Shown here: positions 1 to 64,000 of the stretch, piece after piece | How the letters are laid out: every line of letters begins with the position of its first letter | How positions within the stretch are numbered: position 1 is the stretch's first letter | NCBI RefSeq assembly: GCF_002028545.1 | Contig: NZ_MWPQ01000006.1 | Location: forward strand, 1 to 64,000 | DNA length: 64,000 nucleotides | Direction of reading: 5' to 3' | Source of the DNA: Nitrobacter vulgaris | Lineage (GTDB): Bacteria; Pseudomonadota; Alphaproteobacteria; Rhizobiales; Xanthobacteraceae | Position numbers and translations under genes: made by a program | The notes under the pieces: model-generated | The model's database searches: none | Seen by the model: only the letters and a program-made list of their open reading frames with translations | Told to the model about the DNA's origin: nothing

Positions 1-130
1 GCTGTGGGATCGGTGTCTCGGCATGGGCTTTTCTCCAAAAGCCCGGCCACCCGGTCAATCCAACTCTGCTTACCCGTCCAGCACCAGGGGCCCACTCCAA
101 TACGGGGTCAAATTTGCGAGCCGATTGACA
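1..130. mobile_element. possible terminus of an IS21-family element (remnant)
   Basis: Read on the minus strand from 130 downward the sequence starts TGTCAATCGGC and then carries a TTTGACCCC block, which recalls the ends of IS21-type elements in rhizobia. The neighbouring cupin homology begins abruptly at 131, as expected if an element inserted there. No transposase gene is inside the window, because the element would extend to the left of base 1. This call rests on remembered resemblance only. Confidence 0.3.
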
Positions 131-340
131 CTCCAGTCAGGCATGTGCGCTGGCTTTCCGGCTAAGGGTCTTGCGCATCATCTGATCAATCGTACGGGAT
201 CCGATGTCGTGTATCTGGAGATCGGTGACCGCTCACCTGGGGATTCCGCTACCTATCCAAACGACGATCTTGAGGCAGTGCTGGATTCGACGGGAGCTTG
301 GCAATTCCTGCATAAGGATGGAAAGCCCTACACTGATTGA
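131..340 (+). pseudogene. cupin-domain protein, C-terminal fragment
   Basis: The frame from 131 to the stop at 338-340 encodes about 69 residues (GMCAGFP, then HHLINRT, DVVYLEIGDR, HKDGKPY) typical of the C-terminal half of small cupin-domain proteins found in rhizobia. The first cupin motif, with its metal-binding histidines, is missing. The open frame continues upstream to 23, but that part (1-130) has no cupin-like sequence and looks like a mobile-element end. I therefore read this as a gene cut by an insertion, with only the 3' end left. The original substrate cannot be inferred. Confidence 0.6.
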
Positions 341-436
341 AGCCAATCTCAGGGCGGCGGAATGGGATGGAACGAACCTGATCGGGCGCGTTATCTCGAG
401 GTTGAATTGTTCCTCGCGGCCGAACGGAGCCTCACA

Positions 437-841
437 ATGAGCATATTTGGAAAGATCATGGGTGCTATCTTCGGCAGCCACGCCGAAGCTGCGACACCGA
501 CATCAAAACCCGAGACAGGCGGCGGGTCTGCTGCGACCCCGGCCACCTCTACCTCAAATGGAACGGCCGCCGGCAGCACTGTTGACGTTGCAGCCATTCT
601 CGACAAGGCTGTAGCGAAGAAAAACGAACAGCTGGCCTGGCGAACTTCGATCGTTGATCTCATGAAGGCTCTCGACGTCGACTCCAGCCTAGAATCTCGC
701 AAGGAGCTGGCGAAGGATCTGGGCTTTCCCGGCGACATGAATGACTCCGGGACAATGAACATTTGGCTGCATAAGCAAATGATGGCACAGCTGGCAGCTA
801 ACGGCGGCAAATTACCGCCTGATCTCACCCGCGCAGCTTAG
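437..841 (+). CDS. DUF3597 domain-containing protein
   Basis: The product is 134 residues. It starts MSIFGKIMGAIFGS, has a low-complexity Ala/Thr/Ser/Pro linker (about residues 17-50), and then a conserved block of about 80 residues with the motifs WRTSIVDLMKALD, RKELAKDLGFPGD and MNIWLHKQMM that define DUF3597. The ATG at 437 is chosen because the family begins with MSIFGKI; the frame is open from 362 but the extra residues are not family-like. The function of DUF3597 is unknown; the fold is a small helical domain. The gene lies just outside the tRNA-flanked segment, with no obvious partner. Confidence 0.85.
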   Translation: MSIFGKIMGAIFGSHAEAATPTSKPETGGGSAATPATSTSNGTAAGSTVDVAAILDKAVAKKNEQLAWRTSIVDLMKALDVDSSLESRKELAKDLGFPGDMNDSGTMNIWLHKQMMAQLAANGGKLPPDLTRAA

Positions 842-954
842 CGGGAGGTTCGCTTCGATTCATGCCAGCAGGAGTTCGACAAGTGGCGATTGGTACTGTG
901 AAGTGGGGCCACATATCCCTATCTCAAACGCTCAATTCTATCGGCATACGACGC

Positions 955-1037
955 GGGGGTTAATCCGGGGGGTTATATTTTAATCAATATTCTTTAATGT
1001 TTTCAATCTGATATGGCGGAGAGAGTGGGATTCGAAC
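955..1037 (-). repeat. partial copy of tRNA-Ser 3' end plus flank (att-like repeat)
   Basis: Positions 1001-1037 match 5351-5387 at about 33 of 37 bases, including the tRNA 3' end and T-loop region (GATATGGCGGAGAG, GGGATTCGAACC). Weaker similarity continues to the left through a G-run (955-1000 against 5304-5350). The copy breaks off after the T-arm, so it is not a working tRNA. It looks like the far attachment site of an element integrated in tRNA-Ser(CGA), or the scar of a tandem tRNA duplication. Confidence 0.65.
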
Positions 1038-1039
1038 CG

Positions 1040-1734
1040 TCATCCTCGTAAGCGCCTGAAAAGTAATGACTTCTTCGACCGCGACATTGGCTTTGTGTAC
1101 CAATGCGATGTAAACGGCCTTCCGAAACCTTGTCAACAATTGCGGAATCAGGCCGAGGGTTGACGACGGAAACGCGCGCCTACGCTTGTTCACCGTCCGG
1201 CCCCGTAGGGCGGGACGTCGAGCGGAGGGGCCTTGCGCGCGTTTCCGACGTCACCGCGCGACGGGGCCCCCGGTTCTATGCGGGAGGACGGTGGACGCGC
1301 AGCGTCCAGGCGCGGGACCCGTGGCCCGCGTCGTGCCGTCCGAAGCATCGAACTGGGGTGAGTGCGGGGAACCCCGGCCGAAACTTATTCTCACAGGGAA
1401 CATTATTCCGGACGCCTAGGAATCAAATCTCGTCGGCGACTACCGGAGAGAATGTTTCCTGCCGTTCCGGGAGGCCGACGTCCGATAACTGACAAATCCG
1501 CTACGCCGCAACCGCCCGCAGCCATTCCGCGGAATGAAGATTTCGGTAATTTAGCACCGTTTTCTAAGATTGTGGCAAGCCTCTGCCGTTTCCCGGAACG
1601 TCATTTCGCTGTTTTGATACCGTTTTTCGAGTTTCCAATGAAGGTGTTCCAAAAATAGACAGGTTTAAACGCGCATTGGATGGGGTCGGCGGGGCGGCTG
1701 GGATGATTGCCCACGGGAGAAAGACCCCCGTCGT
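1040..1734. other. intergenic stretch without a recognisable gene
   Basis: I see no credible coding sequence here. Open frames exist on both strands because of high GC, but none has a family-like sequence, a good ribosome-binding site or an overlapping partner. It lies between the att-like tRNA fragment and the mobilization-type operon. Confidence 0.5.
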
Positions 1735-2181
1735 TCAACGCGGCAGGAGGCTGCGGGGGCCGTCTCCGCGTGCTGCGGGCCATCCGTCGAGCGGTCCCGG
1801 CGTATCCGGAATGACGGCAGCCGTCGCGCCCGTGACTGCTGCCATGAGGTGTTGCCCCGCAGCAGTCCAGTCGCGGAGGCAACGCTTGGAGTGCTCCCGG
1901 ACGGCGGCGGCAAGGGACGGCCAGTCGTCTCCGGAGACAGTCAGGAAAAACATCCGCAAGGCGAGGTCGTCGGCAACTGCGGTCTGGTGGCCCATGACGT
2001 CGCACCACGGCTGTCCGGCTTTCCGGATACGGCGCCAATGCTCATGGCGCCGGGCCGCCGTCTCGTCTGTGCGAATCCAGGCCGCGAGGTCTGGCGCGTA
2101 GTAAGCCCACTCATGGCGCGGCGTCCGGCCGCTGGCACGGTCGATCACGTAGCGCCGGAGGATGTGCGGAGCGACCGTCAT
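1735..2181 (-). CDS. hypothetical protein, third gene of the mobilization-like operon
   Basis: This 148-residue ORF starts with an ATG that overlaps the TGA of the preceding ORF (ATGA at 2181-2178), a sign of translational coupling and of a real gene. The sequence is Arg/Ala/Trp-rich (HEWAYYAPDLAAWIRTDE, RRIRKAGQPWCDVMGHQ) and I do not recognise a family. It has no signal peptide or membrane segment. It sits downstream of a ribbon-helix-helix gene and a relaxase-tail-like gene, so a role in plasmid or element transfer is possible but not shown. Upstream members of the operon are damaged, so it may no longer be translated. Confidence 0.5.
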   Translation of the reverse strand: MTVAPHILRRYVIDRASGRTPRHEWAYYAPDLAAWIRTDETAARRHEHWRRIRKAGQPWCDVMGHQTAVADDLALRMFFLTVSGDDWPSLAAAVREHSKRCLRDWTAAGQHLMAAVTGATAAVIPDTPGPLDGWPAARGDGPRSLLPR

Positions 2182-2726
2182 CGAATGTCGAATCCATTAG
2201 CATCGCGGTCGGGATGGCGCGGCCGAGGTGGCGAGAAACGCTCTCCACGGCGCTCGAATTCGGCAGGCTCGTCATTGCCGAGGCTGCGGAATCGATCCAG
2301 CTCCGGGATGATGTACGCCACGCCCTGCGCCGACAGATGTTTCCGTTGGTCGTCGTCAAGGTGCGAAATCACGAAAGCCTGGAGCGGCTTCGGAAGGCGG
2401 TTCAAAGCTTCAAGATCGCCACCCGCAGCGGTCTTGACGTCGGCGGCGACGGCAGACCGTGCCGACGTAATCGTTCGCGTGGTCGTCGCGACGGCTTCGT
2501 GTTCGCGTTTTCAAGCAGCTTGTGCGGAAGCGGACGGTTCGCAATTCTGAATCTCGACGCCTGCGCGCTGCGCGGCGATCCATAGACGGTCCTGCTCATG
2601 CTGGGTCCAGTCGCCGTCGAGATAGACTTTGCCGTCCCATGCATCACGCGCTTTAACGACCGTGGCCGCGATCGCTTCATCAGTCAAGGCGGGTCCGCCG
2701 GTGCCGCGTGTGGCGCCTGCGATCAT
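2178..2726 (-). pseudogene. relaxase-tail-like (LPD7-type) protein interrupted by one TGA
   Basis: The ATG at 2726 overlaps the stop of the upstream RHH gene (ATGA at 2726-2723). The first 71 codons contain DEAIAATVVKARDAWDG, KVYLDGDW and LWIAAQRAGVEIQNCEPS, a pattern like the LPD7 domain that follows relaxase domains in MobA/TraI-type proteins. A single TGA at 2513-2511 stops it. The same frame then stays open for another 110 codons (AAGGDLEALNRLPKP, HLDDDQRKHLSAQG) to a stop at 2178 that again overlaps the next ATG. One ancestral gene with a nonsense mutation explains this best; two short genes are the alternative. The N-terminal relaxase domain (HUH histidines, active tyrosine) is absent, so a larger deletion is likely. 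Confidence 0.55.
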
Positions 2727-3072
2727 GCGGCGACATCCACCGCTCGAAGGCGGTCAACGATGCGAACAAGGTCGGCTTGCGTGGCGCGGATATCCTGGAG
2801 AACGGATTCGGCAGCGGCATGTCCCGGAGCGCGCCCGATCTCGCGAAGAGCCTTCGCGATCTGAACCGTTGCACCGGTGAGCTTGCCGACTTCACCGACA
2901 AGGCGGGCCACGGCGGCGACGGACGTACCGCAGGAAGTCCTGCACGATCCGGAAGGGCTTTGATGATCGCGGTGCGGGCGAAACCTGAAACCGACGTCTC
3001 GGCCGATGCGGCCGCAGCGGTGAGTGCTGCGGATGTCGCGGGATCGAGACGGACGGACAGGATTGAAGGCAT
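2723..3072 (-). pseudogene. MobC-like ribbon-helix-helix mobilization protein, frameshifted
   Basis: The ATG at 3072 opens a frame that encodes an RHH fold: a beta strand (ILSVRL), helix A (PATSAALTAAAASA) and helix B (SVSGFARTAIIKAL). Around 2935-2945 this frame turns into proline/arginine-rich nonsense. The neighbouring frame takes over with a regular helical sequence (SVAAVARLVGEVGKL, then IRATQADLVRIVDRLR) that runs to a TGA overlapping the next gene. A one-base frameshift in a MobC-like accessory protein of about 115 residues is the simplest reading. MobC proteins bind oriT and load the relaxase. An 8 bp inverted repeat lies 9 bp upstream of the ATG and could be its operator. Sequencing error or programmed frameshifting cannot be excluded. 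Confidence 0.6.
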
Positions 3073-3080
3073 GGCACCAA

Positions 3081-3103
3081 CTCAGTGAAACGATGTCACT
3101 GAG
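3081..3103. promoter_or_regulatory. perfect inverted repeat, candidate operator or oriT element
   Basis: CTCAGTGA (3081-3088), a 7-base spacer, and TCACTGAG (3096-3103) form a perfect 8 bp dyad. It ends 9 bases before the ATG of the ribbon-helix-helix gene. RHH proteins commonly repress their own operon by binding such dyads, and MobC proteins bind similar sites in oriT. Confidence 0.55.
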
Positions 3104-3126
3104 GATGAGTCCACCGGCGGCTTTGA

Positions 3127-3217
3127 ACAAGCCATGCTATCTTACGATGTGCGCGAGCCGGACAAGCCATGGTGTGTGACGTCGGCTTGAATAACGCACA
3201 ACCCATGTTGTCATACG
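3127..3217. repeat. three iteron-like 20 bp direct repeats
   Basis: Copies start at 3127, 3162 and 3198 (spacing 35 and 36 bp) with consensus ACAAGCCATGNTRTNNTACG; copies 1 and 3 match at 16 of 20 bases and copies 1 and 2 at 15 of 20. Each contains a loose dyad around CCATG (ACAAS-NNNN-GTTGT in the third). A fourth partial copy (ACAAGCCATGTTG) starts at 3360. They lie just upstream of the mobilization-like operon. No gene covers 3104-3508. Confidence 0.5.
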
Positions 3218-3508
3218 GCGGCAACGCAAACGGCTGCGGGAAGCCGTTTGGTGGGGGTTAAGGGGGAGGTTTCCTCCCGCCTCACCAGCTTGGGGTCAGG
3301 AGCGAAGCGTATGACACCATGGCTGGCTTTCTCAGATTCCGCTCACTCAAAACGACTGCACAAGCCATGTTGGCGAATTCGTCGAGCAATGACACGACAA
3401 GCGGTCACGAAGGGGCTGAAAACCGCAACGTCGTGTCAACAATGAGGGACTGAGGACGTCGAATCAGGCGTATCCTGACCGACAGGATTCTGACGATGGA
3501 GGCACGAC

Positions 3509-3934
3509 ATGGACTTGGGATTGACCCTATTTGTTGAGTTGGAACGGCTGCGGGACGCGGCGGATTTCTATAGGGCCGCATTCGGCGCCGAGCAGGTGGC
3601 CACGCATAACGAGGATGGCCGTCTCTCGGCCGTGGAGATGCGCCTTGGCGGCTCGACATTTAACGTGTGTGGGGCAAACCCGAAGCGAGAACAGGAACCG
3701 CAGCGCGGCGGTCCCTTCTTTCCGAAGGCCGCCGGCGCGGTGAATGCAATCGTGAACCTAACCGTTCCGGATTTGGATGCAGCAGTTCGTTCTGCGATTG
3801 CCGCCGGTGCAACGGTCCGAAATGGAATCGAGACTGACACCGCCGGTCGGCGGGTGGCGGCCCTTTTCGATCCGGATGGCCATATCTGGGGGCTCGTCGA
3901 ACGGCAGACAGTAACGACGGCGATTGCCGCTTGA
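3509..3934 (+). CDS. VOC (glyoxalase/PhnB-like) family protein
   Basis: The product is 141 residues with the two beta-alpha-beta-beta-beta modules of the vicinal oxygen chelate fold. Module 1 covers about residues 1-60 (DAADFYRAAFGAEQV, EMRLGGSTFNV) and module 2 about 75-135 (VNLTVPDLDAAVRSAIAAGATV, ALFDPDGHIWGLVE). Such proteins act as lyases, dioxygenases or resistance proteins; the PhnB-like subgroup is functionally unassigned. The canonical first metal ligand (His) is not obvious in module 1. The ATG at 3509 follows GGAGG at 3500-3504. A strong terminator hairpin follows 12 bases after the stop, so the gene is a single transcription unit inside the tRNA-flanked segment. Confidence 0.8.
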   Translation: MDLGLTLFVELERLRDAADFYRAAFGAEQVATHNEDGRLSAVEMRLGGSTFNVCGANPKREQEPQRGGPFFPKAAGAVNAIVNLTVPDLDAAVRSAIAAGATVRNGIETDTAGRRVAALFDPDGHIWGLVERQTVTTAIAA

Positions 3935-3945
3935 AGCGACAAGAA

Positions 3946-3971
3946 AAGGCCCCGAAAAAACTCGGGGCCTT
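3946..3971 (+). terminator. hairpin terminator of the VOC gene
   Basis: AAGGCCCCGA and TCGGGGCCTT form a perfect 10 bp stem with a 6-base A-rich loop right after the VOC gene. The stem ends in paired A and T, so it could serve both directions, but the T-run is short. Confidence 0.75.
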
Positions 3972-4274
3972 GTTCATTGGGTGTCGCGGCGCTTATCCTC
4001 GCTATTTTCCGGACGTCTTATGCGGCTGCGTTGCAGGCGCTCAATATGCCGCCCGTTGAGTCCAAGGGAACGAAGCTCACCAGCCGCCCAAAGCTTTCCG
4101 GGAGCGGCGGGCCGAGGTCGATTTTGGCGTACTACGCGGCTCTCTGGCAGACTTCGCGAAGTGAATACGTTCGTTTTCCATGCCTGCAGTCATAGACTCA
4201 CCCCAGCAACAAGGACAGGACACCACTAACCTACCGGTCATGATCGAGTACATCGCCACGAATTACCGGCTGAC

Positions 4275-4469
4275 ATGCAGGTCATACTGGCCGTGGAAGC
4301 GCCGACGACGTTCCGTTTCGATAAAGTGATCGAACTCGATGAGGCCTATCATCTCCTGAAAGCAGACCAGTACAGCCAGATCTATGAGTTTATGCGGCCA
4401 TTCACGGACGCCATGTACAATAGTTTGCTTGGTAGTGATGACCCGAGCGATGAGGAGCCAGCTTCGTAA
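4275..4469 (+). CDS. small hypothetical protein
   Basis: This 64-residue ORF (MQVILAVEAPTTFRFDKV, then EFMRPFTDAMYNSLLG) has a balanced amino-acid composition and an acidic C-terminus, unlike the Arg-rich noise frames around it. The frame is open back to 4227, so the N-terminus may be longer or lost. No Shine-Dalgarno sequence is obvious before the ATG. I do not recognise a family. An antisense frame also covers it, but its product looks less natural. It may be a fragment of a larger gene from the same degraded element. Confidence 0.3.
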   Translation: MQVILAVEAPTTFRFDKVIELDEAYHLLKADQYSQIYEFMRPFTDAMYNSLLGSDDPSDEEPAS

Positions 4470-4523
4470 GCGGTATATCCCTGAGGAGACAGCTGCTATG
4501 GGAGAAGTATAGTCGAGCGTACT

Positions 4524-4858
4524 ATGCTGCCCCTCGAAAGCCACACGATTGGCCTACCCGACGGCAGCAGCACGTCTGAGCGGGGATCGCCGGCGATCGA
4601 CAAAACCTCCGCCTCGACGTCGCACGATAGGCTGCGCGCGATAGGCGGTGGCCAAGTTCCTTGGCCCGTGATGTTTCATGCGCGGCATAGCTGCAGACCG
4701 CCCGGCCGATGCCCGAAATACGGCCGCCAAATGCGTCCCTTCGCTAGGGTCACCGGCTCGCCGCAGCCTGGGCAGGCATAGGCTGGCCCCTTGGCTGCCT
4801 GCGCCGCTTCGATCCGAGTGTTGAAGATGGCACGGTCTGAGGGCAGTAAGCTCTTGGC
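4524..4858 (-). pseudogene. CoiA-like (competence protein family) remnant
   Basis: On the minus strand a frame from about 4858 gives LLPSDRAIFNTRIEAAQAAKG followed by a zinc-ribbon-like segment: ACPGCGEP, VTLAKGRIWR, FGHRPGG. This is the N-terminal signature of CoiA-family proteins. It stops at a TGA near 4676. Adjacent frames then continue the family pattern (HETSRAKELGHRLSRAAYR, then VEAEVLSIAGDPRSDVLL, a predicted nuclease-type block) up to about 4524. At least two frame changes are needed, so the gene is broken. CoiA proteins act with incoming DNA in natural transformation, and relatives are frequent on plasmids and integrative elements. No intact start codon is visible. Confidence 0.55.
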
Positions 4859-4865
4859 GATTCAC

Positions 4866-5364
4866 AGCTGTGAAGGCAAGGCTAAGCCAAGTGCGCTGTG
4901 GGTGTGGTGCTTGAGCGGCGGTAACTTGGTTCCATCGCGCTCTTGCGCTTTATAAGAGGTCCGCTGGATCGGGTCCTCGAATAGGTAAGGCTAAAGGCGG
5001 TAACGAGGTAAGCGATGTCGCCGAAGATGCGCCGCTTGAGGAGTTCGCCGCGCTGGAAGCGTGGTGAGTCGTTCGATCATCTCGATGACATCTCGTGCCG
5101 CGCGCCGCCGGGCTGGGGATGACCTGGTTAACCCGGAGTGAAGCTCGCGAGAACAATGCAGCATGTGCCTCGGATCGCGGTTGCGTTGATACCGGGTCGG
5201 GACCGTAGTTCTCAACCGTAGTATGGTCAAATAATTTGCATCGTGGTGAGGTGGGGCGGCGAGGTTCAGGATGAAGAACCTACCAGATCGATTGCAGGCG
5301 ATGGGGGTATATCCGGGGGTCATATCTGAAAAATCCAAAAATATCGTTATTTTTCAATGCGATA
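4866..5364. other. non-coding stretch next to the tRNA attachment site
   Basis: No gene can be supported here. The last 60 bases before the tRNA resemble the region at 955-1014 (G-run followed by an AT-rich block), consistent with element-end or duplicated flank sequence. Confidence 0.45.
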
Positions 5365-5454
5365 TGGCGGAGAGGGAGGGATTCGAACCCCCGATAGGCT
5401 TGCACCTATGCCGCATTTCGAGTGCGGTGCATTCGACCACTCTGCCACCTCTCC
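5365..5454 (-). tRNA. tRNA-Ser (anticodon CGA)
   Basis: The minus strand from 5454 begins GGAGAGGTGGCAGAG and ends in an encoded CCA at 5367-5365. The acceptor stem (GGAGAGG with CCTCTCC), the T-loop (GGTTCGAATCC) and a long variable arm (GCATAGGTGCAAGCCTATC) give a class II tRNA of 90 nt. The anticodon loop reads CTCGAAA, so the anticodon is CGA, decoding UCG. The 3' end is partly duplicated at 1015-1037, which marks it as a likely integration target. Confidence 0.97.
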
Positions 5455-5483
5455 AGGGGCCGCCCGGGCGGACGGGGCCGCGT

Positions 5484-5513
5484 TTAGCGCGTTTTCAGGC
5501 GAAGTGGAAACGG
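5484..5513. repeat. REP-like fragment
   Basis: AGCGCGTTTTCAGGCGAAGT followed by GGAAACGGG resembles AGAGCGTTTTCTGGCTGAGTGGAAACG at 15575-15601 and parts of the longer repeats at 23761 and 33724. It lies in the gene-free region 5455-5838 between the tRNA and the ROK-family gene. Confidence 0.5.
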
Positions 5514-5804
5514 GTTCGCGCGAAGAACGCGCGCATTGATACATTGCCGCGGGATCAAATGCAAAATCGAACCGGCGGCGAGGTTCGCCATGGAAGCCGC
5601 GGAAAAACTGAGGCCATCGGTGCCTCGTTGTGGCCGAGTGGTGGGACCGCCGGACGCGATAATAACCGGCGGTCCCGTGCCGCGTCATTAAATCGTGGCC
5701 GGAAGTGCGGCTTCGCGGACCACCTGCGCGACCATCCGACCGTAGCGGTCTTTGCGCAACCGGCAACGCGATCCGGATTTTAACCTCACCAATCAAGGTT
5801 ACTT

Positions 5805-5842
5805 TGTTGTGAAAGGAGATCAGTGTTGTGAAAGGAGATCAG
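5805..5842. repeat. tandem 19 bp duplication at the 3' end of the ROK-like gene
   Basis: TGTTGTGAAAGGAGATCAG occurs twice back to back (5805-5823 and 5824-5842). The second copy contains the stop codon of the minus-strand kinase-like gene. The unit looks like a Shine-Dalgarno sequence on the plus strand but no gene starts after it. Confidence 0.7.
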
Positions 5843-6966
5843 TCCTTGGCTTTCCTGTCTTTCTTATCTTTGTCCTTTCCGTCCTCGAGATTCTTTTCTT
5901 TCTTGTTCTCTTTCCTGCGATTGGTGTAGCGCGCGTTGCCAAGGCCGGTACCGATGGTCAATACGCCCCAGCGTTTGACATCCTGCATGTAGGGCGTTTC
6001 GCTCAGACCTTGCACCACGCCGTCGTTATGCATGAGCACGGTAGTGTCGTGACCGCCGATCTCCGGAATGGCCTCGATCAGCAAACCCGGCAGGTTGAAC
6101 CTGCTGCTCTCCCAGTTCCCCGGAAGATTCTGCGCGCCTTTCTCGATCGATCCGTCCTCCTCGATTACGCCCGGACAGGAAATGCCGATGAAAGGCGCGA
6201 GCTTTAGCCCCTGTTTTTCCGCCTGCGAAATGAGGTCCTTCAGCATCTTCGCAAGTCTCTTCACCGCGCTCTCGCGGGTCGGCTCGTCGTCGGCATGGCG
6301 CCACAGCTCGGACTTCCACACCCCGGCCTTGGACAGGTCGGCAGCCTTCTTCCATTTCGTTTCAACCACTCCGCAGCGGATGTTTGTCCCGCCGATATCA
6401 ACCGCCAGAATGCTGTCGAACGCCTCGAAGATCCAGGAGGGCGCCAGATGCAGGCAGCCGATCAGCCCGGCTTCGTCGGGATCGAAGCGAATCGGAATCA
6501 GGTGGATTTTGTGACCCTCGCTTTTCAGCAACAGGTCGGCGCGAGCGATCGCGATCTCGCCGACACGGCTTTTGCGAAAGCCGCCGCCGACCACGATGCA
6601 TTCGGTGTCAGTCCAAGCCTTGGTCTTGAGGAAGCGCCCGGTCACATAGGCCAGTTCCTGCGCGAATTCCTCGATCGCGCCGTGCACCAGCGCCGCAGCC
6701 TCGATGTCATCGCCGACCAGCGTCTGATCGAGCGATCCTTTGCCGATCTCGGCGGAGGGGGTCTTGCCGAGAGGATCGTCGCCGTTTTTCTTCAGCGGTT
6801 TGCGCAGGTCGTCGAGAATTTTCCGGAAAGCCCCCCTACAGGCGCGGTCACCGAGAAAACCCTCCTCGTCCTTTAACTCGATGTTGTAGCTGTCGACGTC
6901 CACGGATGGCAGCCGCAGAACACCGTGCTTGCCGATGCCTGCGGTGCTTGCATTGCCTTCGGCCAT
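5839..6966 (-). CDS. ROK-family kinase-like protein with permuted motif order
   Basis: The product is 375 residues. The ATG at 6966 is preferred over the in-frame TTG at 7002 because AGCAGGGG lies just before it. Motifs of the actin/hexokinase fold are present but out of the usual order: CIVVGGGF (residues 123-130) and DEAGLIG (164-170), normally C-terminal in ROK kinases, come before the phosphate-binding DIGGTN (190-195). Then follow SCPG (263-266), MHND (312-315, with the Asp expected to be the catalytic base) and TIGTGLGNA (338-345). The zinc-binding CxCGxxGC motif of ROK proteins is absent. The last 25 residues are almost all Lys/Asp/Glu. A sugar kinase or a non-catalytic sensor are both possible; the substrate is unknown. 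The gene is divergent from the large secreted-protein gene. Confidence 0.75.
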   Translation of the reverse strand: MAEGNASTAGIGKHGVLRLPSVDVDSYNIELKDEEGFLGDRACRGAFRKILDDLRKPLKKNGDDPLGKTPSAEIGKGSLDQTLVGDDIEAAALVHGAIEEFAQELAYVTGRFLKTKAWTDTECIVVGGGFRKSRVGEIAIARADLLLKSEGHKIHLIPIRFDPDEAGLIGCLHLAPSWIFEAFDSILAVDIGGTNIRCGVVETKWKKAADLSKAGVWKSELWRHADDEPTRESAVKRLAKMLKDLISQAEKQGLKLAPFIGISCPGVIEEDGSIEKGAQNLPGNWESSRFNLPGLLIEAIPEIGGHDTTVLMHNDGVVQGLSETPYMQDVKRWGVLTIGTGLGNARYTNRRKENKKEKNLEDGKDKDKKDRKAKD

Positions 6967-7301
6967 TGCGCCCCTGCTGTTGTTGGTATTCCCGGAACAC
7001 AACGGCGTGGGAACCGGATGGTTGCAACGGCCCGGTCAAATCGTCGCAGCGCCGTCCGCTCGGCGCGGCCGATTCCACGGGTACATCGATCGAATCCCAC
7101 TGGAATCAGCGGGCTATGCACCCCCAACGCAGCGCGCCGCCCGGCCGGACAATCGGAGCATTGACCTTCCAGTTAACACCCGCGATACCGCTGTCTGGCG
7201 CCGCGAAAGGTTTGATGCTTACGTTCGGCGCAGACTGCAAGCCATTATTCAGACCCAGTTTTTCACGCCGCGTCGTTTCCGACCTATCAGGGCAATTCAT
7301 T

Positions 7302-10118
7302 GTGGGATTTTCTTACCGGAGCTGCTTGCTCGTAGCCGCCTGCACATTCGGATTCGCCGGTTCAGCTCTTGCAGCCGATCTCGCCGGCACCTGGCAAGGC
7401 AATTATTCATGCGGCGCAAACCGCAACATTGCCTTCACGCTCGACCTGCAACGGTCGGACACCAAATTCGAAGGCATTTTCCGTTTCGCTGCGCCGGAAG
7501 CGCGCGACAAAGGCGGCGCTTACAAAGTCAGCGGCAGCATCGATGCCAAGGGCGGGTTTACTTTCGTGCCGCGCGACTGGATCGAACGCCCTAGCGGCTA
7601 CACCGCGGTCGGACTGGTCGGACGCCTGCGTGACAATGGCCTGATGATCGAAGGCACTATGCCGGGCTGCGGCGGCATTGGCGACAATTTTACCGCCACG
7701 CGCAACACCCCCGCGGCGCCATCGGGTAATGCCGCGGCCGCGAATACGCCCGTCACCAAACCTCAACCGCCCAGCGGCGGCAAGCTTCAGGGACAATGGC
7801 GAGGCACCATAACGTGCACCGCGAAGCGGCGCGAACCCGAGACGCACGACGCGCAGGCCGACATCGTTCAGGACGGCGACCAACTGGCTGCGATATTTCG
7901 ATTTAAAACACTGAACAAGGCACGCCCCGGCGTTGCCGAGACCGCCGAACAGATCGTCGTTACCACCGGTCACGCAGACGGCAGCCAGGTGAAATTTGAC
8001 GCCGGTTTGGTAGTCGAGGGAAATCCGCGGTTTTCTTTCAAGATTGACGACGCGCTGCTCGATCCATCGGGCAAACAGCTGGCCGGCAACGTGACGGCGT
8101 CCGACTGTCAACAGATCAAGCTTGAACGACACGGCGAGAGCAAGCCCATCGCGTTCAACGCCAACGTGGCTGGTGTCTGGACCTACGCCGGCCGCAGCCA
8201 TACCGACCTGACGATGTCGTTTAGCAACGATGACTTCGCCGAATTGTTCGCCTCCATGCCCGACGATCAACCGCCCGCCGCGCGCGACCGGCTGCGGCGC
8301 GTGCTGGTGCCGCTTTACGTCAACGATCATCGGACCATTCTCATGGTGGCCGGAACTCGTGAGGCCACCGGAATATTTAGGCCCGAAGGTAGCGGTCCGC
8401 AGTATAATGTGCTGTCGCGGGCGCGCGCTTTCATTATATCGACCGTCGGTGACAACCTGTCTCTCGTGCCGGTGTTGAGCACGCGGGATATCTGGGAAGC
8501 GCCTGGGGGCGATGCACGGACCTCGCTGCGCAAGCCGCCCAATGAAATGCTGCTGACGCGTGCCGACCCAACCTTGCAGAAACAACTCGACGCGGGGCGA
8601 ACGCCACCGGTCAAGCTGGCGGATGGCATCGGTGGGCTGCTTGCCGCCGCGCCCTCGCGCCAAGATCAATGCACGGTGTTGCGAAACTGGATCGCGCCAT
8701 TTGCCGCCAGCACCGACCTCAATCGCATGAGTCTCGATGCCGGCACACGCGTGATCATGGATGCCTTCGCCAATAAAGCATTCGTGCCGGTGTTCGGCCT
8801 GCCGTTTGCGGACATGCAGGAGGCGCAACGGCGTTCGATCTGGGAGTTGATGCAAACCCATTGCATCCGCGCCATGAAAATCCAGGCGCTCAACAATCTG
8901 GTGATTACTAACCCGTTCTTGAATGAGCGCCACTTCGTCGACATCGCGTCGCTGTTGTCCAACCGCGCCGAGGCGGACAAGTGGTTCGACGAAATGGTCC
9001 AGACCGTCGGCCAGCTGCCGCTGGAGCGTCCGGCGCTGGAACGGATTGCCGCGATCGGCAAGGAGGCGGTGAGCCGCTACAACGACGTCGCACCGGCGAG
9101 GAAAGCTGCGTTCGAGGACAGCCTCAAGACCAAAACCAATCAGGTGCTTGAGAGCGTTTTCAATCAGGATCTGAAGTCGCTGATCGCCGCCGACGATAGT
9201 CTCGCAACATTGAGCAAGCTGTCGGACTTGCTCGGCACCATCGAGAAGTCGTCGCTGCCGCAAGAACGACGGCAAGTTCTTGTGCAGCAAGCGGCGCCGA
9301 AGGCGAATGCGATTGCGCAGCCGCTTTACGTCAGGGCGGTCGCTCAGGCCGAGGCAGCACCGCAATCGCTCGATGGACTCGCCGCCATCCGGCGCATCTG
9401 GGCCGAACTTGCGCCGGTGTCGCGCATGATGGCGGCGCATTTCACGCCGGACCGTGACGGCTCGTTGCGCGCCGTGTCGGCGCGCGAGCGCACTCTGTTG
9501 GACGACACCGCGATCCAGCAGGCGTTCCGGACAGCGATGCTGGCGGTCAAACCGGCGGGCGATCCGGAGACCAGCGTGCGGAACGAAGCGTTGAAATATG
9601 TCGACGCCCGGACCATCGACGACGGACCGGGCGCGATCGGGGCTTATCAGACCGCCGTCAACGACGGCGTCGCGCGCGCGGAAATGCGGCTGATCGATTT
9701 CAGCGAGGGCAGCGCCCTGGCCGAGCCTGGCGAGCCGACCGCGGAAGACATCTTCCTGCTGGTCAACCAACGGCTGACCAAGGCCAATCAAGCAATTCGC
9801 GATCTTGAGCGGCAATGCCTCTCCGGCGGCTACCGCAACGATCCGGTCCTCGGCATCGAGTGCCTGCAAATCCTGGCGCTGACCGGCGGCAAGGGCGGCA
9901 TGCGGGTGCGCCTGACTGCCTTCAAGAAAATCAGTTGCGCCAAGGATGCCGGTCAGGGCCGCTATCGCTGCCTGTTCTCGGTCTCTCATACCAGCAACAG
10001 TCCGGCGATCACCGGGCGGATGGGGCAGCTTTTCTCGGCGCCCGGCGTACAAGACAGTCTCTTCATCCGCAACACCGACGGCTGGACAATGGTCAGCGGA
10101 GGCCGCGGTTCCCGATGA
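7302..10118 (+). CDS. large secreted protein of unknown function
   Basis: Starting at the GTG at 7302 the product is 938 residues with a clean signal peptide (about residues 1-24, ending SALA before ADLAGTW). Another in-frame start, ATG 7215, would add 29 residues before it. Three N-terminal segments look like divergent repeats of a beta-rich domain: DLAGTWQGNYSC (about 25), KLQGQWRGTITC (about 160) and NVAGVWTYAGR (about 288). The first two each carry a Cys after the Trp-Gly core. The remainder, to about residue 850, is mainly helical with no recognised motif. The last 90 residues hold four cysteines (QCLSGG, ECLQIL, ISCAKD, YRCLFS) that could form disulfides. I do not recognise a family. 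The next gene, on the same strand, also encodes a secreted protein with the same FQGVWQN-like opening, so they may act together in the periplasm. Confidence 0.75.
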   Translation: MGFSYRSCLLVAACTFGFAGSALAADLAGTWQGNYSCGANRNIAFTLDLQRSDTKFEGIFRFAAPEARDKGGAYKVSGSIDAKGGFTFVPRDWIERPSGYTAVGLVGRLRDNGLMIEGTMPGCGGIGDNFTATRNTPAAPSGNAAAANTPVTKPQPPSGGKLQGQWRGTITCTAKRREPETHDAQADIVQDGDQLAAIFRFKTLNKARPGVAETAEQIVVTTGHADGSQVKFDAGLVVEGNPRFSFKIDDALLDPSGKQLAGNVTASDCQQIKLERHGESKPIAFNANVAGVWTYAGRSHTDLTMSFSNDDFAELFASMPDDQPPAARDRLRRVLVPLYVNDHRTILMVAGTREATGIFRPEGSGPQYNVLSRARAFIISTVGDNLSLVPVLSTRDIWEAPGGDARTSLRKPPNEMLLTRADPTLQKQLDAGRTPPVKLADGIGGLLAAAPSRQDQCTVLRNWIAPFAASTDLNRMSLDAGTRVIMDAFANKAFVPVFGLPFADMQEAQRRSIWELMQTHCIRAMKIQALNNLVITNPFLNERHFVDIASLLSNRAEADKWFDEMVQTVGQLPLERPALERIAAIGKEAVSRYNDVAPARKAAFEDSLKTKTNQVLESVFNQDLKSLIAADDSLATLSKLSDLLGTIEKSSLPQERRQVLVQQAAPKANAIAQPLYVRAVAQAEAAPQSLDGLAAIRRIWAELAPVSRMMAAHFTPDRDGSLRAVSARERTLLDDTAIQQAFRTAMLAVKPAGDPETSVRNEALKYVDARTIDDGPGAIGAYQTAVNDGVARAEMRLIDFSEGSALAEPGEPTAEDIFLLVNQRLTKANQAIRDLERQCLSGGYRNDPVLGIECLQILALTGGKGGMRVRLTAFKKISCAKDAGQGRYRCLFSVSHTSNSPAITGRMGQLFSAPGVQDSLFIRNTDGWTMVSGGRGSR

Positions 10119-10186
10119 GCGAAACTTGGTGCAGCAATAGCGCCGCGCGTCGGATCGCACCGATCCGGTCGCGCCAGAACGTAACA

Positions 10187-11077
10187 ATGAAGCGGCCGAC
10201 AATGAAGCAGTCAGTGACGATGCGAACTCACGTCGGCACCATGGCGAGCCTGACCTTGGCAATCTTGCTTGCCGCCCCCTCGCACGGAGTCGCGAAACAG
10301 CTCGTGCCGGCGCAATTTCAGGGTGTCTGGCAGAACATGGAAGGCAAGACCGGCGTCTGCAAACAGGCCGATTGGGGCACCGCCGCGCAGACCGATACGC
10401 ATATCCGCATCAGTCCGGAATCCGTCGATTATCACGAAACGCAGTGCCGTTACACGTCGATCCCGGCCTCGAAGGCTGATAGCGGCAGCGGTGCGATCCG
10501 GCTGACTCTCGCCTGTCGCGGCGAAGGCGAGACGTGGTCGGCGACCGAAATCTGGCAACTGCAAAAGATCAACGAGCAGTCCATGTTGCTGGTCGCCTCA
10601 CCGAACAGCAAGCACCCGTACATTTTCGCTTATCAGCAGTGCGTCGCGGCCGGCAATAGTACGGCGCCGTCCGGCAGCGGCGCGTCGTCGCCCGCGAACG
10701 CCCCGCCGGCCAAGTCGATTGCCGTCGCCAGCCTGCCCTTGCAGCGCGGATATTATGTCGCCAGCGGCACCTCCTGCGATCAGGCATCCAATGCCACGCT
10801 GCAATTGCTTCGCCGCGGCGCCATCGGCGCGGCCCGTACGCTCTGCGAATTCAAGGCGATCGAGCAGACCGGCCCGACCAGCTACCGCGTGCGGGAATCC
10901 TGCAGCGAACTCGGCAGCACGACCGCCGCCACGGAGACTGTCAGCTACGAGATCGCAAACGACCGCAGCTTCACGACCCGACGCGCAGACGGCGCCGACT
11001 ATAACGCCCGCTATTGCGTCCAATCCAGTCTTCCAAGCCCTTGGCGCGATAACGATATTCGCGGGCTCATCAAATAG
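10187..11077 (+). CDS. secreted protein of unknown function, partner of the large one
   Basis: The product is 296 residues from the ATG at 10187; ATGs at 10202 and 10220 are also possible and all precede a signal peptide (LTLAILLAAPSHGVAKQ). The mature part has two similar segments. One opens QFQGVWQNMEGKTGVCKQ and ends YIFAYQQC (about residues 40-150); the other opens GYYVASGTSCDQ and ends YNARYCVQS (about 185-285). They are joined by an Ala/Ser/Pro linker. Each has three to four Cys, again suggesting disulfides outside the cytoplasm. The family is not known to me. It lies 68 bases after the 938-residue secreted protein and is probably co-transcribed with it. Confidence 0.7.
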   Translation: MKRPTMKQSVTMRTHVGTMASLTLAILLAAPSHGVAKQLVPAQFQGVWQNMEGKTGVCKQADWGTAAQTDTHIRISPESVDYHETQCRYTSIPASKADSGSGAIRLTLACRGEGETWSATEIWQLQKINEQSMLLVASPNSKHPYIFAYQQCVAAGNSTAPSGSGASSPANAPPAKSIAVASLPLQRGYYVASGTSCDQASNATLQLLRRGAIGAARTLCEFKAIEQTGPTSYRVRESCSELGSTTAATETVSYEIANDRSFTTRRADGADYNARYCVQSSLPSPWRDNDIRGLIK

Positions 11078-11174
11078 GCGGCCGTCAGGCCAGCGCGCCG
11101 CCGCTCTAGCAGGCCAGAATGGCCGAAAATCCGCCAAATCCGGCATTTTCGCCGGCATTTGCCGGGCGGTTGCC

Positions 11175-11202
11175 TTGACTCCCTTCGCTGGGCCACTATA
11201 AA
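11175..11202 (+). promoter_or_regulatory. predicted sigma-70 promoter of rplU-rpmA
   Basis: TTGACT (11175-11180) and TATAAA (11197-11202) are separated by 16 bases, close to the housekeeping consensus. Transcription would start near 11209, leaving a leader of about 150 nt before the rplU ATG. Confidence 0.6.
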
Positions 11203-11360
11203 GCCGCCAACCGGCGCAGGGTGTTTCCCGCGCCGCTTGTTTTTGCGCGGCCGGCAGGCCTTCGCCCCGAGCGCGCGGAAACGATATTAGCCCATGCGAC
11301 TGAACAAAAAGCCGGCCCGGACCTGTCCGAGGCCGGGATCGAACACGAAGGAATAAAACG

Positions 11361-11891
11361 ATGTTCGCAGTCATCAAAACCGGCGGCCGGCAGTATCGTG
11401 TCGTTCCGGATGATGTACTTGAGATTGGCAAGATCGCCGGCGAGGTCGGGACGATCGTGCAGCTTGGCGAGGTTCTGGTGCTGGGCGGCGACACGCCGGT
11501 GCTTGGCGCGCCCACCGTGGCAGGCGCCTCGGTTGCGGCGGAGGTGCTGCAGCACAAGCGCGGTCCCAAGGTGATCGCATTCAAGAAGCGTCGTCGGAAG
11601 CATTCGAAGCGCAAGCGTGGTTATCGCGACGAAATCACGATGCTGCGCATCACCGAGATTCTGGCTGACGGCAAGGCTCCGACAATCGGGCCGCGCCCGA
11701 AGAAGGAAAAGGTCGTCAAGCCTGCCGAAGGCGAGGGTAGCGACGAGGCGCCGAAGGCCGCGACGAAAAAAGCCGATTCTAAAAAGACATCCGCCAAGAA
11801 AGCTGCTGCCGAGGCTCCGGCAAAGGAGGCTCCAGCAAAAAAGGCTCCGGCTAAGAAGCCCGCTGCCAAGAAGGCGAAATCCGACGATTAA
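11361..11891 (+). CDS. rplU: 50S ribosomal protein L21 with long C-terminal tail
   Basis: The first 110 residues are a complete L21 (MFAVIKTGGRQYRV start; LQHKRGPKVIAFKKRRRKHSKRK contact region with 23S rRNA; YRDEITMLRI end). The usual length is just over 100 residues; here 176, because residues about 112-176 form a Lys/Ala/Pro-rich tail with repeats such as AKKAPAKK. Similar tails occur in L21 of related rhizobia. The tail is disordered and basic, so it probably binds RNA. AAGGAA lies 9 bases before the ATG. rpmA follows 85 bases later. Confidence 0.97.
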   Translation: MFAVIKTGGRQYRVVPDDVLEIGKIAGEVGTIVQLGEVLVLGGDTPVLGAPTVAGASVAAEVLQHKRGPKVIAFKKRRRKHSKRKRGYRDEITMLRITEILADGKAPTIGPRPKKEKVVKPAEGEGSDEAPKAATKKADSKKTSAKKAAAEAPAKEAPAKKAPAKKPAAKKAKSDD

Positions 11892-11976
11892 GAGCAATTA
11901 AAAATCTCCGTGAGAGAAAATGAATGATTCTGTCACGGAAATGATCTAGAGATACGGACGAAGTTGGAGACGGGCG

Positions 11977-12249
11977 ATGGCTCACAAAAAGGCAGGCGGT
12001 TCTTCGCGGAATGGACGCGATTCGCACGGCAAACGCCTTGGAATCAAGGCGTTCGGCGGCGAGCGCGTGATTCCCGGTAACATCATCGCCCGCCAGAGGG
12101 GGACCACCTGGCATCCCGGCCTTAATGTTGGCATGGGCACTGACCATACCCTGTTCGCCAAGGTCGAAGGTCGCGTCGCGTTTCGCGTAAAAGCCGGCGG
12201 CCGCACTTTCGTATCGGTCCTCCCGATGACGGAAGTCGCAGCCGAATAG
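11977..12249 (+). CDS. rpmA: 50S ribosomal protein L27
   Basis: This 90-residue protein starts [20 protein letters not shown], the L27 N-terminus that reaches the peptidyl transferase centre, and contains the conserved IIARQRGT and [10 protein letters not shown] blocks. There is no N-terminal extension needing cleavage as in Firmicutes. GGAGA at 11965-11969 precedes the ATG. It is the second gene of the rplU operon and is followed by a strong terminator, so obgE, usually next, must have its own promoter. Confidence 0.98.
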
Positions 12250-12313
12250 ACGGTGGATGACATCACGTCCGCCGGTACCTGTTGAACCGGTGGGGCATTG
12301 ATGGCTCCAAGGG

Positions 12314-12340
12314 GGAGGCGGGAAACCGGCCTCCTTTTTT
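12314..12340 (+). terminator. rho-independent terminator after rpmA
   Basis: GGAGGC (12314-12319) pairs with GCCTCC (12329-12334), with extra G-C pairs inside the loop, and is followed at once by six T residues (12335-12340). Confidence 0.85.
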
Positions 12341-12387
12341 ATTTTGCGCTCGCATGAAGGCTTGCGTTCGCATCACGGAGCCCGACC

Positions 12388-12990
12388 ATGCTGCAGGACA
12401 TGCCCATCCCGACGCCCTTGCTGCGCGATCGGCGGTCGTTCGCGCTTGAGACCGAGCGGTTGACGCTGCGCAAGCCGGCCCATGCGGACGCCAGGGTCAT
12501 TGCGGCGCTCGCTAACGACCGTCGCATCGCGGAGATGGCGCGCCGTCTGCCACATCCTTATACGCTGGATGACGCGGTTCGCTTCGTCGAAGCCGTCGCG
12601 TGTGATAGCCGCGAGATGGTGTTTCTGGTCGAGCACCATCATGTGCCGGTCGGAGTAGCTGGCGTTGATTGGAGTGAACCAGATGCGCCTGAACTCGGCT
12701 ATTGGTTCGGCGTGGATTATTGGGGCCGGGGCTTCGCCACCGAGGCCGCGCGCGCGGTGATCGACTACGCCTTTGAGGAGTATAACGTCGATCGCATGGT
12801 CTCCGGCGCGCGCGTGGTCAATCCGGCCTCGCGCAACGTGCTAGAGAAGTGCGGCTTCCAGTGGACCGGCGTCGAACTGCACCGAATCAGGGCGCTCGGC
12901 TCGTCCACACCGATCGATCGTTTCCGCCTGTCCCGCAGCGTATGGTCGTCGCTGAAGCATTGGAATAGTGCCGCTCGTCGCGAACGGTGA
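12388..12990 (+). CDS. GNAT family N-acetyltransferase (RimJ/RimL type)
   Basis: The product is 200 residues and follows the RimJ/RimL pattern of the GNAT fold: an N-terminal strand ALETERLTLRKPAHAD, central VGVAGVDWSEP, the acetyl-CoA pyrophosphate loop region GYWFGVDYWGRGFATEA (about residues 107-123), and the C-terminal strand SRNVLEKCGFQWTGVELHRI. These enzymes transfer acetyl groups to protein N-termini or small amines; the substrate is not evident. The gene sits between rpmA and obgE, a position conserved in many rhizobia. The ATG at 12388 has only a weak ribosome-binding site. Confidence 0.88.
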   Translation: MLQDMPIPTPLLRDRRSFALETERLTLRKPAHADARVIAALANDRRIAEMARRLPHPYTLDDAVRFVEAVACDSREMVFLVEHHHVPVGVAGVDWSEPDAPELGYWFGVDYWGRGFATEAARAVIDYAFEEYNVDRMVSGARVVNPASRNVLEKCGFQWTGVELHRIRALGSSTPIDRFRLSRSVWSSLKHWNSAARRER

Positions 12991-13017
12991 CATCTGAAAA
13001 TCTTGGGGAGCGGCATG

Positions 13018-13094
13018 CCGACGCGTTTTTCTTCACCCGAGCCGGCATCCATCCCCGGGGCAAGCCCGAGGACATGCTTCGCCCGAAACCGCTT
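13018..13094. repeat. REP-like intergenic repeat
   Basis: ACGCGTTTTTCTTCACCCGA, then GCCGGCATCCATCC, then CAAGCCCGAGGACATGCTTC and GCCCGAAACCGCTT match the element at 33758-33830 almost throughout and share its first part with 23790-23846. It fills the space between the GNAT gene and obgE. Confidence 0.75.
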
Positions 13095-13174
13095 CATCTG
13101 ACGATTTCAGGCAACGGCCGTGATCCGATCACGATGTACGGCCGTTGCCTCGCCAGTCCACCTATCCTACCTAA

Positions 13175-14257
<1,083 letters not shown>

Positions 14258-14363
14258 GCGATACCCGCGTAAGCAGGAACGATCCCATCGGTATTCCGCT
14301 TTCCTAGCCGCCGCTTTCATGTGATGAAAGCTGCGCTGTCGTTTCGATTGACCGTCGATTGCC

Positions 14364-15503
14364 ATGACCCGCCCGCATCTCAAGAAATTTCGTCGCATCG
14401 TCGTCAAGGTCGGCTCGTCCCTTCTGATCGATTCCGCGGCGGGCAAGGTGCGCGCGACGTGGCTGTCGGCGCTGGCTGCCGATATCGCGGCGCTTCATGG
14501 CGACGGCTGCGACGTGTTGATCGTCTCGTCCGGCGCGGTCGCACTCGGCCGCAGCAAGCTGAAGTTGCCGCGCGGCCCATTGAAGCTGGAGGAGAGTCAG
14601 GCCGCAGCCGCCGTTGGGCAGATCGCACTGGCCCGGATCTGGTCGAAAGTGTTGGGCGATCACGGCATCGGTGCGGGGCAGATTCTGGTGACATTGCAGG
14701 ACACCGAAGAACGCCGTCGCTATCTCAATGCGCGTTCGACCATCGCAAAGCTGCTCGAGTGGCGCGCGGTGCCGGTCATCAATGAGAACGACACGGTGGC
14801 TACCAACGAAATCCGCTACGGCGACAATGATCGCCTTGCCGCGCGGGTCGCCACCATGGCGAGCGCCGATTTGCTGATCCTGTTGTCGGATATCGACGGT
14901 CTCTATGACGCGCCGCCTCATCTCAATCCGGAGGCAAAACTGATTCCGGTGGTGAAGAGGGTCACCGCAGACATCGAGGCGATGGCAGGCAGCGCTGCGT
15001 CCGAATTGTCACGCGGCGGAATGCGGACCAAGATCGAGGCAGCAAAGATCGCAACAACCGCCGGCACGCACATGCTGATCGCTTCCGGCAAGATCGAACA
15101 TCCATTGCAGGCCATCATGGATGCTGGTCCCTGCACCTGGTTTCTGACGCGGGCGAATCCGGTCACGGCGCGCAAGCGTTGGATCGCCGGTTCGCTGGAG
15201 CCCAAGGGTACGCTGACGATCGATGCCGGCGCGGTCACGGCGCTACGCGCCGGCAAGAGTTTGCTTCCGGCGGGCGTGACCCGGATCGATGGGCATTTCG
15301 CGCGGGGCGATGCCGTCATCGTGCGTGGCCCAAATACGCATGAAGTCGGTCGCGGTCTCGTTGCCTACGATGCAGTCGATGCCGACAAGATCAAAGGACG
15401 CTCGTCTTCCGACGCCGCGCAGCTTCTGGGGGTCAGCGGCCGCTCCGAAATGATCCATCGCGACGATCTCGTGGTTGGCGGGTTGCGCGGCGAGGCTGAT
15501 TAG
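14364..15503 (+). CDS. proB: glutamate 5-kinase
   Basis: ProB phosphorylates glutamate to glutamyl-5-phosphate, the first step of proline synthesis. The 379 residues comprise an amino-acid kinase domain (about 1-265: [47 protein letters not shown]) and a C-terminal PUA domain (about 285-365: [24 protein letters not shown]). The Asp-rich loop that binds glutamate and carries proline feedback inhibition is intact. Its partner proA lies 1 kb downstream on the same strand, beyond a minus-strand membrane-protein gene, so the two are not one operon. Confidence 0.97.
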
Positions 15504-15542
15504 AGTGGCTGTTTAGAAAGGACAGGCTTGATTGAATCGTCA

Positions 15543-15563
15543 AGCCCGGCTTTATGCCGGGCT
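15543..15563. terminator. hairpin between proB and a converging gene
   Basis: AGCCCGGC (15543-15550), loop TTTAT, GCCGGGCT (15556-15563): a perfect 8 bp stem between convergent genes. No T-run follows, so efficiency is uncertain. Confidence 0.5.
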
Positions 15564-15574
15564 ATGATGAATCC

Positions 15575-15601
15575 TAGAGCGTTTTCTGGCTGAGTGGAAA
15601 C
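15575..15601. repeat. REP-like fragment
   Basis: AGAGCGTTTTCTGGCTGAGT then GGAAACG, related to 5484-5513 and to the ends of the longer repeats in this window. It directly precedes the stop codon of the minus-strand membrane-protein gene. Confidence 0.5.
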
Positions 15602-15602
15602 G

Positions 15603-16037
15603 TTAGCTGACTATGCTGGAGCCAATCATACTGCTGAGGATCGCGTAGATGGTTCCCATGGCCGTGATTCCAAAGGCAGCCGCCGCCATCGGGAGCAATA
15701 TCTCGGTGGCCGCCTGCTTGGAGCTCTGCTGACTGCCCCAAACCGCAAATTTGCCCGTAATCCAATCTCGGAACGGGACCTCGTTCGGATGCTTGTCGTA
15801 GTCCGGCTGATGCCTGTACCACACCAGAAACGACCCGCTGAAACACAGGCCGGCCACCAGAAACAGAACGGTGATGAAGGCCAGCGGAAGTGCGACGAAG
15901 CTCTGCCTGTCAAAAAAGACCCATGCCATTAGTACAAACCAGGCAACTAGGCCGGCTGCAATCTTTGGGATGGTAGAGTGAAGCTGAGTATAAGTCTCGT
16001 TTGCCGGGTGGTTATGAGCGATTGGTTCTCTGATCAT
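15603..16037 (-). CDS. small integral membrane protein
   Basis: The product is 144 residues with three predicted membrane segments: IAAGLVAWFVLMAWVFF (about 27-43), FVALPLAFITVLFLVAGLCF (about 48-68) and a C-terminal ATEILLPMAAAAFGITAMGTIYAIL (about 110-135). A soluble loop with YRHQPDYDKHPNEVPFRDW lies between the second and third. The ATG at 16037 is preceded by AAAGGTAA and overlaps the stop of a small upstream ORF. I do not recognise a named family; similar small membrane proteins are common in Bradyrhizobium relatives. It splits proB from proA and is read against them. Confidence 0.7.
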   Translation of the reverse strand: MIREPIAHNHPANETYTQLHSTIPKIAAGLVAWFVLMAWVFFDRQSFVALPLAFITVLFLVAGLCFSGSFLVWYRHQPDYDKHPNEVPFRDWITGKFAVWGSQQSSKQAATEILLPMAAAAFGITAMGTIYAILSSMIGSSIVS

Positions 16038-16294
16038 GGGACATTACCTTTCTTTGATGCGCAATGCGGGCTTGACGGTTTTGAGGTGGAGTGGCGAGAC
16101 GCCATAACCGCGGCAAGGGGACTGGCGCGACCGCATTGAGCTAGCCAGCCGTACAGAAAGAAAACAGCGTCGATCACGGCAGGTTTCAGGGTCACGGAGA
16201 GTTGTGTGCTGTTGCTAAGCTGATACTCGGTGTGGTTTTGTTCGCCCTGGATTTCCGTTCGTGCTGCCGGAAAGTACATCGGCAACGCCAGCAT
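16034..16294 (-). CDS. possible small ORF coupled to the membrane-protein gene
   Basis: This 86-residue ORF (MLALPMYFPAARTEIQGEQ start, TQLSVTLKPAVIDAVFFLYG middle) ends in a TGA that overlaps the ATG of the next gene (ATGA at 16037-16034). The overlap hints at a real upstream cistron. The composition is only moderately protein-like and the downstream gene has its own Shine-Dalgarno sequence, so chance is quite possible. The rest of the interval to proA (16295-16502) shows no gene. Confidence 0.25.
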   Translation of the reverse strand: MLALPMYFPAARTEIQGEQNHTEYQLSNSTQLSVTLKPAVIDAVFFLYGWLAQCGRASPLAAVMASRHSTSKPSSPHCASKKGNVP

Positions 16295-16502
16295 CGAATC
16301 CTGCTCGGCATTAGCTGATGTTTCAATATTTGATATGACGCGTTATGCGCGAGCACAGCCGTTCGAACGCATCGCTTCACTCGACGGTGACCCATGCTCC
16401 TTTCAGAGGCTGTACGCTTTTGCCTCGCGCCTCGCCGGACACGGATTTCTATGCTAGGACGTGACCTCAAGAGAGAACAAACAGCGGGGATTATTATTTG
16501 AT

Positions 16503-17795
16503 ATGACTGCCTCCCTGAAGGCGGTCGGCGCCTTGGCCGATCTTCCGGTCTTGATGAGCGACCTTGCAACACAGGCGCGTGTAGCCGCGCGAGCGCTCGG
16601 TCTTGCTTCAACGGCGCAGAAGAATCAGGCGCTTGATGCGATGGAGCGCGCGATCCGGAAACATGCGGCTGCGATTCTCGAGGCCAATGCGGAAGATGTC
16701 ACTGATGCATGCGACGGCGGTGCGACGGCGGCGTTCATCGATCGTCTCACGCTGACGCAAGCGCGCGTGGAGGCGATGGCTGACGGCGTGAAGGTCGTCC
16801 GCGAGATCGACGATCCGGTGGGGCGCGTCATCGAGCGCTGGCAGCGACCCAACGGCATGACCATTGAGCGTGTGCGTGTGCCGCTCGGGGTGGTCGCCGT
16901 GATCTTCGAGAGTCGTCCCAACGTTTGCGCCGACGCCGGCGTGCTCTGTCTCAAATCCGGCAACGCTGTAATCCTGCGCGGCGGCTCGGAAAGCTTTCGC
17001 TCATGCCGAGCGATTCATGATTGTCTGGTGCAGGGATTACGCGAGGCGCAATTGCCGGAAGCGGCGATCACGCTGGTGCCGACGCGGGACCGTGCTGCGG
17101 TTGGGCTGCTCTTGAGCGGGTTGAACGGTGGCATCGACGTGATCGTGCCGCGCGGCGGCAAAAGCCTTGTCGCGCGTGTCGAGGCCGAGGCGCGCGTGCC
17201 GGTGTTTGCGCATCTTGAGGGCGTCAATCACGTCTATGTCGATGGCGCTGCCGATCTTGCGATGGCGAAGGCGATCGTGCTCAATGCCAAGATGCGTCGC
17301 CCAGGCGTTTGCGGTGCAGCCGAGACGCTGCTGGTCGATCGCGCCGGTGCGCGGGACACCCTGAAGCCGCTGATCGAAATGCTGATCGATGCCGGCTGTG
17401 AGGTGCGCGGCGATTCCGTCGTGCAGGGTATTGATCCGCGGGTCAGGCCCGCGACCGATAATGACTGGGACACCGAATATGGCGAAGCGATCATTGCTGC
17501 GCGCGTGGTCGATGGTTGCGGTGGTGCCATTGACCATATCCAGCGCCACGGCTCGCACCACACAGACGCAATCGTGACCGAGGATCCCGAAACGGCTGCC
17601 CGGTTTCTTAACGAGGTTGATTCAGCGATCGTGCTGCATAATGCTTCGACGCAATTTGCCGACGGCGGCGAATTTGGCTTCGGCGCCGAAATCGGCATCG
17701 CCACGGGCAAATTCCATGCGCGCGGGCCGGTTGGCGCCGAGCAACTGACCAGTTTCAAATATCGCATACATGGTAGCGGGCAGGTCCGTCCGTGA
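16503..17795 (+). CDS. proA: glutamate-5-semialdehyde dehydrogenase (gamma-glutamyl phosphate reductase)
   Basis: ProA reduces glutamyl-5-phosphate with NADPH to glutamate-5-semialdehyde, the second step of proline synthesis. The 430 residues show the aldehyde-dehydrogenase-like fold: [30 protein letters not shown], the catalytic-cysteine region [18 protein letters not shown] (Cys near residue 277), and [23 protein letters not shown] at the C-terminus. The ATG at 16503 (MTASLKAV) fits the family better than the GTG at 16461. The 3' end overlaps the longest possible nadD frame. Confidence 0.96.
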
Positions 17796-17886
17796 GCGCA
17801 ATTGGATCATCCTGCGGGTTGCGCGGGGATTGATTTTGGGGTCGTGTTCCGTCGCTTCAGACGCCATCCCGCTTCATTCCGATGGC

Positions 17887-18477
17887 ATGCGCATAGGTCT
17901 GCTTGGCGGGTCGTTCAACCCGCCTCACGCCGCCCATCGTGCCGTCAGCCTGTATGCCTTGAAGCGGCTGGATCTCGACCGGGTCTGGTGGCTCGTTTCA
18001 CCCGCCAATCCGCTCAAGGATGCGCGGGCGCTGCGCGCTCTCAGCGAACGTGCTGCTGCGGCGTCGGCAATGGCGAGTGATCCGCGGATCGATATCAGTT
18101 GTCTCGAGGCTGTCATCGGAACGCGCTACACCATTGACACCATAACCTATCTGCGAAGCAGGTGCGCGAAGGTGCACTTTGTCTGGATCATGGGCGCCGA
18201 TAATCTGGAGCAGTTTCATCGCTGGGAAAACTGGCAGCGGATCGCTGCCGCGGTGCCGATCGCAGTGGTCGATCGTCCGCCGCACAGTTTCCGCGCTCTT
18301 GCGGCGCCAGCCGCGCAGGCGCTTGCGCGATGGCGTTTGCCCGAAGCCAGGGCCGGCCGGTTGGCCACGCACCGCCTGCCTGCCTGGGTTTTCCTCACGG
18401 GAATGAAATCGCGGTTGTCCTCGACCGGGCTGCGGAACCGGGACGGAACATGGATGGACGGAAGCCTTAAAACATGA
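17887..18477 (+). CDS. nadD: nicotinate-nucleotide adenylyltransferase
   Basis: NadD adenylates nicotinate mononucleotide to deamido-NAD in NAD synthesis. The product from ATG 17887 is 196 residues and begins [17 protein letters not shown], carrying the nucleotidyltransferase HxGH-type motif and the GGSFNPPH loop. The middle has [17 protein letters not shown], and the C-terminus [10 protein letters not shown] in place of the usual ISST(A)IR block. The frame is open back to 17770, overlapping proA, so an upstream start (TTG near 17830) giving a short leader is possible. It leads the conserved nadD-rsfS-rlmH series. Confidence 0.93.
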
Positions 18478-18593
18478 AGGCGCGGCCTCACTGGAATATT
18501 GAAACTTCCGCCCCTACATGCGTATTATAACCCATCGGTGCCGGGAGTCGGCGTCGGTACAGCGAAAGGAAATGGTCCCTGACCGCACCTGTA

Positions 18594-19058
18594 TTGTCCA
18601 GGTCTGCTTCATCCTCCTCGCCGGGATCGTCGGCGCTGAAGAGAACGAAAGCCAAGACCGACGGGCCTAGAACACGAAGGACTTCGGCAGACGCCGTCAT
18701 TGCGGAGGCGCAGCCGGATGTGGAACAGACCCTTGAGCTGATCCTTTCCCGCCTCGAGGATATGAAGGCGGAAGATGCGGTCACCATCGACCTACGCGGC
18801 AGGTCGGCTTTTTCGGACTACATGGTCATCGCTACCGGTCGGTCCAACCGTCATGTCGGGGCTGTCGCCGAAAATGTGGCCAAGGGCCTCAAGGATGCCG
18901 GAGTCAAGAAAATCCATATCGAGGGCATGCCCAATTGCGACTGGGTACTGATCGATTCCGGCGGTGTGATCGTGCATGTGTTCAGGCCTGAGGTTCGTGA
19001 ATTCTACAATCTCGAGAGATTGTGGATACAAAACACGGCAACGGCGAAGACGGTCTGA
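18594..19058 (+). CDS. rsfS: ribosomal silencing factor RsfS
   Basis: RsfS binds L14 on the 50S subunit and blocks subunit joining when nutrients are scarce. The conserved domain is about residues 45-150 of 154: LELILSRLEDMKAEDAVTIDL, FSDYMVIATGRSNRHVGAVAENV, MPNCDWVLIDSGGVIVHVF and FYNLERLW. The TTG at 18594 gives an Arg/Ser-rich 35-residue leader; a later GTG near 18719 would give just the domain, so the start is uncertain. It lies between nadD and rlmH, as in most rhizobia. Confidence 0.93.
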   Translation: MSRSASSSSPGSSALKRTKAKTDGPRTRRTSADAVIAEAQPDVEQTLELILSRLEDMKAEDAVTIDLRGRSAFSDYMVIATGRSNRHVGAVAENVAKGLKDAGVKKIHIEGMPNCDWVLIDSGGVIVHVFRPEVREFYNLERLWIQNTATAKTV

Positions 19059-19103
19059 ACCGTTCGCCGCTGTAATTCAATTATCGCATGTCAGCGTGCG
19101 CAG

Positions 19104-19586
19104 ATGCGACTCGTCGTCGTTGCCGTTGGTCGTCTTAAGCAGGGTCCTGAGCGGGAGCTCGCCAATCGCTATCGCGGACGCTTCGAGGATATCGGGCGCA
19201 AGCTTGGCTTTCGCGGCTTGGATATTCATGAAATTGCGGAAAGTCGCGCCCGCGATGTTGAGCAGCGCATTCGCGAAGAGGCGGACGCAGTTCTTGCTTT
19301 GGCTCCCGAAGAGATGGTCCTGGTGGCGCTGGACGAAAAAGGTAAAAATATCGACAGCGCCGCGTTTGCGGAACATCTTGGCCGCTGGCGGGATGAGTCG
19401 GTGGCGAGCACTGTTTTTGTCATCGGCGGCGCGGACGGACTTTCGCCCGAATTGCGGCGCAGGGCTAGATTGAGCGTTGCGTTCGGTGCTGCCACTTGGC
19501 CGCATCAGATGGTACGCGTCATGTTGCTGGAGCAGATCTACCGGGCCGCGACCATCCTGGCCGGCCATCCTTATCACCGCAGTTAG
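19104..19586 (+). CDS. rlmH: 23S rRNA pseudouridine-1915 N3-methyltransferase RlmH
   Basis: RlmH methylates pseudouridine 1915 in helix 69 of 23S rRNA, using SAM, on the assembled ribosome. The 160 residues form a SPOUT fold: MRLVVVAVGRLKQGPE start, LDEKGKNIDSAAFAEHL, the SAM-binding knot with FVIGGADGLSPELRRRA, and the C-terminal MVRVMLLEQIYRAATILAGHPYHR with the conserved YHR. The length is as expected. It starts 45 bases after rsfS. Confidence 0.97.
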   Translation: MRLVVVAVGRLKQGPERELANRYRGRFEDIGRKLGFRGLDIHEIAESRARDVEQRIREEADAVLALAPEEMVLVALDEKGKNIDSAAFAEHLGRWRDESVASTVFVIGGADGLSPELRRRARLSVAFGAATWPHQMVRVMLLEQIYRAATILAGHPYHRS

Positions 19587-19626
19587 CGCGCTCGGCTGAA
19601 CGCGCCGGCGCGATCGGATTAACATA

Positions 19627-21033
19627 GTGCGAGCAAACGAGCGCCGATCACCTGACTTGGGACTGATCCAGGACCTCTGTTCACGGTCCCAGGAGGTGCG
19701 ATTCGGACAGTCGTCACCTGCTTCCATGCTTGTGATCTCAGCCTGTCTGCTTGCGGGTTTTTCGTCCGCGTTTTCGTCGTCCGTGATGGCGCAGACCGGA
19801 ACACCCTCGCCGGCAAACCCGTCGTCGGACGACATCAAACAGCGCGAGCGGGATCTGGACGCGGTACGGGCGCAGCAAAAGAGCGCGGTTGAATTACAGG
19901 AGCGACTGAAGGCCGACATTGCGGCGATTGGTCAAAATCGCGCCAAGCTCAATCAACAGTTGATCGATGTCGCCGCCAGTGTCCGTGACATCGAGACCAA
20001 AATTGCAGAGGCCGAAGCGCGCCTGCTGCCGCTCGATGCCCGCGAGCAGGAAATCCGAGCCTCGCTGGATTCGCGGCGGTCGGAGATCGTGGAAGTGCTC
20101 GCCGCCCTCCAGCGCGCCGGCCGCCGCACACCGCCCGCTTTGCTGGTGCGGCCGGAGAATGCTTTGCAGTCTTTGCGCACCGCGATTCTGCTCGGCTCCG
20201 TTGTGCCGGAGATGCGCGTGCGCGCGGAAAAGCTCGTGGCTGATCTCGATGAACTTGTCGGCCTTCGGAAATCAATCGCTGCCGAGCGAGATCGAATGGC
20301 GGCCAATCGCGATAGCCTCAAGGACGATCAAACCCGTTTGGCGACGCTGGTGGACGAACGACAACGGCAGCAAAGCGGTATCGAAAAAAATATGGCCGTG
20401 GAGGCGGCGCGTGCGGTCGAACTGTCGCACCAGGTCGACACGCTGCAAGGCCTGATCGCGAAGATGGAGCAGGATCTCAAGAGCGCGGCCAAGGCGGCGG
20501 CGACAGCCAGCCGGCAAGGTGTTCCGGGAGCGCTCAACGGCAAGCCGAATCTGGGTGCCCTCAAGGATCCCGGCCGGCTCAGTCCGGCTATTGCCTTTGC
20601 GTCGGCCAAGGGCTTGTTGGCGCTGCCGGTTAACGGCACGAAGATTCGTGATTTCGGCGGCTCCGATGGTGCCGGTGGCGCGGAAAAAGGCATTTCGTTA
20701 GCCGCCCGTCCTGGCGCTCAGGTCACGACACCCTGTGACGGCTGGGTGGTGTATGCGGGACCGTTCCGTAGTTATGGACAACTCTTGATCCTCAATGCCG
20801 GGGGCGGGTATCATGTGCTGATCGCCGGCATGGAGCGTATTTCGGTTAACATCGGCCAGTTCGTGTTGACCGGGGAGCCGGTAGCGACGATGGGATCGAC
20901 TTCCCGTGTCGCCTCGATTCTCGCGGCAAACGCTAGTCAGCCCGTCCTCTACATTGAGTTCCGTAAGGACGGCACTCCCATTGATCCAGCCCCGTGGTGG
21001 GTCGTAAACAAAGGTCAAAAGGTTCGCGGATGA
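19627..21033 (+). CDS. murein hydrolase activator / M23 peptidase (EnvC-like)
   Basis: The product is up to 468 residues. A signal peptide (MLVISACLLAGFSSAFSSSVMAQ) begins at the in-frame ATG 19726; the GTG at 19627 would add a 33-residue leader. Residues about 60-290 are a long coiled coil (RERDLDAVRAQQKSAVELQERLKADIAAIGQNRAKLNQQ onward), typical of EnvC. The C-terminal LytM/M23 domain (about 340-465) has KGISLAARPGAQVTTPCDGWVVYAGPFRSYGQLLIL and GGGYHVLIAGM, but the zinc-binding HxxxD and HxH sites are degenerate, so it probably activates amidases rather than cutting murein. The TGA overlaps the ATG of ctpA (ATGA), showing coupling. Confidence 0.92.
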   Translation: MRANERRSPDLGLIQDLCSRSQEVRFGQSSPASMLVISACLLAGFSSAFSSSVMAQTGTPSPANPSSDDIKQRERDLDAVRAQQKSAVELQERLKADIAAIGQNRAKLNQQLIDVAASVRDIETKIAEAEARLLPLDAREQEIRASLDSRRSEIVEVLAALQRAGRRTPPALLVRPENALQSLRTAILLGSVVPEMRVRAEKLVADLDELVGLRKSIAAERDRMAANRDSLKDDQTRLATLVDERQRQQSGIEKNMAVEAARAVELSHQVDTLQGLIAKMEQDLKSAAKAAATASRQGVPGALNGKPNLGALKDPGRLSPAIAFASAKGLLALPVNGTKIRDFGGSDGAGGAEKGISLAARPGAQVTTPCDGWVVYAGPFRSYGQLLILNAGGGYHVLIAGMERISVNIGQFVLTGEPVATMGSTSRVASILAANASQPVLYIEFRKDGTPIDPAPWWVVNKGQKVRG

Positions 21034-22385
21034 TGCGCAAGGTTTCCCTTATTGTTCTCAGCGCCGCAGCGGGTGCCGCGTTGACGCTGTTCGTGACACA
21101 GCCGCGGTCTATGACGATGGGATCAAGCGCGCGAGCCGCAACCTCGGATACCTATCGCCAGCTCAATCTGTTCGGCGATGTGTTCGAACGTGTCCGTACC
21201 GACTACGTCGAAAAGCCTGACGACAGCAAGCTGGTCGAATCGGCGATCAGCGGCATGCTCACGGGTCTTGATCCGCATTCGAGCTATATGGATGCGAAGA
21301 GCTTCCGCGACATGCAGGTGCAGACACGCGGTGAGTTTGGAGGTCTCGGCATCGAGGTCACGATGGAGGATGGCCTGGTCAAGGTGGTCTCGCCGATCGA
21401 CGACACGCCGGCATCCAAGGCGGGTATCCTGGCAAACGACATCATCACCAATCTCGACGACGAGGCGGTGCAGGGACTGACCCTCAACCAGGCCGTCGAC
21501 AAGATGCGCGGTCCGATCGGCACCAAGATCAGGCTAAAGATCATCCGCAAGGGACAGGACAATCCGATCGACGTGACGCTGGTGCGCGACAACATTCGCG
21601 TCCGTTCGGTCCGTTCGCGGATCGAATCCGACGACGTCGCCTATATCCGCATCACGACGTTCAACGAGCAGACCACCGAGGGGCTCAAGAAGTCGATTTC
21701 CGACCTGCAAAGCCAGCTTGGCGACAAGCTCAAGGGTTACATCATCGACCTGCGCAACAACCCGGGCGGGCTGCTCGAGGAAGCGGTGACCGTTTCGGAT
21801 GCCTTCCTCGATCGCGGCGAGATCGTGTCGACGCGCGGCCGCAATGCCGAGGAAACCCAGCGGCGCAGCGCACATCCCGGCGACCTCACCAAGGGCAAGC
21901 CCGTGATCGTTCTGACCAACGGCGGGTCGGCATCGGCTTCCGAAATTGTCGCCGGCGCATTGCAGGACCACAAGCGGGCAACATTGATCGGGACCCGTTC
22001 GTTCGGCAAGGGCTCGGTGCAGACCATCATTCCGCTCGGGTCGGGCAATGGCGCGCTCCGGCTGACGACCGCGCGCTATTACACGCCATCGGGCCGTTCG
22101 ATTCAGGCCAAGGGCATCGTTCCGGATATCGAGGTGCTTCAGGATGTGCCTGATGAACTGAAGTCGAGGACCGATACCAAGGGCGAGGCCTCGCTGCGGG
22201 GGCACCTCCGAAACGGCACCGACGAGAAGACAGGCTCGCAATCCTACGTCCCGCCGGACACGAAAAACGACAAGGCCCTCAAGATGGCCGATGACCTTCT
22301 GCACGGGGTCAAGATCAACGCCTCGTCACCGTCCCCCAGCAACAAGGCGGCGATTGAAAAGCCTGCAAACAAGGCAGCGAACTGA
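21030..22385 (+). CDS. ctpA: C-terminal processing peptidase (S41 family)
   Basis: CtpA-type proteases trim periplasmic proteins, including murein hydrolases. The 451 residues start with a signal anchor (SLIVLSAAAGAALTLFVTQ), then a PDZ domain (about 85-170: GLGIEVTMEDGLVKVVSPIDDTPASKAGI), then the protease core with RNNPGGLLEEAV, the nucleophile block NGGSASASEIVAGAL and the catalytic Lys in SFGKGSVQT. The C-terminal third is charged and low in complexity. The ATG at 21030 overlaps the stop of the EnvC-like gene, fitting a joint role of the two products in cell-wall remodelling. Confidence 0.96.
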   Translation: MMRKVSLIVLSAAAGAALTLFVTQPRSMTMGSSARAATSDTYRQLNLFGDVFERVRTDYVEKPDDSKLVESAISGMLTGLDPHSSYMDAKSFRDMQVQTRGEFGGLGIEVTMEDGLVKVVSPIDDTPASKAGILANDIITNLDDEAVQGLTLNQAVDKMRGPIGTKIRLKIIRKGQDNPIDVTLVRDNIRVRSVRSRIESDDVAYIRITTFNEQTTEGLKKSISDLQSQLGDKLKGYIIDLRNNPGGLLEEAVTVSDAFLDRGEIVSTRGRNAEETQRRSAHPGDLTKGKPVIVLTNGGSASASEIVAGALQDHKRATLIGTRSFGKGSVQTIIPLGSGNGALRLTTARYYTPSGRSIQAKGIVPDIEVLQDVPDELKSRTDTKGEASLRGHLRNGTDEKTGSQSYVPPDTKNDKALKMADDLLHGVKINASSPSPSNKAAIEKPANKAAN

Positions 22386-22411
22386 TCCTTTGAAGTAATC
22401 AGGTTTTCCGG

Positions 22412-22439
22412 ATTCGGGCGGCCTCTGGGTCGCCCGAAT
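22412..22439 (+). terminator. hairpin after ctpA
   Basis: ATTCGGGCG (22412-22420) pairs perfectly with CGCCCGAAT (22431-22439) around a 10-base loop; only a short T-rich stretch follows. Confidence 0.6.
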
Positions 22440-22540
22440 TCGTTTGCGGGTGGGGTCACTTCAGGCGTCGCTGCCGGATCTCGCGTTGCCGCCTTTGCGA
22501 GCGCCCATGGTATTCTCGATTCGGATGATTCGAGGGGGCC

Positions 22541-23746
22541 ATGGCCGATACCACCGACGATCTCAGCACGCCGCTTGGACAGAACTCCGCGCCCAAGCGC
22601 CGCTTACGGCTTCCTGTCACGCTGCCACAGGCGGCGGGATTTTTGCTGGGATCGATCCTTGTCGTCTTCCTGGGCTTCGTTTTCTTCAATCACGATCCTC
22701 TCGGCGGCGAACCTGTGGCGCGGGTTGCGATCCAGCAGACCTCAGTCAGCGATGACAAGCCTGCAGCCGTCCGATCCGCGCCGAAGCAGCCGGACAGCGC
22801 CGCCGCCGTTGCCGCTCAATCCGCAACCGGACAGAAGACCATCACCATCATCGACGGGTCCAGCGGATCTCGTCAGGACGTCGTCGTCTCCGGTCCTGAG
22901 TCCAATACGGCGGACGCCGGCTCACCGGCGGCGGCAACGGGAGTTGGTCAGCATCTGTTGGAGAAGTCGCGTTATGGAATGATTCCGGTTGTCGCTGCCG
23001 ACGGGCTGAAGCCTTTCAAGGCTTATGCCATGGGCACCGAGGCGGATCGCGCGAAGGCTGCAAAGACACCGGTGGTTGCCATCGTGGTCAGCGGTCTCGG
23101 CGTCGGTGCGACGAAAACCACCGATGCAATCATGAAACTGCCGTCAGCCGTAACGCTGGCGTTCACACCCTATGGCTCTGATCCGGGTAAGATGGTGGAA
23201 CAGGCGCACGCGCAACGTCACGAGGTGCTGCTGCAAGTCCCTATGGAGCCCTATGATTATCCCGACAACGACCCCGGACCGCAAACACTGCTCACGACAC
23301 TTGGCGCCGAGCAGAATATCGATCGCCTTCATTGGCAGCTAAGCCGCTTTCAAGGCTATGTCGGCCTGACCAATTTCATGGGAGCGCGTTTTGTCACTGC
23401 CGCTACTGTCATGCAGCCATTCATTCGCGAGGCAGCAGGGCGGGGTCTCGGCTACCTGGACGACGGAACTGCGCCGACGAGCGTTGCGGGTCAACTTGCG
23501 GAAAGGCAGGCTATGCCTTTCGCCAAGGCCGACCTGACCATTGATGCCGTTCCGACCTCGGTAGAGATCGACAAGGCGCTCGCAAGACTTGAGGAACTGG
23601 CAATGAAGCGGGGGACCGCCGTGGGCATGACTTCGGCGCTTCCGGTTTCCATCGACCGAATTGGCGCTTGGATCAAGGGCCTCGAAAGCCGTGGCGTGAT
23701 GCTTGTGCCATTGACAACCGCGATGCTGAAATCAAAATCGAACTAG
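22541..23746 (+). CDS. divergent polysaccharide deacetylase family protein
   Basis: The product is 401 residues. One membrane anchor lies near the N-terminus (QAAGFLLGSILVVFLGFVFF, about 28-47). A low-complexity periplasmic linker follows to about residue 135. The C-terminal domain (about 165-400) is a YibQ-like divergent deacetylase: VVAIVVSGLGVGATKT, VTLAFTPYGSDPGKMVEQA, RHEVLLQVPMEPYDYPDNDPGPQTLLT, FVGLTNFMGARF-type block, and GLGYLDDGT. These proteins keep the NodB-like fold and occur next to envC/ctpA genes; a function in cell-wall remodelling is inferred from that neighbourhood. A hairpin separates it from ctpA. Confidence 0.9.
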   Translation: MADTTDDLSTPLGQNSAPKRRLRLPVTLPQAAGFLLGSILVVFLGFVFFNHDPLGGEPVARVAIQQTSVSDDKPAAVRSAPKQPDSAAAVAAQSATGQKTITIIDGSSGSRQDVVVSGPESNTADAGSPAAATGVGQHLLEKSRYGMIPVVAADGLKPFKAYAMGTEADRAKAAKTPVVAIVVSGLGVGATKTTDAIMKLPSAVTLAFTPYGSDPGKMVEQAHAQRHEVLLQVPMEPYDYPDNDPGPQTLLTTLGAEQNIDRLHWQLSRFQGYVGLTNFMGARFVTAATVMQPFIREAAGRGLGYLDDGTAPTSVAGQLAERQAMPFAKADLTIDAVPTSVEIDKALARLEELAMKRGTAVGMTSALPVSIDRIGAWIKGLESRGVMLVPLTTAMLKSKSN

Positions 23747-23760
23747 CCCTCCGCATTTGA

Positions 23761-23846
23761 TAGAATCAGAAGCGTGGCTCTATGATTTTGGCTGACGCGT
23801 TTTCTTCACGCGAACCGGTATCCACTTCGCTCGAAAACGCTTTAAT
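23761..23846. repeat. REP-like intergenic repeat
   Basis: AATCAGAAGCGTGGCTCTAT, then TTTTCTTCACGCGAACCGGT, then CTCGAAAACGCTTTA match 33726-33830 closely (the middle segment CAAGCCCGAGGACATGCTT of the longer copy is missing here). It fills the gap before rppH. Confidence 0.8.
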
Positions 23847-23879
23847 CCGAGTCCTTTCCGTTCTCAGGGCGGAGGAGGC

Positions 23880-24398
23880 GTGCAGGGCATTGATGGAATG
23901 GCGCGTTACGACGATCTACCCTACCGCACGTGCGTCGGCATAATGCTGTTCAACGAGAGGGGACTCGTTTTCATTGGTCGCCGCGCAGGCATTGAGCAGG
24001 TCGATGACCAGCATGTCTGGCAGATGCCGCAAGGCGGCGTCGATCCCGGTGAGGACACATGGCTCGCGGCGAAACGCGAGCTCTATGAGGAGACCAGCAT
24101 TCGCTCGGTCGAGAAGCTCGCCGAGGTATCTGACTGGCTGATCTATGACATTCCACGCACCGTGGCCGGACGGGCCTGGAAGGGCCGCTATCGCGGACAG
24201 CGCCAGAAGTGGTACGCGATGCGCTTCACCGGCAAGGACAACGAGATCGACGTCGCTAATCCGGGCGATGGCCACAAGCCAGAATTTATTGCCTGGCGCT
24301 GGGAGCCGATGCAGAACCTGACCCGGTTAATCGTGCCTTTCAAGCGCCCGGTCTATGAGCGCGTGGTCAAGGAATTCACGAGCCTCTCCGGTGGTTAG
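23880..24398 (+). CDS. rppH: RNA pyrophosphohydrolase RppH
   Basis: RppH removes pyrophosphate from the 5' end of triphosphorylated mRNA and starts RNase E decay. The 172 residues contain the Nudix box as [23 protein letters not shown] (about residues 53-75; given here as its spaced pattern GX5EX7REXXEE). [11 protein letters not shown] and QMPQGG precede it, and AWRWEPM follows. GGAGGAGG directly precedes the GTG at 23880, which supports this start; ATG 23898 is the alternative. Transcription is monocistronic, since atpC converges on it. Confidence 0.95.
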
Positions 24399-24443
24399 GG
24401 CATATGCGCGGCGCATCCGGAACCCGATCGCCGGTTACGCGGC

Positions 24444-24851
24444 TCAGTGCATTGCCGTCGTATTGAGCTGACTCTGAATGCTCTTGAAATGGTCCAGCCG
24501 CTCGATGGCCCTGTCGAGTTCGGAGCCCTCCTTTTCCGCCAACTGGGCTTCCATGCTCGCGACCGTGTCAGCGAACTGCGTACGATCAAGCTCCTCGATG
24601 GAGGTTGCTACGTCGGCAAGGACGGTCAGGCCCTTCTCCGAGACTTCGGCGAGGCCGCCGAGCACGATGATCTTCTGTCGTGTGCCGCCAGCGGTGACGG
24701 TCAGGATTCCGGGACGGATCGCCGCAACGACGGGCGCGTGGCCGGCAAGGACGCCGAAGTCACCCTCGACGCCGGGGATGTCGACCTGATCGACTTCGCC
24801 GGAGAAAGCGAGCTTTTCAGGGGAGACGAGATCGAAATGGAAAGTCGCCAT
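24444..24851 (-). CDS. atpC: ATP synthase F1 epsilon subunit
   Basis: The epsilon subunit is part of the central stalk and can inhibit ATP hydrolysis. The 135 residues start [27 protein letters not shown], have [19 protein letters not shown] and end in the helical region [21 protein letters not shown]. The ATG at 24851 follows GAGAGACTGAGTACC; the longer frame from 24875 has no family match. It is the last gene of atpHAG(ohr)DC; a palindromic repeat separates it from atpD. Confidence 0.96.
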
Positions 24852-24879
24852 GGTACTCAGTCTCTCTGTTGTCACCCGC

Positions 24880-24990
24880 GGGCTTGACCCACGGGTCCAT
24901 CAGTCAAGATAGTCTGTCTATCGATGGATTGCCGGGTCATAGGCGTTTTTTAGAACGCCGTTCTTCGAACGGCTATCCCCGGCAATGACG
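24880..24990. repeat. palindromic repeat between atpD and atpC
   Basis: ATTGCCGGG (24928-24936) pairs with CCCGGCAAT (24978-24986). Inside it GGCGTT pairs with AACGCC (24942-24959) and GCCGTTC with GAACGGC. A GTCACCCGCGGGCTTGACCC block lies at the other end. The nested stems give a cruciform-like structure within the operon. Confidence 0.65.
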
Positions 24991-24997
24991 CAGTTGT

Positions 24998-26916
<1,919 letters not shown>

Positions 26917-26930
26917 GAACGCTCCTGCTG

Positions 26931-27809
26931 CTAGATAGCCTCGGCGCCGGAGATGATTTCGATCAGCTCCTTGGTGATCATCGCCTGGCGGGTCCGGTTG
27001 TAAACCAGCGTTTGCTTGCGAATCATGTCGCCTGCGTTACGCGTCGCGTTGTCCATCGCCGTCATCTGTGCGCCGTAGAACGAGGCGTTGTTCTCCAGAA
27101 GCGCGCGGAAAATCTGCACCGCGAGATTGCGCGGAAGCAGCCGGTCGAGAATCTCATCCTCTTCCGGCTCGTATTCGTAGGATGGCGCCGCATCGCCATT
27201 TCCGGCCGCGGCCTCGACCGCAAGCGGAATGACCTGTTGGGCGGTCGGAATCTGTGCAATGACGGACTGGAAGCGCGAATAGAACAGGGTGCAGACGTCG
27301 AACTCGCCGGCGTCGAAACGAGCCAGCACTTTCTCTGCAATCGCTTCGGCATTGACGAAGCCGAGCTGGCGCACCGAGCGCAGTTCGACGGTCTCGACGA
27401 TCTGCTTGTCGAAGTTGCGGCGAAGCTGCTCGTAACCCTTTCGCCCGACGCAGAAGAACTTGACCTCCTTGCCCTGGTTCATCAAGGCGAAGGCCCTTTC
27501 ACGGGCCAGGCGGACGATGGCCGAGTTGAACGCGCCGGACAGGCCGCGCTCTCCGGTGCAGACCAGAAGCAAGTGAACTTGATCCTTACCGGTGCCGACC
27601 AGAAGCGGCGACGCGTTGGGCGAACCGGCCGCGGCGCTGGCGATGTTTGAAATCACCGTGTCCATTTTTTCGGCGTAGGGCCGCGCTGCTTCCGCGGCGT
27701 TCTGCGCGCGGCGGAGTTTGGAGGCCGCCACCATCTGCATGGCTTTGGTAATCTTTTGTGTCGCCTTGGTAGAGGCGATGCGGACCCGCATGTCTTTAAG
27801 GCTGGCCAT
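26931..27809 (-). CDS. atpG: ATP synthase F1 gamma subunit
   Basis: The gamma subunit is the rotating shaft of F1. The 292 residues begin [36 protein letters not shown] and end with the matching C-terminal helix [54 protein letters not shown] is the conserved middle block. The length is normal for alphaproteobacteria. It lies between atpA (146 bases upstream, with a hairpin-bearing spacer) and ohr. Confidence 0.97.
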
Positions 27810-27925
27810 CGATAACCCTGTCTATCTCCTGCTCGGCCTTTCGCCTCTCTCGCTTGCGGGGAGGGCGAGGGAGGGGTCCGACGCGATGTGTATCACTTGT
27901 TCCATTCCACCGGCTGCGCCGGTTG

Positions 27926-27945
27926 ATCTCCCAAAAGCGGGAGAT
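27926..27945. repeat. hairpin in the atpA-atpG spacer
   Basis: ATCTCCC (27926-27932), loop AAAAGC, GGGAGAT (27939-27945), next to a second small dyad CCGGCTGCGCCGG. The spacer of 145 bases is larger than usual for atpA-atpG and looks like an inserted palindromic repeat; it may tune the mRNA of the operon. Confidence 0.5.
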
Positions 27946-27954
27946 GTGAAAGGA

Positions 27955-30047
<2,093 letters not shown>

Positions 30048-30692
30048 CAGAGCGCTCTTCAAGCTGTCAAACTCGCAGGGGAAAAGCCGTCGCCGAACAA
30101 GCGGCGCCAAAGCGGCCCAAGCCCTTGGAATTCAAGAGGGACTTCGATTTCCGGCCGACACGAGCGTACCGGCAGCGTTAAAATCGCGGCTTTGCTAACA
30201 TAGCGCGCGCGCAGGTGCAATATGACGGCGGCGTGCGGCGATGCCTTGTCGCATGGCGTCGGATTCAACCGGTGTTGGAAGTTCGGTCGGTCAATCGCGC
30301 GAAGCACAAGGCGCATTCCTGCGTACAGTCATTCGGTTGGCAAATGCTGCGTCAGGACAAAAGCAATCAGACCCTTGCCATGGCGGTTTCTCTACACGGC
30401 TGAGCCAAGCTTAGTGCCTAGGCGCGCTCCGCAGTACTTAATGAATGGTCACTGATCCAACGCTATAACTTTCTTTTACAGTATATTGATGTATATTATC
30501 ATGTATATTTTATTAATATATGTATTGTCACGATTAGTGGACGAATCCATCCCGATCAAAAGATATTTCATCCGAGTCACGAAGCAATTCCTTGCCCATT
30601 TTACGCCTTAGTTTGAGGATCAACCCTGCCGCGACGAAAAAGTCAGGGGTTTCACTTGCCGCAGGGGCGGCAATACTTTCAAGGGTCCTTCA
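30048..30692. other. 645 bp intergenic region with an AT-rich core
   Basis: No gene is supported. It must hold the atpH promoter (minus strand) and the promoter of the RlpA-like gene (plus strand). Around 30470-30530 the base composition falls sharply: GTATATT occurs at 30481, 30491 and 30503, followed by TTAATATATGTA. This is unlike the rest of the window and may be a promoter/regulator site or foreign DNA. Confidence 0.5.
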
Positions 30693-31208
30693 ATGTTGTA
30701 CTCGCAAAAGACGACCTTAGGGTTTCTCATCCGGCCGCGTACGTTGGCCGCCGTGATCGCCGCAAGCGTTTTGATTGCAGGCAGCGTCACCGGGGCATCG
30801 GCCCGGTCGAGCAACCATCATCGGCATCACCACCACCACCATCAGGGGCATTATGCGAAGAGCCACGGCATCAGCGGATCGTCCTGGTTGAACGCCAATG
30901 CTTCTTTTGGAAGCTCGGCCCATTCGAGCCGATCGTTCTCTGGCATGGCCTCCTATTACGGCAATGAAGCCGGTAGCCGCACCGCATCCGGCCAGCGTTT
31001 CAATCAGAACGCCATGACCGCCGCCCATCGCCATCTGCCGTTCGGAACCAGGCTGCGGGTCACCCATGGCAGCCGCAGCGTGGTCGTCACCGTCAATGAT
31101 CGCGGTCCGTTCATCCGCGGTCGTGTGCTGGATCTTTCCAAAGGTGCCGCCCGCGTGATCGGTTTGACCGGCAGCGGCGTTGGCCGGGTGGTCGCCGAGG
31201 TCATGTAA
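30693..31208 (+). CDS. RlpA-like double-psi beta-barrel protein (septal ring lytic transglycosylase family)
   Basis: The product is 171 residues with an N-terminal signal peptide (LAAVIAASVLIAGSVTGASA). A remarkable His-rich stretch follows (about residues 42-55, ten His in fourteen). The C-terminal DPBB domain (about 84-171) carries the RlpA signatures GMASYYGNEAGSRTASGQRFNQNAMTAAHRHLPFGT, VTVNDRGPFIRGRVLDLS and the catalytic-type Asp/His pair. RlpA proteins cut denuded glycan strands at the septum. There is no SPOR domain and no clear lipobox. ATG 30693 is the obvious start. It converges on priA. Confidence 0.9.
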   Translation: MLYSQKTTLGFLIRPRTLAAVIAASVLIAGSVTGASARSSNHHRHHHHHHQGHYAKSHGISGSSWLNANASFGSSAHSSRSFSGMASYYGNEAGSRTASGQRFNQNAMTAAHRHLPFGTRLRVTHGSRSVVVTVNDRGPFIRGRVLDLSKGAARVIGLTGSGVGRVVAEVM

Positions 31209-31448
31209 GTCCCGCGCCAAAGGCATTTTCCGGGCAAGCGGCGTCCGGAAATTTCTTTGATAAGGCCGAATAGGAAAGCTGTGGTCACCTGTTCGGCCCT
31301 TCGCGCAGGCTCATGGCTTGCCGGGGTCGGAGTTGGCCTCGGTCCGATTCCACATGAGCGCCTCGCGATGTCCCGATCGTCTGACAGATCGGCTGAGTCG
31401 TTCGCGGGGACGGGGCGCGTCGGTGAACCGGAGTGCTCGAAAGGGCTG

Positions 31449-33665
31449 CTAGAGAAAGCTCTGGGGATCAATATCCACTTCGAGCTTGAGATTGCCCCTT
31501 GTCTTCGGCGCAGACGCGAGCCAGCCGCGCAAATAGCCGGAGAGGTCCACGCTGCGCGCCGACTTCACCAGCAGGCGAAATCGATAGCGTCCCTTGATCA
31601 GGGCAAGCGGCGCTTCCGCCGGTCCGAGTACCTGAATGTCCTTGTCGATCGGCGCGATTGCGACGAGCCGGCGGGCGAAGCTCTCTGCGCTCGGGCGGTC
31701 GCCTGCGGATATGATCAGGCTGGCCAGCCGGCCAAACGGCGGGTAGCCGGTCCGCTCCCGCGCCGCGATTTCGCTGGAATAGAACGCCTCGCGGTCGCTC
31801 GCGACCAGCGCCTTCATCACGGGATGTTCGGGCTGGTGGGTTTGCAGATAGCCGATGCCGTGACCCTGCTCGCGGCCGGTGCGACCGATCACCTGATTGA
31901 GCAGTTGAAAGGTTCGCTCCGCGGCGCGGGGATCGCCGTTGCCGAGACCGAGATCGGCGTCAACCACTCCGACGAGGTTCAGGCGCGGAAAATGGTGTCC
32001 CTTCGCCACAAGTTGGGTGCCGATGATGATGTCGACGCGGCCCTCCGCGATGTCATTCAACTCCGAGCGCATGGTCTCGATCGAGGTGATCAGGTCGCTC
32101 GACAGCACCATGGTGCGCGCGTCGGGGAATAGTGCGGCGGCCTCTTCCTGCAAGCGTTCGACTCCGGGGCCGACCGCGATCAGCGATTCCTCCGCCGCGC
32201 AATGCGGGCATTGATTCGGGCGCGGCATTGAGAAGCCGCAGTGATGACATACGAGCCGCCGACGGAAGCGGTGATCCACGAGCCAGGCATCGCAGATGGT
32301 GCAGGCGAAGCGGTGGCCGCAGGCGCGGCACAAGGTCAGCGGCGCATAGCCGCGGCGATTGAGAAACAGCAGCGCCTGCTCGCGCCGCTCGATGGCGGTC
32401 CGAATCTCTTCGGCCAGACGCGGAGAAATGAAGCGGCCGCGCGACGGTCCCTCGCGCCGAAGATCGATCAGTTCGATCTGTGGCAAATGCTGACCGCCGA
32501 ACCGGGATGTCAGCGCGATGCGCTGGTAGCGTCCCTTGCGCGCATTGACCTCGCTTTCGACGGACGGCGTCGCCGAGGCCAGTATGATCGGAATCTTCGC
32601 GACATGTGCGCGAACCACGGCCATGTCGCGGGCGTGATAGCGCACCCCTTCGTCCTGCTTGTAGGCTTGATCGTGTTCCTCGTCGACGATGATCAATCCG
32701 AGGTTAGCGTAGGGAAGAAACAGCGCGGAGCGGGCGCCGACCACAACCTGCGCCTCGCCCGCCGCAATGGCTGCCCAGTTGCGCGCGCGGGTGCGCGGCG
32801 TCAATTCGGAATGCCATTCCAGCGGCCGCTCGCCGAAGCGGGTGGCGAAACGGTCGCGGAATTGTCCGGTCAACGCAATCTCGGGCATCAAGATCAAAGC
32901 CTGCTTGCCGCGGCGGACGGTTTCGGCGACCGCTTCGAAATAGACTTCGGTCTTTCCGGAGCCGGTCACGCCATCCAGCAGCGCAACGTGGAACGTGCCG
33001 TTTGACGCCAGCGTGCGCATGGCGTCCACGGCCGCTCGCTGCGAGCGGGAAAAGTCGGGGACGGCGAAGTCGGGATCGGGCGGCGGGGGCGGCGGCGCAC
33101 GCGGCATTGGCTGGATTGTCAGCGTGCCTTCGTCGACAAGACCATCGACGACGCCGGTGCTGACGCCCGCTTCCTTGGCCGCATCGGATTTTGCACGCAG
33201 CAACCCATCCGACAGGACTTCCAGCAGCCGCCGTCGTGCCGGGGTCATGCGTCGGGGCGGCTCGCCGCTCAGCCGCACGCCTGGTCGCGCCCGCTCCGGC
33301 CCGAGCTGTTCGCCCATCCGCAGGCTCATGCGCATGACCATGCCGCGCGGCGACAATGTGTAGTTGGCGACCCAGTCGATCAGCGCGCGGAGTTCGTCCC
33401 TGAGCGGAGGTACATCGAGCTTGTCGGAGATGTCCTTCAAGCGGTTGTGCAGGCGCGGATCGGGTGCGGGATTCTCGGCCCAGACCACGGCGACCACCTC
33501 GCGGGGGCCGAGCGGCACCGTCACCACGTCGCCGGGCCGCACCTCCATGCCGCTCGGCACGCGATAGGAATAGGCATGATCGATCGCAACGGGAACCTGC
33601 ACATCGACGATGCGCGTCGTCGATGACGATGCCGGGAATGTGCCATTGCGCGAAGAACGGTCCAT
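31449..33665 (-). CDS. priA: primosomal protein N' (replication restart helicase PriA)
   Basis: PriA recognises stalled forks and reloads the replisome. The 738 residues comprise an N-terminal DNA-binding domain (IVDVQVPVAIDHAYSYRVP, RPGDVVTVPLGPREVVAVVW), a helicase core with Walker A DGVTGSGKTEVYFE, DEEHDQAYKQDEGVRYHARD, and eight zinc-ligand cysteines (CRACGHRF, CTICDAWL, CHHCGFSM, CPHC), then helicase motifs GTQLVAKGHHFPRLNLVGVVDAD and VIGRTGREQGHGIGYLQT. The length is normal. It is monocistronic and divergent from xerC. Confidence 0.97.
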   Translation of the reverse strand: MDRSSRNGTFPASSSTTRIVDVQVPVAIDHAYSYRVPSGMEVRPGDVVTVPLGPREVVAVVWAENPAPDPRLHNRLKDISDKLDVPPLRDELRALIDWVANYTLSPRGMVMRMSLRMGEQLGPERARPGVRLSGEPPRRMTPARRRLLEVLSDGLLRAKSDAAKEAGVSTGVVDGLVDEGTLTIQPMPRAPPPPPPDPDFAVPDFSRSQRAAVDAMRTLASNGTFHVALLDGVTGSGKTEVYFEAVAETVRRGKQALILMPEIALTGQFRDRFATRFGERPLEWHSELTPRTRARNWAAIAAGEAQVVVGARSALFLPYANLGLIIVDEEHDQAYKQDEGVRYHARDMAVVRAHVAKIPIILASATPSVESEVNARKGRYQRIALTSRFGGQHLPQIELIDLRREGPSRGRFISPRLAEEIRTAIERREQALLFLNRRGYAPLTLCRACGHRFACTICDAWLVDHRFRRRLVCHHCGFSMPRPNQCPHCAAEESLIAVGPGVERLQEEAAALFPDARTMVLSSDLITSIETMRSELNDIAEGRVDIIIGTQLVAKGHHFPRLNLVGVVDADLGLGNGDPRAAERTFQLLNQVIGRTGREQGHGIGYLQTHQPEHPVMKALVASDREAFYSSEIAARERTGYPPFGRLASLIISAGDRPSAESFARRLVAIAPIDKDIQVLGPAEAPLALIKGRYRFRLLVKSARSVDLSGYLRGWLASAPKTRGNLKLEVDIDPQSFL

Positions 33666-33723
33666 CCGGAGAATCGGCCTCTGTCGGGAGTGGCGGACAG
33701 CTTAGAGCCTTTCCGCTCCTGAC

Positions 33724-33830
33724 GGAATCAGAAGCGGAGCGCTATCATTTTGATCTAACGCGTTTTCTTCACGCGAACCGGTATCCATCCTCGAGTCAAG
33801 CCCGAGGACATGCTTCGCTCGAAAACGCTA
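33724..33830. repeat. REP-like intergenic repeat (long form)
   Basis: AATCAGAAGCGGAGCGCTAT, then TTTTCTTCACGCGAACCGGT, then CAAGCCCGAGGACATGCTTC and GCTCGAAAACGCT. It combines the left part shared with 23761-23846 and the right part shared with 13018-13094, and so gives the full repeat structure. It lies between priA and xerC. Confidence 0.8.
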
Positions 33831-33928
33831 TGGGAGGCACGGCGCCATGGCCAGCCGGCGGGAAAGTTAGCGAAGGATAAACGAAAGCGGCGCGATATGA
33901 TCTCCGGACTTATAGGCAAGGTGCGAAG

Positions 33929-34894
33929 ATGGCGAAAGTCGCAGATCCGCTACCAGATCTCGCCTGCACGGCGTCGGATGTCGGGCAGCAAATCGTGCGA
34001 TGGCTGGCGCATCTGCGTGCCGAGCGTCGGCTGTCGCCAAAGACGCTTGAAGCCTATGCGCGCGATGTTCGGCAATGCCTGATGTTTCTCGGCCAGCACT
34101 GGGGCGAGTTGGTGACGTTGAAGCGTTTCGCCGCGCTCGAGCCAGGCGATATCAGAGCCTTCATGGCCGCGCGACGCGCGGAGGACATTGGTGGCCGCTC
34201 GTTGATGCGTTCGCTGGCGGGGCTGCGTTCGTTCGCGCGATTTCTGGAACGGGAAGGGCTCGGCAAGATCGGTGCGCTCGGCGCGATCCGCGCGCCGAAG
34301 GTTGGCAAGAGTCTCCCGAAGCCGATCCATATGAGTGCGGCGAAGCGTTTCGCCGACGCCTCCGAGCGGGCCGGCGAAGATCGCGAGCCATGGATCTGGG
34401 CACGCGATGCAGCCGTCATGGCGCTATTGTACGGCTCGGGCCTGCGGATTTCCGAGGCGCTCGGGTTGAAGCGCCACGATGTGCCGCAGCCTGGCGCGGG
34501 CGACGTTCTGGTGGTTACCGGGAAGGGCAACAAGACGCGGATGGTGCCGGTGCTGCAGAACGTGCTGGCGCTGGTTCATGAGTATGTGGCGATGTGCCCG
34601 CATTCGCTGCCGCCGGAAGGACCGATCTTCGTCGGCGCGCGGGGCGGCCCGCTCAAGGCCCGCATCATCCAGCTTGTGATGGCGCGGATGCGCGGCGCGC
34701 TCGGTCTGCCCGACAGCGCAACGCCCCATGCGCTGCGCCATTCATTCGCGACGCATCTCTTAAGCCGCGGCGGCGATTTGCGCGCGATTCAGGAACTGCT
34801 TGGCCACGCGTCGCTCTCGACCACGCAGATCTACACCGGCATCGACAGCGAGCGGCTGCTGGAAGTCTACAGGACGGCGCATCCCCGCGCCTGA
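33929..34894 (+). CDS. xerC: tyrosine recombinase XerC
   Basis: XerC, with XerD, resolves chromosome dimers at dif. The 321 residues have the SAM-like core-binding domain (about 20-110: WLAHLRAERRLSPKTLEAYARDVRQCLMFLGQH) and the catalytic domain with Arg in YGSGLRISEALGL, Lys in VTGKGNKTRMVPV, HALRHSFATHLLSRGGDLRAIQELLGHAS (His, Arg, His) and the nucleophile in TTQIYTGID. All six catalytic residues are present. ATG 33929 is followed by a family-like N-terminus; AAGGTGCGAAG precedes it. The context (priA, lpdA) is chromosomal, so it is the housekeeping enzyme, not an element integrase. Confidence 0.95.
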   Translation: MAKVADPLPDLACTASDVGQQIVRWLAHLRAERRLSPKTLEAYARDVRQCLMFLGQHWGELVTLKRFAALEPGDIRAFMAARRAEDIGGRSLMRSLAGLRSFARFLEREGLGKIGALGAIRAPKVGKSLPKPIHMSAAKRFADASERAGEDREPWIWARDAAVMALLYGSGLRISEALGLKRHDVPQPGAGDVLVVTGKGNKTRMVPVLQNVLALVHEYVAMCPHSLPPEGPIFVGARGGPLKARIIQLVMARMRGALGLPDSATPHALRHSFATHLLSRGGDLRAIQELLGHASLSTTQIYTGIDSERLLEVYRTAHPRA

Positions 34895-34926
34895 CCGACG
34901 ATCGCGGTGCAGGCAGCTCGCCATCC

Positions 34927-36330
34927 TCACATATGAATGGCTCGTTTGCCGACTGCGAGGGCGGCTTCCTTGATCGCTTCCGATCGCGTCGGGTGCGCGT
35001 GGCAGGTGCGCGCGAGGTCTTCCGCCGATCCGCCGAACTCCATCAGCACGCAAGCCTCGTGGATCAGTTCGCCAGCCTCTCGGCCGATGATGTGAACGCC
35101 GAGCACGCGATCGGTTTTCGCGTCCGCGAGGATCTTCACAAAGCCGTCGGTGGTCTGGTTGACCTTGGAGCGGCCATTTGCCGTGAACGGAAACTTGCCA
35201 ACGGCATAGGCTATGCCGGCCTGCTTCAGCTCCTCCTCGGTCTTGCCGACCGATGAAACCTCGGGCGTTGTGTAGATCACGCTGGGGATCACGTCGTAGT
35301 TCACATGGCCGGCCTGGCCTGCGAGGATTTCCGCGCACGCCACGCCTTCGTCCTCGGCCTTGTGCGCCAGCATCGGTCCCTTGACGACGTCGCCGATGGC
35401 GCAGATGCCTTTCACGCTGGTCGCAAAATGCGCGTCGATCTCCACGCGGCCGCGCTCGTCGAGCGCGACGCCTGCCTCCTTCAGGCCGAGGCCGTCGGTG
35501 TAGGGCGTGCGGCCGATCGCGACCAGAACCACGTCGGCTTCGATTGTCTCTGCCGCACCGCCTGCGGCGGGTTCGACCTGCGCCATCAGCGTCTTGCCAG
35601 ATGTATCGACGCCCGTGACCTTGGTGCCGAGCTTGAATGCAAAGCCTTGCTTTTCGAGAAGGCGCTGAAACTGCTTTGCGATTTCGCCGTCCATACCGGG
35701 CAGGATGCGATCGAGAAATTCCACCACCGTGACCTGAGCGCCGAGGCGGCGCCACGCCGAGCCGAGTTCGAGGCCGATCACGCCGGCGCCGACGATCAGA
35801 AGCTTGCCCGGCACCTTGTCGAGCGATAGAGCGCCGGTGGACGACACGATGCGCTTTTCGTCGATCTCAAGGCCCTTGAGCTTCGCGACATCGGAGCCGG
35901 TGGCGATCACGATGTTTTTCGTCTCAACAGTTTGGGTCTTGCCGTCGGCGACCGTCACTTCGACCCTGCCGGCACCGAGAATTCTGCCGGTGCCGCTGAT
36001 GACGTCGATTTTGTTCTTCTTCATCAGGTACTCGACGCCCTTGACGTTGCCGTCGATGCCCTGCTGTTTGAAATTCATCATCGCGGGCAAATCGAGTTTG
36101 GGAGCAGATACGCCGATGCCCATTTTTGCGAACGAATGTCCGGCTTCCTCGAACATTTCAGAGGCGTGCAACAAGGCTTTCGACGGCATGCAGCCGACAT
36201 TGAGGCAGGTGCCGCCAAGCGTCGGGTTCTTCTCGACCACGGCGACCTTCATGCCGAGCTGCGCCGCGCGAATGGCGCAGACATAGCCGCCGGGACCGGT
36301 GCCGATAACGATGAGGTCGTAAGTCGCCAT
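34927..36330 (-). CDS. lpdA: dihydrolipoyl dehydrogenase (E3)
   Basis: E3 reoxidises the dihydrolipoyl groups of SucB with NAD. The 467 residues begin [23 protein letters not shown] (FAD-binding) and have the redox disulfide in [16 protein letters not shown] (about 40-55), the NAD-binding [24 protein letters not shown], and the catalytic His in [15 protein letters not shown] near the end. It is the last gene of the mdh-sucCDAB cluster, 100 bases after the small hypothetical gene, and converges on xerC with only 32 bases between. Confidence 0.97.
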
Positions 36331-36431
36331 GGTCTCAGATCCTGTCGTTTCAATCCTTGTGCCAGACGATGGCGCTGGCGATTTCGTCCGCCAATACGAA
36401 GTTCGAAACTACCTGGCTTCAAGAGTGCGTC

Positions 36432-36929
36432 TCAGCCGTTGTCCGGCCCGGGGAGCAATTTTGCACGCTGGTCGAAGAGCATTCCCCCGATGAGCCGGTT
36501 GACCTCGTCAGGATCCGCTCCGTCCTTGATCAGCTTTCGTCTCAAGGCGTGGGCTTTGTCGAGGTTGCCAAGCTTTTTCTCAATTACCGATTGTTGCTTG
36601 TCTTCAGCTTTTGTTTTTTCCTGATCGGCCATCGCTCGTCGTCTCTGATTGTCATGGTAGAACAACGCTCGCGACAAGACCCAGTCTGCGGATTTTTTCG
36701 AGATGTTTTCGAAAGATCCGAGGACATCGAAGAGATTTTCATGGGCGATGCTTTTAACTTCCCCGCTGTATTCGGAGACGTACATATGTGCGGCGGATGG
36801 CCCGTGCTCAAAACTCAAACAAGCCAGATAAAACAACTCTAGAATGACTGCATTCAACTCCAGATCGATTGAGGTCAAATGACCAAACTCGGTGGTTTTG
36901 GTATTGGACTTCAGCAAGACTTGCGTCAT
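36432..36929 (-). CDS. conserved-looking hypothetical protein in the suc-lpd cluster
   Basis: The product is 165 residues with two parts. The first 100 residues are mixed helix/strand (HLTSIDLELNAVILELFYLACLSFEHGPSAAHMY, HENLFDVLGSFENISKKSADWVLSRALFYH). The last 60 are charged and helical, with EKTKAEDKQQSVIEKKLGNLDKAHALRRKLIKDGADPDEVNRLIGGML. AAGGGA precedes ATG 36929. It is on the same strand as, and only 20 bases from, sucB, and lies before lpdA, so it is co-transcribed with the 2-oxoglutarate dehydrogenase genes. No membrane segment, signal or known domain is seen. A regulatory or assembly role for the complex is only a guess from position. Confidence 0.75.
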   Translation of the reverse strand: MTQVLLKSNTKTTEFGHLTSIDLELNAVILELFYLACLSFEHGPSAAHMYVSEYSGEVKSIAHENLFDVLGSFENISKKSADWVLSRALFYHDNQRRRAMADQEKTKAEDKQQSVIEKKLGNLDKAHALRRKLIKDGADPDEVNRLIGGMLFDQRAKLLPGPDNG

Positions 36930-36948
36930 GTGGTTCCCTTAGCTTGAA

Positions 36949-38235
36949 CTACAGATCCAGCACCAATCGCGCCGGGTCTTCCAGCGATTCCTTGACGCGC
37001 ACGAGGAAGGTCACGGCCTCCTTGCCGTCGATGACGCGGTGGTCGTAGGAGAGCGCCAGATACATCATCGGGCGGATGTCCACCTTGCCGTCGATCGCCA
37101 CCGGCCGCTCCTGAATTTTGTGCATGCCAAGGATGCCGGCCTGCGGCGCGTTCAGGATCGGCGTCGACATCAGCGAGCCGTAGATGCCGCCGTTGGTGAT
37201 GGTGAAGGTGCCGCCCTGCATCTCCTCGATTTTGAGCTGGCCGTCGCGGGCGCGGCGACCGTAGTCAGCGATGCTTTTCTCGATGTCGGCGATCGATTTG
37301 TGATCGCAGTCGCGCACGACAGGCACCACCAGGCCCTTGTCGGTGCCGACGGCGACTCCAATGTGATAGTAGCTCTTGTAGATCAGGTCGCTACCGTCGA
37401 TTTCGGCGTTGACGGCCGGAATGTCCTTCAACGCCTGGACGATGGCTTTGGTAAAGAAGCCCATGAAGCCGAGCTTCGCGCCGTGCTTTTTCTCGAACGC
37501 GTCCTTGTAGTGCGTACGCAGCGCCATGACGCCGGTCATGTCGACCTCGTTGAAGGTCGTCAGTATCGCGGCGGTGTTCTGCACCTCCTTGAGGCGGCGC
37601 GCGATGGTCTGGCGTAGCCGCGTCATCTTCACGCGTTCCTCGCGCGAGGCGTCATTCGGAGGAGAGGGCGCGCGCGCCTGCATGGTGGCAGCCGGCTGGT
37701 GGACCGAGGTCGGGGCGGAGGCCGCCTTTTCGATCGCCGCCAGCATATCGCTTTTGGTGATGCGGCCGTCCTTGCCGGAGCCCGGAACGGTCGAGGCGTC
37801 GATGCCGCTCTCGGCGGAGAGTTTACGCACCGAGGGGGCGAGCGGGGCATCAGCCGGCGCTGCGGTGCCCGGCCTGGGTTGCGGCTCCTCCGGGCCTGCG
37901 TTGATCGGTTTCGTGGTGTCGGACTTAAGGTCCGGCCGCCCGGTTGTTCTTTCGGCGGCGATGCCTTGCGCCTTGGCCGCCGCTGGTTTTGCCGACGCGC
38001 TGCCATCGGTTATCTGTCCAAGCAGCGCGCCGACGGCAACCGTCTCGCCCTCCTTGGCGACGAGCTCGGCGAGCGTGCCGGCGGAGGGCGCGGGCACTTC
38101 GATAGTCACCTTGTCGGTCTCGAGCTCGACGAGCGGCTCGTCGACGGATACGGCGTCGCCGGGCTTCTTGAACCATTTTCCGATGGTTGCCTCGGTCACC
38201 GATTCGCCGAGCGTCGGAACGCGTATCTCGGTCAT
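36949..38235 (-). CDS. sucB: 2-oxoglutarate dehydrogenase E2, dihydrolipoyl succinyltransferase
   Basis: E2 transfers the succinyl group to CoA. The 428 residues have one lipoyl domain (about 1-77, lipoyl Lys in [13 protein letters not shown]), an Ala/Pro linker, the E3-binding domain (about 130-165: [31 protein letters not shown]) and the catalytic domain (about 195-428) ending [33 protein letters not shown] with the active His. ATG 38235 follows GGAAGAGAACC; the frame to 38310 is not used. It lies 110 bases after sucA. Confidence 0.97.
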
Positions 38236-38347
38236 GGTTCTCTTCCTTTCGTCATAGCCGACGTGTCCCGAAAAGACAGCAGTATGGATGCCAGAAAACA
38301 TCCGCAACAAGTGGGCTTCGCGTTTCAGTCCGACATGACTGTTCGTG

Positions 38348-41305
38348 TCAGTTCAGCGCCTCGTCGATGAACGCCTTGAGTTGCGCAAGGTGCTTCGACA
38401 TCAATCCGGTCGCGGTGGCTGCAGCTGCGGCGCGGCCGGCATAACGCAGGCGTTTGTTGGATGCGCCGATCTGGTTGAGAACCCATTCGAGGTAAGGCTG
38501 GATGAAGTGCCATGCGCCCATATTGCGCGGTTCTTCCTGGCACCAGACGATCTCTGCGTTCTTGAAACTGCCGAGGACGTGCACCAGCGCCTTCAGCGGA
38601 ACGGGATACAATTGTTCGATCCGCATCAGGTACACATCGTTGATGTTGCGCTTCTCGCGTTCCTCGTAGAGATCGTAGTAGACCTTGCCGGAGCACAGCA
38701 CCACGCGACGAATTTTGTCGTCGTTCACCAGCCTGATCCTTTGCTCCGGCGGCATTGCCGCGTCGTCGTAAAGGATACGATGGAATCCGGTGTCGGCGCC
38801 GAGTTCGTCGAGACGCGATACCGCCCGCTTGTGACGCAGCAGCGACTTCGGCGTCATCATGATCAGAGGCTTGCGGATCTGGCGTTTCAATTGGCGGCGC
38901 AGCGCATGAAAATGGTTGGCCGGCGTAGTGATATTGACGACCTGCATGTTGTCTTCCGCGCACATCTGCAGGAACCGCTCCAGCCGCGCCGACGAATGCT
39001 CCGGTCCCTGGCCCTCATAGCCGTGGGGCAGCATGCAAACGAGACCTGACATGCGCAGCCACTTGCGTTCACCAGAGGAGATGAACTGGTCGAACACCAC
39101 CTGCGCTCCGTTGGCGAAGTCGCCGAACTGTGCTTCCCACATCGTAAGCGTGTTCGGCTCCGCGAGCGAATAGCCATACTCGAAACCGAGCACAGCTTCT
39201 TCCGACAGCAGCGAGTTGATGACCTCGTAGCTGCCCTGGTTCTTGCCGAGATGATTGAACGGCGTGTAGCGACTCTCGTCTTCCTGATCGAACAGCACCG
39301 AATGCCGCTGCGAGAAGGTGCCACGCTCGCTGTCCTGGCCGGACAGGCGGACGTTGTGGCCCTCCAGCATCAGCGTGCATAAGGCCAGCGCCTCGGCCGT
39401 CGCCCAGTCGAGGTCGACGCCGCTCTCGATCGCCTTGGCGCGATTATCGAGAAAGCGCTGCACCGTGCGATGCACCCGGAAACCGTCCGGCACCTGCGTG
39501 ATGTCGCGGCCGATCTCCTTCAGCGTCTCGATGGCCGCGCCGGTGACGCCACGGCGCGGCTCCTCGTTCTGATCGGCGAGCTTGAAGCCGGCCCACTTGC
39601 CGTCGAGCCAGTCGGCCTTGTTCGGCTTGTAGCCGGTGCCGGCCTCGAATTCAGCGTCCAGCCGTGCGCGCCAGTCGGCTTTCAGCTTTTCGATCTCGCC
39701 ATCGGTTATGACGCCTTCAGTGGTCAGCCGCTTGGCGTAAAGTTCGAGCGTCGAGGAGTGCGCTGCGATCTTCTTGTACATCGTCGGATTGGTAAACGAG
39801 GGCTCGTCGCCTTCGTTGTGACCGTGGCGGCGATAGCAGAACATGTCGATTACGACCGGCTTGTGGAATTTCTGCCGGAATTCGACCGCGACCTTCGCAG
39901 CGAACACCACGGCTTCCGGATCGTCGCCATTGACGTGGAAGATCGGCGCGTCGATCATCTTCGCGACGTCGGACGGATAAGGGGATGAGCGCGAGTAGCG
40001 CGGATAGGTGGTGAAGCCGATCTGGTTGTTGACAATGAAGTGGATCGAGCCCCCGGTGCGGTAGCCCTTGAGGTCCGACAGGGCGAAGCATTCCGCCACC
40101 ACGCCCTGTCCCGCGAATGCGGCGTCGCCGTGCATCAATAGCGGCAGCACGGAGTTGCGCTGTTCGGGAGGATCGCCGTGCTGGTCCTGCTTGGCGCGCA
40201 CCTTGCCGAGCACCACCGGGTCCACGATTTCCAGGTGCGAGGGATTGGCGGTCAGCGACAGGTGTATCCGGTTGCTGTCGAACTCGCGGTCGCTCGAGGC
40301 GCCGAGGTGATACTTGACGTCGCCGGAGCCTTCGACCGCCTCCGGATTCACCGAGCCGCCTTTAAACTCATGGAACAGGGCGCGATGAGGTTTGCCCATC
40401 ACCTGCGTCAGCACGTTCAGCCGTCCGCGGTGCGGCATGCCGATCACGATTTCCTTCACGCCGAGATTGCCGCCGCGCTTGATGATCTGCTCAAGCGCTG
40501 GGATCAGCGATTCGCCGCCGTCGAGACCGAAGCGCTTGGTTCCCGTGAACTTGACATCGCAGAACTTCTCAAAACCCTCGGCCTCGATGAGCTTGGTCAG
40601 GATGGCGCGCCGGCCTTCCGGCGTGAAGCTGATCTCCTTGTCCGGCCCCTCGATGCGCTCTTGAATCCAGCCTTTCTGCTCGGCGTTCGAAATGTGCATG
40701 AACTCGACGCCCAGCGTCTGGCAGTAAGTGCGCCGGCAGATCGCCACGATCTCGCGCAGGGTGCCGTATTCGAGCCCAAGAACGTGGTCGAGGAAGATCT
40801 TGCGATCCATGTCGGCTTCGGTGAAGCCGTAGGCACGTGGATCGAGTTCTTCGTGATCGCGCGCAGGTTCGAGACCTAGCGGGTCGAGCCTGGCATGAAA
40901 GTGCCCTCGCATGCGGTAAGCGCGGATCAGCATCAGCGCGCGCACCGAATCGCGCGTAGCCTGAGTGACGTCGGCGCCGGCGAGCGCCGAAGGTTTCGCT
41001 GTCGTCCTCTCCTGCACCCTGGCGTCCACGGTCTTTTCGAGCCGAGCCCAGTTGCCGTCGAGCGCTGAGGTGAGGTCGTCCTGGGGAGCTGGCGGCCAGT
41101 TGGCCCTCGCCCAGGATGGGCCTTCCGCGTTCTTTTCGACGTCCTGCGGAGGATCCTTCAGACTTTTGAAGAATTCCTGCCACTCGGGATCGACCGAACC
41201 GGGGTCTTTTTCATAGCGGGCGTAGAGTCCGTCGATGTAGCTGGCATTCGCGCCCTGCAAGAACGAGGAAAGGGCAAATGCGGCATTCGCATCCTGGCGA
41301 GACAT
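38348..41305 (-). CDS. sucA: 2-oxoglutarate dehydrogenase E1
   Basis: E1 decarboxylates 2-oxoglutarate with thiamine diphosphate. The 985 residues begin [31 protein letters not shown]. The cofactor domain has [40 protein letters not shown] and [13 protein letters not shown]-type motifs; the transketolase-like half has [17 protein letters not shown] and [22 protein letters not shown]. The C-terminus is [21 protein letters not shown]. The length is normal for alphaproteobacterial SucA. Spacing to sucD (150 bases) leaves room for an internal promoter. Confidence 0.98.
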
Positions 41306-41454
41306 ATCGCGTCCTGACGATTTCGGTCATGGGCGTAACAGACGGCGCACGCGTTTTTGCCAGTGAGAACAGCCTTTCTCCGGCAAGATCAGCGCGAATT
41401 TGAACGTTATCCTATTTATGAGGGAACTTCCCGCCGAAAAGACCAAGACCTGAA

Positions 41455-42339
41455 TCAAGACTTCAACTTTTCGACAAGAGTTTTTCCCAGTCGCGCCGGA
41501 GACGGGGAGACGAAGATGCCGGCCGCCTCCATGGCTGCGGTCTTGGATGCGGCGTCGCCCTTGCCGCCGGAAATGATCGCGCCGGCATGGCCCATGCGGC
41601 GGCCGGGAGGCGCGGTGACGCCGGCGATAAAGCCGACCACAGGCTTCTTGCGGCCGCGTTTGGCCTCATCGATCAGGAACTGGGCGGCGTCTTCCTCGGC
41701 CGAACCGCCGATCTCGCCGATCATCACGATCGAAGTGGTCTTGGGATCGGCCAGGAACATTTCCAGCACGTCGATGAACTCGGTGCCCTTGACCGGGTCG
41801 CCGCCGATACCAACCGCGGTGGTTTGGCCGAGGCCTTCCTGGCTGGTCTGGAATACCGCTTCGTAGGTCAGCGTGCCGGAGCGGGAGACGATGCCGACAT
41901 GGCCCGGCTTGAAAATGTTCGCGGGCATGATGCCGATCTTGCATTCGCCCGCCGTCACAACGCCCGGGCAATTCGGCCCTATGAGCCGGGACTTCGATCC
42001 CGATAGCGAACGCCTGACCCGCACCATATCCAGCACCGGAATGCCCTCGGTGATGCAGACGATCAGCGGGATTTCGCTGTCGATCGCCTCGCAGATCGCG
42101 TCTGCTGCGCCGGCCGGCGGCACGTAGATCACGCTGGCGTCGGCGCCGGTCGCCTCGCGCGCTTCGCGGACGGTGTCGAACACCGGCAGGCCGAGATGGG
42201 TCTGTCCGCCTTTGCCCGGCGAGGTGCCGCCGACCATTTTCGTGCCGTAGGCGATCGCGGCCTCGGAGTGAAACGTGCCGTTCTTGCCGGTGAAGCCCTG
42301 CGTAATGACGCGGGTGTTCTTGTCGATCAGAACGGACAT
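41455..42339 (-). CDS. sucD: succinyl-CoA synthetase alpha subunit
   Basis: SucD carries the phosphorylated histidine of succinyl-CoA synthetase. The 294 residues begin [38 protein letters not shown] (CoA-binding), have [19 protein letters not shown] and end in [18 protein letters not shown], with the active His in GHAGA. The ATG follows the TAA of sucC with no gap, so the two subunits are translated together. Confidence 0.98.
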
Positions 42340-43539
42340 TTACGCGACCCCTTTCACGGCCTTGACGATCTTCTGCGCGGCGTCGTCGAGATCGTCGGCG
42401 GGCAGAACGTTGAGGCCGGACTCGCGGATGATGGTCTTGCCGGCGTCGACGTTGGTGCCTTCGAGGCGAACCACCAGCGGGACATTGAGGCCGACCTGCT
42501 TTACCGCGGCGACAACGCCATCGGCGATGACGTCGCATTTCATGATGCCGCCGAAGATATTGACCAGGATGCCTTTCACATTCGGATCTGCGGTGATGAT
42601 CTTGAACGCGGCTGCGACCTTGTCCTTGGAGGCGCCGCCGCCAACGTCGAGAAAGTTTGCGGGCGACATGCCGTAGAGTTTGATGATGTCCATGGTCGCC
42701 ATCGCAAGGCCCGCGCCATTGACCATGCAGCCGATCTGGCCGTCGAGCGCGACGTAGCTCAGATCAAACCTCGACGCCTCGATCTCCTTGGCGTCTTCCT
42801 CGCTCTCGTCGCGCAGCGCCACCACATCGGAATGGCGGTATAGCGCGTTGCTGTCGAACGATACCTTGGCATCGAGCACGCGCAGTTCGCCTTGCCTCGT
42901 GACGACGAGCGGATTGATCTCCAGCATCGCCATGTCTTTGGCGATGAAGGCATTATAAAGCTGCGCCACCAGCTTCTCCGCCTGCTTGCCGAGATCGCCG
43001 CGCAGTCCCAGCGCCTTGGCGACGGTACGGCCGTGATGGCCCATCACCCCTGTGACGGGATCGACCGAGAGGGTCACGATTTTTTCCGGGGTTTTGTGTG
43101 CGACGTCCTCGATGTTCACCCCGCCTTCGGTGGAGACCACGAACGAAACTCTGGACGTTTCGCGGTCGACCAGTGCCGAGAGATAGAACTCCTTGTCGAT
43201 GTCGAAGCCTTCCTCGATGTAAAGACGGTTGACCTGCTTGCCGACAGGACCGGTCTGCACAGTCACCAGCGTCGCGCCGAGCATCTGGCCGGCAAACTGC
43301 TTCACCTCGTCGATCGATCTGGCGAGACGGACGCCACCTTTGTCGCCGGCGGAGGCTTCCTTGAACCTGCCCTTGCCGCGGCCACCCGCGTGAATCTGGC
43401 TTTTGACCACCCAAACCGGACCATCGAGCGTTTTAGCCGCCGCCTCCGCTTCCGATGCCTTCAGCACCGCAACCCCTCGCGAGACCGGCACGCCAAACTC
43501 CCGCAGCAACGCCTTGGCCTGATATTCGTGGATGTTCAT
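42340..43539 (-). CDS. sucC: succinyl-CoA synthetase beta subunit
   Basis: SucC is the ATP-grasp subunit that binds nucleotide and succinate. The 399 residues begin [22 protein letters not shown] and contain [44 protein letters not shown] and [43 protein letters not shown] 43539 is the family start; the longer frame to 43608 is rejected. It sits about 200 bases after mdh in the TCA cluster. Confidence 0.98.
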
Positions 43540-43742
43540 CTGGATGGTCTCCGACCCGCGGGAAGGACAATTTTGGCAGGAACAATTTCGACCATTTCCG
43601 CCGGCCAAGATATGCCCGCCGGAGGGTCGAGGTGGGCAGTCACCTCGAGATGTCCTTGCCAGCAGTGGGTTGCCGCATCTGAATTTCGCAATACTGGCCG
43701 CACGCGTATCCGTTCCGAACGATACCGAATGGCAGTGCCCGA

Positions 43743-44792
<1,050 letters not shown>

Positions 44793-44814
44793 TCAAGCGT
44801 CGCAACGTGCAACG

Positions 44815-45999
44815 TCAAGTCTCCACCAGGCCGGTGGCTGTTCCGCTGGCGAGGGAATCGCTGCGACCATGGGCCCTCGCCAGATAGGAGTCCGAGTTCA
44901 TCTCGATCAGACGCGAGGAGGTGCGTTTGAATTCATTCGCCTCGAAGCCGTCGTTGGCGCGATAGAGCGAAAGCTGATCGCTATCGCTCGACGCCATCAG
45001 TTTCACGCCGTTGTCATACAGCGTGTCGATCAGGGCGATGAACCGCTTGGCGGCGTCGCGGTCGTCATAGTCCATCACCGGGATGTGGTCGATCATAAGA
45101 GTGTGATAGTCGCGCGCGAGCCGTAGATAGTCGGGCGCCGCAAGTGGCTGCTCGCAGAGATCGGCAAACGAAAACCGGGCCACGCCGTGGGCCGAGCATG
45201 GCACGTGCAGAAGGCGGCCCTTGATCGCGATGTCACGCGGCTCGCAGGGCGCGCCGCCGGTCATGAGCGTCCAGGCTCTGTCGAGCGCCGCCTCAGCCTC
45301 GGCGTTGGCGGGTGTCAGCCACATCTTGACGCTGGCGAGTTTCTCCATGCGGAAATCAGTGCGGGCGTCGAGACGCAGAACGTCCATACGCTCCTCGATC
45401 TGCGCAATGAACGGCAGGAACAGCACGCGATTGAGACCCCCTTCGTAGAGGTTCTCAGGAGGGACGTTTGATGTCGCCACCACGACGGTACCGAGTTCGA
45501 ACAGCCGCGCGAACAGACGGGCCAGGATCATGGCGTCGGCGATATCGGTGACATGAAATTCGTCGAAGCACAAAAGCCATGCCTGCTCGAAGATAGATGT
45601 CGCGGTGAGCTGAACGGCGTCGGCGTCGGCCATCTCACCTCGCGCGATGCTTTGGCGAAAAGCAAAGATGCGCTCATGCACGTCTGTCATGAACTCATGA
45701 AAATGGACCCGGCGTTTGTGGGCGACCCGGCTCTCCTGGAAAAACAGGTCCATCAGCATGGTTTTGCCGCGTCCGACGTCACCATGGATATAAAGTCCCT
45801 TCGGCGGAGGTTCGTCGTCGGAATGGAACAATTTGTCGAGGAAGCCCGATTTGCCCGCGGGCTTGTAGGTCATGAGCCGCTCGTCCAGCGCGGCAAGTGC
45901 TTCCACCGCCCGCGCCTGCGCGGAGTCCGCCTCGATCGCGCCTGACGTGACGAGGGCCTGATAGTGATTCCGGAACGATGTGGGTGACACCGAAAGCAT
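44815..45999 (-). CDS. zapE: cell division protein ZapE (AFG1-like ATPase)
   Basis: ZapE/AFG1 proteins are AAA-type ATPases that bind FtsZ or assist membrane-protein quality control. The 394 residues from ATG 45999 have Walker A GDVGRGKTMLMDLFF (about 82-96), RRVHFHEFM, Walker B LLCFDEFHVTDIADAMIL and the sensor ATSNVPPENLYEGGLNR. A GTG at 46068 overlaps the stop of thpR (GTGA) and would add 23 residues; translational coupling there is possible, but relatives start near 45999, where AGGAG is also present. It lies 100 bases upstream of mdh on the same strand. Confidence 0.93.
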   Translation of the reverse strand: MLSVSPTSFRNHYQALVTSGAIEADSAQARAVEALAALDERLMTYKPAGKSGFLDKLFHSDDEPPPKGLYIHGDVGRGKTMLMDLFFQESRVAHKRRVHFHEFMTDVHERIFAFRQSIARGEMADADAVQLTATSIFEQAWLLCFDEFHVTDIADAMILARLFARLFELGTVVVATSNVPPENLYEGGLNRVLFLPFIAQIEERMDVLRLDARTDFRMEKLASVKMWLTPANAEAEAALDRAWTLMTGGAPCEPRDIAIKGRLLHVPCSAHGVARFSFADLCEQPLAAPDYLRLARDYHTLMIDHIPVMDYDDRDAAKRFIALIDTLYDNGVKLMASSDSDQLSLYRANDGFEANEFKRTSSRLIEMNSDSYLARAHGRSDSLASGTATGLVET

Positions 46000-46064
46000 C
46001 GGTCGGTTTTCGACTCCTGAGGGACGGAAATACAAGTCGTGGTGAAGATCTTGTGAATCGGCGG

Positions 46065-46601
46065 TCACGCGCTGAGCGCGTAGGAGTCCTCGACAACGTA
46101 AGGGCCGCCGCCGACCGAGGCACGCGAGGAGAACAGCACGAAGCGCTCGGCGGTGAATACCTTGGACGGGAAATAGCCGCGCACCGACAGATAGTTCGCG
46201 ACGTCGTGGTTGGATGCGTCGCGCAAGCGGGCCAGCGTGACGTGGGGCGTGAACTTGCGGCCCTCGGGATCCAGCCCGCAGCGCCGCATCAGCCGTTCAA
46301 GTTCGGCTTGCAATTCGACCAGCGGCGCGCTCGGCTCCACCGAGGCGACGACGGCACGTGGTTTCTTGCCGCCGAAACTCGACAATCCCCGCAGCGTCAC
46401 GTCGAACGGTTTGCGGTTGATCCGGGGCAGCACCGACGCGATCTCGTTGGCGGAGGCGCCGTCGATATCGCCGATGAAGCGGAGCGTGAGATGGTAGTTT
46501 TCGGGGTCGATCCAGCGGGCGCCCGGCAGACCGCCGCGCAAATCGGACAGCGTGCGGCTGATATCGGACGGTATTTCCAGCCCGGTGAACAAACGCGGCA
46601 T
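46065..46601 (-). CDS. thpR: RNA 2',3'-cyclic phosphodiesterase (2H family)
   Basis: ThpR hydrolyses 2',3'-cyclic phosphate ends of RNA and was first described as a tRNA-half ligase. The 178 residues begin MPRLFTGLEIP and carry two HxTx motifs: YHLTLRFIGD (about 46-55) and PHVTLARL (about 130-137), the paired catalytic histidines of the 2H superfamily. ATG 46601 is the family start; the frame from 46649 is not needed. Its stop is within four bases of a possible zapE start, suggesting one operon with zapE. Confidence 0.92.
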   Translation of the reverse strand: MPRLFTGLEIPSDISRTLSDLRGGLPGARWIDPENYHLTLRFIGDIDGASANEIASVLPRINRKPFDVTLRGLSSFGGKKPRAVVASVEPSAPLVELQAELERLMRRCGLDPEGRKFTPHVTLARLRDASNHDVANYLSVRGYFPSKVFTAERFVLFSSRASVGGGPYVVEDSYALSA

Positions 46602-46741
46602 CGCAAAACCCTCGATGCAAGTCTCGAAATCAATCTGGCGACGAATCACCAGTAGCTATTTTTACCGTAGTTCTGTGACCGTGCGAAGCGCGCGGCCGCA
46701 TGGCGGGTAATTCCTTGCGAGAGCGGGCGCTCACTTGGTTG

Positions 46742-47392
46742 TCAGCCTTTCTGCTCACGGATAGCGCGGACAAAGGCCTCAACCGTGGGCAGGATATGTT
46801 CGACGATAATTGCCACGCCCGCGGCGGTCGGGTGCATGCCGTCGGCCTGATTGAGCCTTGTGTTCGCCGCGACTTTGTCGAGGAAGAACGGATAAAGCGG
46901 CACGTCGTATTTCTTGGCGAGATCGGGAAATATTGCATTGAATTGCGCGGCGTACTCGGCGCCGTAATTCGGCGGCGCGACCATGCCGCATAGCAGGACC
47001 GCGACATGGCGCGCCTTGAGGCGCTTCAGGATGTCCTCCAGTGCGGCGCGCGTCACTTTGGGATCAATGCCGCGCAGGGCATCGTTTGCGCCGAGTTCAA
47101 GGATCACGCCCTGCGTGCCGGTAGGCACTGACCAGTCGAGCCTGTCGAGACCGCCGGACGCGGTATCGCCGGAGACGCCGGCATTGCCGATCGTGACGTT
47201 CAGGCCCTTGTCTTTCAACGATTTTTCCAATTGTGCTGGAAATGCGGCGGCAGCCGGGAGTCCGAGGCCGGAGCTTAAGGAGTCGCCGAGCACCACGATC
47301 TTGGCGGGGCCATTGGCCGTTTCATCGGCCGCCTGGGCAGGCACTGCCATGGCGATGCCAGCGCCAAGTAGAATCCACGCAAAGGTGCGCAT
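46742..47392 (-). CDS. tesA: arylesterase / acyl-CoA thioesterase I (SGNH family)
   Basis: TesA-type enzymes are periplasmic esterases/lysophospholipases. The 216 residues have a signal peptide (MRTFAWILLGAGIAMAVPAQA), block I VVLGDSLSSGLGL with the nucleophile Ser, block II GNAGVSGDTASGG, block III LGANDALRG and block V DGMHPTAAG with Asp and His. GAGAGGGTG precedes ATG 47392. It is divergent from ybbA/ybbP-like genes, the same partnership as in E. coli, which supports a shared function in lipid-linked export or cleavage. Confidence 0.94.
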   Translation of the reverse strand: MRTFAWILLGAGIAMAVPAQAADETANGPAKIVVLGDSLSSGLGLPAAAAFPAQLEKSLKDKGLNVTIGNAGVSGDTASGGLDRLDWSVPTGTQGVILELGANDALRGIDPKVTRAALEDILKRLKARHVAVLLCGMVAPPNYGAEYAAQFNAIFPDLAKKYDVPLYPFFLDKVAANTRLNQADGMHPTAAGVAIIVEHILPTVEAFVRAIREQKG

Positions 47393-47517
47393 CACCCTCT
47401 CGACCGCCGTAAAAGAAATGCCATATGAGCCAGCATGGTGGTTCAGACGGTCTCTCCCATTTTGCTGCGAGTCCTCTAGAGACCTTCTGAACCAAACCAC
47501 TTTGGAATAATAAGTTT

Positions 47518-47592
47518 CTAGTGTCCTTCTGAATCCGAAGTTCGCTCGGAACGGTCCGGCGGGGCAGGCGAACTTGGGATTCAGGACACTAG
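47518..47592. repeat. long imperfect palindrome just before the ABC transporter gene
   Basis: The left arm (47518-47545, CTAGTGTCC, TGAATCC, AAGTTCGC) pairs with the right arm (47568-47592, GCGAACTT, GGATTCA, GGACACTAG) with one 3-base bulge and one mismatch; the loop is 22 bases. The element ends two bases before the ATG at 47595, so the ribosome-binding site lies inside the right arm. Confidence 0.75.
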
Positions 47593-47594
47593 GC

Positions 47595-48323
47595 ATGGAC
47601 AGTCTCATTGAACCCTCGTTACCGGCCAGTCATTCCCAAAATCTCAAGCCGGACGCCATCGCCATTTCCAATGTCAATCTCACACTCGGCAGCGGCGCCG
47701 CGCGTGTCCATATTCTGAAAGACATCAGTCTCCGCATTGGCCGTGCCGAAGCGATCGGTTTGATTGGGCCGTCCGGGTCGGGGAAATCCACCCTGCTCAT
47801 GGTCATGGCGGGGCTGGAACGTCCCGACCGCGGAGAAGTGGTTGTCGATGGCACTCATTTCAATGCTCTCGACGAAGACGGTCTGGCGCGATTTCGCGGA
47901 CGTCACGTCGGCATCGTGTTTCAGTCCTTTCATCTGATCCCGACCATGACGGCGCTGGAGAATGTCGCCGTGCCGCTCGAACTCGCTGGCGCGCCGAACG
48001 CATCGGCGCGCGCAGCGAGCGAGCTGGATGCGGTCGGTCTCGGCGCGCGGCTGCATCATTATCCGACGCAGCTCTCGGGTGGCGAGCAGCAACGCGTGGC
48101 GCTGGCACGGGCGTTCGCGCCTGATCCGGCAATTCTCGTCGCCGACGAGCCGACCGGCAATCTGGATGAGGTGACCGGCCAGCAGATCGTCGATCTCCTG
48201 TTCGCCAAGCATGCCGAGCGCGGTATGACGCTGGTGCTGGTGACTCATGATAGCGCACTCGCGCAACGCTGCGACCGCGTGGTGAAGCTACGCTCGGGAC
48301 GTATCGACGAGGCAGGTCGATGA
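47595..48323 (+). CDS. ybbA: ABC transporter ATP-binding protein (YbbA/LolD-like)
   Basis: The 242 residues form a complete ABC ATPase: Walker A GPSGSGKSTLL (about 58-68), Q-loop FQSFHLIPTMTALENV, signature LSGGEQQRVALARAF, Walker B ILVADEPTGNLD and switch LVTHDSALAQRC. The sequence belongs to the MacB/LolD/YbbA group that works with FtsX-like permeases and moves substrates out of the inner membrane rather than across it. ATG 47595 is chosen over the frame start 47574 because it is the only ATG next to the family N-terminus. It is followed by the permease gene. Confidence 0.92.
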   Translation: MDSLIEPSLPASHSQNLKPDAIAISNVNLTLGSGAARVHILKDISLRIGRAEAIGLIGPSGSGKSTLLMVMAGLERPDRGEVVVDGTHFNALDEDGLARFRGRHVGIVFQSFHLIPTMTALENVAVPLELAGAPNASARAASELDAVGLGARLHHYPTQLSGGEQQRVALARAFAPDPAILVADEPTGNLDEVTGQQIVDLLFAKHAERGMTLVLVTHDSALAQRCDRVVKLRSGRIDEAGR

Positions 48324-48450
48324 CTCATCAGCCATCATTGGGGATCTGCGGTAGGTTAAAAACACGTCATCGGTGCGCCCGGTCCGTGTTCATGGACTCC
48401 AGAACCGCGCGCTTCTTTCGCACTCGTGAATGCACAATGGCGCTTCGCGC

Positions 48451-51006
48451 ATGACGACAAACAGGACCCGCGGGCTGCTTCTTCCACTGCGTTTGGCGTT
48501 GCGCGAACTGCGCAGCGGGCTGCGTGGCTTCTATGTCTTCATCGCCTGCATCGCGCTCGGCGTCATGACGATTGCCGGCGTCGGTTCCGTGGCATCCAGT
48601 CTGTCGGATGGGTTGGCGCGCGAGGGCCGCACGCTGCTTGGCGGCGATGTTTCGTTTTCGTTGATCCAGCGCGAGGCGAAGCCGGACGAGATCGCCTTCC
48701 TGCGTGCGCGAGGAACGGTCTCGGTGGCGGCGACGCTGCGCGCGATGGCGCGCGCGACGGACGGCAGGCTGGCGCTGATCGAACTGAAGGCGGTCGATCG
48801 GGCCTATCCCATGCTCGGCGCGCTGGCGCTGGAGCCGGACATCCCGATGTCCGATCTGTTCGCCGAACGTGAGGGGGTATTCGGCGCGGCCGTCGACCAG
48901 GCTCTCCTGGCGCGACTGGATCTTAAGATTGGCGATCGTCTCACGGTCGGCAGCGCCACCTTCGAGATCCGCAGCGCGGTTGACGCCGAGCCCGACAAAC
49001 TAGCTGGCGGTCTTGGGCTCGGACCGCGCTTCCTGGTCAGCATTGATGGTTTGCGCGCCGCGGCATTGCTTCAGCCCGGCAGTTTGGTGCGCTGGATTTA
49101 CCGGGTCCGGCTTGCGGGCAATAGTGCGGATGACAGGGCGGCGACGGCACTGGCCGATGCCGCGCGGGCGGCGCTGCCGGAGGCAGGCTGGGACATCCGC
49201 AGCCGCAACAACGCCTCGCCGCAACTTGAGCGGAGCATCTTGCGGTTTACGCAGTATCTGACCCTGGTCGGGCTTGCCGCCTTGCTGGTGGGAGGCGTCG
49301 GCGTCGGCAATGCCGTCAAGAGCCACATCGACCGGCGGCGCGACATCATTGCGACGTTCAAGGCAGTGGGTGCGACCGGACGCGACGTGTTTGCGATCTA
49401 TCTAACTCAAATCATGGTGCTGGCCGCTCTCGGCTCACTTGCCGGTCTTGTAATCGGTGCGACGCTGCCTTTTATCATTGTCGGCGCGTTCGGCGATCTG
49501 CTCCCGCTGCCGGTCGTTCCGGCGTTGCACCCCGATGAATTGGCGTTGTCGGCGGTATATGGCCTGTTGACGGCGTTGGCGTTCGGCATGTGGCCGCTAG
49601 CACGGGTTCATGACATTCCGGTTGCGGCCTTGTTTCGCGATACCATTGCTCACGAAGTCCTTCGGCCGAAGACCCGCTACCTTGTCTTGATGATGCTTCT
49701 GATCGCAACGTTGGCCGGGATCGCTATTGGTCTAGCCTACGACAAGCGGGTGGCTCTGGTGTTCGTGGCGGCGTCGGCGATCGTGTTTGTGTTGTTGCGC
49801 GGCATCGCCTCCGGGTTGATGGCGCTGGCGCGGCGGCTGCCGCGATCCCGGATCACCATGCTGCGGCTTGCGGTTTCAAACATCCATCGTCCGGGAACGT
49901 TGACGCCGTCCGTGGTGCTTTCGCTCGGCCTTGGTCTCGCCGTTCTGGTCACGATCACCCAGATCGACGGCAATCTGCGGCGGCAGTTCTTGGCGTCGTT
50001 GCCAGAGCGTGCCCCTTCATTGTACTTCATCGATATCCCGTCGTCGGTATCGGATCGGTTCGACGATTTTCTCAAGCGGCTGACTCCGCAGGCGATCGTG
50101 GAGGACGTGCCGATGCTGCGCGGGCGCATCGTCGCGGCGCGCGGCGTCAAAGCGGAAGACCTGAAACCCTCCCGCGATGCTCAATGGGTGCTGCATAGTG
50201 ATCGCGGCCTGACCTACACTGGCGACGTGCCAAAGGGATCGAAGGTCGTAGAGGGCGAGTGGTGGGGGCCGGACTATGATGGGCCGCCGCTGGTGTCGTT
50301 TGAGAAGAAGCTCGCCGACGGGCTCGGGCTCAAGATCGGCGACACCGTCGTCGTGAATGTGCTCGGTCGCGACATCACGGCCACCATCAGCAACATGCGC
50401 AGCGTTGACTGGCAGAGCCTTGGCATCAATTTCGTGTTGGTGTTCTCGCCCAATGCCTTTCGCGGCGCGCCGCATACCCATATCGCGACCCTGACCGAGA
50501 TGCATCACGGCGCCGCGGAAGATGCCGCGATCATCAAGGCTGTGGCCGACGCGTTCCCGATGGTGACGAGCGTGCGGGTTCGCGAGGCCCTCGAAACCAT
50601 CGGGGCGGTCGTTACCAACCTGGTCATGGCGATCCGTGGCGCCAGCGCCGTCACCCTGGTCTCGGCGATCCTCGTCCTTGGCGGTGCGCTGGCGGCCGGC
50701 CATCGCCACCGCGTCTATGACGCCGTGATTCTGAAAACCCTCGGCGCCACGAGGTCGCGGCTGCTTGGCGCCTACACGCTCGAATACCTCATGATCGGTG
50801 CCGCCACCGCGGTGTTCGGCATGGCGGCTGGTTCGCTTGCCGCGTGGCTGATCGTGACGCGGTTGATGACGCTCGGTTTCGAATGGCAGGCCGGCAGTGC
50901 GGCTATCGTGGTAGGTGCCGCACTGATTGTCACAGTCGCGTTAGGACTGGCCGGCACGCTGATGGCACTCAATCAGAAGCCGGCCTCGGTATTGAGGAAT
51001 TTGTAA
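48451..51006 (+). CDS. ybbP: FtsX-like permease (YbbP family)
   Basis: The 851 residues have the YbbP architecture: TM1 near the N-terminus (FYVFIACIALGVMTIAGVG), a large periplasmic domain (about 55-260), a group of TM helices with the first FtsX domain (LVGLAALLVGGVGVGNAVKSHIDRRRDIIATFKAVGATGRDVFAIYL), further TM segments to about 460, a second periplasmic domain and a second FtsX domain at the end (AGHRHRVYDAVILKTLGATRSRLLGAYTLEYLMIGAATAVFGMAAG). ATG 48430 is an alternative start. Together with ybbA and tesA it forms a conserved module; the substrate is not known. Confidence 0.92.
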   Translation: MTTNRTRGLLLPLRLALRELRSGLRGFYVFIACIALGVMTIAGVGSVASSLSDGLAREGRTLLGGDVSFSLIQREAKPDEIAFLRARGTVSVAATLRAMARATDGRLALIELKAVDRAYPMLGALALEPDIPMSDLFAEREGVFGAAVDQALLARLDLKIGDRLTVGSATFEIRSAVDAEPDKLAGGLGLGPRFLVSIDGLRAAALLQPGSLVRWIYRVRLAGNSADDRAATALADAARAALPEAGWDIRSRNNASPQLERSILRFTQYLTLVGLAALLVGGVGVGNAVKSHIDRRRDIIATFKAVGATGRDVFAIYLTQIMVLAALGSLAGLVIGATLPFIIVGAFGDLLPLPVVPALHPDELALSAVYGLLTALAFGMWPLARVHDIPVAALFRDTIAHEVLRPKTRYLVLMMLLIATLAGIAIGLAYDKRVALVFVAASAIVFVLLRGIASGLMALARRLPRSRITMLRLAVSNIHRPGTLTPSVVLSLGLGLAVLVTITQIDGNLRRQFLASLPERAPSLYFIDIPSSVSDRFDDFLKRLTPQAIVEDVPMLRGRIVAARGVKAEDLKPSRDAQWVLHSDRGLTYTGDVPKGSKVVEGEWWGPDYDGPPLVSFEKKLADGLGLKIGDTVVVNVLGRDITATISNMRSVDWQSLGINFVLVFSPNAFRGAPHTHIATLTEMHHGAAEDAAIIKAVADAFPMVTSVRVREALETIGAVVTNLVMAIRGASAVTLVSAILVLGGALAAGHRHRVYDAVILKTLGATRSRLLGAYTLEYLMIGAATAVFGMAAGSLAAWLIVTRLMTLGFEWQAGSAAIVVGAALIVTVALGLAGTLMALNQKPASVLRNL

Positions 51007-51288
51007 CAAGATGTAGCGATTTTCATGGCGATCTCCTACCGGGAGCAGGTGGTTGGGGTCCTTGCGAGTTTTTTGCGTATCGCTCCCCTGGGTGAGGCCC
51101 CGAGCCTCTATTATCGGAGGGCGACATTCAGCCGCGCATGGAAGCTTGCGGCGAATGTGTTAGTTTCCCACATATGGGTTCGGTAGGACGCTGGTCCTGA
51201 TGACCAAAAACCAATATCAGCAGGCCATGTATCCGAGACAGATTTGTACTGGTATCTTGCGATGCCAGCTAACCACGGGAATTCGACC

Positions 51289-52080
51289 ATGTCGGACTTA
51301 GACCGCAACCATGCCACTCCGTTTGGCCGGACCGCCGGGCGCGTTGATACCGCGGCCGTCGATGCCGGTCTGCGGTCCTATATGCTCAAGATCTACAACT
51401 ACATGTCGATCGGCCTCGCCATCACTGGCCTGGCCGCGCTTGGCGTCTACATGGCGGCCGTCACCAACGATCCATCGGGCGCAGCTGCTCAGATCGGAAA
51501 CGCTTACCTGACGCCGTTCGGCTACGCGATGTTTGTGAGCCCGTTGAAGTGGGTTTTCATCCTCGCGCCGCTGGCGATGGTTTTCGTCATCTCCTTTGGC
51601 ATCAACCGGCTTAAGCCTGCGACCGCGCAGCTGTTGTTCTGGGCGTTCTCGGCGTTGATGGGCCTGTCGCTGTCCTCGATTTTTCTGGTGTATACTCACA
51701 CCTCGATCGTGCGGGTGTTCTTCATCACTGCGGCCTCGTTCGGCGCGCTGAGCTTGTTCGGCTATACCACCAAGCGTGACATGAGCGGCATGGGCTCATT
51801 CCTGCTCATGGGCCTGTTCGGCATCATCATCGCCAGTCTGGTGAATCTCTTCATCGCAAGCTCGGCGTTGCAGTTTGTGGTGTCTGTCGTCGGCGTGCTG
51901 GTGTTCGCGGGTCTGACCGCTTACGATACCCAGCGGCTGAAGAATGACTACATCTACGGCTATGCGTCGCAGGGCGGAGAAATCGCGGAACGCGCGGCGA
52001 TAACCGGCGCGCTGTCGCTCTATCTGAACTTCATCAACCTGTTCACGCTGCTCTTGCAGTTGCTCGGACAGCGCGAGTAG
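51289..52080 (+). CDS. Bax inhibitor-1/YccA family membrane protein
   Basis: The 263 residues start MSDLDRNHATPFGRTAG and contain seven hydrophobic segments from about residue 35 (YMSIGLAITGLAALGVYMAAV, WVFILAPLAMVFVISFGIN, LFWAFSALMGLSLSSIFLVY, VFFITAASFGALSLFGY, FLLMGLFGIIIASLVNLFI, LQFVVSVVGVLVFAGLTAYDTQRLK, LYLNFINLFTLLLQLL). The conserved AYDTQRLKNDY, with the Asp pair linked to calcium/pH gating in BI-1 proteins, is present. ATG 51289 fits the family start. The preceding 280 bases (51007-51288) show no gene. A strong terminator follows. Confidence 0.93.
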   Translation: MSDLDRNHATPFGRTAGRVDTAAVDAGLRSYMLKIYNYMSIGLAITGLAALGVYMAAVTNDPSGAAAQIGNAYLTPFGYAMFVSPLKWVFILAPLAMVFVISFGINRLKPATAQLLFWAFSALMGLSLSSIFLVYTHTSIVRVFFITAASFGALSLFGYTTKRDMSGMGSFLLMGLFGIIIASLVNLFIASSALQFVVSVVGVLVFAGLTAYDTQRLKNDYIYGYASQGGEIAERAAITGALSLYLNFINLFTLLLQLLGQRE

Positions 52081-52180
52081 GCATGATTCCGAAAAGCGGT
52101 CGTTCGATTTTGGATCAGATCATGCCTCACGGTCATGATCCCGAAAAGTGGTCTTCCGGTTTTCGGATCAGATCATGCCA
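52081..52180. repeat. two tandem REP-like units after the BI-1 gene
   Basis: GCATGATTCCGAAAAGCGGT followed by GATCAGATCATGCC is repeated as TCATGATCCCGAAAAGTGGT followed by TTTTCGGATCAGATCATGCC. Each unit is a stem bounded by GCATGATC and GATCATGC. The first begins directly after the stop codon TAG. Related units are at 55135-55185 and 55626-55675. Confidence 0.8.
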
Positions 52181-52212
52181 AAATTGAACGGCCCCGATAA
52201 TCTGATACGCGA

Positions 52213-52238
52213 AGCCCCGGCCAAGGCCGGGGCTTTTT
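52213..52238 (+). terminator. rho-independent terminator after the BI-1 gene
   Basis: AGCCCCGGCC (52213-52222), loop AA, GGCCGGGGCT (52225-52234), followed by a T-run: a textbook intrinsic terminator. Confidence 0.92.
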
Positions 52239-52296
52239 CTTTGTGCTTTAAGATATCTTCAGGCGTTGGACTCGAACGATATCCGCGTCCGCTTAT

Positions 52297-53355
52297 ATGC
52301 CCCTCATGCGCCCGCAGGACATCCTGATGCTTGATGCCGCCGGATTGTATTGCAAACCTGGCGGCTTCCATATCGATCCGGTACGGCCGGTGGATCGCGC
52401 GGTCATCACTCACGGTCATTCCGATCATGCCCGTCCGGGCCACAGGGCGGTGCTGGCGACGCAGGAAACGCTCGACATCATGCGGCTGCGTTACGGCGAT
52501 GATTTCGCGGGCTCTACGCAGGCGATTTCCTATGGGCAAGAGATCAGGCTGGGCGATGTCTCGATCACGTTTCATCCCGCGGGGCACGTGCTGGGCTCGG
52601 CGCAGATCGCGGTCACGCATGGTGGCGTCCGGATCGTCGCCTCCGGCGACTACAAGGATGTGCATGACCCGACCTGCACGCCGTTCGAGGTAGTTCAGTG
52701 TGATGTCTTTATCACCGAGGCCACGTTCGGGCTGCCGGTGTTTCGTCATGGCGATCCTGCTTCGGAAGTAGGCAAGCTGCTGGCTTCGGTCGCGCTGTTT
52801 CCGGAGCGTGCGCATCTGGTTGGCGCCTATTCACTTGGCAAGGCGCAGCGCGTGATCGCGCTGGTCCGCGATGCTGGTTACGGCGCACCGATCTATCTGC
52901 ACGGCGCGATGAACAAAGTTACGCACTACTATCAAAGTCGCGGCATCGGGCTTGGTGATCTGAGGCCGGTCAAGGGGATGAAGAAAGCCGATCTTGCCGG
53001 CACTATCACGCTGGCGCCGCCCTCGGCTACGGCCGATCTCTGGACCCGGCGATTTCCAGATCCGGTGACGGCGTTTGCGTCAGGCTGGATGCGAGTTCGT
53101 GCGCGGGCGCGGCAACGTGGTGCCGAATTGCCGCTGGTCATTTCGGATCATGCCGACTGGACGGGATTGACCCGCACCATCGCCGCGACAGGTGCGGGTG
53201 AGATCTGGGTGACGCATGGCCAGGAAGATGCGCTCGTGCATTGGTGCACGACGCAGGGACTCGTTGCGCGTCCGCTCGCGCTGGTCGGCTATGGTGACGA
53301 GGACCTCGAGGAGGAGGTGGTGGTGAGCTTCTCCGGCGGAGAATACGGCTTATGA
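52297..53355 (+). CDS. ligase-associated DNA exonuclease (metallo-beta-lactamase fold)
   Basis: The 352 residues are an MBL/beta-CASP nuclease of the SNM1/Exo type: ITHGHSDHARPG (metal motif 2, about 41-52), FHPAGHVLGSAQI, VASGDYKDVHDPTCTPFEV, CDVFITEATFGLPVF and the C-terminal ISDHADWTGL. The family is defined by its coupling to an ATP-dependent ligase, and here its TGA overlaps the ATG of the ligase (ATGA at 53352). It is thought to act in DNA repair. The first ATG (52297) or the one at 52306 may be used. Confidence 0.92.
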   Translation: MPLMRPQDILMLDAAGLYCKPGGFHIDPVRPVDRAVITHGHSDHARPGHRAVLATQETLDIMRLRYGDDFAGSTQAISYGQEIRLGDVSITFHPAGHVLGSAQIAVTHGGVRIVASGDYKDVHDPTCTPFEVVQCDVFITEATFGLPVFRHGDPASEVGKLLASVALFPERAHLVGAYSLGKAQRVIALVRDAGYGAPIYLHGAMNKVTHYYQSRGIGLGDLRPVKGMKKADLAGTITLAPPSATADLWTRRFPDPVTAFASGWMRVRARARQRGAELPLVISDHADWTGLTRTIAATGAGEIWVTHGQEDALVHWCTTQGLVARPLALVGYGDEDLEEEVVVSFSGGEYGL

Positions 53356-55142
53356 ATCGCTTCGCCGAACTTCTCGACCGCCTCGCCTACGAGCCCGGCC
53401 GCAACAACAAGCTGCGGCTGATCACCGCGTATTTTCGCGAAACGTCGGACCCTGATCGCGGCTACGCGCTGGCCGCACTCACCGGCGCATTGTCGTTCAA
53501 GCACGCCAAGGCGGGTCTGGTCCGCGACCTGATTGCCGCGCGCGCCGATCCGGTGCTGTTCGCGCTGTCCTATGATTACGTCGGTGATCTTTCCGAGACC
53601 GTGGCGCTCATGTGGCCACAACAACAAGCTCTCGATGCTCAGTCCGCTCTCTCTTCTGCTGGCGGGAGATGGAACGAGCCGGCGAGTGGCGAAGGTCACA
53701 TTCGTAAATCACCTTCCCCGACACTCACCGAGGTCGTCACCACGCTGCGCACGCTCGGCAAGGCCGAACTGCCAGCGCAACTTGCACGCTGGCTCGACGA
53801 ACTGGACGAAACCGGGCGCTGGGCGCTCTTGAAACTTGTCACCGGCGCCATGCGTATCGGTATCTCCGCCAGGCTCGCCAAGACCGCAGCGGCTGCGCTT
53901 GGCAGCAAAGACGTTCACGATGTCGAATTGATCTGGCCCGGTCTCGCGCCGCCTTACCTCGATCTATTCGCATGGCTCGAGGGTTGCGGCGACAAACCGG
54001 TCAATCGCGACCCCGCGCCGTTTCGACCGGTAATGCTGGCGCACGCGATCGAGGATGCCGATTTTGTGCGTCTGGATGCGGCCGATTTCATTGCCGAGTG
54101 GAAATGGGACGGCATCCGGGTGCAGGCGGTGAGCGGTTGCGACGAGCATGGCAATGTCGCGGCGCGGCTCTATTCGCGCACGGGCGAGGACATCACCCAC
54201 AGTTTTCCCGATTTGCTGCCGTCGCTGCGGCTGGTGGATTCTTCTGGAGTGACGCTTGACGATTCCCGAGAACCGCTTCGCACTTTTCGGCATCAAGCGT
54301 TCGCCATCGACGGCGAGTTACTGGTGGTGCGCGATGGACGGGTGCAATCGTTCAACGTTCTGCAACAGAGGCTGAACCGCAAAGCGGTGACGCCCAGGCT
54401 GATGAAGGAATTTCCGGTCCATCTGCGAGCTTACGACCTGCTCGACGACGGCGACAACGATCTGCGTGAGTTGCCGTTCGAAGATCGGCGGCGGCGGCTT
54501 GTTGATTTCATCGCTGCCCTCGGCGACCCGCGCATCGACCTGTCGCCGCGGGTCCCCTTTACGATCTGGGGCGAATTGGCGGCAGCCCGCGCCGACCCCG
54601 CCGGCGCCGGCGCGGATGCCGACGCCATCGAAGGTATCATGCTGAAACGTCGTGACGCGCCATATCTGCCGGGGCGTCCCAAGGGCCTTTGGTGGAAGTG
54701 GAAGCGCGATCCGCATATCATCGATGCCGTCCTGATGTATGCGCAGCGCGGCCACGGCAAGCGATCGTCCTATTACTCCGATTACACCTTTGGGGTCTGG
54801 ACCGAGGGGGAGGAGGGCGAGCAGCTGGTACCCGTCGGCAAGGCCTATTTCGGCTTCACCGATGAGGAATTGCTTCAGATCGACCGTTTCGTCCGCCGCA
54901 ACACCACCGAGAGTTTCGGCCCGGTGCGCCATGTCTTGCATGAGCCCGATCAGGGACTGGTGCTGGAAATCGCCTTTGAGGGCTTGCAGCGTTCGGCCCG
55001 GCACAAATCAGGAGTGGCGATGCGCTTTCCGCGGATTAACCGACTGCGCTGGGACAAGCCGCCGCGCGAGGCGGATCGGTTGGAGACGCTGGAGCGGATG
55101 CTGGTTTCCGAGGCCGCCGCATCAACCGGCGCTAGAGCATGA
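53352..55142 (+). CDS. ATP-dependent DNA ligase with in-frame repeat insertions
   Basis: The 596 residues include the N-terminal DNA-binding domain (about 1-220: MNRFAELLDRLAYEPGRNNKLRL, LLKLVTGAMRIGISARLAKTA), the adenylation domain with the active Lys in EWKWDGIRVQ (Lys 251), YSRTGEDITHSFPD, AIDGELLV, and EGIMLKRRDAPYLPGRPKGLWWKWKRDPHIIDAVLMYAQRG, then the OB fold (about 480-570). Relatives are about 530-550 residues. Extra length comes from two segments: about 92-118 (Ser/Gly-rich) and about 303-317 (DSREPLRTFRHQ), the latter encoded by a REP-like repeat. The stop TGA itself lies in another REP unit. Partner of the upstream exonuclease; the Lhr helicase and PdeM genes that often follow are not here. 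Confidence 0.94.
   Translation: MNRFAELLDRLAYEPGRNNKLRLITAYFRETSDPDRGYALAALTGALSFKHAKAGLVRDLIAARADPVLFALSYDYVGDLSETVALMWPQQQALDAQSALSSAGGRWNEPASGEGHIRKSPSPTLTEVVTTLRTLGKAELPAQLARWLDELDETGRWALLKLVTGAMRIGISARLAKTAAAALGSKDVHDVELIWPGLAPPYLDLFAWLEGCGDKPVNRDPAPFRPVMLAHAIEDADFVRLDAADFIAEWKWDGIRVQAVSGCDEHGNVAARLYSRTGEDITHSFPDLLPSLRLVDSSGVTLDDSREPLRTFRHQAFAIDGELLVVRDGRVQSFNVLQQRLNRKAVTPRLMKEFPVHLRAYDLLDDGDNDLRELPFEDRRRRLVDFIAALGDPRIDLSPRVPFTIWGELAAARADPAGAGADADAIEGIMLKRRDAPYLPGRPKGLWWKWKRDPHIIDAVLMYAQRGHGKRSSYYSDYTFGVWTEGEEGEQLVPVGKAYFGFTDEELLQIDRFVRRNTTESFGPVRHVLHEPDQGLVLEIAFEGLQRSARHKSGVAMRFPRINRLRWDKPPREADRLETLERMLVSEAAASTGARA
54258..54303. repeat. REP-like repeat inside the ligase reading frame
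   Basis: ATTCCCGAGAACCGCTTCGC followed by ACTTTTCGGCATCAAGCGTT matches the intergenic repeat at 26476-26512 at about 31 of 40 bases, and it falls at the boundary between conserved ligase blocks FPDLLPSLRL and AIDGELLV. Confidence 0.65.
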
Positions 55143-55185
55143 TCCCGAAAAGTGGAAAACCGGTTTTCGGATAAGATCATGCTCG
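55135..55185. repeat. REP-like palindrome supplying the ligase stop codon
   Basis: GAGCATGATC at the left and GATCATGCTC at the right bracket CCGAAAAGTGG and CCGGTTTTCGG. The TGA in GAGCATGATC (55140-55142) is the stop codon of the ligase. Confidence 0.8.
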
Positions 55186-55199
55186 ATCAAAAAGTTAAG

Positions 55200-55238
55200 G
55201 TTAGAGTCTGATTCAACGCCGTTGAACCAGACTCTAAC
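55200..55238. repeat. near-perfect 39 bp palindrome
   Basis: GTTAGAGTCTGATTCAACG (55200-55218) pairs with CGTTGAACCAGACTCTAAC (55220-55238), 18 of 19 pairs with a one-base centre. It lies between the ligase and the DUF6460 gene, next to the REP unit; it could act as a terminator stem without T-run or be a separate repeat family. Confidence 0.75.
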
Positions 55239-55322
55239 GGCCATTGACGGCAAAGCGGTGGTTCCCCATCTGCCTCACACTGATTATGTTGCGCGGGTCC
55301 TTGTCCCCGCGGGAGAGCCTCA

Positions 55323-55628
55323 ATGCCGAACGACGACACCCGGAACTTGCGGGCCAGCCCCGACAGCCTGTCGCGTTTCCTGGGCGGCTCGCCGCTGGCG
55401 GTTGCGTTTCGTCTGATTTTGCTATCGACGCTGGTCGGCGTCATGCTCGCGGCGATCGGCTTCGATCCCTGGAATATCGTGCAAAGCATTCGCCTGCTGG
55501 TTGAACGCGTCTGGGACCTCGGCTTTGATGCGATCAATGGATTGTGGCGCTACTTCCTGCTGGGTGCTGTCATCGTGATTCCGGTCTGGCTGCTGTCGCG
55601 CGTGTTCGGCACGCCGCGCGGGCGTTAG
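55323..55628 (+). CDS. DUF6460 small membrane protein
   Basis: The 101 residues have two membrane segments: AFRLILLSTLVGVMLAAIGF (about 28-47) and YFLLGAVIVIPVWLLSRVF (about 78-96), joined by the conserved DPWNIVQSIRLLVERVWDLGFDAI. This pattern is that of DUF6460, found across rhizobia and of unknown function. GGAGAG precedes the ATG at 55323. A REP unit starts at its stop codon. Confidence 0.85.
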   Translation: MPNDDTRNLRASPDSLSRFLGGSPLAVAFRLILLSTLVGVMLAAIGFDPWNIVQSIRLLVERVWDLGFDAINGLWRYFLLGAVIVIPVWLLSRVFGTPRGR

Positions 55629-55675
55629 AGCATGATCCCAAAAGTTTCCGGCTCAGATCGTCTCGATCAAACGGC
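55626..55675. repeat. REP-like unit at the DUF6460 stop codon
   Basis: TAGAGCATGATCCCAAAAGT then TCCGGCTCAGATCG: a degenerate copy of the unit at 55135-55185. Its first TAG is the stop codon of the DUF6460 gene. Confidence 0.6.
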
Positions 55676-55683
55676 CGGTTAGT

Positions 55684-56778
55684 CTAGGTCGGCCAGTCTT
55701 CCGCCGTAATGTCCGCGGCGTCAGTGCCGATGACGTCCGATAGCGAGTCGCGCCCGGTCCGCAGCAACGTCGAGGTCAGATCGTTCTTGATATCGTCGAT
55801 CAGTCCGAGACCCTTGTAGACCAGGGATGAATAAAGCTGGATCAAGGTGGCGCCGGCGCGAATCTTGGTCAGTGCGGCGCCGCCTGAGTCAATGCCGCCG
55901 ACGCCGACAAGCGGAAATGCGCCTTCCGCCCGCACATAGGTTTCCGCCACCATTCGGGTCGACAGCCGGAACAGCGGCCGCCCCGACAACCCGCCCTGTT
56001 CTTTCGCGCGCGATTGATCGCGCAGGGTCGAGGGCCGCGCCAAGGTGGTGTTGCCGACGATCATACCGTCGGCACGGCGTGAGCGTGCGATGTGAACGAC
56101 GTCGTCGAGCTCCGCCAGCGTCAGGTCGGGCGCGATCTTGAGCAGCACCGGCGTGTCGCCGGCATTTTGTCGGACACGCTCGCGGGCGTCGATCACCTTC
56201 GCCAGCAACTCGTCGAGCGCCGCCGCCTGTTGCAAGTTGCGCAGGCCGGGGGTGTTGGGCGACGACACGTTCACGGTGAAGTAGCTTGCCACCGGGGCAA
56301 AGATTTCGATCAGCCTGACATAGTCGGCGATGCGGTTGGCCGAGTCCTTGTTGGCGCCGATGTTGACTCCAACGATGCCGCCGGAATGCGCGCGGGCCGC
56401 GAGCCGGCGAAGCACGATGTGGGCGCCGTCGTTGTTGAATCCCATGCGGTTGATGACGCCCTCGTCGCGTTCAAGCCGGAAGACGCGGGGGCGCGGATTA
56501 CCGGGCTGTGCTCTCGGCGTCACCGAACCGATCTCCACGAAGCCGAATCCGAGTTTCAGCAGTGCGTCCGGAACCTCGGCGCTCTTGTCAAAGCCGGCGG
56601 CCAGGCCGATCGGGTTAGGAAAATTCAGGCCGAAGGCGCGAACCGCGAGCTTCGGGTCGTCGGCGCGCTGGCGGATCGGCGGCAGGAGCCGCAATCCCTG
56701 TATCGCCATGCGATGCGCGTCTTCGGGATCGAACCAGCGCAACAGCGGCAGCGAGAAGTTGTCGAAGGCGCGTATCAC
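55684..56778 (-). CDS. pyrD: dihydroorotate dehydrogenase (quinone), class 2
   Basis: PyrD oxidises dihydroorotate to orotate in pyrimidine synthesis and passes electrons to quinone. The 364 residues have the membrane-associating N-terminal helices of class 2 (FDNFSLPLLRWFDPEDAHRMAIQGLRLLP), the FMN site NPIGLAAGFDKSAEVPDALLKLGFGFVEIGSVTP, the catalytic-Ser region VNVSSPNTPGLRNLQ and VGVGGIDSGGAALTKIRAGATLIQLYSSLVYKG. The GTG at 56778 overlaps the TGA of the DUF952 gene (GTGA), so the pair is translationally coupled. Confidence 0.96.
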   Translation of the reverse strand: MIRAFDNFSLPLLRWFDPEDAHRMAIQGLRLLPPIRQRADDPKLAVRAFGLNFPNPIGLAAGFDKSAEVPDALLKLGFGFVEIGSVTPRAQPGNPRPRVFRLERDEGVINRMGFNNDGAHIVLRRLAARAHSGGIVGVNIGANKDSANRIADYVRLIEIFAPVASYFTVNVSSPNTPGLRNLQQAAALDELLAKVIDARERVRQNAGDTPVLLKIAPDLTLAELDDVVHIARSRRADGMIVGNTTLARPSTLRDQSRAKEQGGLSGRPLFRLSTRMVAETYVRAEGAFPLVGVGGIDSGGAALTKIRAGATLIQLYSSLVYKGLGLIDDIKNDLTSTLLRTGRDSLSDVIGTDAADITAEDWPT

Positions 56779-57119
56779 GGCGCGAGCTCCGGAATATCGT
56801 GATATCCGTCCGGTCGCGCGGGCATGTCCAACACTGTTGTGACATGGCGCAGATCGAGCTCGCCATAGAGATGCGGAAACGGTTCGCCGCCGCGCGAGAT
56901 TTCCCAGCGCAGCGCAGCGCCCAGCGCATCGGCATCGATCGCGATCAGGAGCAGATCGGTTTGGCCAATGAAGTGCTTGCGGGCCGTGCCTTCGAGCTGG
57001 GACGCGGTGGAAAAATGGATGAACCCGTCACGGGAATCGTCGGCGCTGCCGCGAAAAACGCCGTGCCGCTCGGCCTCCCGCCAGGCCGAAGCAGGACAGA
57101 TTTTGTAGATCGTGCGCAC
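56775..57119 (-). CDS. DUF952 domain-containing protein
   Basis: The 114 residues match DUF952 along their whole length: IYKICPASAWREAERHGVFRGSADDSRDGFIHFSTASQLEGTARKHF, LLLIAIDADAL, LRWEISRGGEPFPHLYGELDL. DUF952 is related to a group of ADP-ribosyl/glutathione-transferase-like folds, but its activity is unknown. It is coupled to pyrD by a four-base overlap, an order seen in other rhizobia, so a link with pyrimidine metabolism is suggested only by position. Confidence 0.9.
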   Translation of the reverse strand: MRTIYKICPASAWREAERHGVFRGSADDSRDGFIHFSTASQLEGTARKHFIGQTDLLLIAIDADALGAALRWEISRGGEPFPHLYGELDLRHVTTVLDMPARPDGYHDIPELAP

Positions 57120-57347
57120 GCGTGTTCCGAGCCCGTCGTTGCGCTCTCATGATACCGAAAAGCGCATAACCCCGTTACCGCTCGCTTAAATTGTAGCGGA
57201 TCCTGCGTGACCGTATCGGTGGCTCGCTCGCACTTCAAGAGCCGCATTTTATCCTCGGCGCAATTGCAGGCTCGCGCCGGTTGAGGTAATAATTCCTAAT
57301 CTTTGACAGAATTCACCGCCGCGGAAATCAGGACGCGCCACATGGTC

Positions 57348-57974
57348 ATGCTGACACACGCCCAGATATGGACCGCGCTGGATCGTCTTGCTGAGCGCGC
57401 CGGCCTATCGCCGTCTGGCCTTGCGAGAAAGGCAGGGCTCGACCCGACCACCTTCAACAAATCGAAACGCATCACCGGCGACGGGCGCGAGCGGTGGCCT
57501 TCGACCGAGTCGGTGGCCAAAGCGCTTGCCGCGACCGACACCGCCATCGACACCTTCGTGCAGTTCATTGAAGATTCGGCACGCGCCGCGCAGGCCGTGC
57601 CGTTGCTCGGTTTCGCCGAGGCCGGCGCCGGCGGCTATTTCGACGACGGCGGCTTTCCTGTCGGCAAGGGTTGGGACGAGGTGGGTCTGCCTTCCGTCCA
57701 AGACGAACACGCCTATGCGCTGGAGATTTCCGGCGACTCAATGAAGCCCGCTTATCGCGACGGCGATGTCATCGTGGTCTCGCCGGGGACGCCGATCCGG
57801 CGTGGCGATCGCGTGGTGGTGAAGACGAGGGACGGCGAGGTGATGGTGAAAGAACTCAAACGCCGGACCGCGAAGATGATTGAATTGCAATCGCTCAATC
57901 CAAGCCACGCCAACCGCACGCTGCCCGCTTCCGATGTGGAATGGATCGCGCGAATCGTGTGGGCGAGCCAATGA
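57348..57974 (+). CDS. S24-family (LexA-like) repressor/peptidase with N-terminal HTH
   Basis: The 208 residues comprise an HTH-like N-terminus (MLTHAQIWTALDRLAERAGLSPSGLARKAGLDPTTFNKSKR, about 1-70) and a C-terminal S24 domain (about 115-205) with the catalytic Ser in EISGDSMKP (Ser 131) and Lys in DRVVVKTRDG (Lys 159). The linker has the sequence FAEAGAGGYFDDGGFP, where LexA-type proteins have a cleavable Ala-Gly; AGAGG may serve. It resembles phage CI-type/C2 repressors but sits among housekeeping genes and is conserved in relatives. ATG 57348 fits the family; ATG 57342 and TTG 57303 are alternatives. Targets unknown. Confidence 0.88.
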   Translation: MLTHAQIWTALDRLAERAGLSPSGLARKAGLDPTTFNKSKRITGDGRERWPSTESVAKALAATDTAIDTFVQFIEDSARAAQAVPLLGFAEAGAGGYFDDGGFPVGKGWDEVGLPSVQDEHAYALEISGDSMKPAYRDGDVIVVSPGTPIRRGDRVVVKTRDGEVMVKELKRRTAKMIELQSLNPSHANRTLPASDVEWIARIVWASQ

Positions 57975-57983
57975 CCACTTCGT

Positions 57984-58005
57984 CCTCCCCGCAACCACGG
58001 GGAGG
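57984..58005. terminator. hairpin between convergent S24 and acs genes
   Basis: CCTCCCC (57984-57990), 8-base loop, GGGGAGG (57999-58005). The position between converging genes suits a bidirectional terminator, but there is no T-run. Confidence 0.5.
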
Positions 58006-58037
58006 GGGCATGTTGCGGTTGCGGCAGTTTAATCGAC

Positions 58038-59996
58038 CTACGCTGCCGCGCCGTCCTTTTTGTTCTGACGATTCTTGACGAGATCGTCGACCACGGCAGG
58101 ATCGGCGAGCGTCGTGGTGTCGCCGAGGCTGGACGGCTCATCCTCGGCAATCTTGCGCAGAATGCGGCGCATGATCTTGCCGGAACGGGTTTTCGGCAGG
58201 CCCGGCGCAAACTGGATCAGGTCGGGCGAAGCGATCGGGCCGATGTCCTTGCGCACCCACGCGACCAGTTCCTTGCGCAGCGTCTCACTCGGCTCGACGC
58301 CCTTCATCAGAGTGACGTAAGCGTAGATGCCCTGGCCCTTGATGTTGTGGGGATAGCCGACCACGGCGGCCTCCGACACACTCTCATGCGCGACCAGCGA
58401 GCTTTCGACTTCCGCTGTGCCCATGCGATGGCCGGAGACGTTAATGACGTCATCGACGCGGCCGGTGATCCAGTAATAGCCGTCGGCGTCGCGGCGGCAG
58501 CCATCGCCGGAGAAGTACTTGCCCTTGTAGGAGGAGAAGTAGGTCTGCTCGAAGCGGGCGTGATCGCCATAGACCGTGCGCACCTGGGCCGGCCAGGATC
58601 TCGCGATGCACAGGTTGCCGCTGCACTCGCCTTCCAGAACTTTGCCGTCGGCATCGACGATCTCGGGGACGATTCCGAAGAACGGCTTGGTCGCGGAGCC
58701 GGGTTTCTGCGCGATTGCGCCCGGCAGGGCCGAGATCATGATGCCGCCGGTTTCGGTTTGCCACCAGGTATCAACCACCGGGCAGCGATTGTCGCCGACC
58801 ACGCGGTGGTACCATTCCCAGGCTTCAGGATTGATCGGCTCTCCGACCGAGCCGAGCAGGCGCAGGCTTGCGCGCGAGGTTTTCTTCACCGGTTCGTCGC
58901 CCGCCTGCATCAAGGCGCGGATCGCGGTCGGGGCGGTGTAGAAGATGTTGACCTTGTGCTTGTCGATCACATTCCAGAACCGGGACGTGTCCGGATAGTT
59001 CGGCACGCCCTCGAACATCATCGTGGTCGCGCCGTTCGCCAGCGGCCCGTAGAGAATGTAGCTATGGCCGGTGACCCAGCCGACGTCGGCTGTGCACCAG
59101 TAGATGTCGCCGTCGTGATAATCGAACACGTACTGGTGCGTCATCGCCACGAAGATCAGATAGCCGGCGGTGGTGTGCAGTACGCCCTTGGGCTGTCCGG
59201 TCGAGCCCGAGGTGTAGAGAATGAACAGCGGGTCTTCCGCGTTCATCGGCTCGCACGGGCATTCACTTTCGACCACGGCGGCAGCTTCATGATACCAGAC
59301 GTCGCGCGTTGGGTTCATGTTGACCTGGCCACCGGTACGCTTGACGACGATCACCCAGTCGACTTCGCCGTTGACCTTCTCGATCGCGGTATCGACGTTG
59401 GCCTTCATCGCGATGGTGCGGCCGCCGCGCAGGCCCTCGTCGGACGTGATGATGACGCGAGATTTGCAATCGCGCAGGCGGCCTGCGATTGAATCGGGCG
59501 AGAAGCCGCCGAACACCACCGAATGGATCGCGCCTATTCGCGCGCAGGCAAGAATCGCGTAGGCTGCTTCCGGAATCATCGGCAGGTAGATGGTGACGCG
59601 GTCGCCCTTCTCGACGTTGCGCAGCCGCAGGATATTGGCCATCTTGCAGACTTCGTCGTGCAGTTCGCGATAGGTAATGTGTCGGGACTGCGAGGGATCG
59701 TCGCCTTCCCAGATGATCGCGGTCTGGTCGCCGCGTTTTTCCAGATGCCGGTCGATGCAGTTGTAGGCGGCGTTGAGCACGCCGTCCTCGAACCATTTGA
59801 TCGAGACCTTGCCGAGTTCGAACGAGGTATTCTCGACCTTGGTGAACGGCTTGATCCAGTCCACGCGCTTAGCCGCCTCGGACCAGAATCCGTTCGGATC
59901 CTTGATCGAGCGTGCGTACATCTCCCGATATTTGGCGTCGTCGATCCAGGCCCGCTTGGCCCAATCCGCGCTTACGTCATAAATCTTGTCGGACAT
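58038..59996 (-). CDS. acs: acetyl-CoA synthetase
   Basis: Acs activates acetate to acetyl-CoA via acetyl-AMP. The 652 residues start [31 protein letters not shown], have the P-loop-like [18 protein letters not shown] (about 265-282), the [20 protein letters not shown] block, the hinge region [29 protein letters not shown], and the C-terminal [15 protein letters not shown] with the Lys that is acetylated to switch the enzyme off. ATG 59996 is the family start; the extended frame to 60110 is not used. Confidence 0.98.
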
Positions 59997-60162
59997 GTTT
60001 TTGCTCCACCGCAGGACCCTGGCCCGGAACCAGGCAGGTCCATCTTCACCGTTGCGACGATTATGCGTCGCGGCTTGGTACGGCGACAAGCCGTCAGGTT
60101 GAATTCTCATTCAACTGTGTTGAGTCCAGAATCCAGCCTGGAGCACCTGGCGTCACCCGCCT

Positions 60163-60576
60163 TTATAGCCCGCCCAACTTGCAGACCAGTTTCCATTCCG
60201 CCGGCGTGACCGGCTGCACCGAAAGGCGGGAGTATTTGACCAGCGCCATGTCGGCCAGGCGCTTGTCGGCCTTGACGGCGGCGATCGTCACCGGCGTGTT
60301 CAGCGGCTTGTCCGCCTTGATGTCGACGCAGACGAACTTGCCGGTCTTGTCGGTGGGGTCAGGATAGGCCTCGCGGATGATTTCGGCGATGCCGACAATC
60401 TCCTTACCTTCATTGGAATGATAGAAGAACGCCATGTCACCTTTTTTCATGGCGACAAGGTTCTGCCGCGCCGTGAAGTTGCGCACCCCGGTCCAGGCTT
60501 CGCCCTTGGCGCCCTTCGCCACCTGCTGCTCCCACGACCAAGCCGAAGGCTCTGATTTCACCAGCCAGTACGCCAT
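60163..60576 (-). CDS. EVE domain-containing protein
   Basis: The 137 residues are one EVE (PUA-like) domain: MAYWLVKSEPSAWSWEQ, WTGVRNFTARQNLVAMKKGDMAFFYHSNEGKEIVGIAEI, GKFVCVDIKADKPLNTPVTI, YSRLSVQPVTPAEWKLVC. EVE domains bind modified bases in DNA or RNA; stand-alone ones of this type (thymocyte nuclear protein-like) are widespread in proteobacteria. The ATG at 60576 lies two bases after the gpsA stop, so it is the last gene of tsaD-gpsA-EVE. Confidence 0.93.
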   Translation of the reverse strand: MAYWLVKSEPSAWSWEQQVAKGAKGEAWTGVRNFTARQNLVAMKKGDMAFFYHSNEGKEIVGIAEIIREAYPDPTDKTGKFVCVDIKADKPLNTPVTIAAVKADKRLADMALVKYSRLSVQPVTPAEWKLVCKLGGL

Positions 60577-60578
60577 CG

Positions 60579-61559
60579 CTATCCCTCCGCCCGGAACGGT
60601 CGCGTCAGCAGATTGTCGATGGCGCCATCGATCGTCAATCGGCCGGCGAGAATAGCCGCGACCGCCTGTGCGACCGGCATCTCCACGTCGTGGGCGGTCG
60701 CCAGCTCGAGCAGCGCCGGCGCGGTGAGCGCGCCTTCGCTGAGTTTGTCGCACGGCGCTTGCTCGCCGCGCCCCAGCGCGATACCGAGCGAGAAATTGCG
60801 CGACTGGGGGCTCGAACAGGTGAGGATGAGATCGCCGAGGCCGGACAGGCCGGCAAGCGTTTCGCTGCGTCCGCCGCACGCGCAACCGAGGCGGACCAGC
60901 TCGCTGAACCCGCGCGTGGTCAGCGCCGCTAGCGCCGACGCTCCGAGTTGTTTACCGACGACGATTCCGGCCGCGATCGCCAGGACGTTTTTGGCAGCGC
61001 CGCCGATCTCGACGCCGCGTACGTCCGTCGTATGATAGGGACGGAAGGCGGCCGAGCCGAGCGCGTGAACCAGCGCGACCGCCAACGCATCGTCTTTCGC
61101 CGCCAGCGTCACGGCTGTCGGCAGCCCCCTTGCCACGTCGTCGGCAAAACTCGGTCCGGACAGGATCGCGGGGACGGCATGGGGCGCGGCCTCTTCGATC
61201 ACCTCGGTCATGAAGCGCCGCGTGCCATGCTCGATGCCTTTGGCGCTGGCGATTACGGGCGTCCCGGAGGGGAGATGCGGGGCCAGTGCGGCGATCGCCG
61301 CGCGCGAGTTTTGCGCTGGCACCGCGATCACGACGATGTCGGCGCGGCCGGCGGCGGCGATGTCATGCGACACGATGATGCTGCGGTCGAGCGGAATGCC
61401 AGGCAGGCGCGGATTGTCCCGTGTTGCCGAGATCTTGGCTGCGATCGCCGCATCGCGTGCATGCAGCGTCACTTGCCGTCCAGCGCGCGCGGCGGCGCCG
61501 GCCAGCGCCGTGCCCCAGGCGCCGGCGCCGATGACCGAAACACGGTTGAGAGATCTCAT
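60579..61559 (-). CDS. gpsA: glycerol-3-phosphate dehydrogenase [NAD(P)+]
   Basis: GpsA makes glycerol-3-phosphate for phospholipids. The 326 residues start [27 protein letters not shown] (NAD-binding), have [39 protein letters not shown], the catalytic Lys in [24 protein letters not shown], and [20 protein letters not shown] 61559 is the family start. It lies 13 bases after tsaD, an order conserved in rhizobia. Confidence 0.97.
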
Positions 61560-61572
61560 CGCGACAACGCCT

Positions 61573-62646
61573 TCAAAATCCGGCGCGGGTATTGGCGAAG
61601 CCTGCCGGCGCCTGCGCGCTGGCATCGAGCAGCCAGCGGGCGCGCGGAGGAGTTTCAAGCGTGTCGGTCAAACCCGCTGCCAGGCGTTCGGCACCGGCCC
61701 ATGCGATCATCGCGCCATTATCGGTGCAAAGCGCGGGCGGGGGGATGATGAGCACGGTTTGTGCCTTGGCGGCGACGCTCTCGAGCGCAGCGCGGATCGC
61801 CTGATTGGCGGCGACGCCACCGGCGGCGACCAGTGCGCGCGGCATACCGAACCGCTGTTGAAACAGCTTGAGGCCGACGCCAAGCCTGTCCGCTGTCGCT
61901 TCCAGTACGGCGGCCTGAAATCCGGCGCAGAGATCGCTGATGTCTTGTGGCTCCAAGGGATTGATTCGACCGATCTCGTTACGCACGGCCGTCTTCAGCC
62001 CGGAGAGTGAGAAATTGGCGTCGGGACGCCCGAGCATCGGCCGCGGAAAATTGAACCGCGTCGCATCACCGCTCGCCGCGGCGTGTTCGACCTGCGGGCC
62101 GCCGGGGTAGGGCAGGCCAAGCATCTTCGCAACCTTGTCGAAGGCTTCGCCCATAGCATCATCGACCGTGGTGCCGAGCCGCACATAGTTGCCGACGCCG
62201 AGCACCGCGACAATCTGGGTATGCCCGCCGGAGGCGAGGAACAGGCAATAGGGAAATTCCAGCGCGTCGGTCAGCCGCGGCGTTAGCGCGTGGGCTTCGA
62301 GATGGTTGACCGCGATCAGCGGCGTGCGATGAACGAGGGCGATCGCCTTGGCCGTGGTCAGCCCCACGATGACGCCGCCGATCAGGCCCGGACCGGCTGC
62401 GGCCGCGACCCCCGACAGCCGCGGGAATCCGACGCCTGATTCCTTCATCGCGCTGGCGACGATGCCGTCGAGCAGTTCGACATGGGCGCGGGCCGCGATT
62501 TCGGGAACCACGCCGCCATAGGGGGCATGTTCTCCGGTCTGGGACCGTACGATATTGGAAAGAATCCGCGCGCTGCCGTCCGCCTGGCGTTCGACCACGG
62601 CGGCTGCGGTTTCATCGCAGGTGGTCTCGATTCCCAGCACCAGCAT
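61573..62646 (-). CDS. tsaD: tRNA N6-threonylcarbamoyladenosine transferase TsaD
   Basis: TsaD transfers threonylcarbamoyl to A37 of ANN-decoding tRNAs. The 357 residues begin [19 protein letters not shown], have the metal-binding HLEAHALTP (about 110-118), [39 protein letters not shown] and the C-terminal [16 protein letters not shown]. All features of the Kae1/ASKHA fold are present. It leads tsaD-gpsA-EVE and is divergent from hemC across about 90 bases. Confidence 0.98.
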
Positions 62647-62737
62647 CGGCGTGTTGTACCTAGACTAGATATGGCCCTTGCGCTATCGGGCAAACCAGCG
62701 TTTCCCTTTCCTTGGCGTAGCATTATGAGGTCTTGGC

Positions 62738-63688
62738 GTGCAATCCTCGGATGAGACAGACATTCTGGCAACGATCGGCACCCGGGGCAGCCCACTGGCG
62801 CAGGCGCAGGCCCATGAGGTGCGCGACCGGCTGGCGCGGGCGCATCAGGTGGCGCCCGAGCGGATCGCCATCAAGACCATCCGCACCTCGGGCGACGCCA
62901 TTCAGGATCGGCCGCTGTTCGATGTCGGCGGCAAGGGACTTTTTACCAAGGAAATTGAGGAAGCCCTGCTCGCCGGCAGCATCGACTTTGCGGTGCATTC
63001 GTCCAAGGATGTGCCGACATTTCTGCCCGATGAGACCTGGTTGCCTGCATTTCTGCCGCGCGAGGACGTGCGCGACGTCTTCATCAGTCCACGCGCAGCG
63101 TCTTTGGACGATCTTCCGGCGGGTTCGACCGTCGGGACCGCGTCGCTCCGGCGGCAGGCCATGGTGCTGCGGTTACGCCCCGACCTGAAGGTCAATACAC
63201 TGCGCGGCAATGTCGAGACCCGATTGCGCAAGCTTGACGCCGGGGAGGCCGACGCCACATTGTTGGCGCTGGCCGGTTTGAATCGGCTCGGATTACAGGA
63301 CAAGGCGACGCGCATTCTCGAGACAGAGGAATTCCTGCCGGCGGTCGGGCAGGGCGCTATCGCGATCGAATCGCGCCGTGACGACGATCGCATCAACGCG
63401 TTTGTGAAGGCCATCGGCGACTCTGAAACGGAAGTGGCGCTGAGCGCCGAGCGCAGTTTTCTGGCTTTGCTCGATGGCTCCTGCCGTACGCCGATCGGCG
63501 GTCATTGTCGGGTGAACGGCGACCGCATTCACTTCCGCGGTCTCATCATTTCTCCTGATGGCACGGAATCCTATGAAACCGTGCGTGAGGGGATACGTGC
63601 GGATGCGGTCGCGCTTGGGGCGGACGCCGCGCATGAACTGCGCGAGCGCGCTGGCGAAAAGTTCTTCACCCTGTTCGCCGGAGCGTGA
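62738..63688 (+). CDS. hemC: porphobilinogen deaminase (hydroxymethylbilane synthase)
   Basis: HemC joins four porphobilinogens into hydroxymethylbilane. The 316 residues begin with GTG and contain ATIGTRGSPLAQAQAHEV, FDVGGKGLFTKEIEEALLAGSIDFAVHSSKDVPTFLP, RGNVETRLRKLDAGEADATLLALAGLNRLG, AVGQGAIAIE and the cofactor-attachment Cys in LDGSCRTPIGGH. It is followed four bases later by hemD. Confidence 0.97.
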   Translation: MQSSDETDILATIGTRGSPLAQAQAHEVRDRLARAHQVAPERIAIKTIRTSGDAIQDRPLFDVGGKGLFTKEIEEALLAGSIDFAVHSSKDVPTFLPDETWLPAFLPREDVRDVFISPRAASLDDLPAGSTVGTASLRRQAMVLRLRPDLKVNTLRGNVETRLRKLDAGEADATLLALAGLNRLGLQDKATRILETEEFLPAVGQGAIAIESRRDDDRINAFVKAIGDSETEVALSAERSFLALLDGSCRTPIGGHCRVNGDRIHFRGLIISPDGTESYETVREGIRADAVALGADAAHELRERAGEKFFTLFAGA

Positions 63689-63691
63689 GGC

Positions 63692-64000
63692 GTGGCGGTT
63701 CTCGTCACACGGCCTGAACCGGACAATGAAACCACGGCGGCGGCGCTCCGTGCGATGGGGCGCGAAGTTTTGTTGTCGCCGGTGTTGCGCCTCGAGCCGA
63801 TTGCTTTTGAAATCGAGCAGGATGCAAATTATGGCGCGGTCGTCGTGACCAGCGCTAACGCACTGCGCGCGCTCGCCGTTCATCCGGGAAGGGAATCGCT
63901 GCTGAAACTGGCCGTTTTCGCGGTCGGCGATCATACCGCCAACGCCGCGCGCCAGGCGGGTTTTCAGGATGTGGTGGCGGCAGGCGGAGATGCCGCGGCG
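63692..64000 (+). CDS. hemD: uroporphyrinogen-III synthase (5' part, cut by window end)
   Basis: A GTG at 63692, three bases after the hemC stop, opens a frame that is still open at base 64000 (103 codons). It reads VLVTRPEPDNETTAAALRAMG at the start, then LSPVLRLEPI, VVVTSANALRALAVHP and VFAVGDHTANAARQAGF, the N-terminal pattern of HemD, which closes hydroxymethylbilane to uroporphyrinogen III. The hemC-hemD order is standard. Confidence 0.92.
   Translation, partial: MAVLVTRPEPDNETTAAALRAMGREVLLSPVLRLEPIAFEIEQDANYGAVVVTSANALRALAVHPGRESLLKLAVFAVGDHTANAARQAGFQDVVAAGGDAAA

Follow-up and report, generated by a model that had tools for sequence, protein, structure and literature searches.

The window, a 64,000-nucleotide stretch of the Nitrobacter vulgaris genome, carries on its minus strand a 375-residue open reading frame (P0001, translated from the window) whose motifs follow one another as VVGGG, DEAGLIG, DIGGTN, MHND and GTGLG (Table 1); the sequence in ordinary ROK proteins is DIGGT, ND, GTG, GGG. 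This direct reading agrees with an earlier note on this DNA, which had given the order as GGG, AGLIG, DIGGT, ND and GTGLG. The positions listed there for the last four motifs also stand, with DEAGLIG at residues 164-170; VVGGG, placed by that note at 126-129, runs from V125 to G129. Pfam recognizes a ROK domain at residues 187-349, which correspond to profile positions 2-141 of 294, with a score of 32.0 bits (curated cut-off 22.9), so that the N-terminal ROK part alone is covered. The counterpart of the C-terminal ROK part lies upstream of DIGGTN, where the match spans approximately residues 71-176 and takes in VVGGG, AGLIG and the end of the ROK chain.

A tRNA-Ser (cga) gene (5365-5454, minus strand), the sole tRNA gene found in the window, adjoins the permuted gene. 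Divergent from the permuted gene is a 1070-residue open frame (6906-10118, plus strand) that overlaps its start as listed; Pfam assigns this frame to no family at E 0.001, and a frame of 976 residues from Nitrobacter Nb-311A (L001) reads alike. By reading of the sequences, rplU, rpmA and obgE lie close to the permuted gene in the window, as they do in the four Nitrobacteraceae neighbourhoods read of the 20 compared, and no trehalose gene was read in any of these five.

Table 1. Features of the permuted gene and its upstream region, in window coordinates.
Feature	Position	Strand	Description	Basis
Sigma-EcfG-like site GCAAC-N16-CGTT	7001..7025	-	One mismatch to GGAAC-N16-CGTT; starts 59 bases before ATG	
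Permuted ROK-type protein P0001, 375 aa	5839..6966	-	ATG 6966-6964, stop 5841-5839	Translation and family searches
N-terminal segment, residues 1-72	6751..6966	-	Residues 10-72 tested, without detectable ROK similarity	
Counterpart of ROK C-terminal part and start of link to DIGGT, residues 73-183	6418..6750	-	Weak single-sequence matches	Profile comparison
DIGGTN, residues 190-195	6382..6399	-	Phosphate motif 1	Translation, Pfam match
MHND, residues 312-315	6022..6033	-	Presumed catalytic Asp 315	Translation, family conservation
GTGLG, residues 339-343	5938..5952	-	Phosphate motif 2	Translation, motif count
Tail, residues 351-375	5842..5916	-	Charged, poorly conserved	Translation, alignment

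Relatives were sought by pattern in genome contigs, where at least 592 stretches matched and at least 470 encode a relative; the best 80 of the latter were taken for locus comparison. The nearest loci among these 80 belong to Nitrobacter (identity up to 91%), followed by Bradyrhizobium, Tardiphaga, Rhodopseudomonas and Afipia. A simple pattern search finds GGG before DIGG in one frame in 78 of these 80 loci, and the two pattern-negative loci show tblastn matches over residues 1-350 (L005) and 1-367 (L020). A profile built from 23 family members (A1), all of which match Pfam ROK at E 0.1 or better, was then used against three overlapping genome samples. In the order sample, 40 of 297 genomes gave matches, of which 38 were near-full-length and colinear and two partial only, and two genomes (G171 and G194) each carry two near-full copies. 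The phylum sample gave matches in 23 of 398 genomes (22 near-full-length and colinear, one weak and partial), and the class sample in 16 of 385, all near-full-length and colinear. Homologs with the same motif order, the search for which the earlier note had proposed as a check, are found by pattern among the 80 loci and as colinear profile matches in all three samples. The family is known from Nitrobacteraceae, from other Alphaproteobacteria and from beyond that class, where five genomes of the phylum sample (G324, G476, G493, G636 and G646) have near-full-length matches. Plasmid records hold 207 occurrences, mainly in Rhizobium (111) and Sinorhizobium (79), and neither phage records nor a viral contig scan yielded a relative. 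In Sinorhizobium meliloti 1021 the gene occupies positions 477083-478090 of pSymB. Two partial frames of 117 and 195 residues (L176, 5367-5720; L177, 5813-6400) could represent degenerate versions of this gene.

The lowest identity to P0001 in the set aligned is 47%. Across the 47 members compared residue by residue, no variation is seen at Asn 314, Asp 315, Asp 190 or Gly 127-129 (47/47), and GTG is kept in 46/47, with one gap. ROK proteins strictly conserve a catalytic Asp in the active-site loop (PMC5458393), a place presumably taken by Asp 315. The order GGG, DIGGT, GTG is present in 110 of 116 family sequences (six are unreadable by pattern), a count that was favoured by the selection of rows for permuted order; D[ILVM]GG[TS] is present in 116/116, such a pattern having partly guided their selection. 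Ordinary ROK proteins have the order DIGGT, GTG, GGG in 24 of 26 members of a first set (two unreadable) and in one of 13 members of a second (12 unreadable). The spacer between AGLIG and DIGG measures 19 residues in 107 of the 108 readable family sequences, and 7 to 46 residues follow GTGLG to the C-terminus across the 116. A single shared origin event would be the simplest reading of such uniform ends.

To relate each half to ROK, the profile of the 47-member family was compared by hhalign with the 26 ordinary ROK proteins (344 template columns). The C-half scores 61.1 and the N-half 42.6, with the N-half match falling on template columns 206-304, which is the C-terminal ROK part. By comparison, 150 column shuffles of the N-half give a mean of 15.4 and a maximum of 29.2, and the reversed N-half scores 17.1. 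The N-half also exceeds all 45 decoy families, some of which are shadow frames; the highest decoy score is 39.3, from an apparent FGGY kinase, which would belong to the superfamily of ROK, and the next is 33.4. The GGG/AGLIG block is therefore related to the C-terminal part of ROK, as the earlier note had supposed. Scanning the rotation points of the family profile in steps of ten, we obtained a best score of 90.2 at rotations 140 to 180, versus 61.4 in the native order. Rotation at residue 180 gives the longest match, of 295 aligned columns, which reaches the ROK end with both halves colinear. With the second set, whose 13 ROK proteins are more distant, the N-half reaches 40.1 (maximum of 150 shuffles, 25.7), and the rotated profile scores 104.1 versus 79.9 for the native one. 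Profile comparison of both halves, which match ROK in swapped order with either set, supports a true circular permutation, and P0001 would on these sequence grounds be the circularly permuted ROK-type protein that the earlier note had described.

Single sequences carry this signal weakly. P0001 finds the N-acetylmannosamine kinase NanK (2aa4) by phmmer at E 0.15 when searched whole and at E 0.05 with the N-half, and its C-half is similar to 1woq at E 1.3e-4. The NCBIfam NanK model matches whole P0001 at E 4.7e-4 and a Phyllobacterium member at E 1e-5, the best stretch being the N-half in both, and the N-half match sits at the end of the model (226-286 of 288 for P0001, 214-285 for L139). When ten N-halves were searched alone, Pfam ROK was found in one (E 0.004) and NCBIfam NanK in two (E 0.054 and 0.0033); one of ten whole members searched (L163) matched no NCBIfam family at E 0.01. 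Among solved structures, the family profile matched ROK chains through its C-half only. Rotated single sequences gain hardly anything in Pfam over native ones, with 33.8 versus 32.0 bits for P0001 and 36.7/36.1, 31.3/31.2 and 37.9/37.9 bits for three other members. This weak gain counts against strong claims from single members, and the case for permutation consequently rests on the profile-profile comparison.

Neither the CxCGxxGC zinc motif (with x(E/D)) nor the sugar-contacting ExGH motif is present in any of the 116 family sequences (0/116 each), versus 22/26 and 4/13 for the zinc motif and 26/26 and 5/13 for ExGH in the two ordinary ROK sets. The zinc motif is absent as the earlier note had observed, but its absence is no special mark of permutation: in the two ordinary sets it is likewise missing from 4 of 26 and from 9 of 13 proteins, as it is from a solved NanK (PMC5458393) and from some accepted ROK kinases, so that this feature says little alone. 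Residues 10-72 were compared with the corresponding ROK stretch, and shuffles scored as high in 64/100 cases in local mode and 96/100 in global mode. The sugar/zinc region therefore seems to have been replaced, or to have diverged beyond recognition. The new ends do lie between GTG and the zinc/ExGH place, where the earlier note had the chain opened, but the region has not merely been opened. The segment is itself strongly conserved at H14, G15, P20, G39, D40 and F47, with His 14 in 46/47, Gly 39 in 47/47 and Asp 40 in 46/47 members. A rotated alignment had suggested that His 14 and Asp 40 are ROK sugar-site residues; we rejected this assignment, as residues 10-72 match no better than shuffles. 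Of the sugar residues of GNE named in the accessible part of PMC2742894 (N516, D517, E566, H569 and E588), only N516 and D517 have clear counterparts in P0001, namely N314 and D315. Given the motif order and the missing ExGH, we class P0001 as a ROK-derived permuted variant and not as an ordinary ROK member.

Upstream of the gene lies a promoter-like site. The sigma-EcfG consensus is GGAAC-N16-CGTT (PMC3892343), and our canonical search pattern was GGAAC-N16..18-(C/T)GTT. Of the 37 distant loci, 16 carry a canonical site ahead of the permuted gene, and in 14 of these it falls between -55 and -89 relative to the approximate start; among random stretches drawn from near and distant loci, 17 of 2320 have one. 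No near locus (0/79) has the strict GGAAC site. When the second base is left free, a site turns up between -110 and -35 in 68 of the 79 near loci, the window included, versus 12 of 2370 random stretches, a count that is no test of independent cases because the near loci are related and this relaxed pattern was set after viewing the alignment. In near loci the promoter block, at approximately -65 to -53, can also be read as GRAACC-N4-GGTTYC, which is an imperfect inverted repeat; a pattern for this repeat occurs in 59/79 near loci versus 14/2370 random stretches. The inverted repeat upstream of the permuted gene could bind a regulator.

Some neighbourhoods farther from Nitrobacter bring in trehalose and osmolyte genes. 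Among 40 distant loci, some of which are close relatives of one another, otsB-like neighbours were found in eight (one of these, L176, holds just a piece of the permuted gene), otsA-like neighbours in five and GH15-like neighbours in four; 32 of the 40 have no otsB-like neighbour. At L148 all three types were confirmed by profiles, and the GH15-like gene has trehalase as its best NCBIfam model, with a score below the model cut-off. Annotation places otsB beside the permuted gene in L140, L141 and L211. HWE histidine kinase-like neighbours appear in five of the 40 distant loci, one of them checked by profile. The gene divergent from the permuted one in a strain of Sinorhizobium meliloti carries the annotation of an osmoprotectant NAGGN system peptidase, a Phyllobacterium neighbourhood holds threonate genes and an aldolase, a Bradyrhizobium plasmid neighbourhood holds a ferritin-like gene and a dehydrogenase, and an Ensifer canadensis neighbourhood has no annotated osmolyte gene. 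Taken together, promoters and neighbours point to sugar turnover of trehalose or osmolytes in times of stress.

The genome of the window itself encodes other sugar kinases. Matches to PF02685 are carried by contigs C48, C21 and C64 and include two full glucokinases, so that the need for yet another glucokinase is not evident; on C64 two partial matches lie side by side. Genes of otsA and otsB type are present on another contig than the permuted gene. Together with the glucokinases, they suggest that the permuted protein would have a special role and not a housekeeping one. The other ROK protein of the genome (L082, 1117-1914 on contig C20) is polyphosphate-glucokinase-like. It resembles P0001 in its ROK match, in having polyphosphate glucokinase as its best NCBIfam model and in showing no zinc motif as read, but it differs in its ordinary order, its ELGH and its C-terminal Hva1_TUDOR match.

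We consider it probable that P0001 is a permuted, ROK-derived hexose kinase which acts under the sigma EcfG general stress response in the turnover of trehalose or osmolyte sugars. The old ROK C-terminus would have been joined to the old N-terminus, with 19 residues left between AGLIG and DIGG, and the large lobe would have been cut open beyond GTGLG to give new chain ends. A short link of this kind is plausible, since in ROK proteins the C-terminal helix sits within the N-lobe (PMC2742894, accessible part) and both ROK chain ends lie in domain 1 (PMC5458393, accessible part). As in ROK kinases, the two predicted lobes would still close over a hexose and its phosphate donor, ATP or polyphosphate; DIGGT and GTGLG would hold the phosphates, GGG would bind the adenosine, and Asp 315 would serve as the base. 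Conserved residues 1-72 probably replace the sugar-contacting ExGH/zinc part, or have diverged from it, which leaves room for a different substrate or different control. Probably made under the sigma EcfG response, the enzyme would most likely phosphorylate glucose or a related hexose, for example glucose released by trehalase.

That the permuted protein is no kinase, and instead binds sugar and nucleotide as a stress sensor or regulator, appears unlikely. The stress-type promoter, the family-wide absence of the ExGH and zinc motifs, the lack of a ROK match in the N-terminal segment and the two full ordinary glucokinases would all suit such a role, but a pure binder would have no need of Asn-Asp, DIGG and GGG in 47/47 members and of GTG in 46/47. 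That the motifs for phosphate, adenosine and catalysis have been kept would speak for an active kinase. A second alternative, which we regard as decidedly improbable, concerns origin: duplication and fusion could have brought together halves of two ROK genes from different lineages, the C-terminal half coming from one and the N-terminal half from the other. Either origin leaves the same motif order, and the halves of some members differ in their best model (NanK for the N-half and polyphosphate glucokinase for the C-half of P0001), but nothing found favours two sources, and the 19-residue spacer and the colinear rotated match fit either history. It is scarcely credible that a ROK N-terminal half has simply acquired an unrelated domain with coincidental GGG and AGLIG, for although single N-halves match weakly and residues 10-72 find no ROK match, the N-half profile beats 150/150 shuffles and 45/45 decoys with the first ROK set and 150/150 shuffles with the second, each time at the ROK C-terminal end.

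Beyond the proposed stress-related, permuted hexose kinase itself, we tentatively put forward a more far-reaching version, which is possible although we do not lean toward it: the family would be the first natural permutation of a ROK kinase of the actin/hexokinase superfamily, spread over hundreds of records in Alphaproteobacteria and beyond, with its ends at the sugar-binding loop, a segment of approximately 70 N-terminal residues forming the substrate site, and stress-time production of an enzyme with a new substrate or phosphate donor. Natural permutation, if true, would show that the large actin/hexokinase superfamily, whose members are two-lobed and bind ATP, has a topology able to tolerate reopening at the sugar loop. 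It would also correct the annotation of a protein in which Pfam sees half a ROK domain, and connect the general stress response of Alphaproteobacteria with the phosphorylation of sugars during trehalose or osmolyte turnover, a connection that can be tested directly.

Among ROK enzymes a natural rearrangement such as this would, to our knowledge, be unusual. Public records mostly name the permuted protein a ROK family protein, otherwise glucokinase or hypothetical protein. We found no report of a permuted ROK protein in open papers, and among them no paper joining the ROK family, trehalose, otsB and Rhizobium. In the parts of these sources available, the main text of PMC12696579 (2025, on glucose kinases) contains "permut" 0 times, that of PMC3892343 contains "ROK" and "glucokinase" 0 times, PMC2213659 is concerned with an ADP-dependent glucokinase and a gluconokinase, and PMC11387232 names another ROK member, SMa2004. 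Some permuted-family members give weak matches to the Group A glucokinases (PF02685), which form a separate family from the permuted ROK-type protein. The Group A enzymes are sugar kinases of the same superfamily as ROK. Fusobacterium nucleatum NanK resembles P0001 as a ROK-type protein without the zinc site, but, according to the accessible text of PMC5458393, it keeps the first three signature motifs, ExGH included, and has DxGxT at its N-terminus. With ROK sugar kinases at large (PF00480), such as the polyphosphate/ATP glucomannokinase 1woq and the N-acetylmannosamine kinase 2aa4, the P0001 family has DIGGT, ND, GTGLG and GGG in common. In contrast to them, it lacks ExGH and the zinc motif, begins with an unmatched segment of approximately 70 residues and carries the two ROK halves in swapped order.
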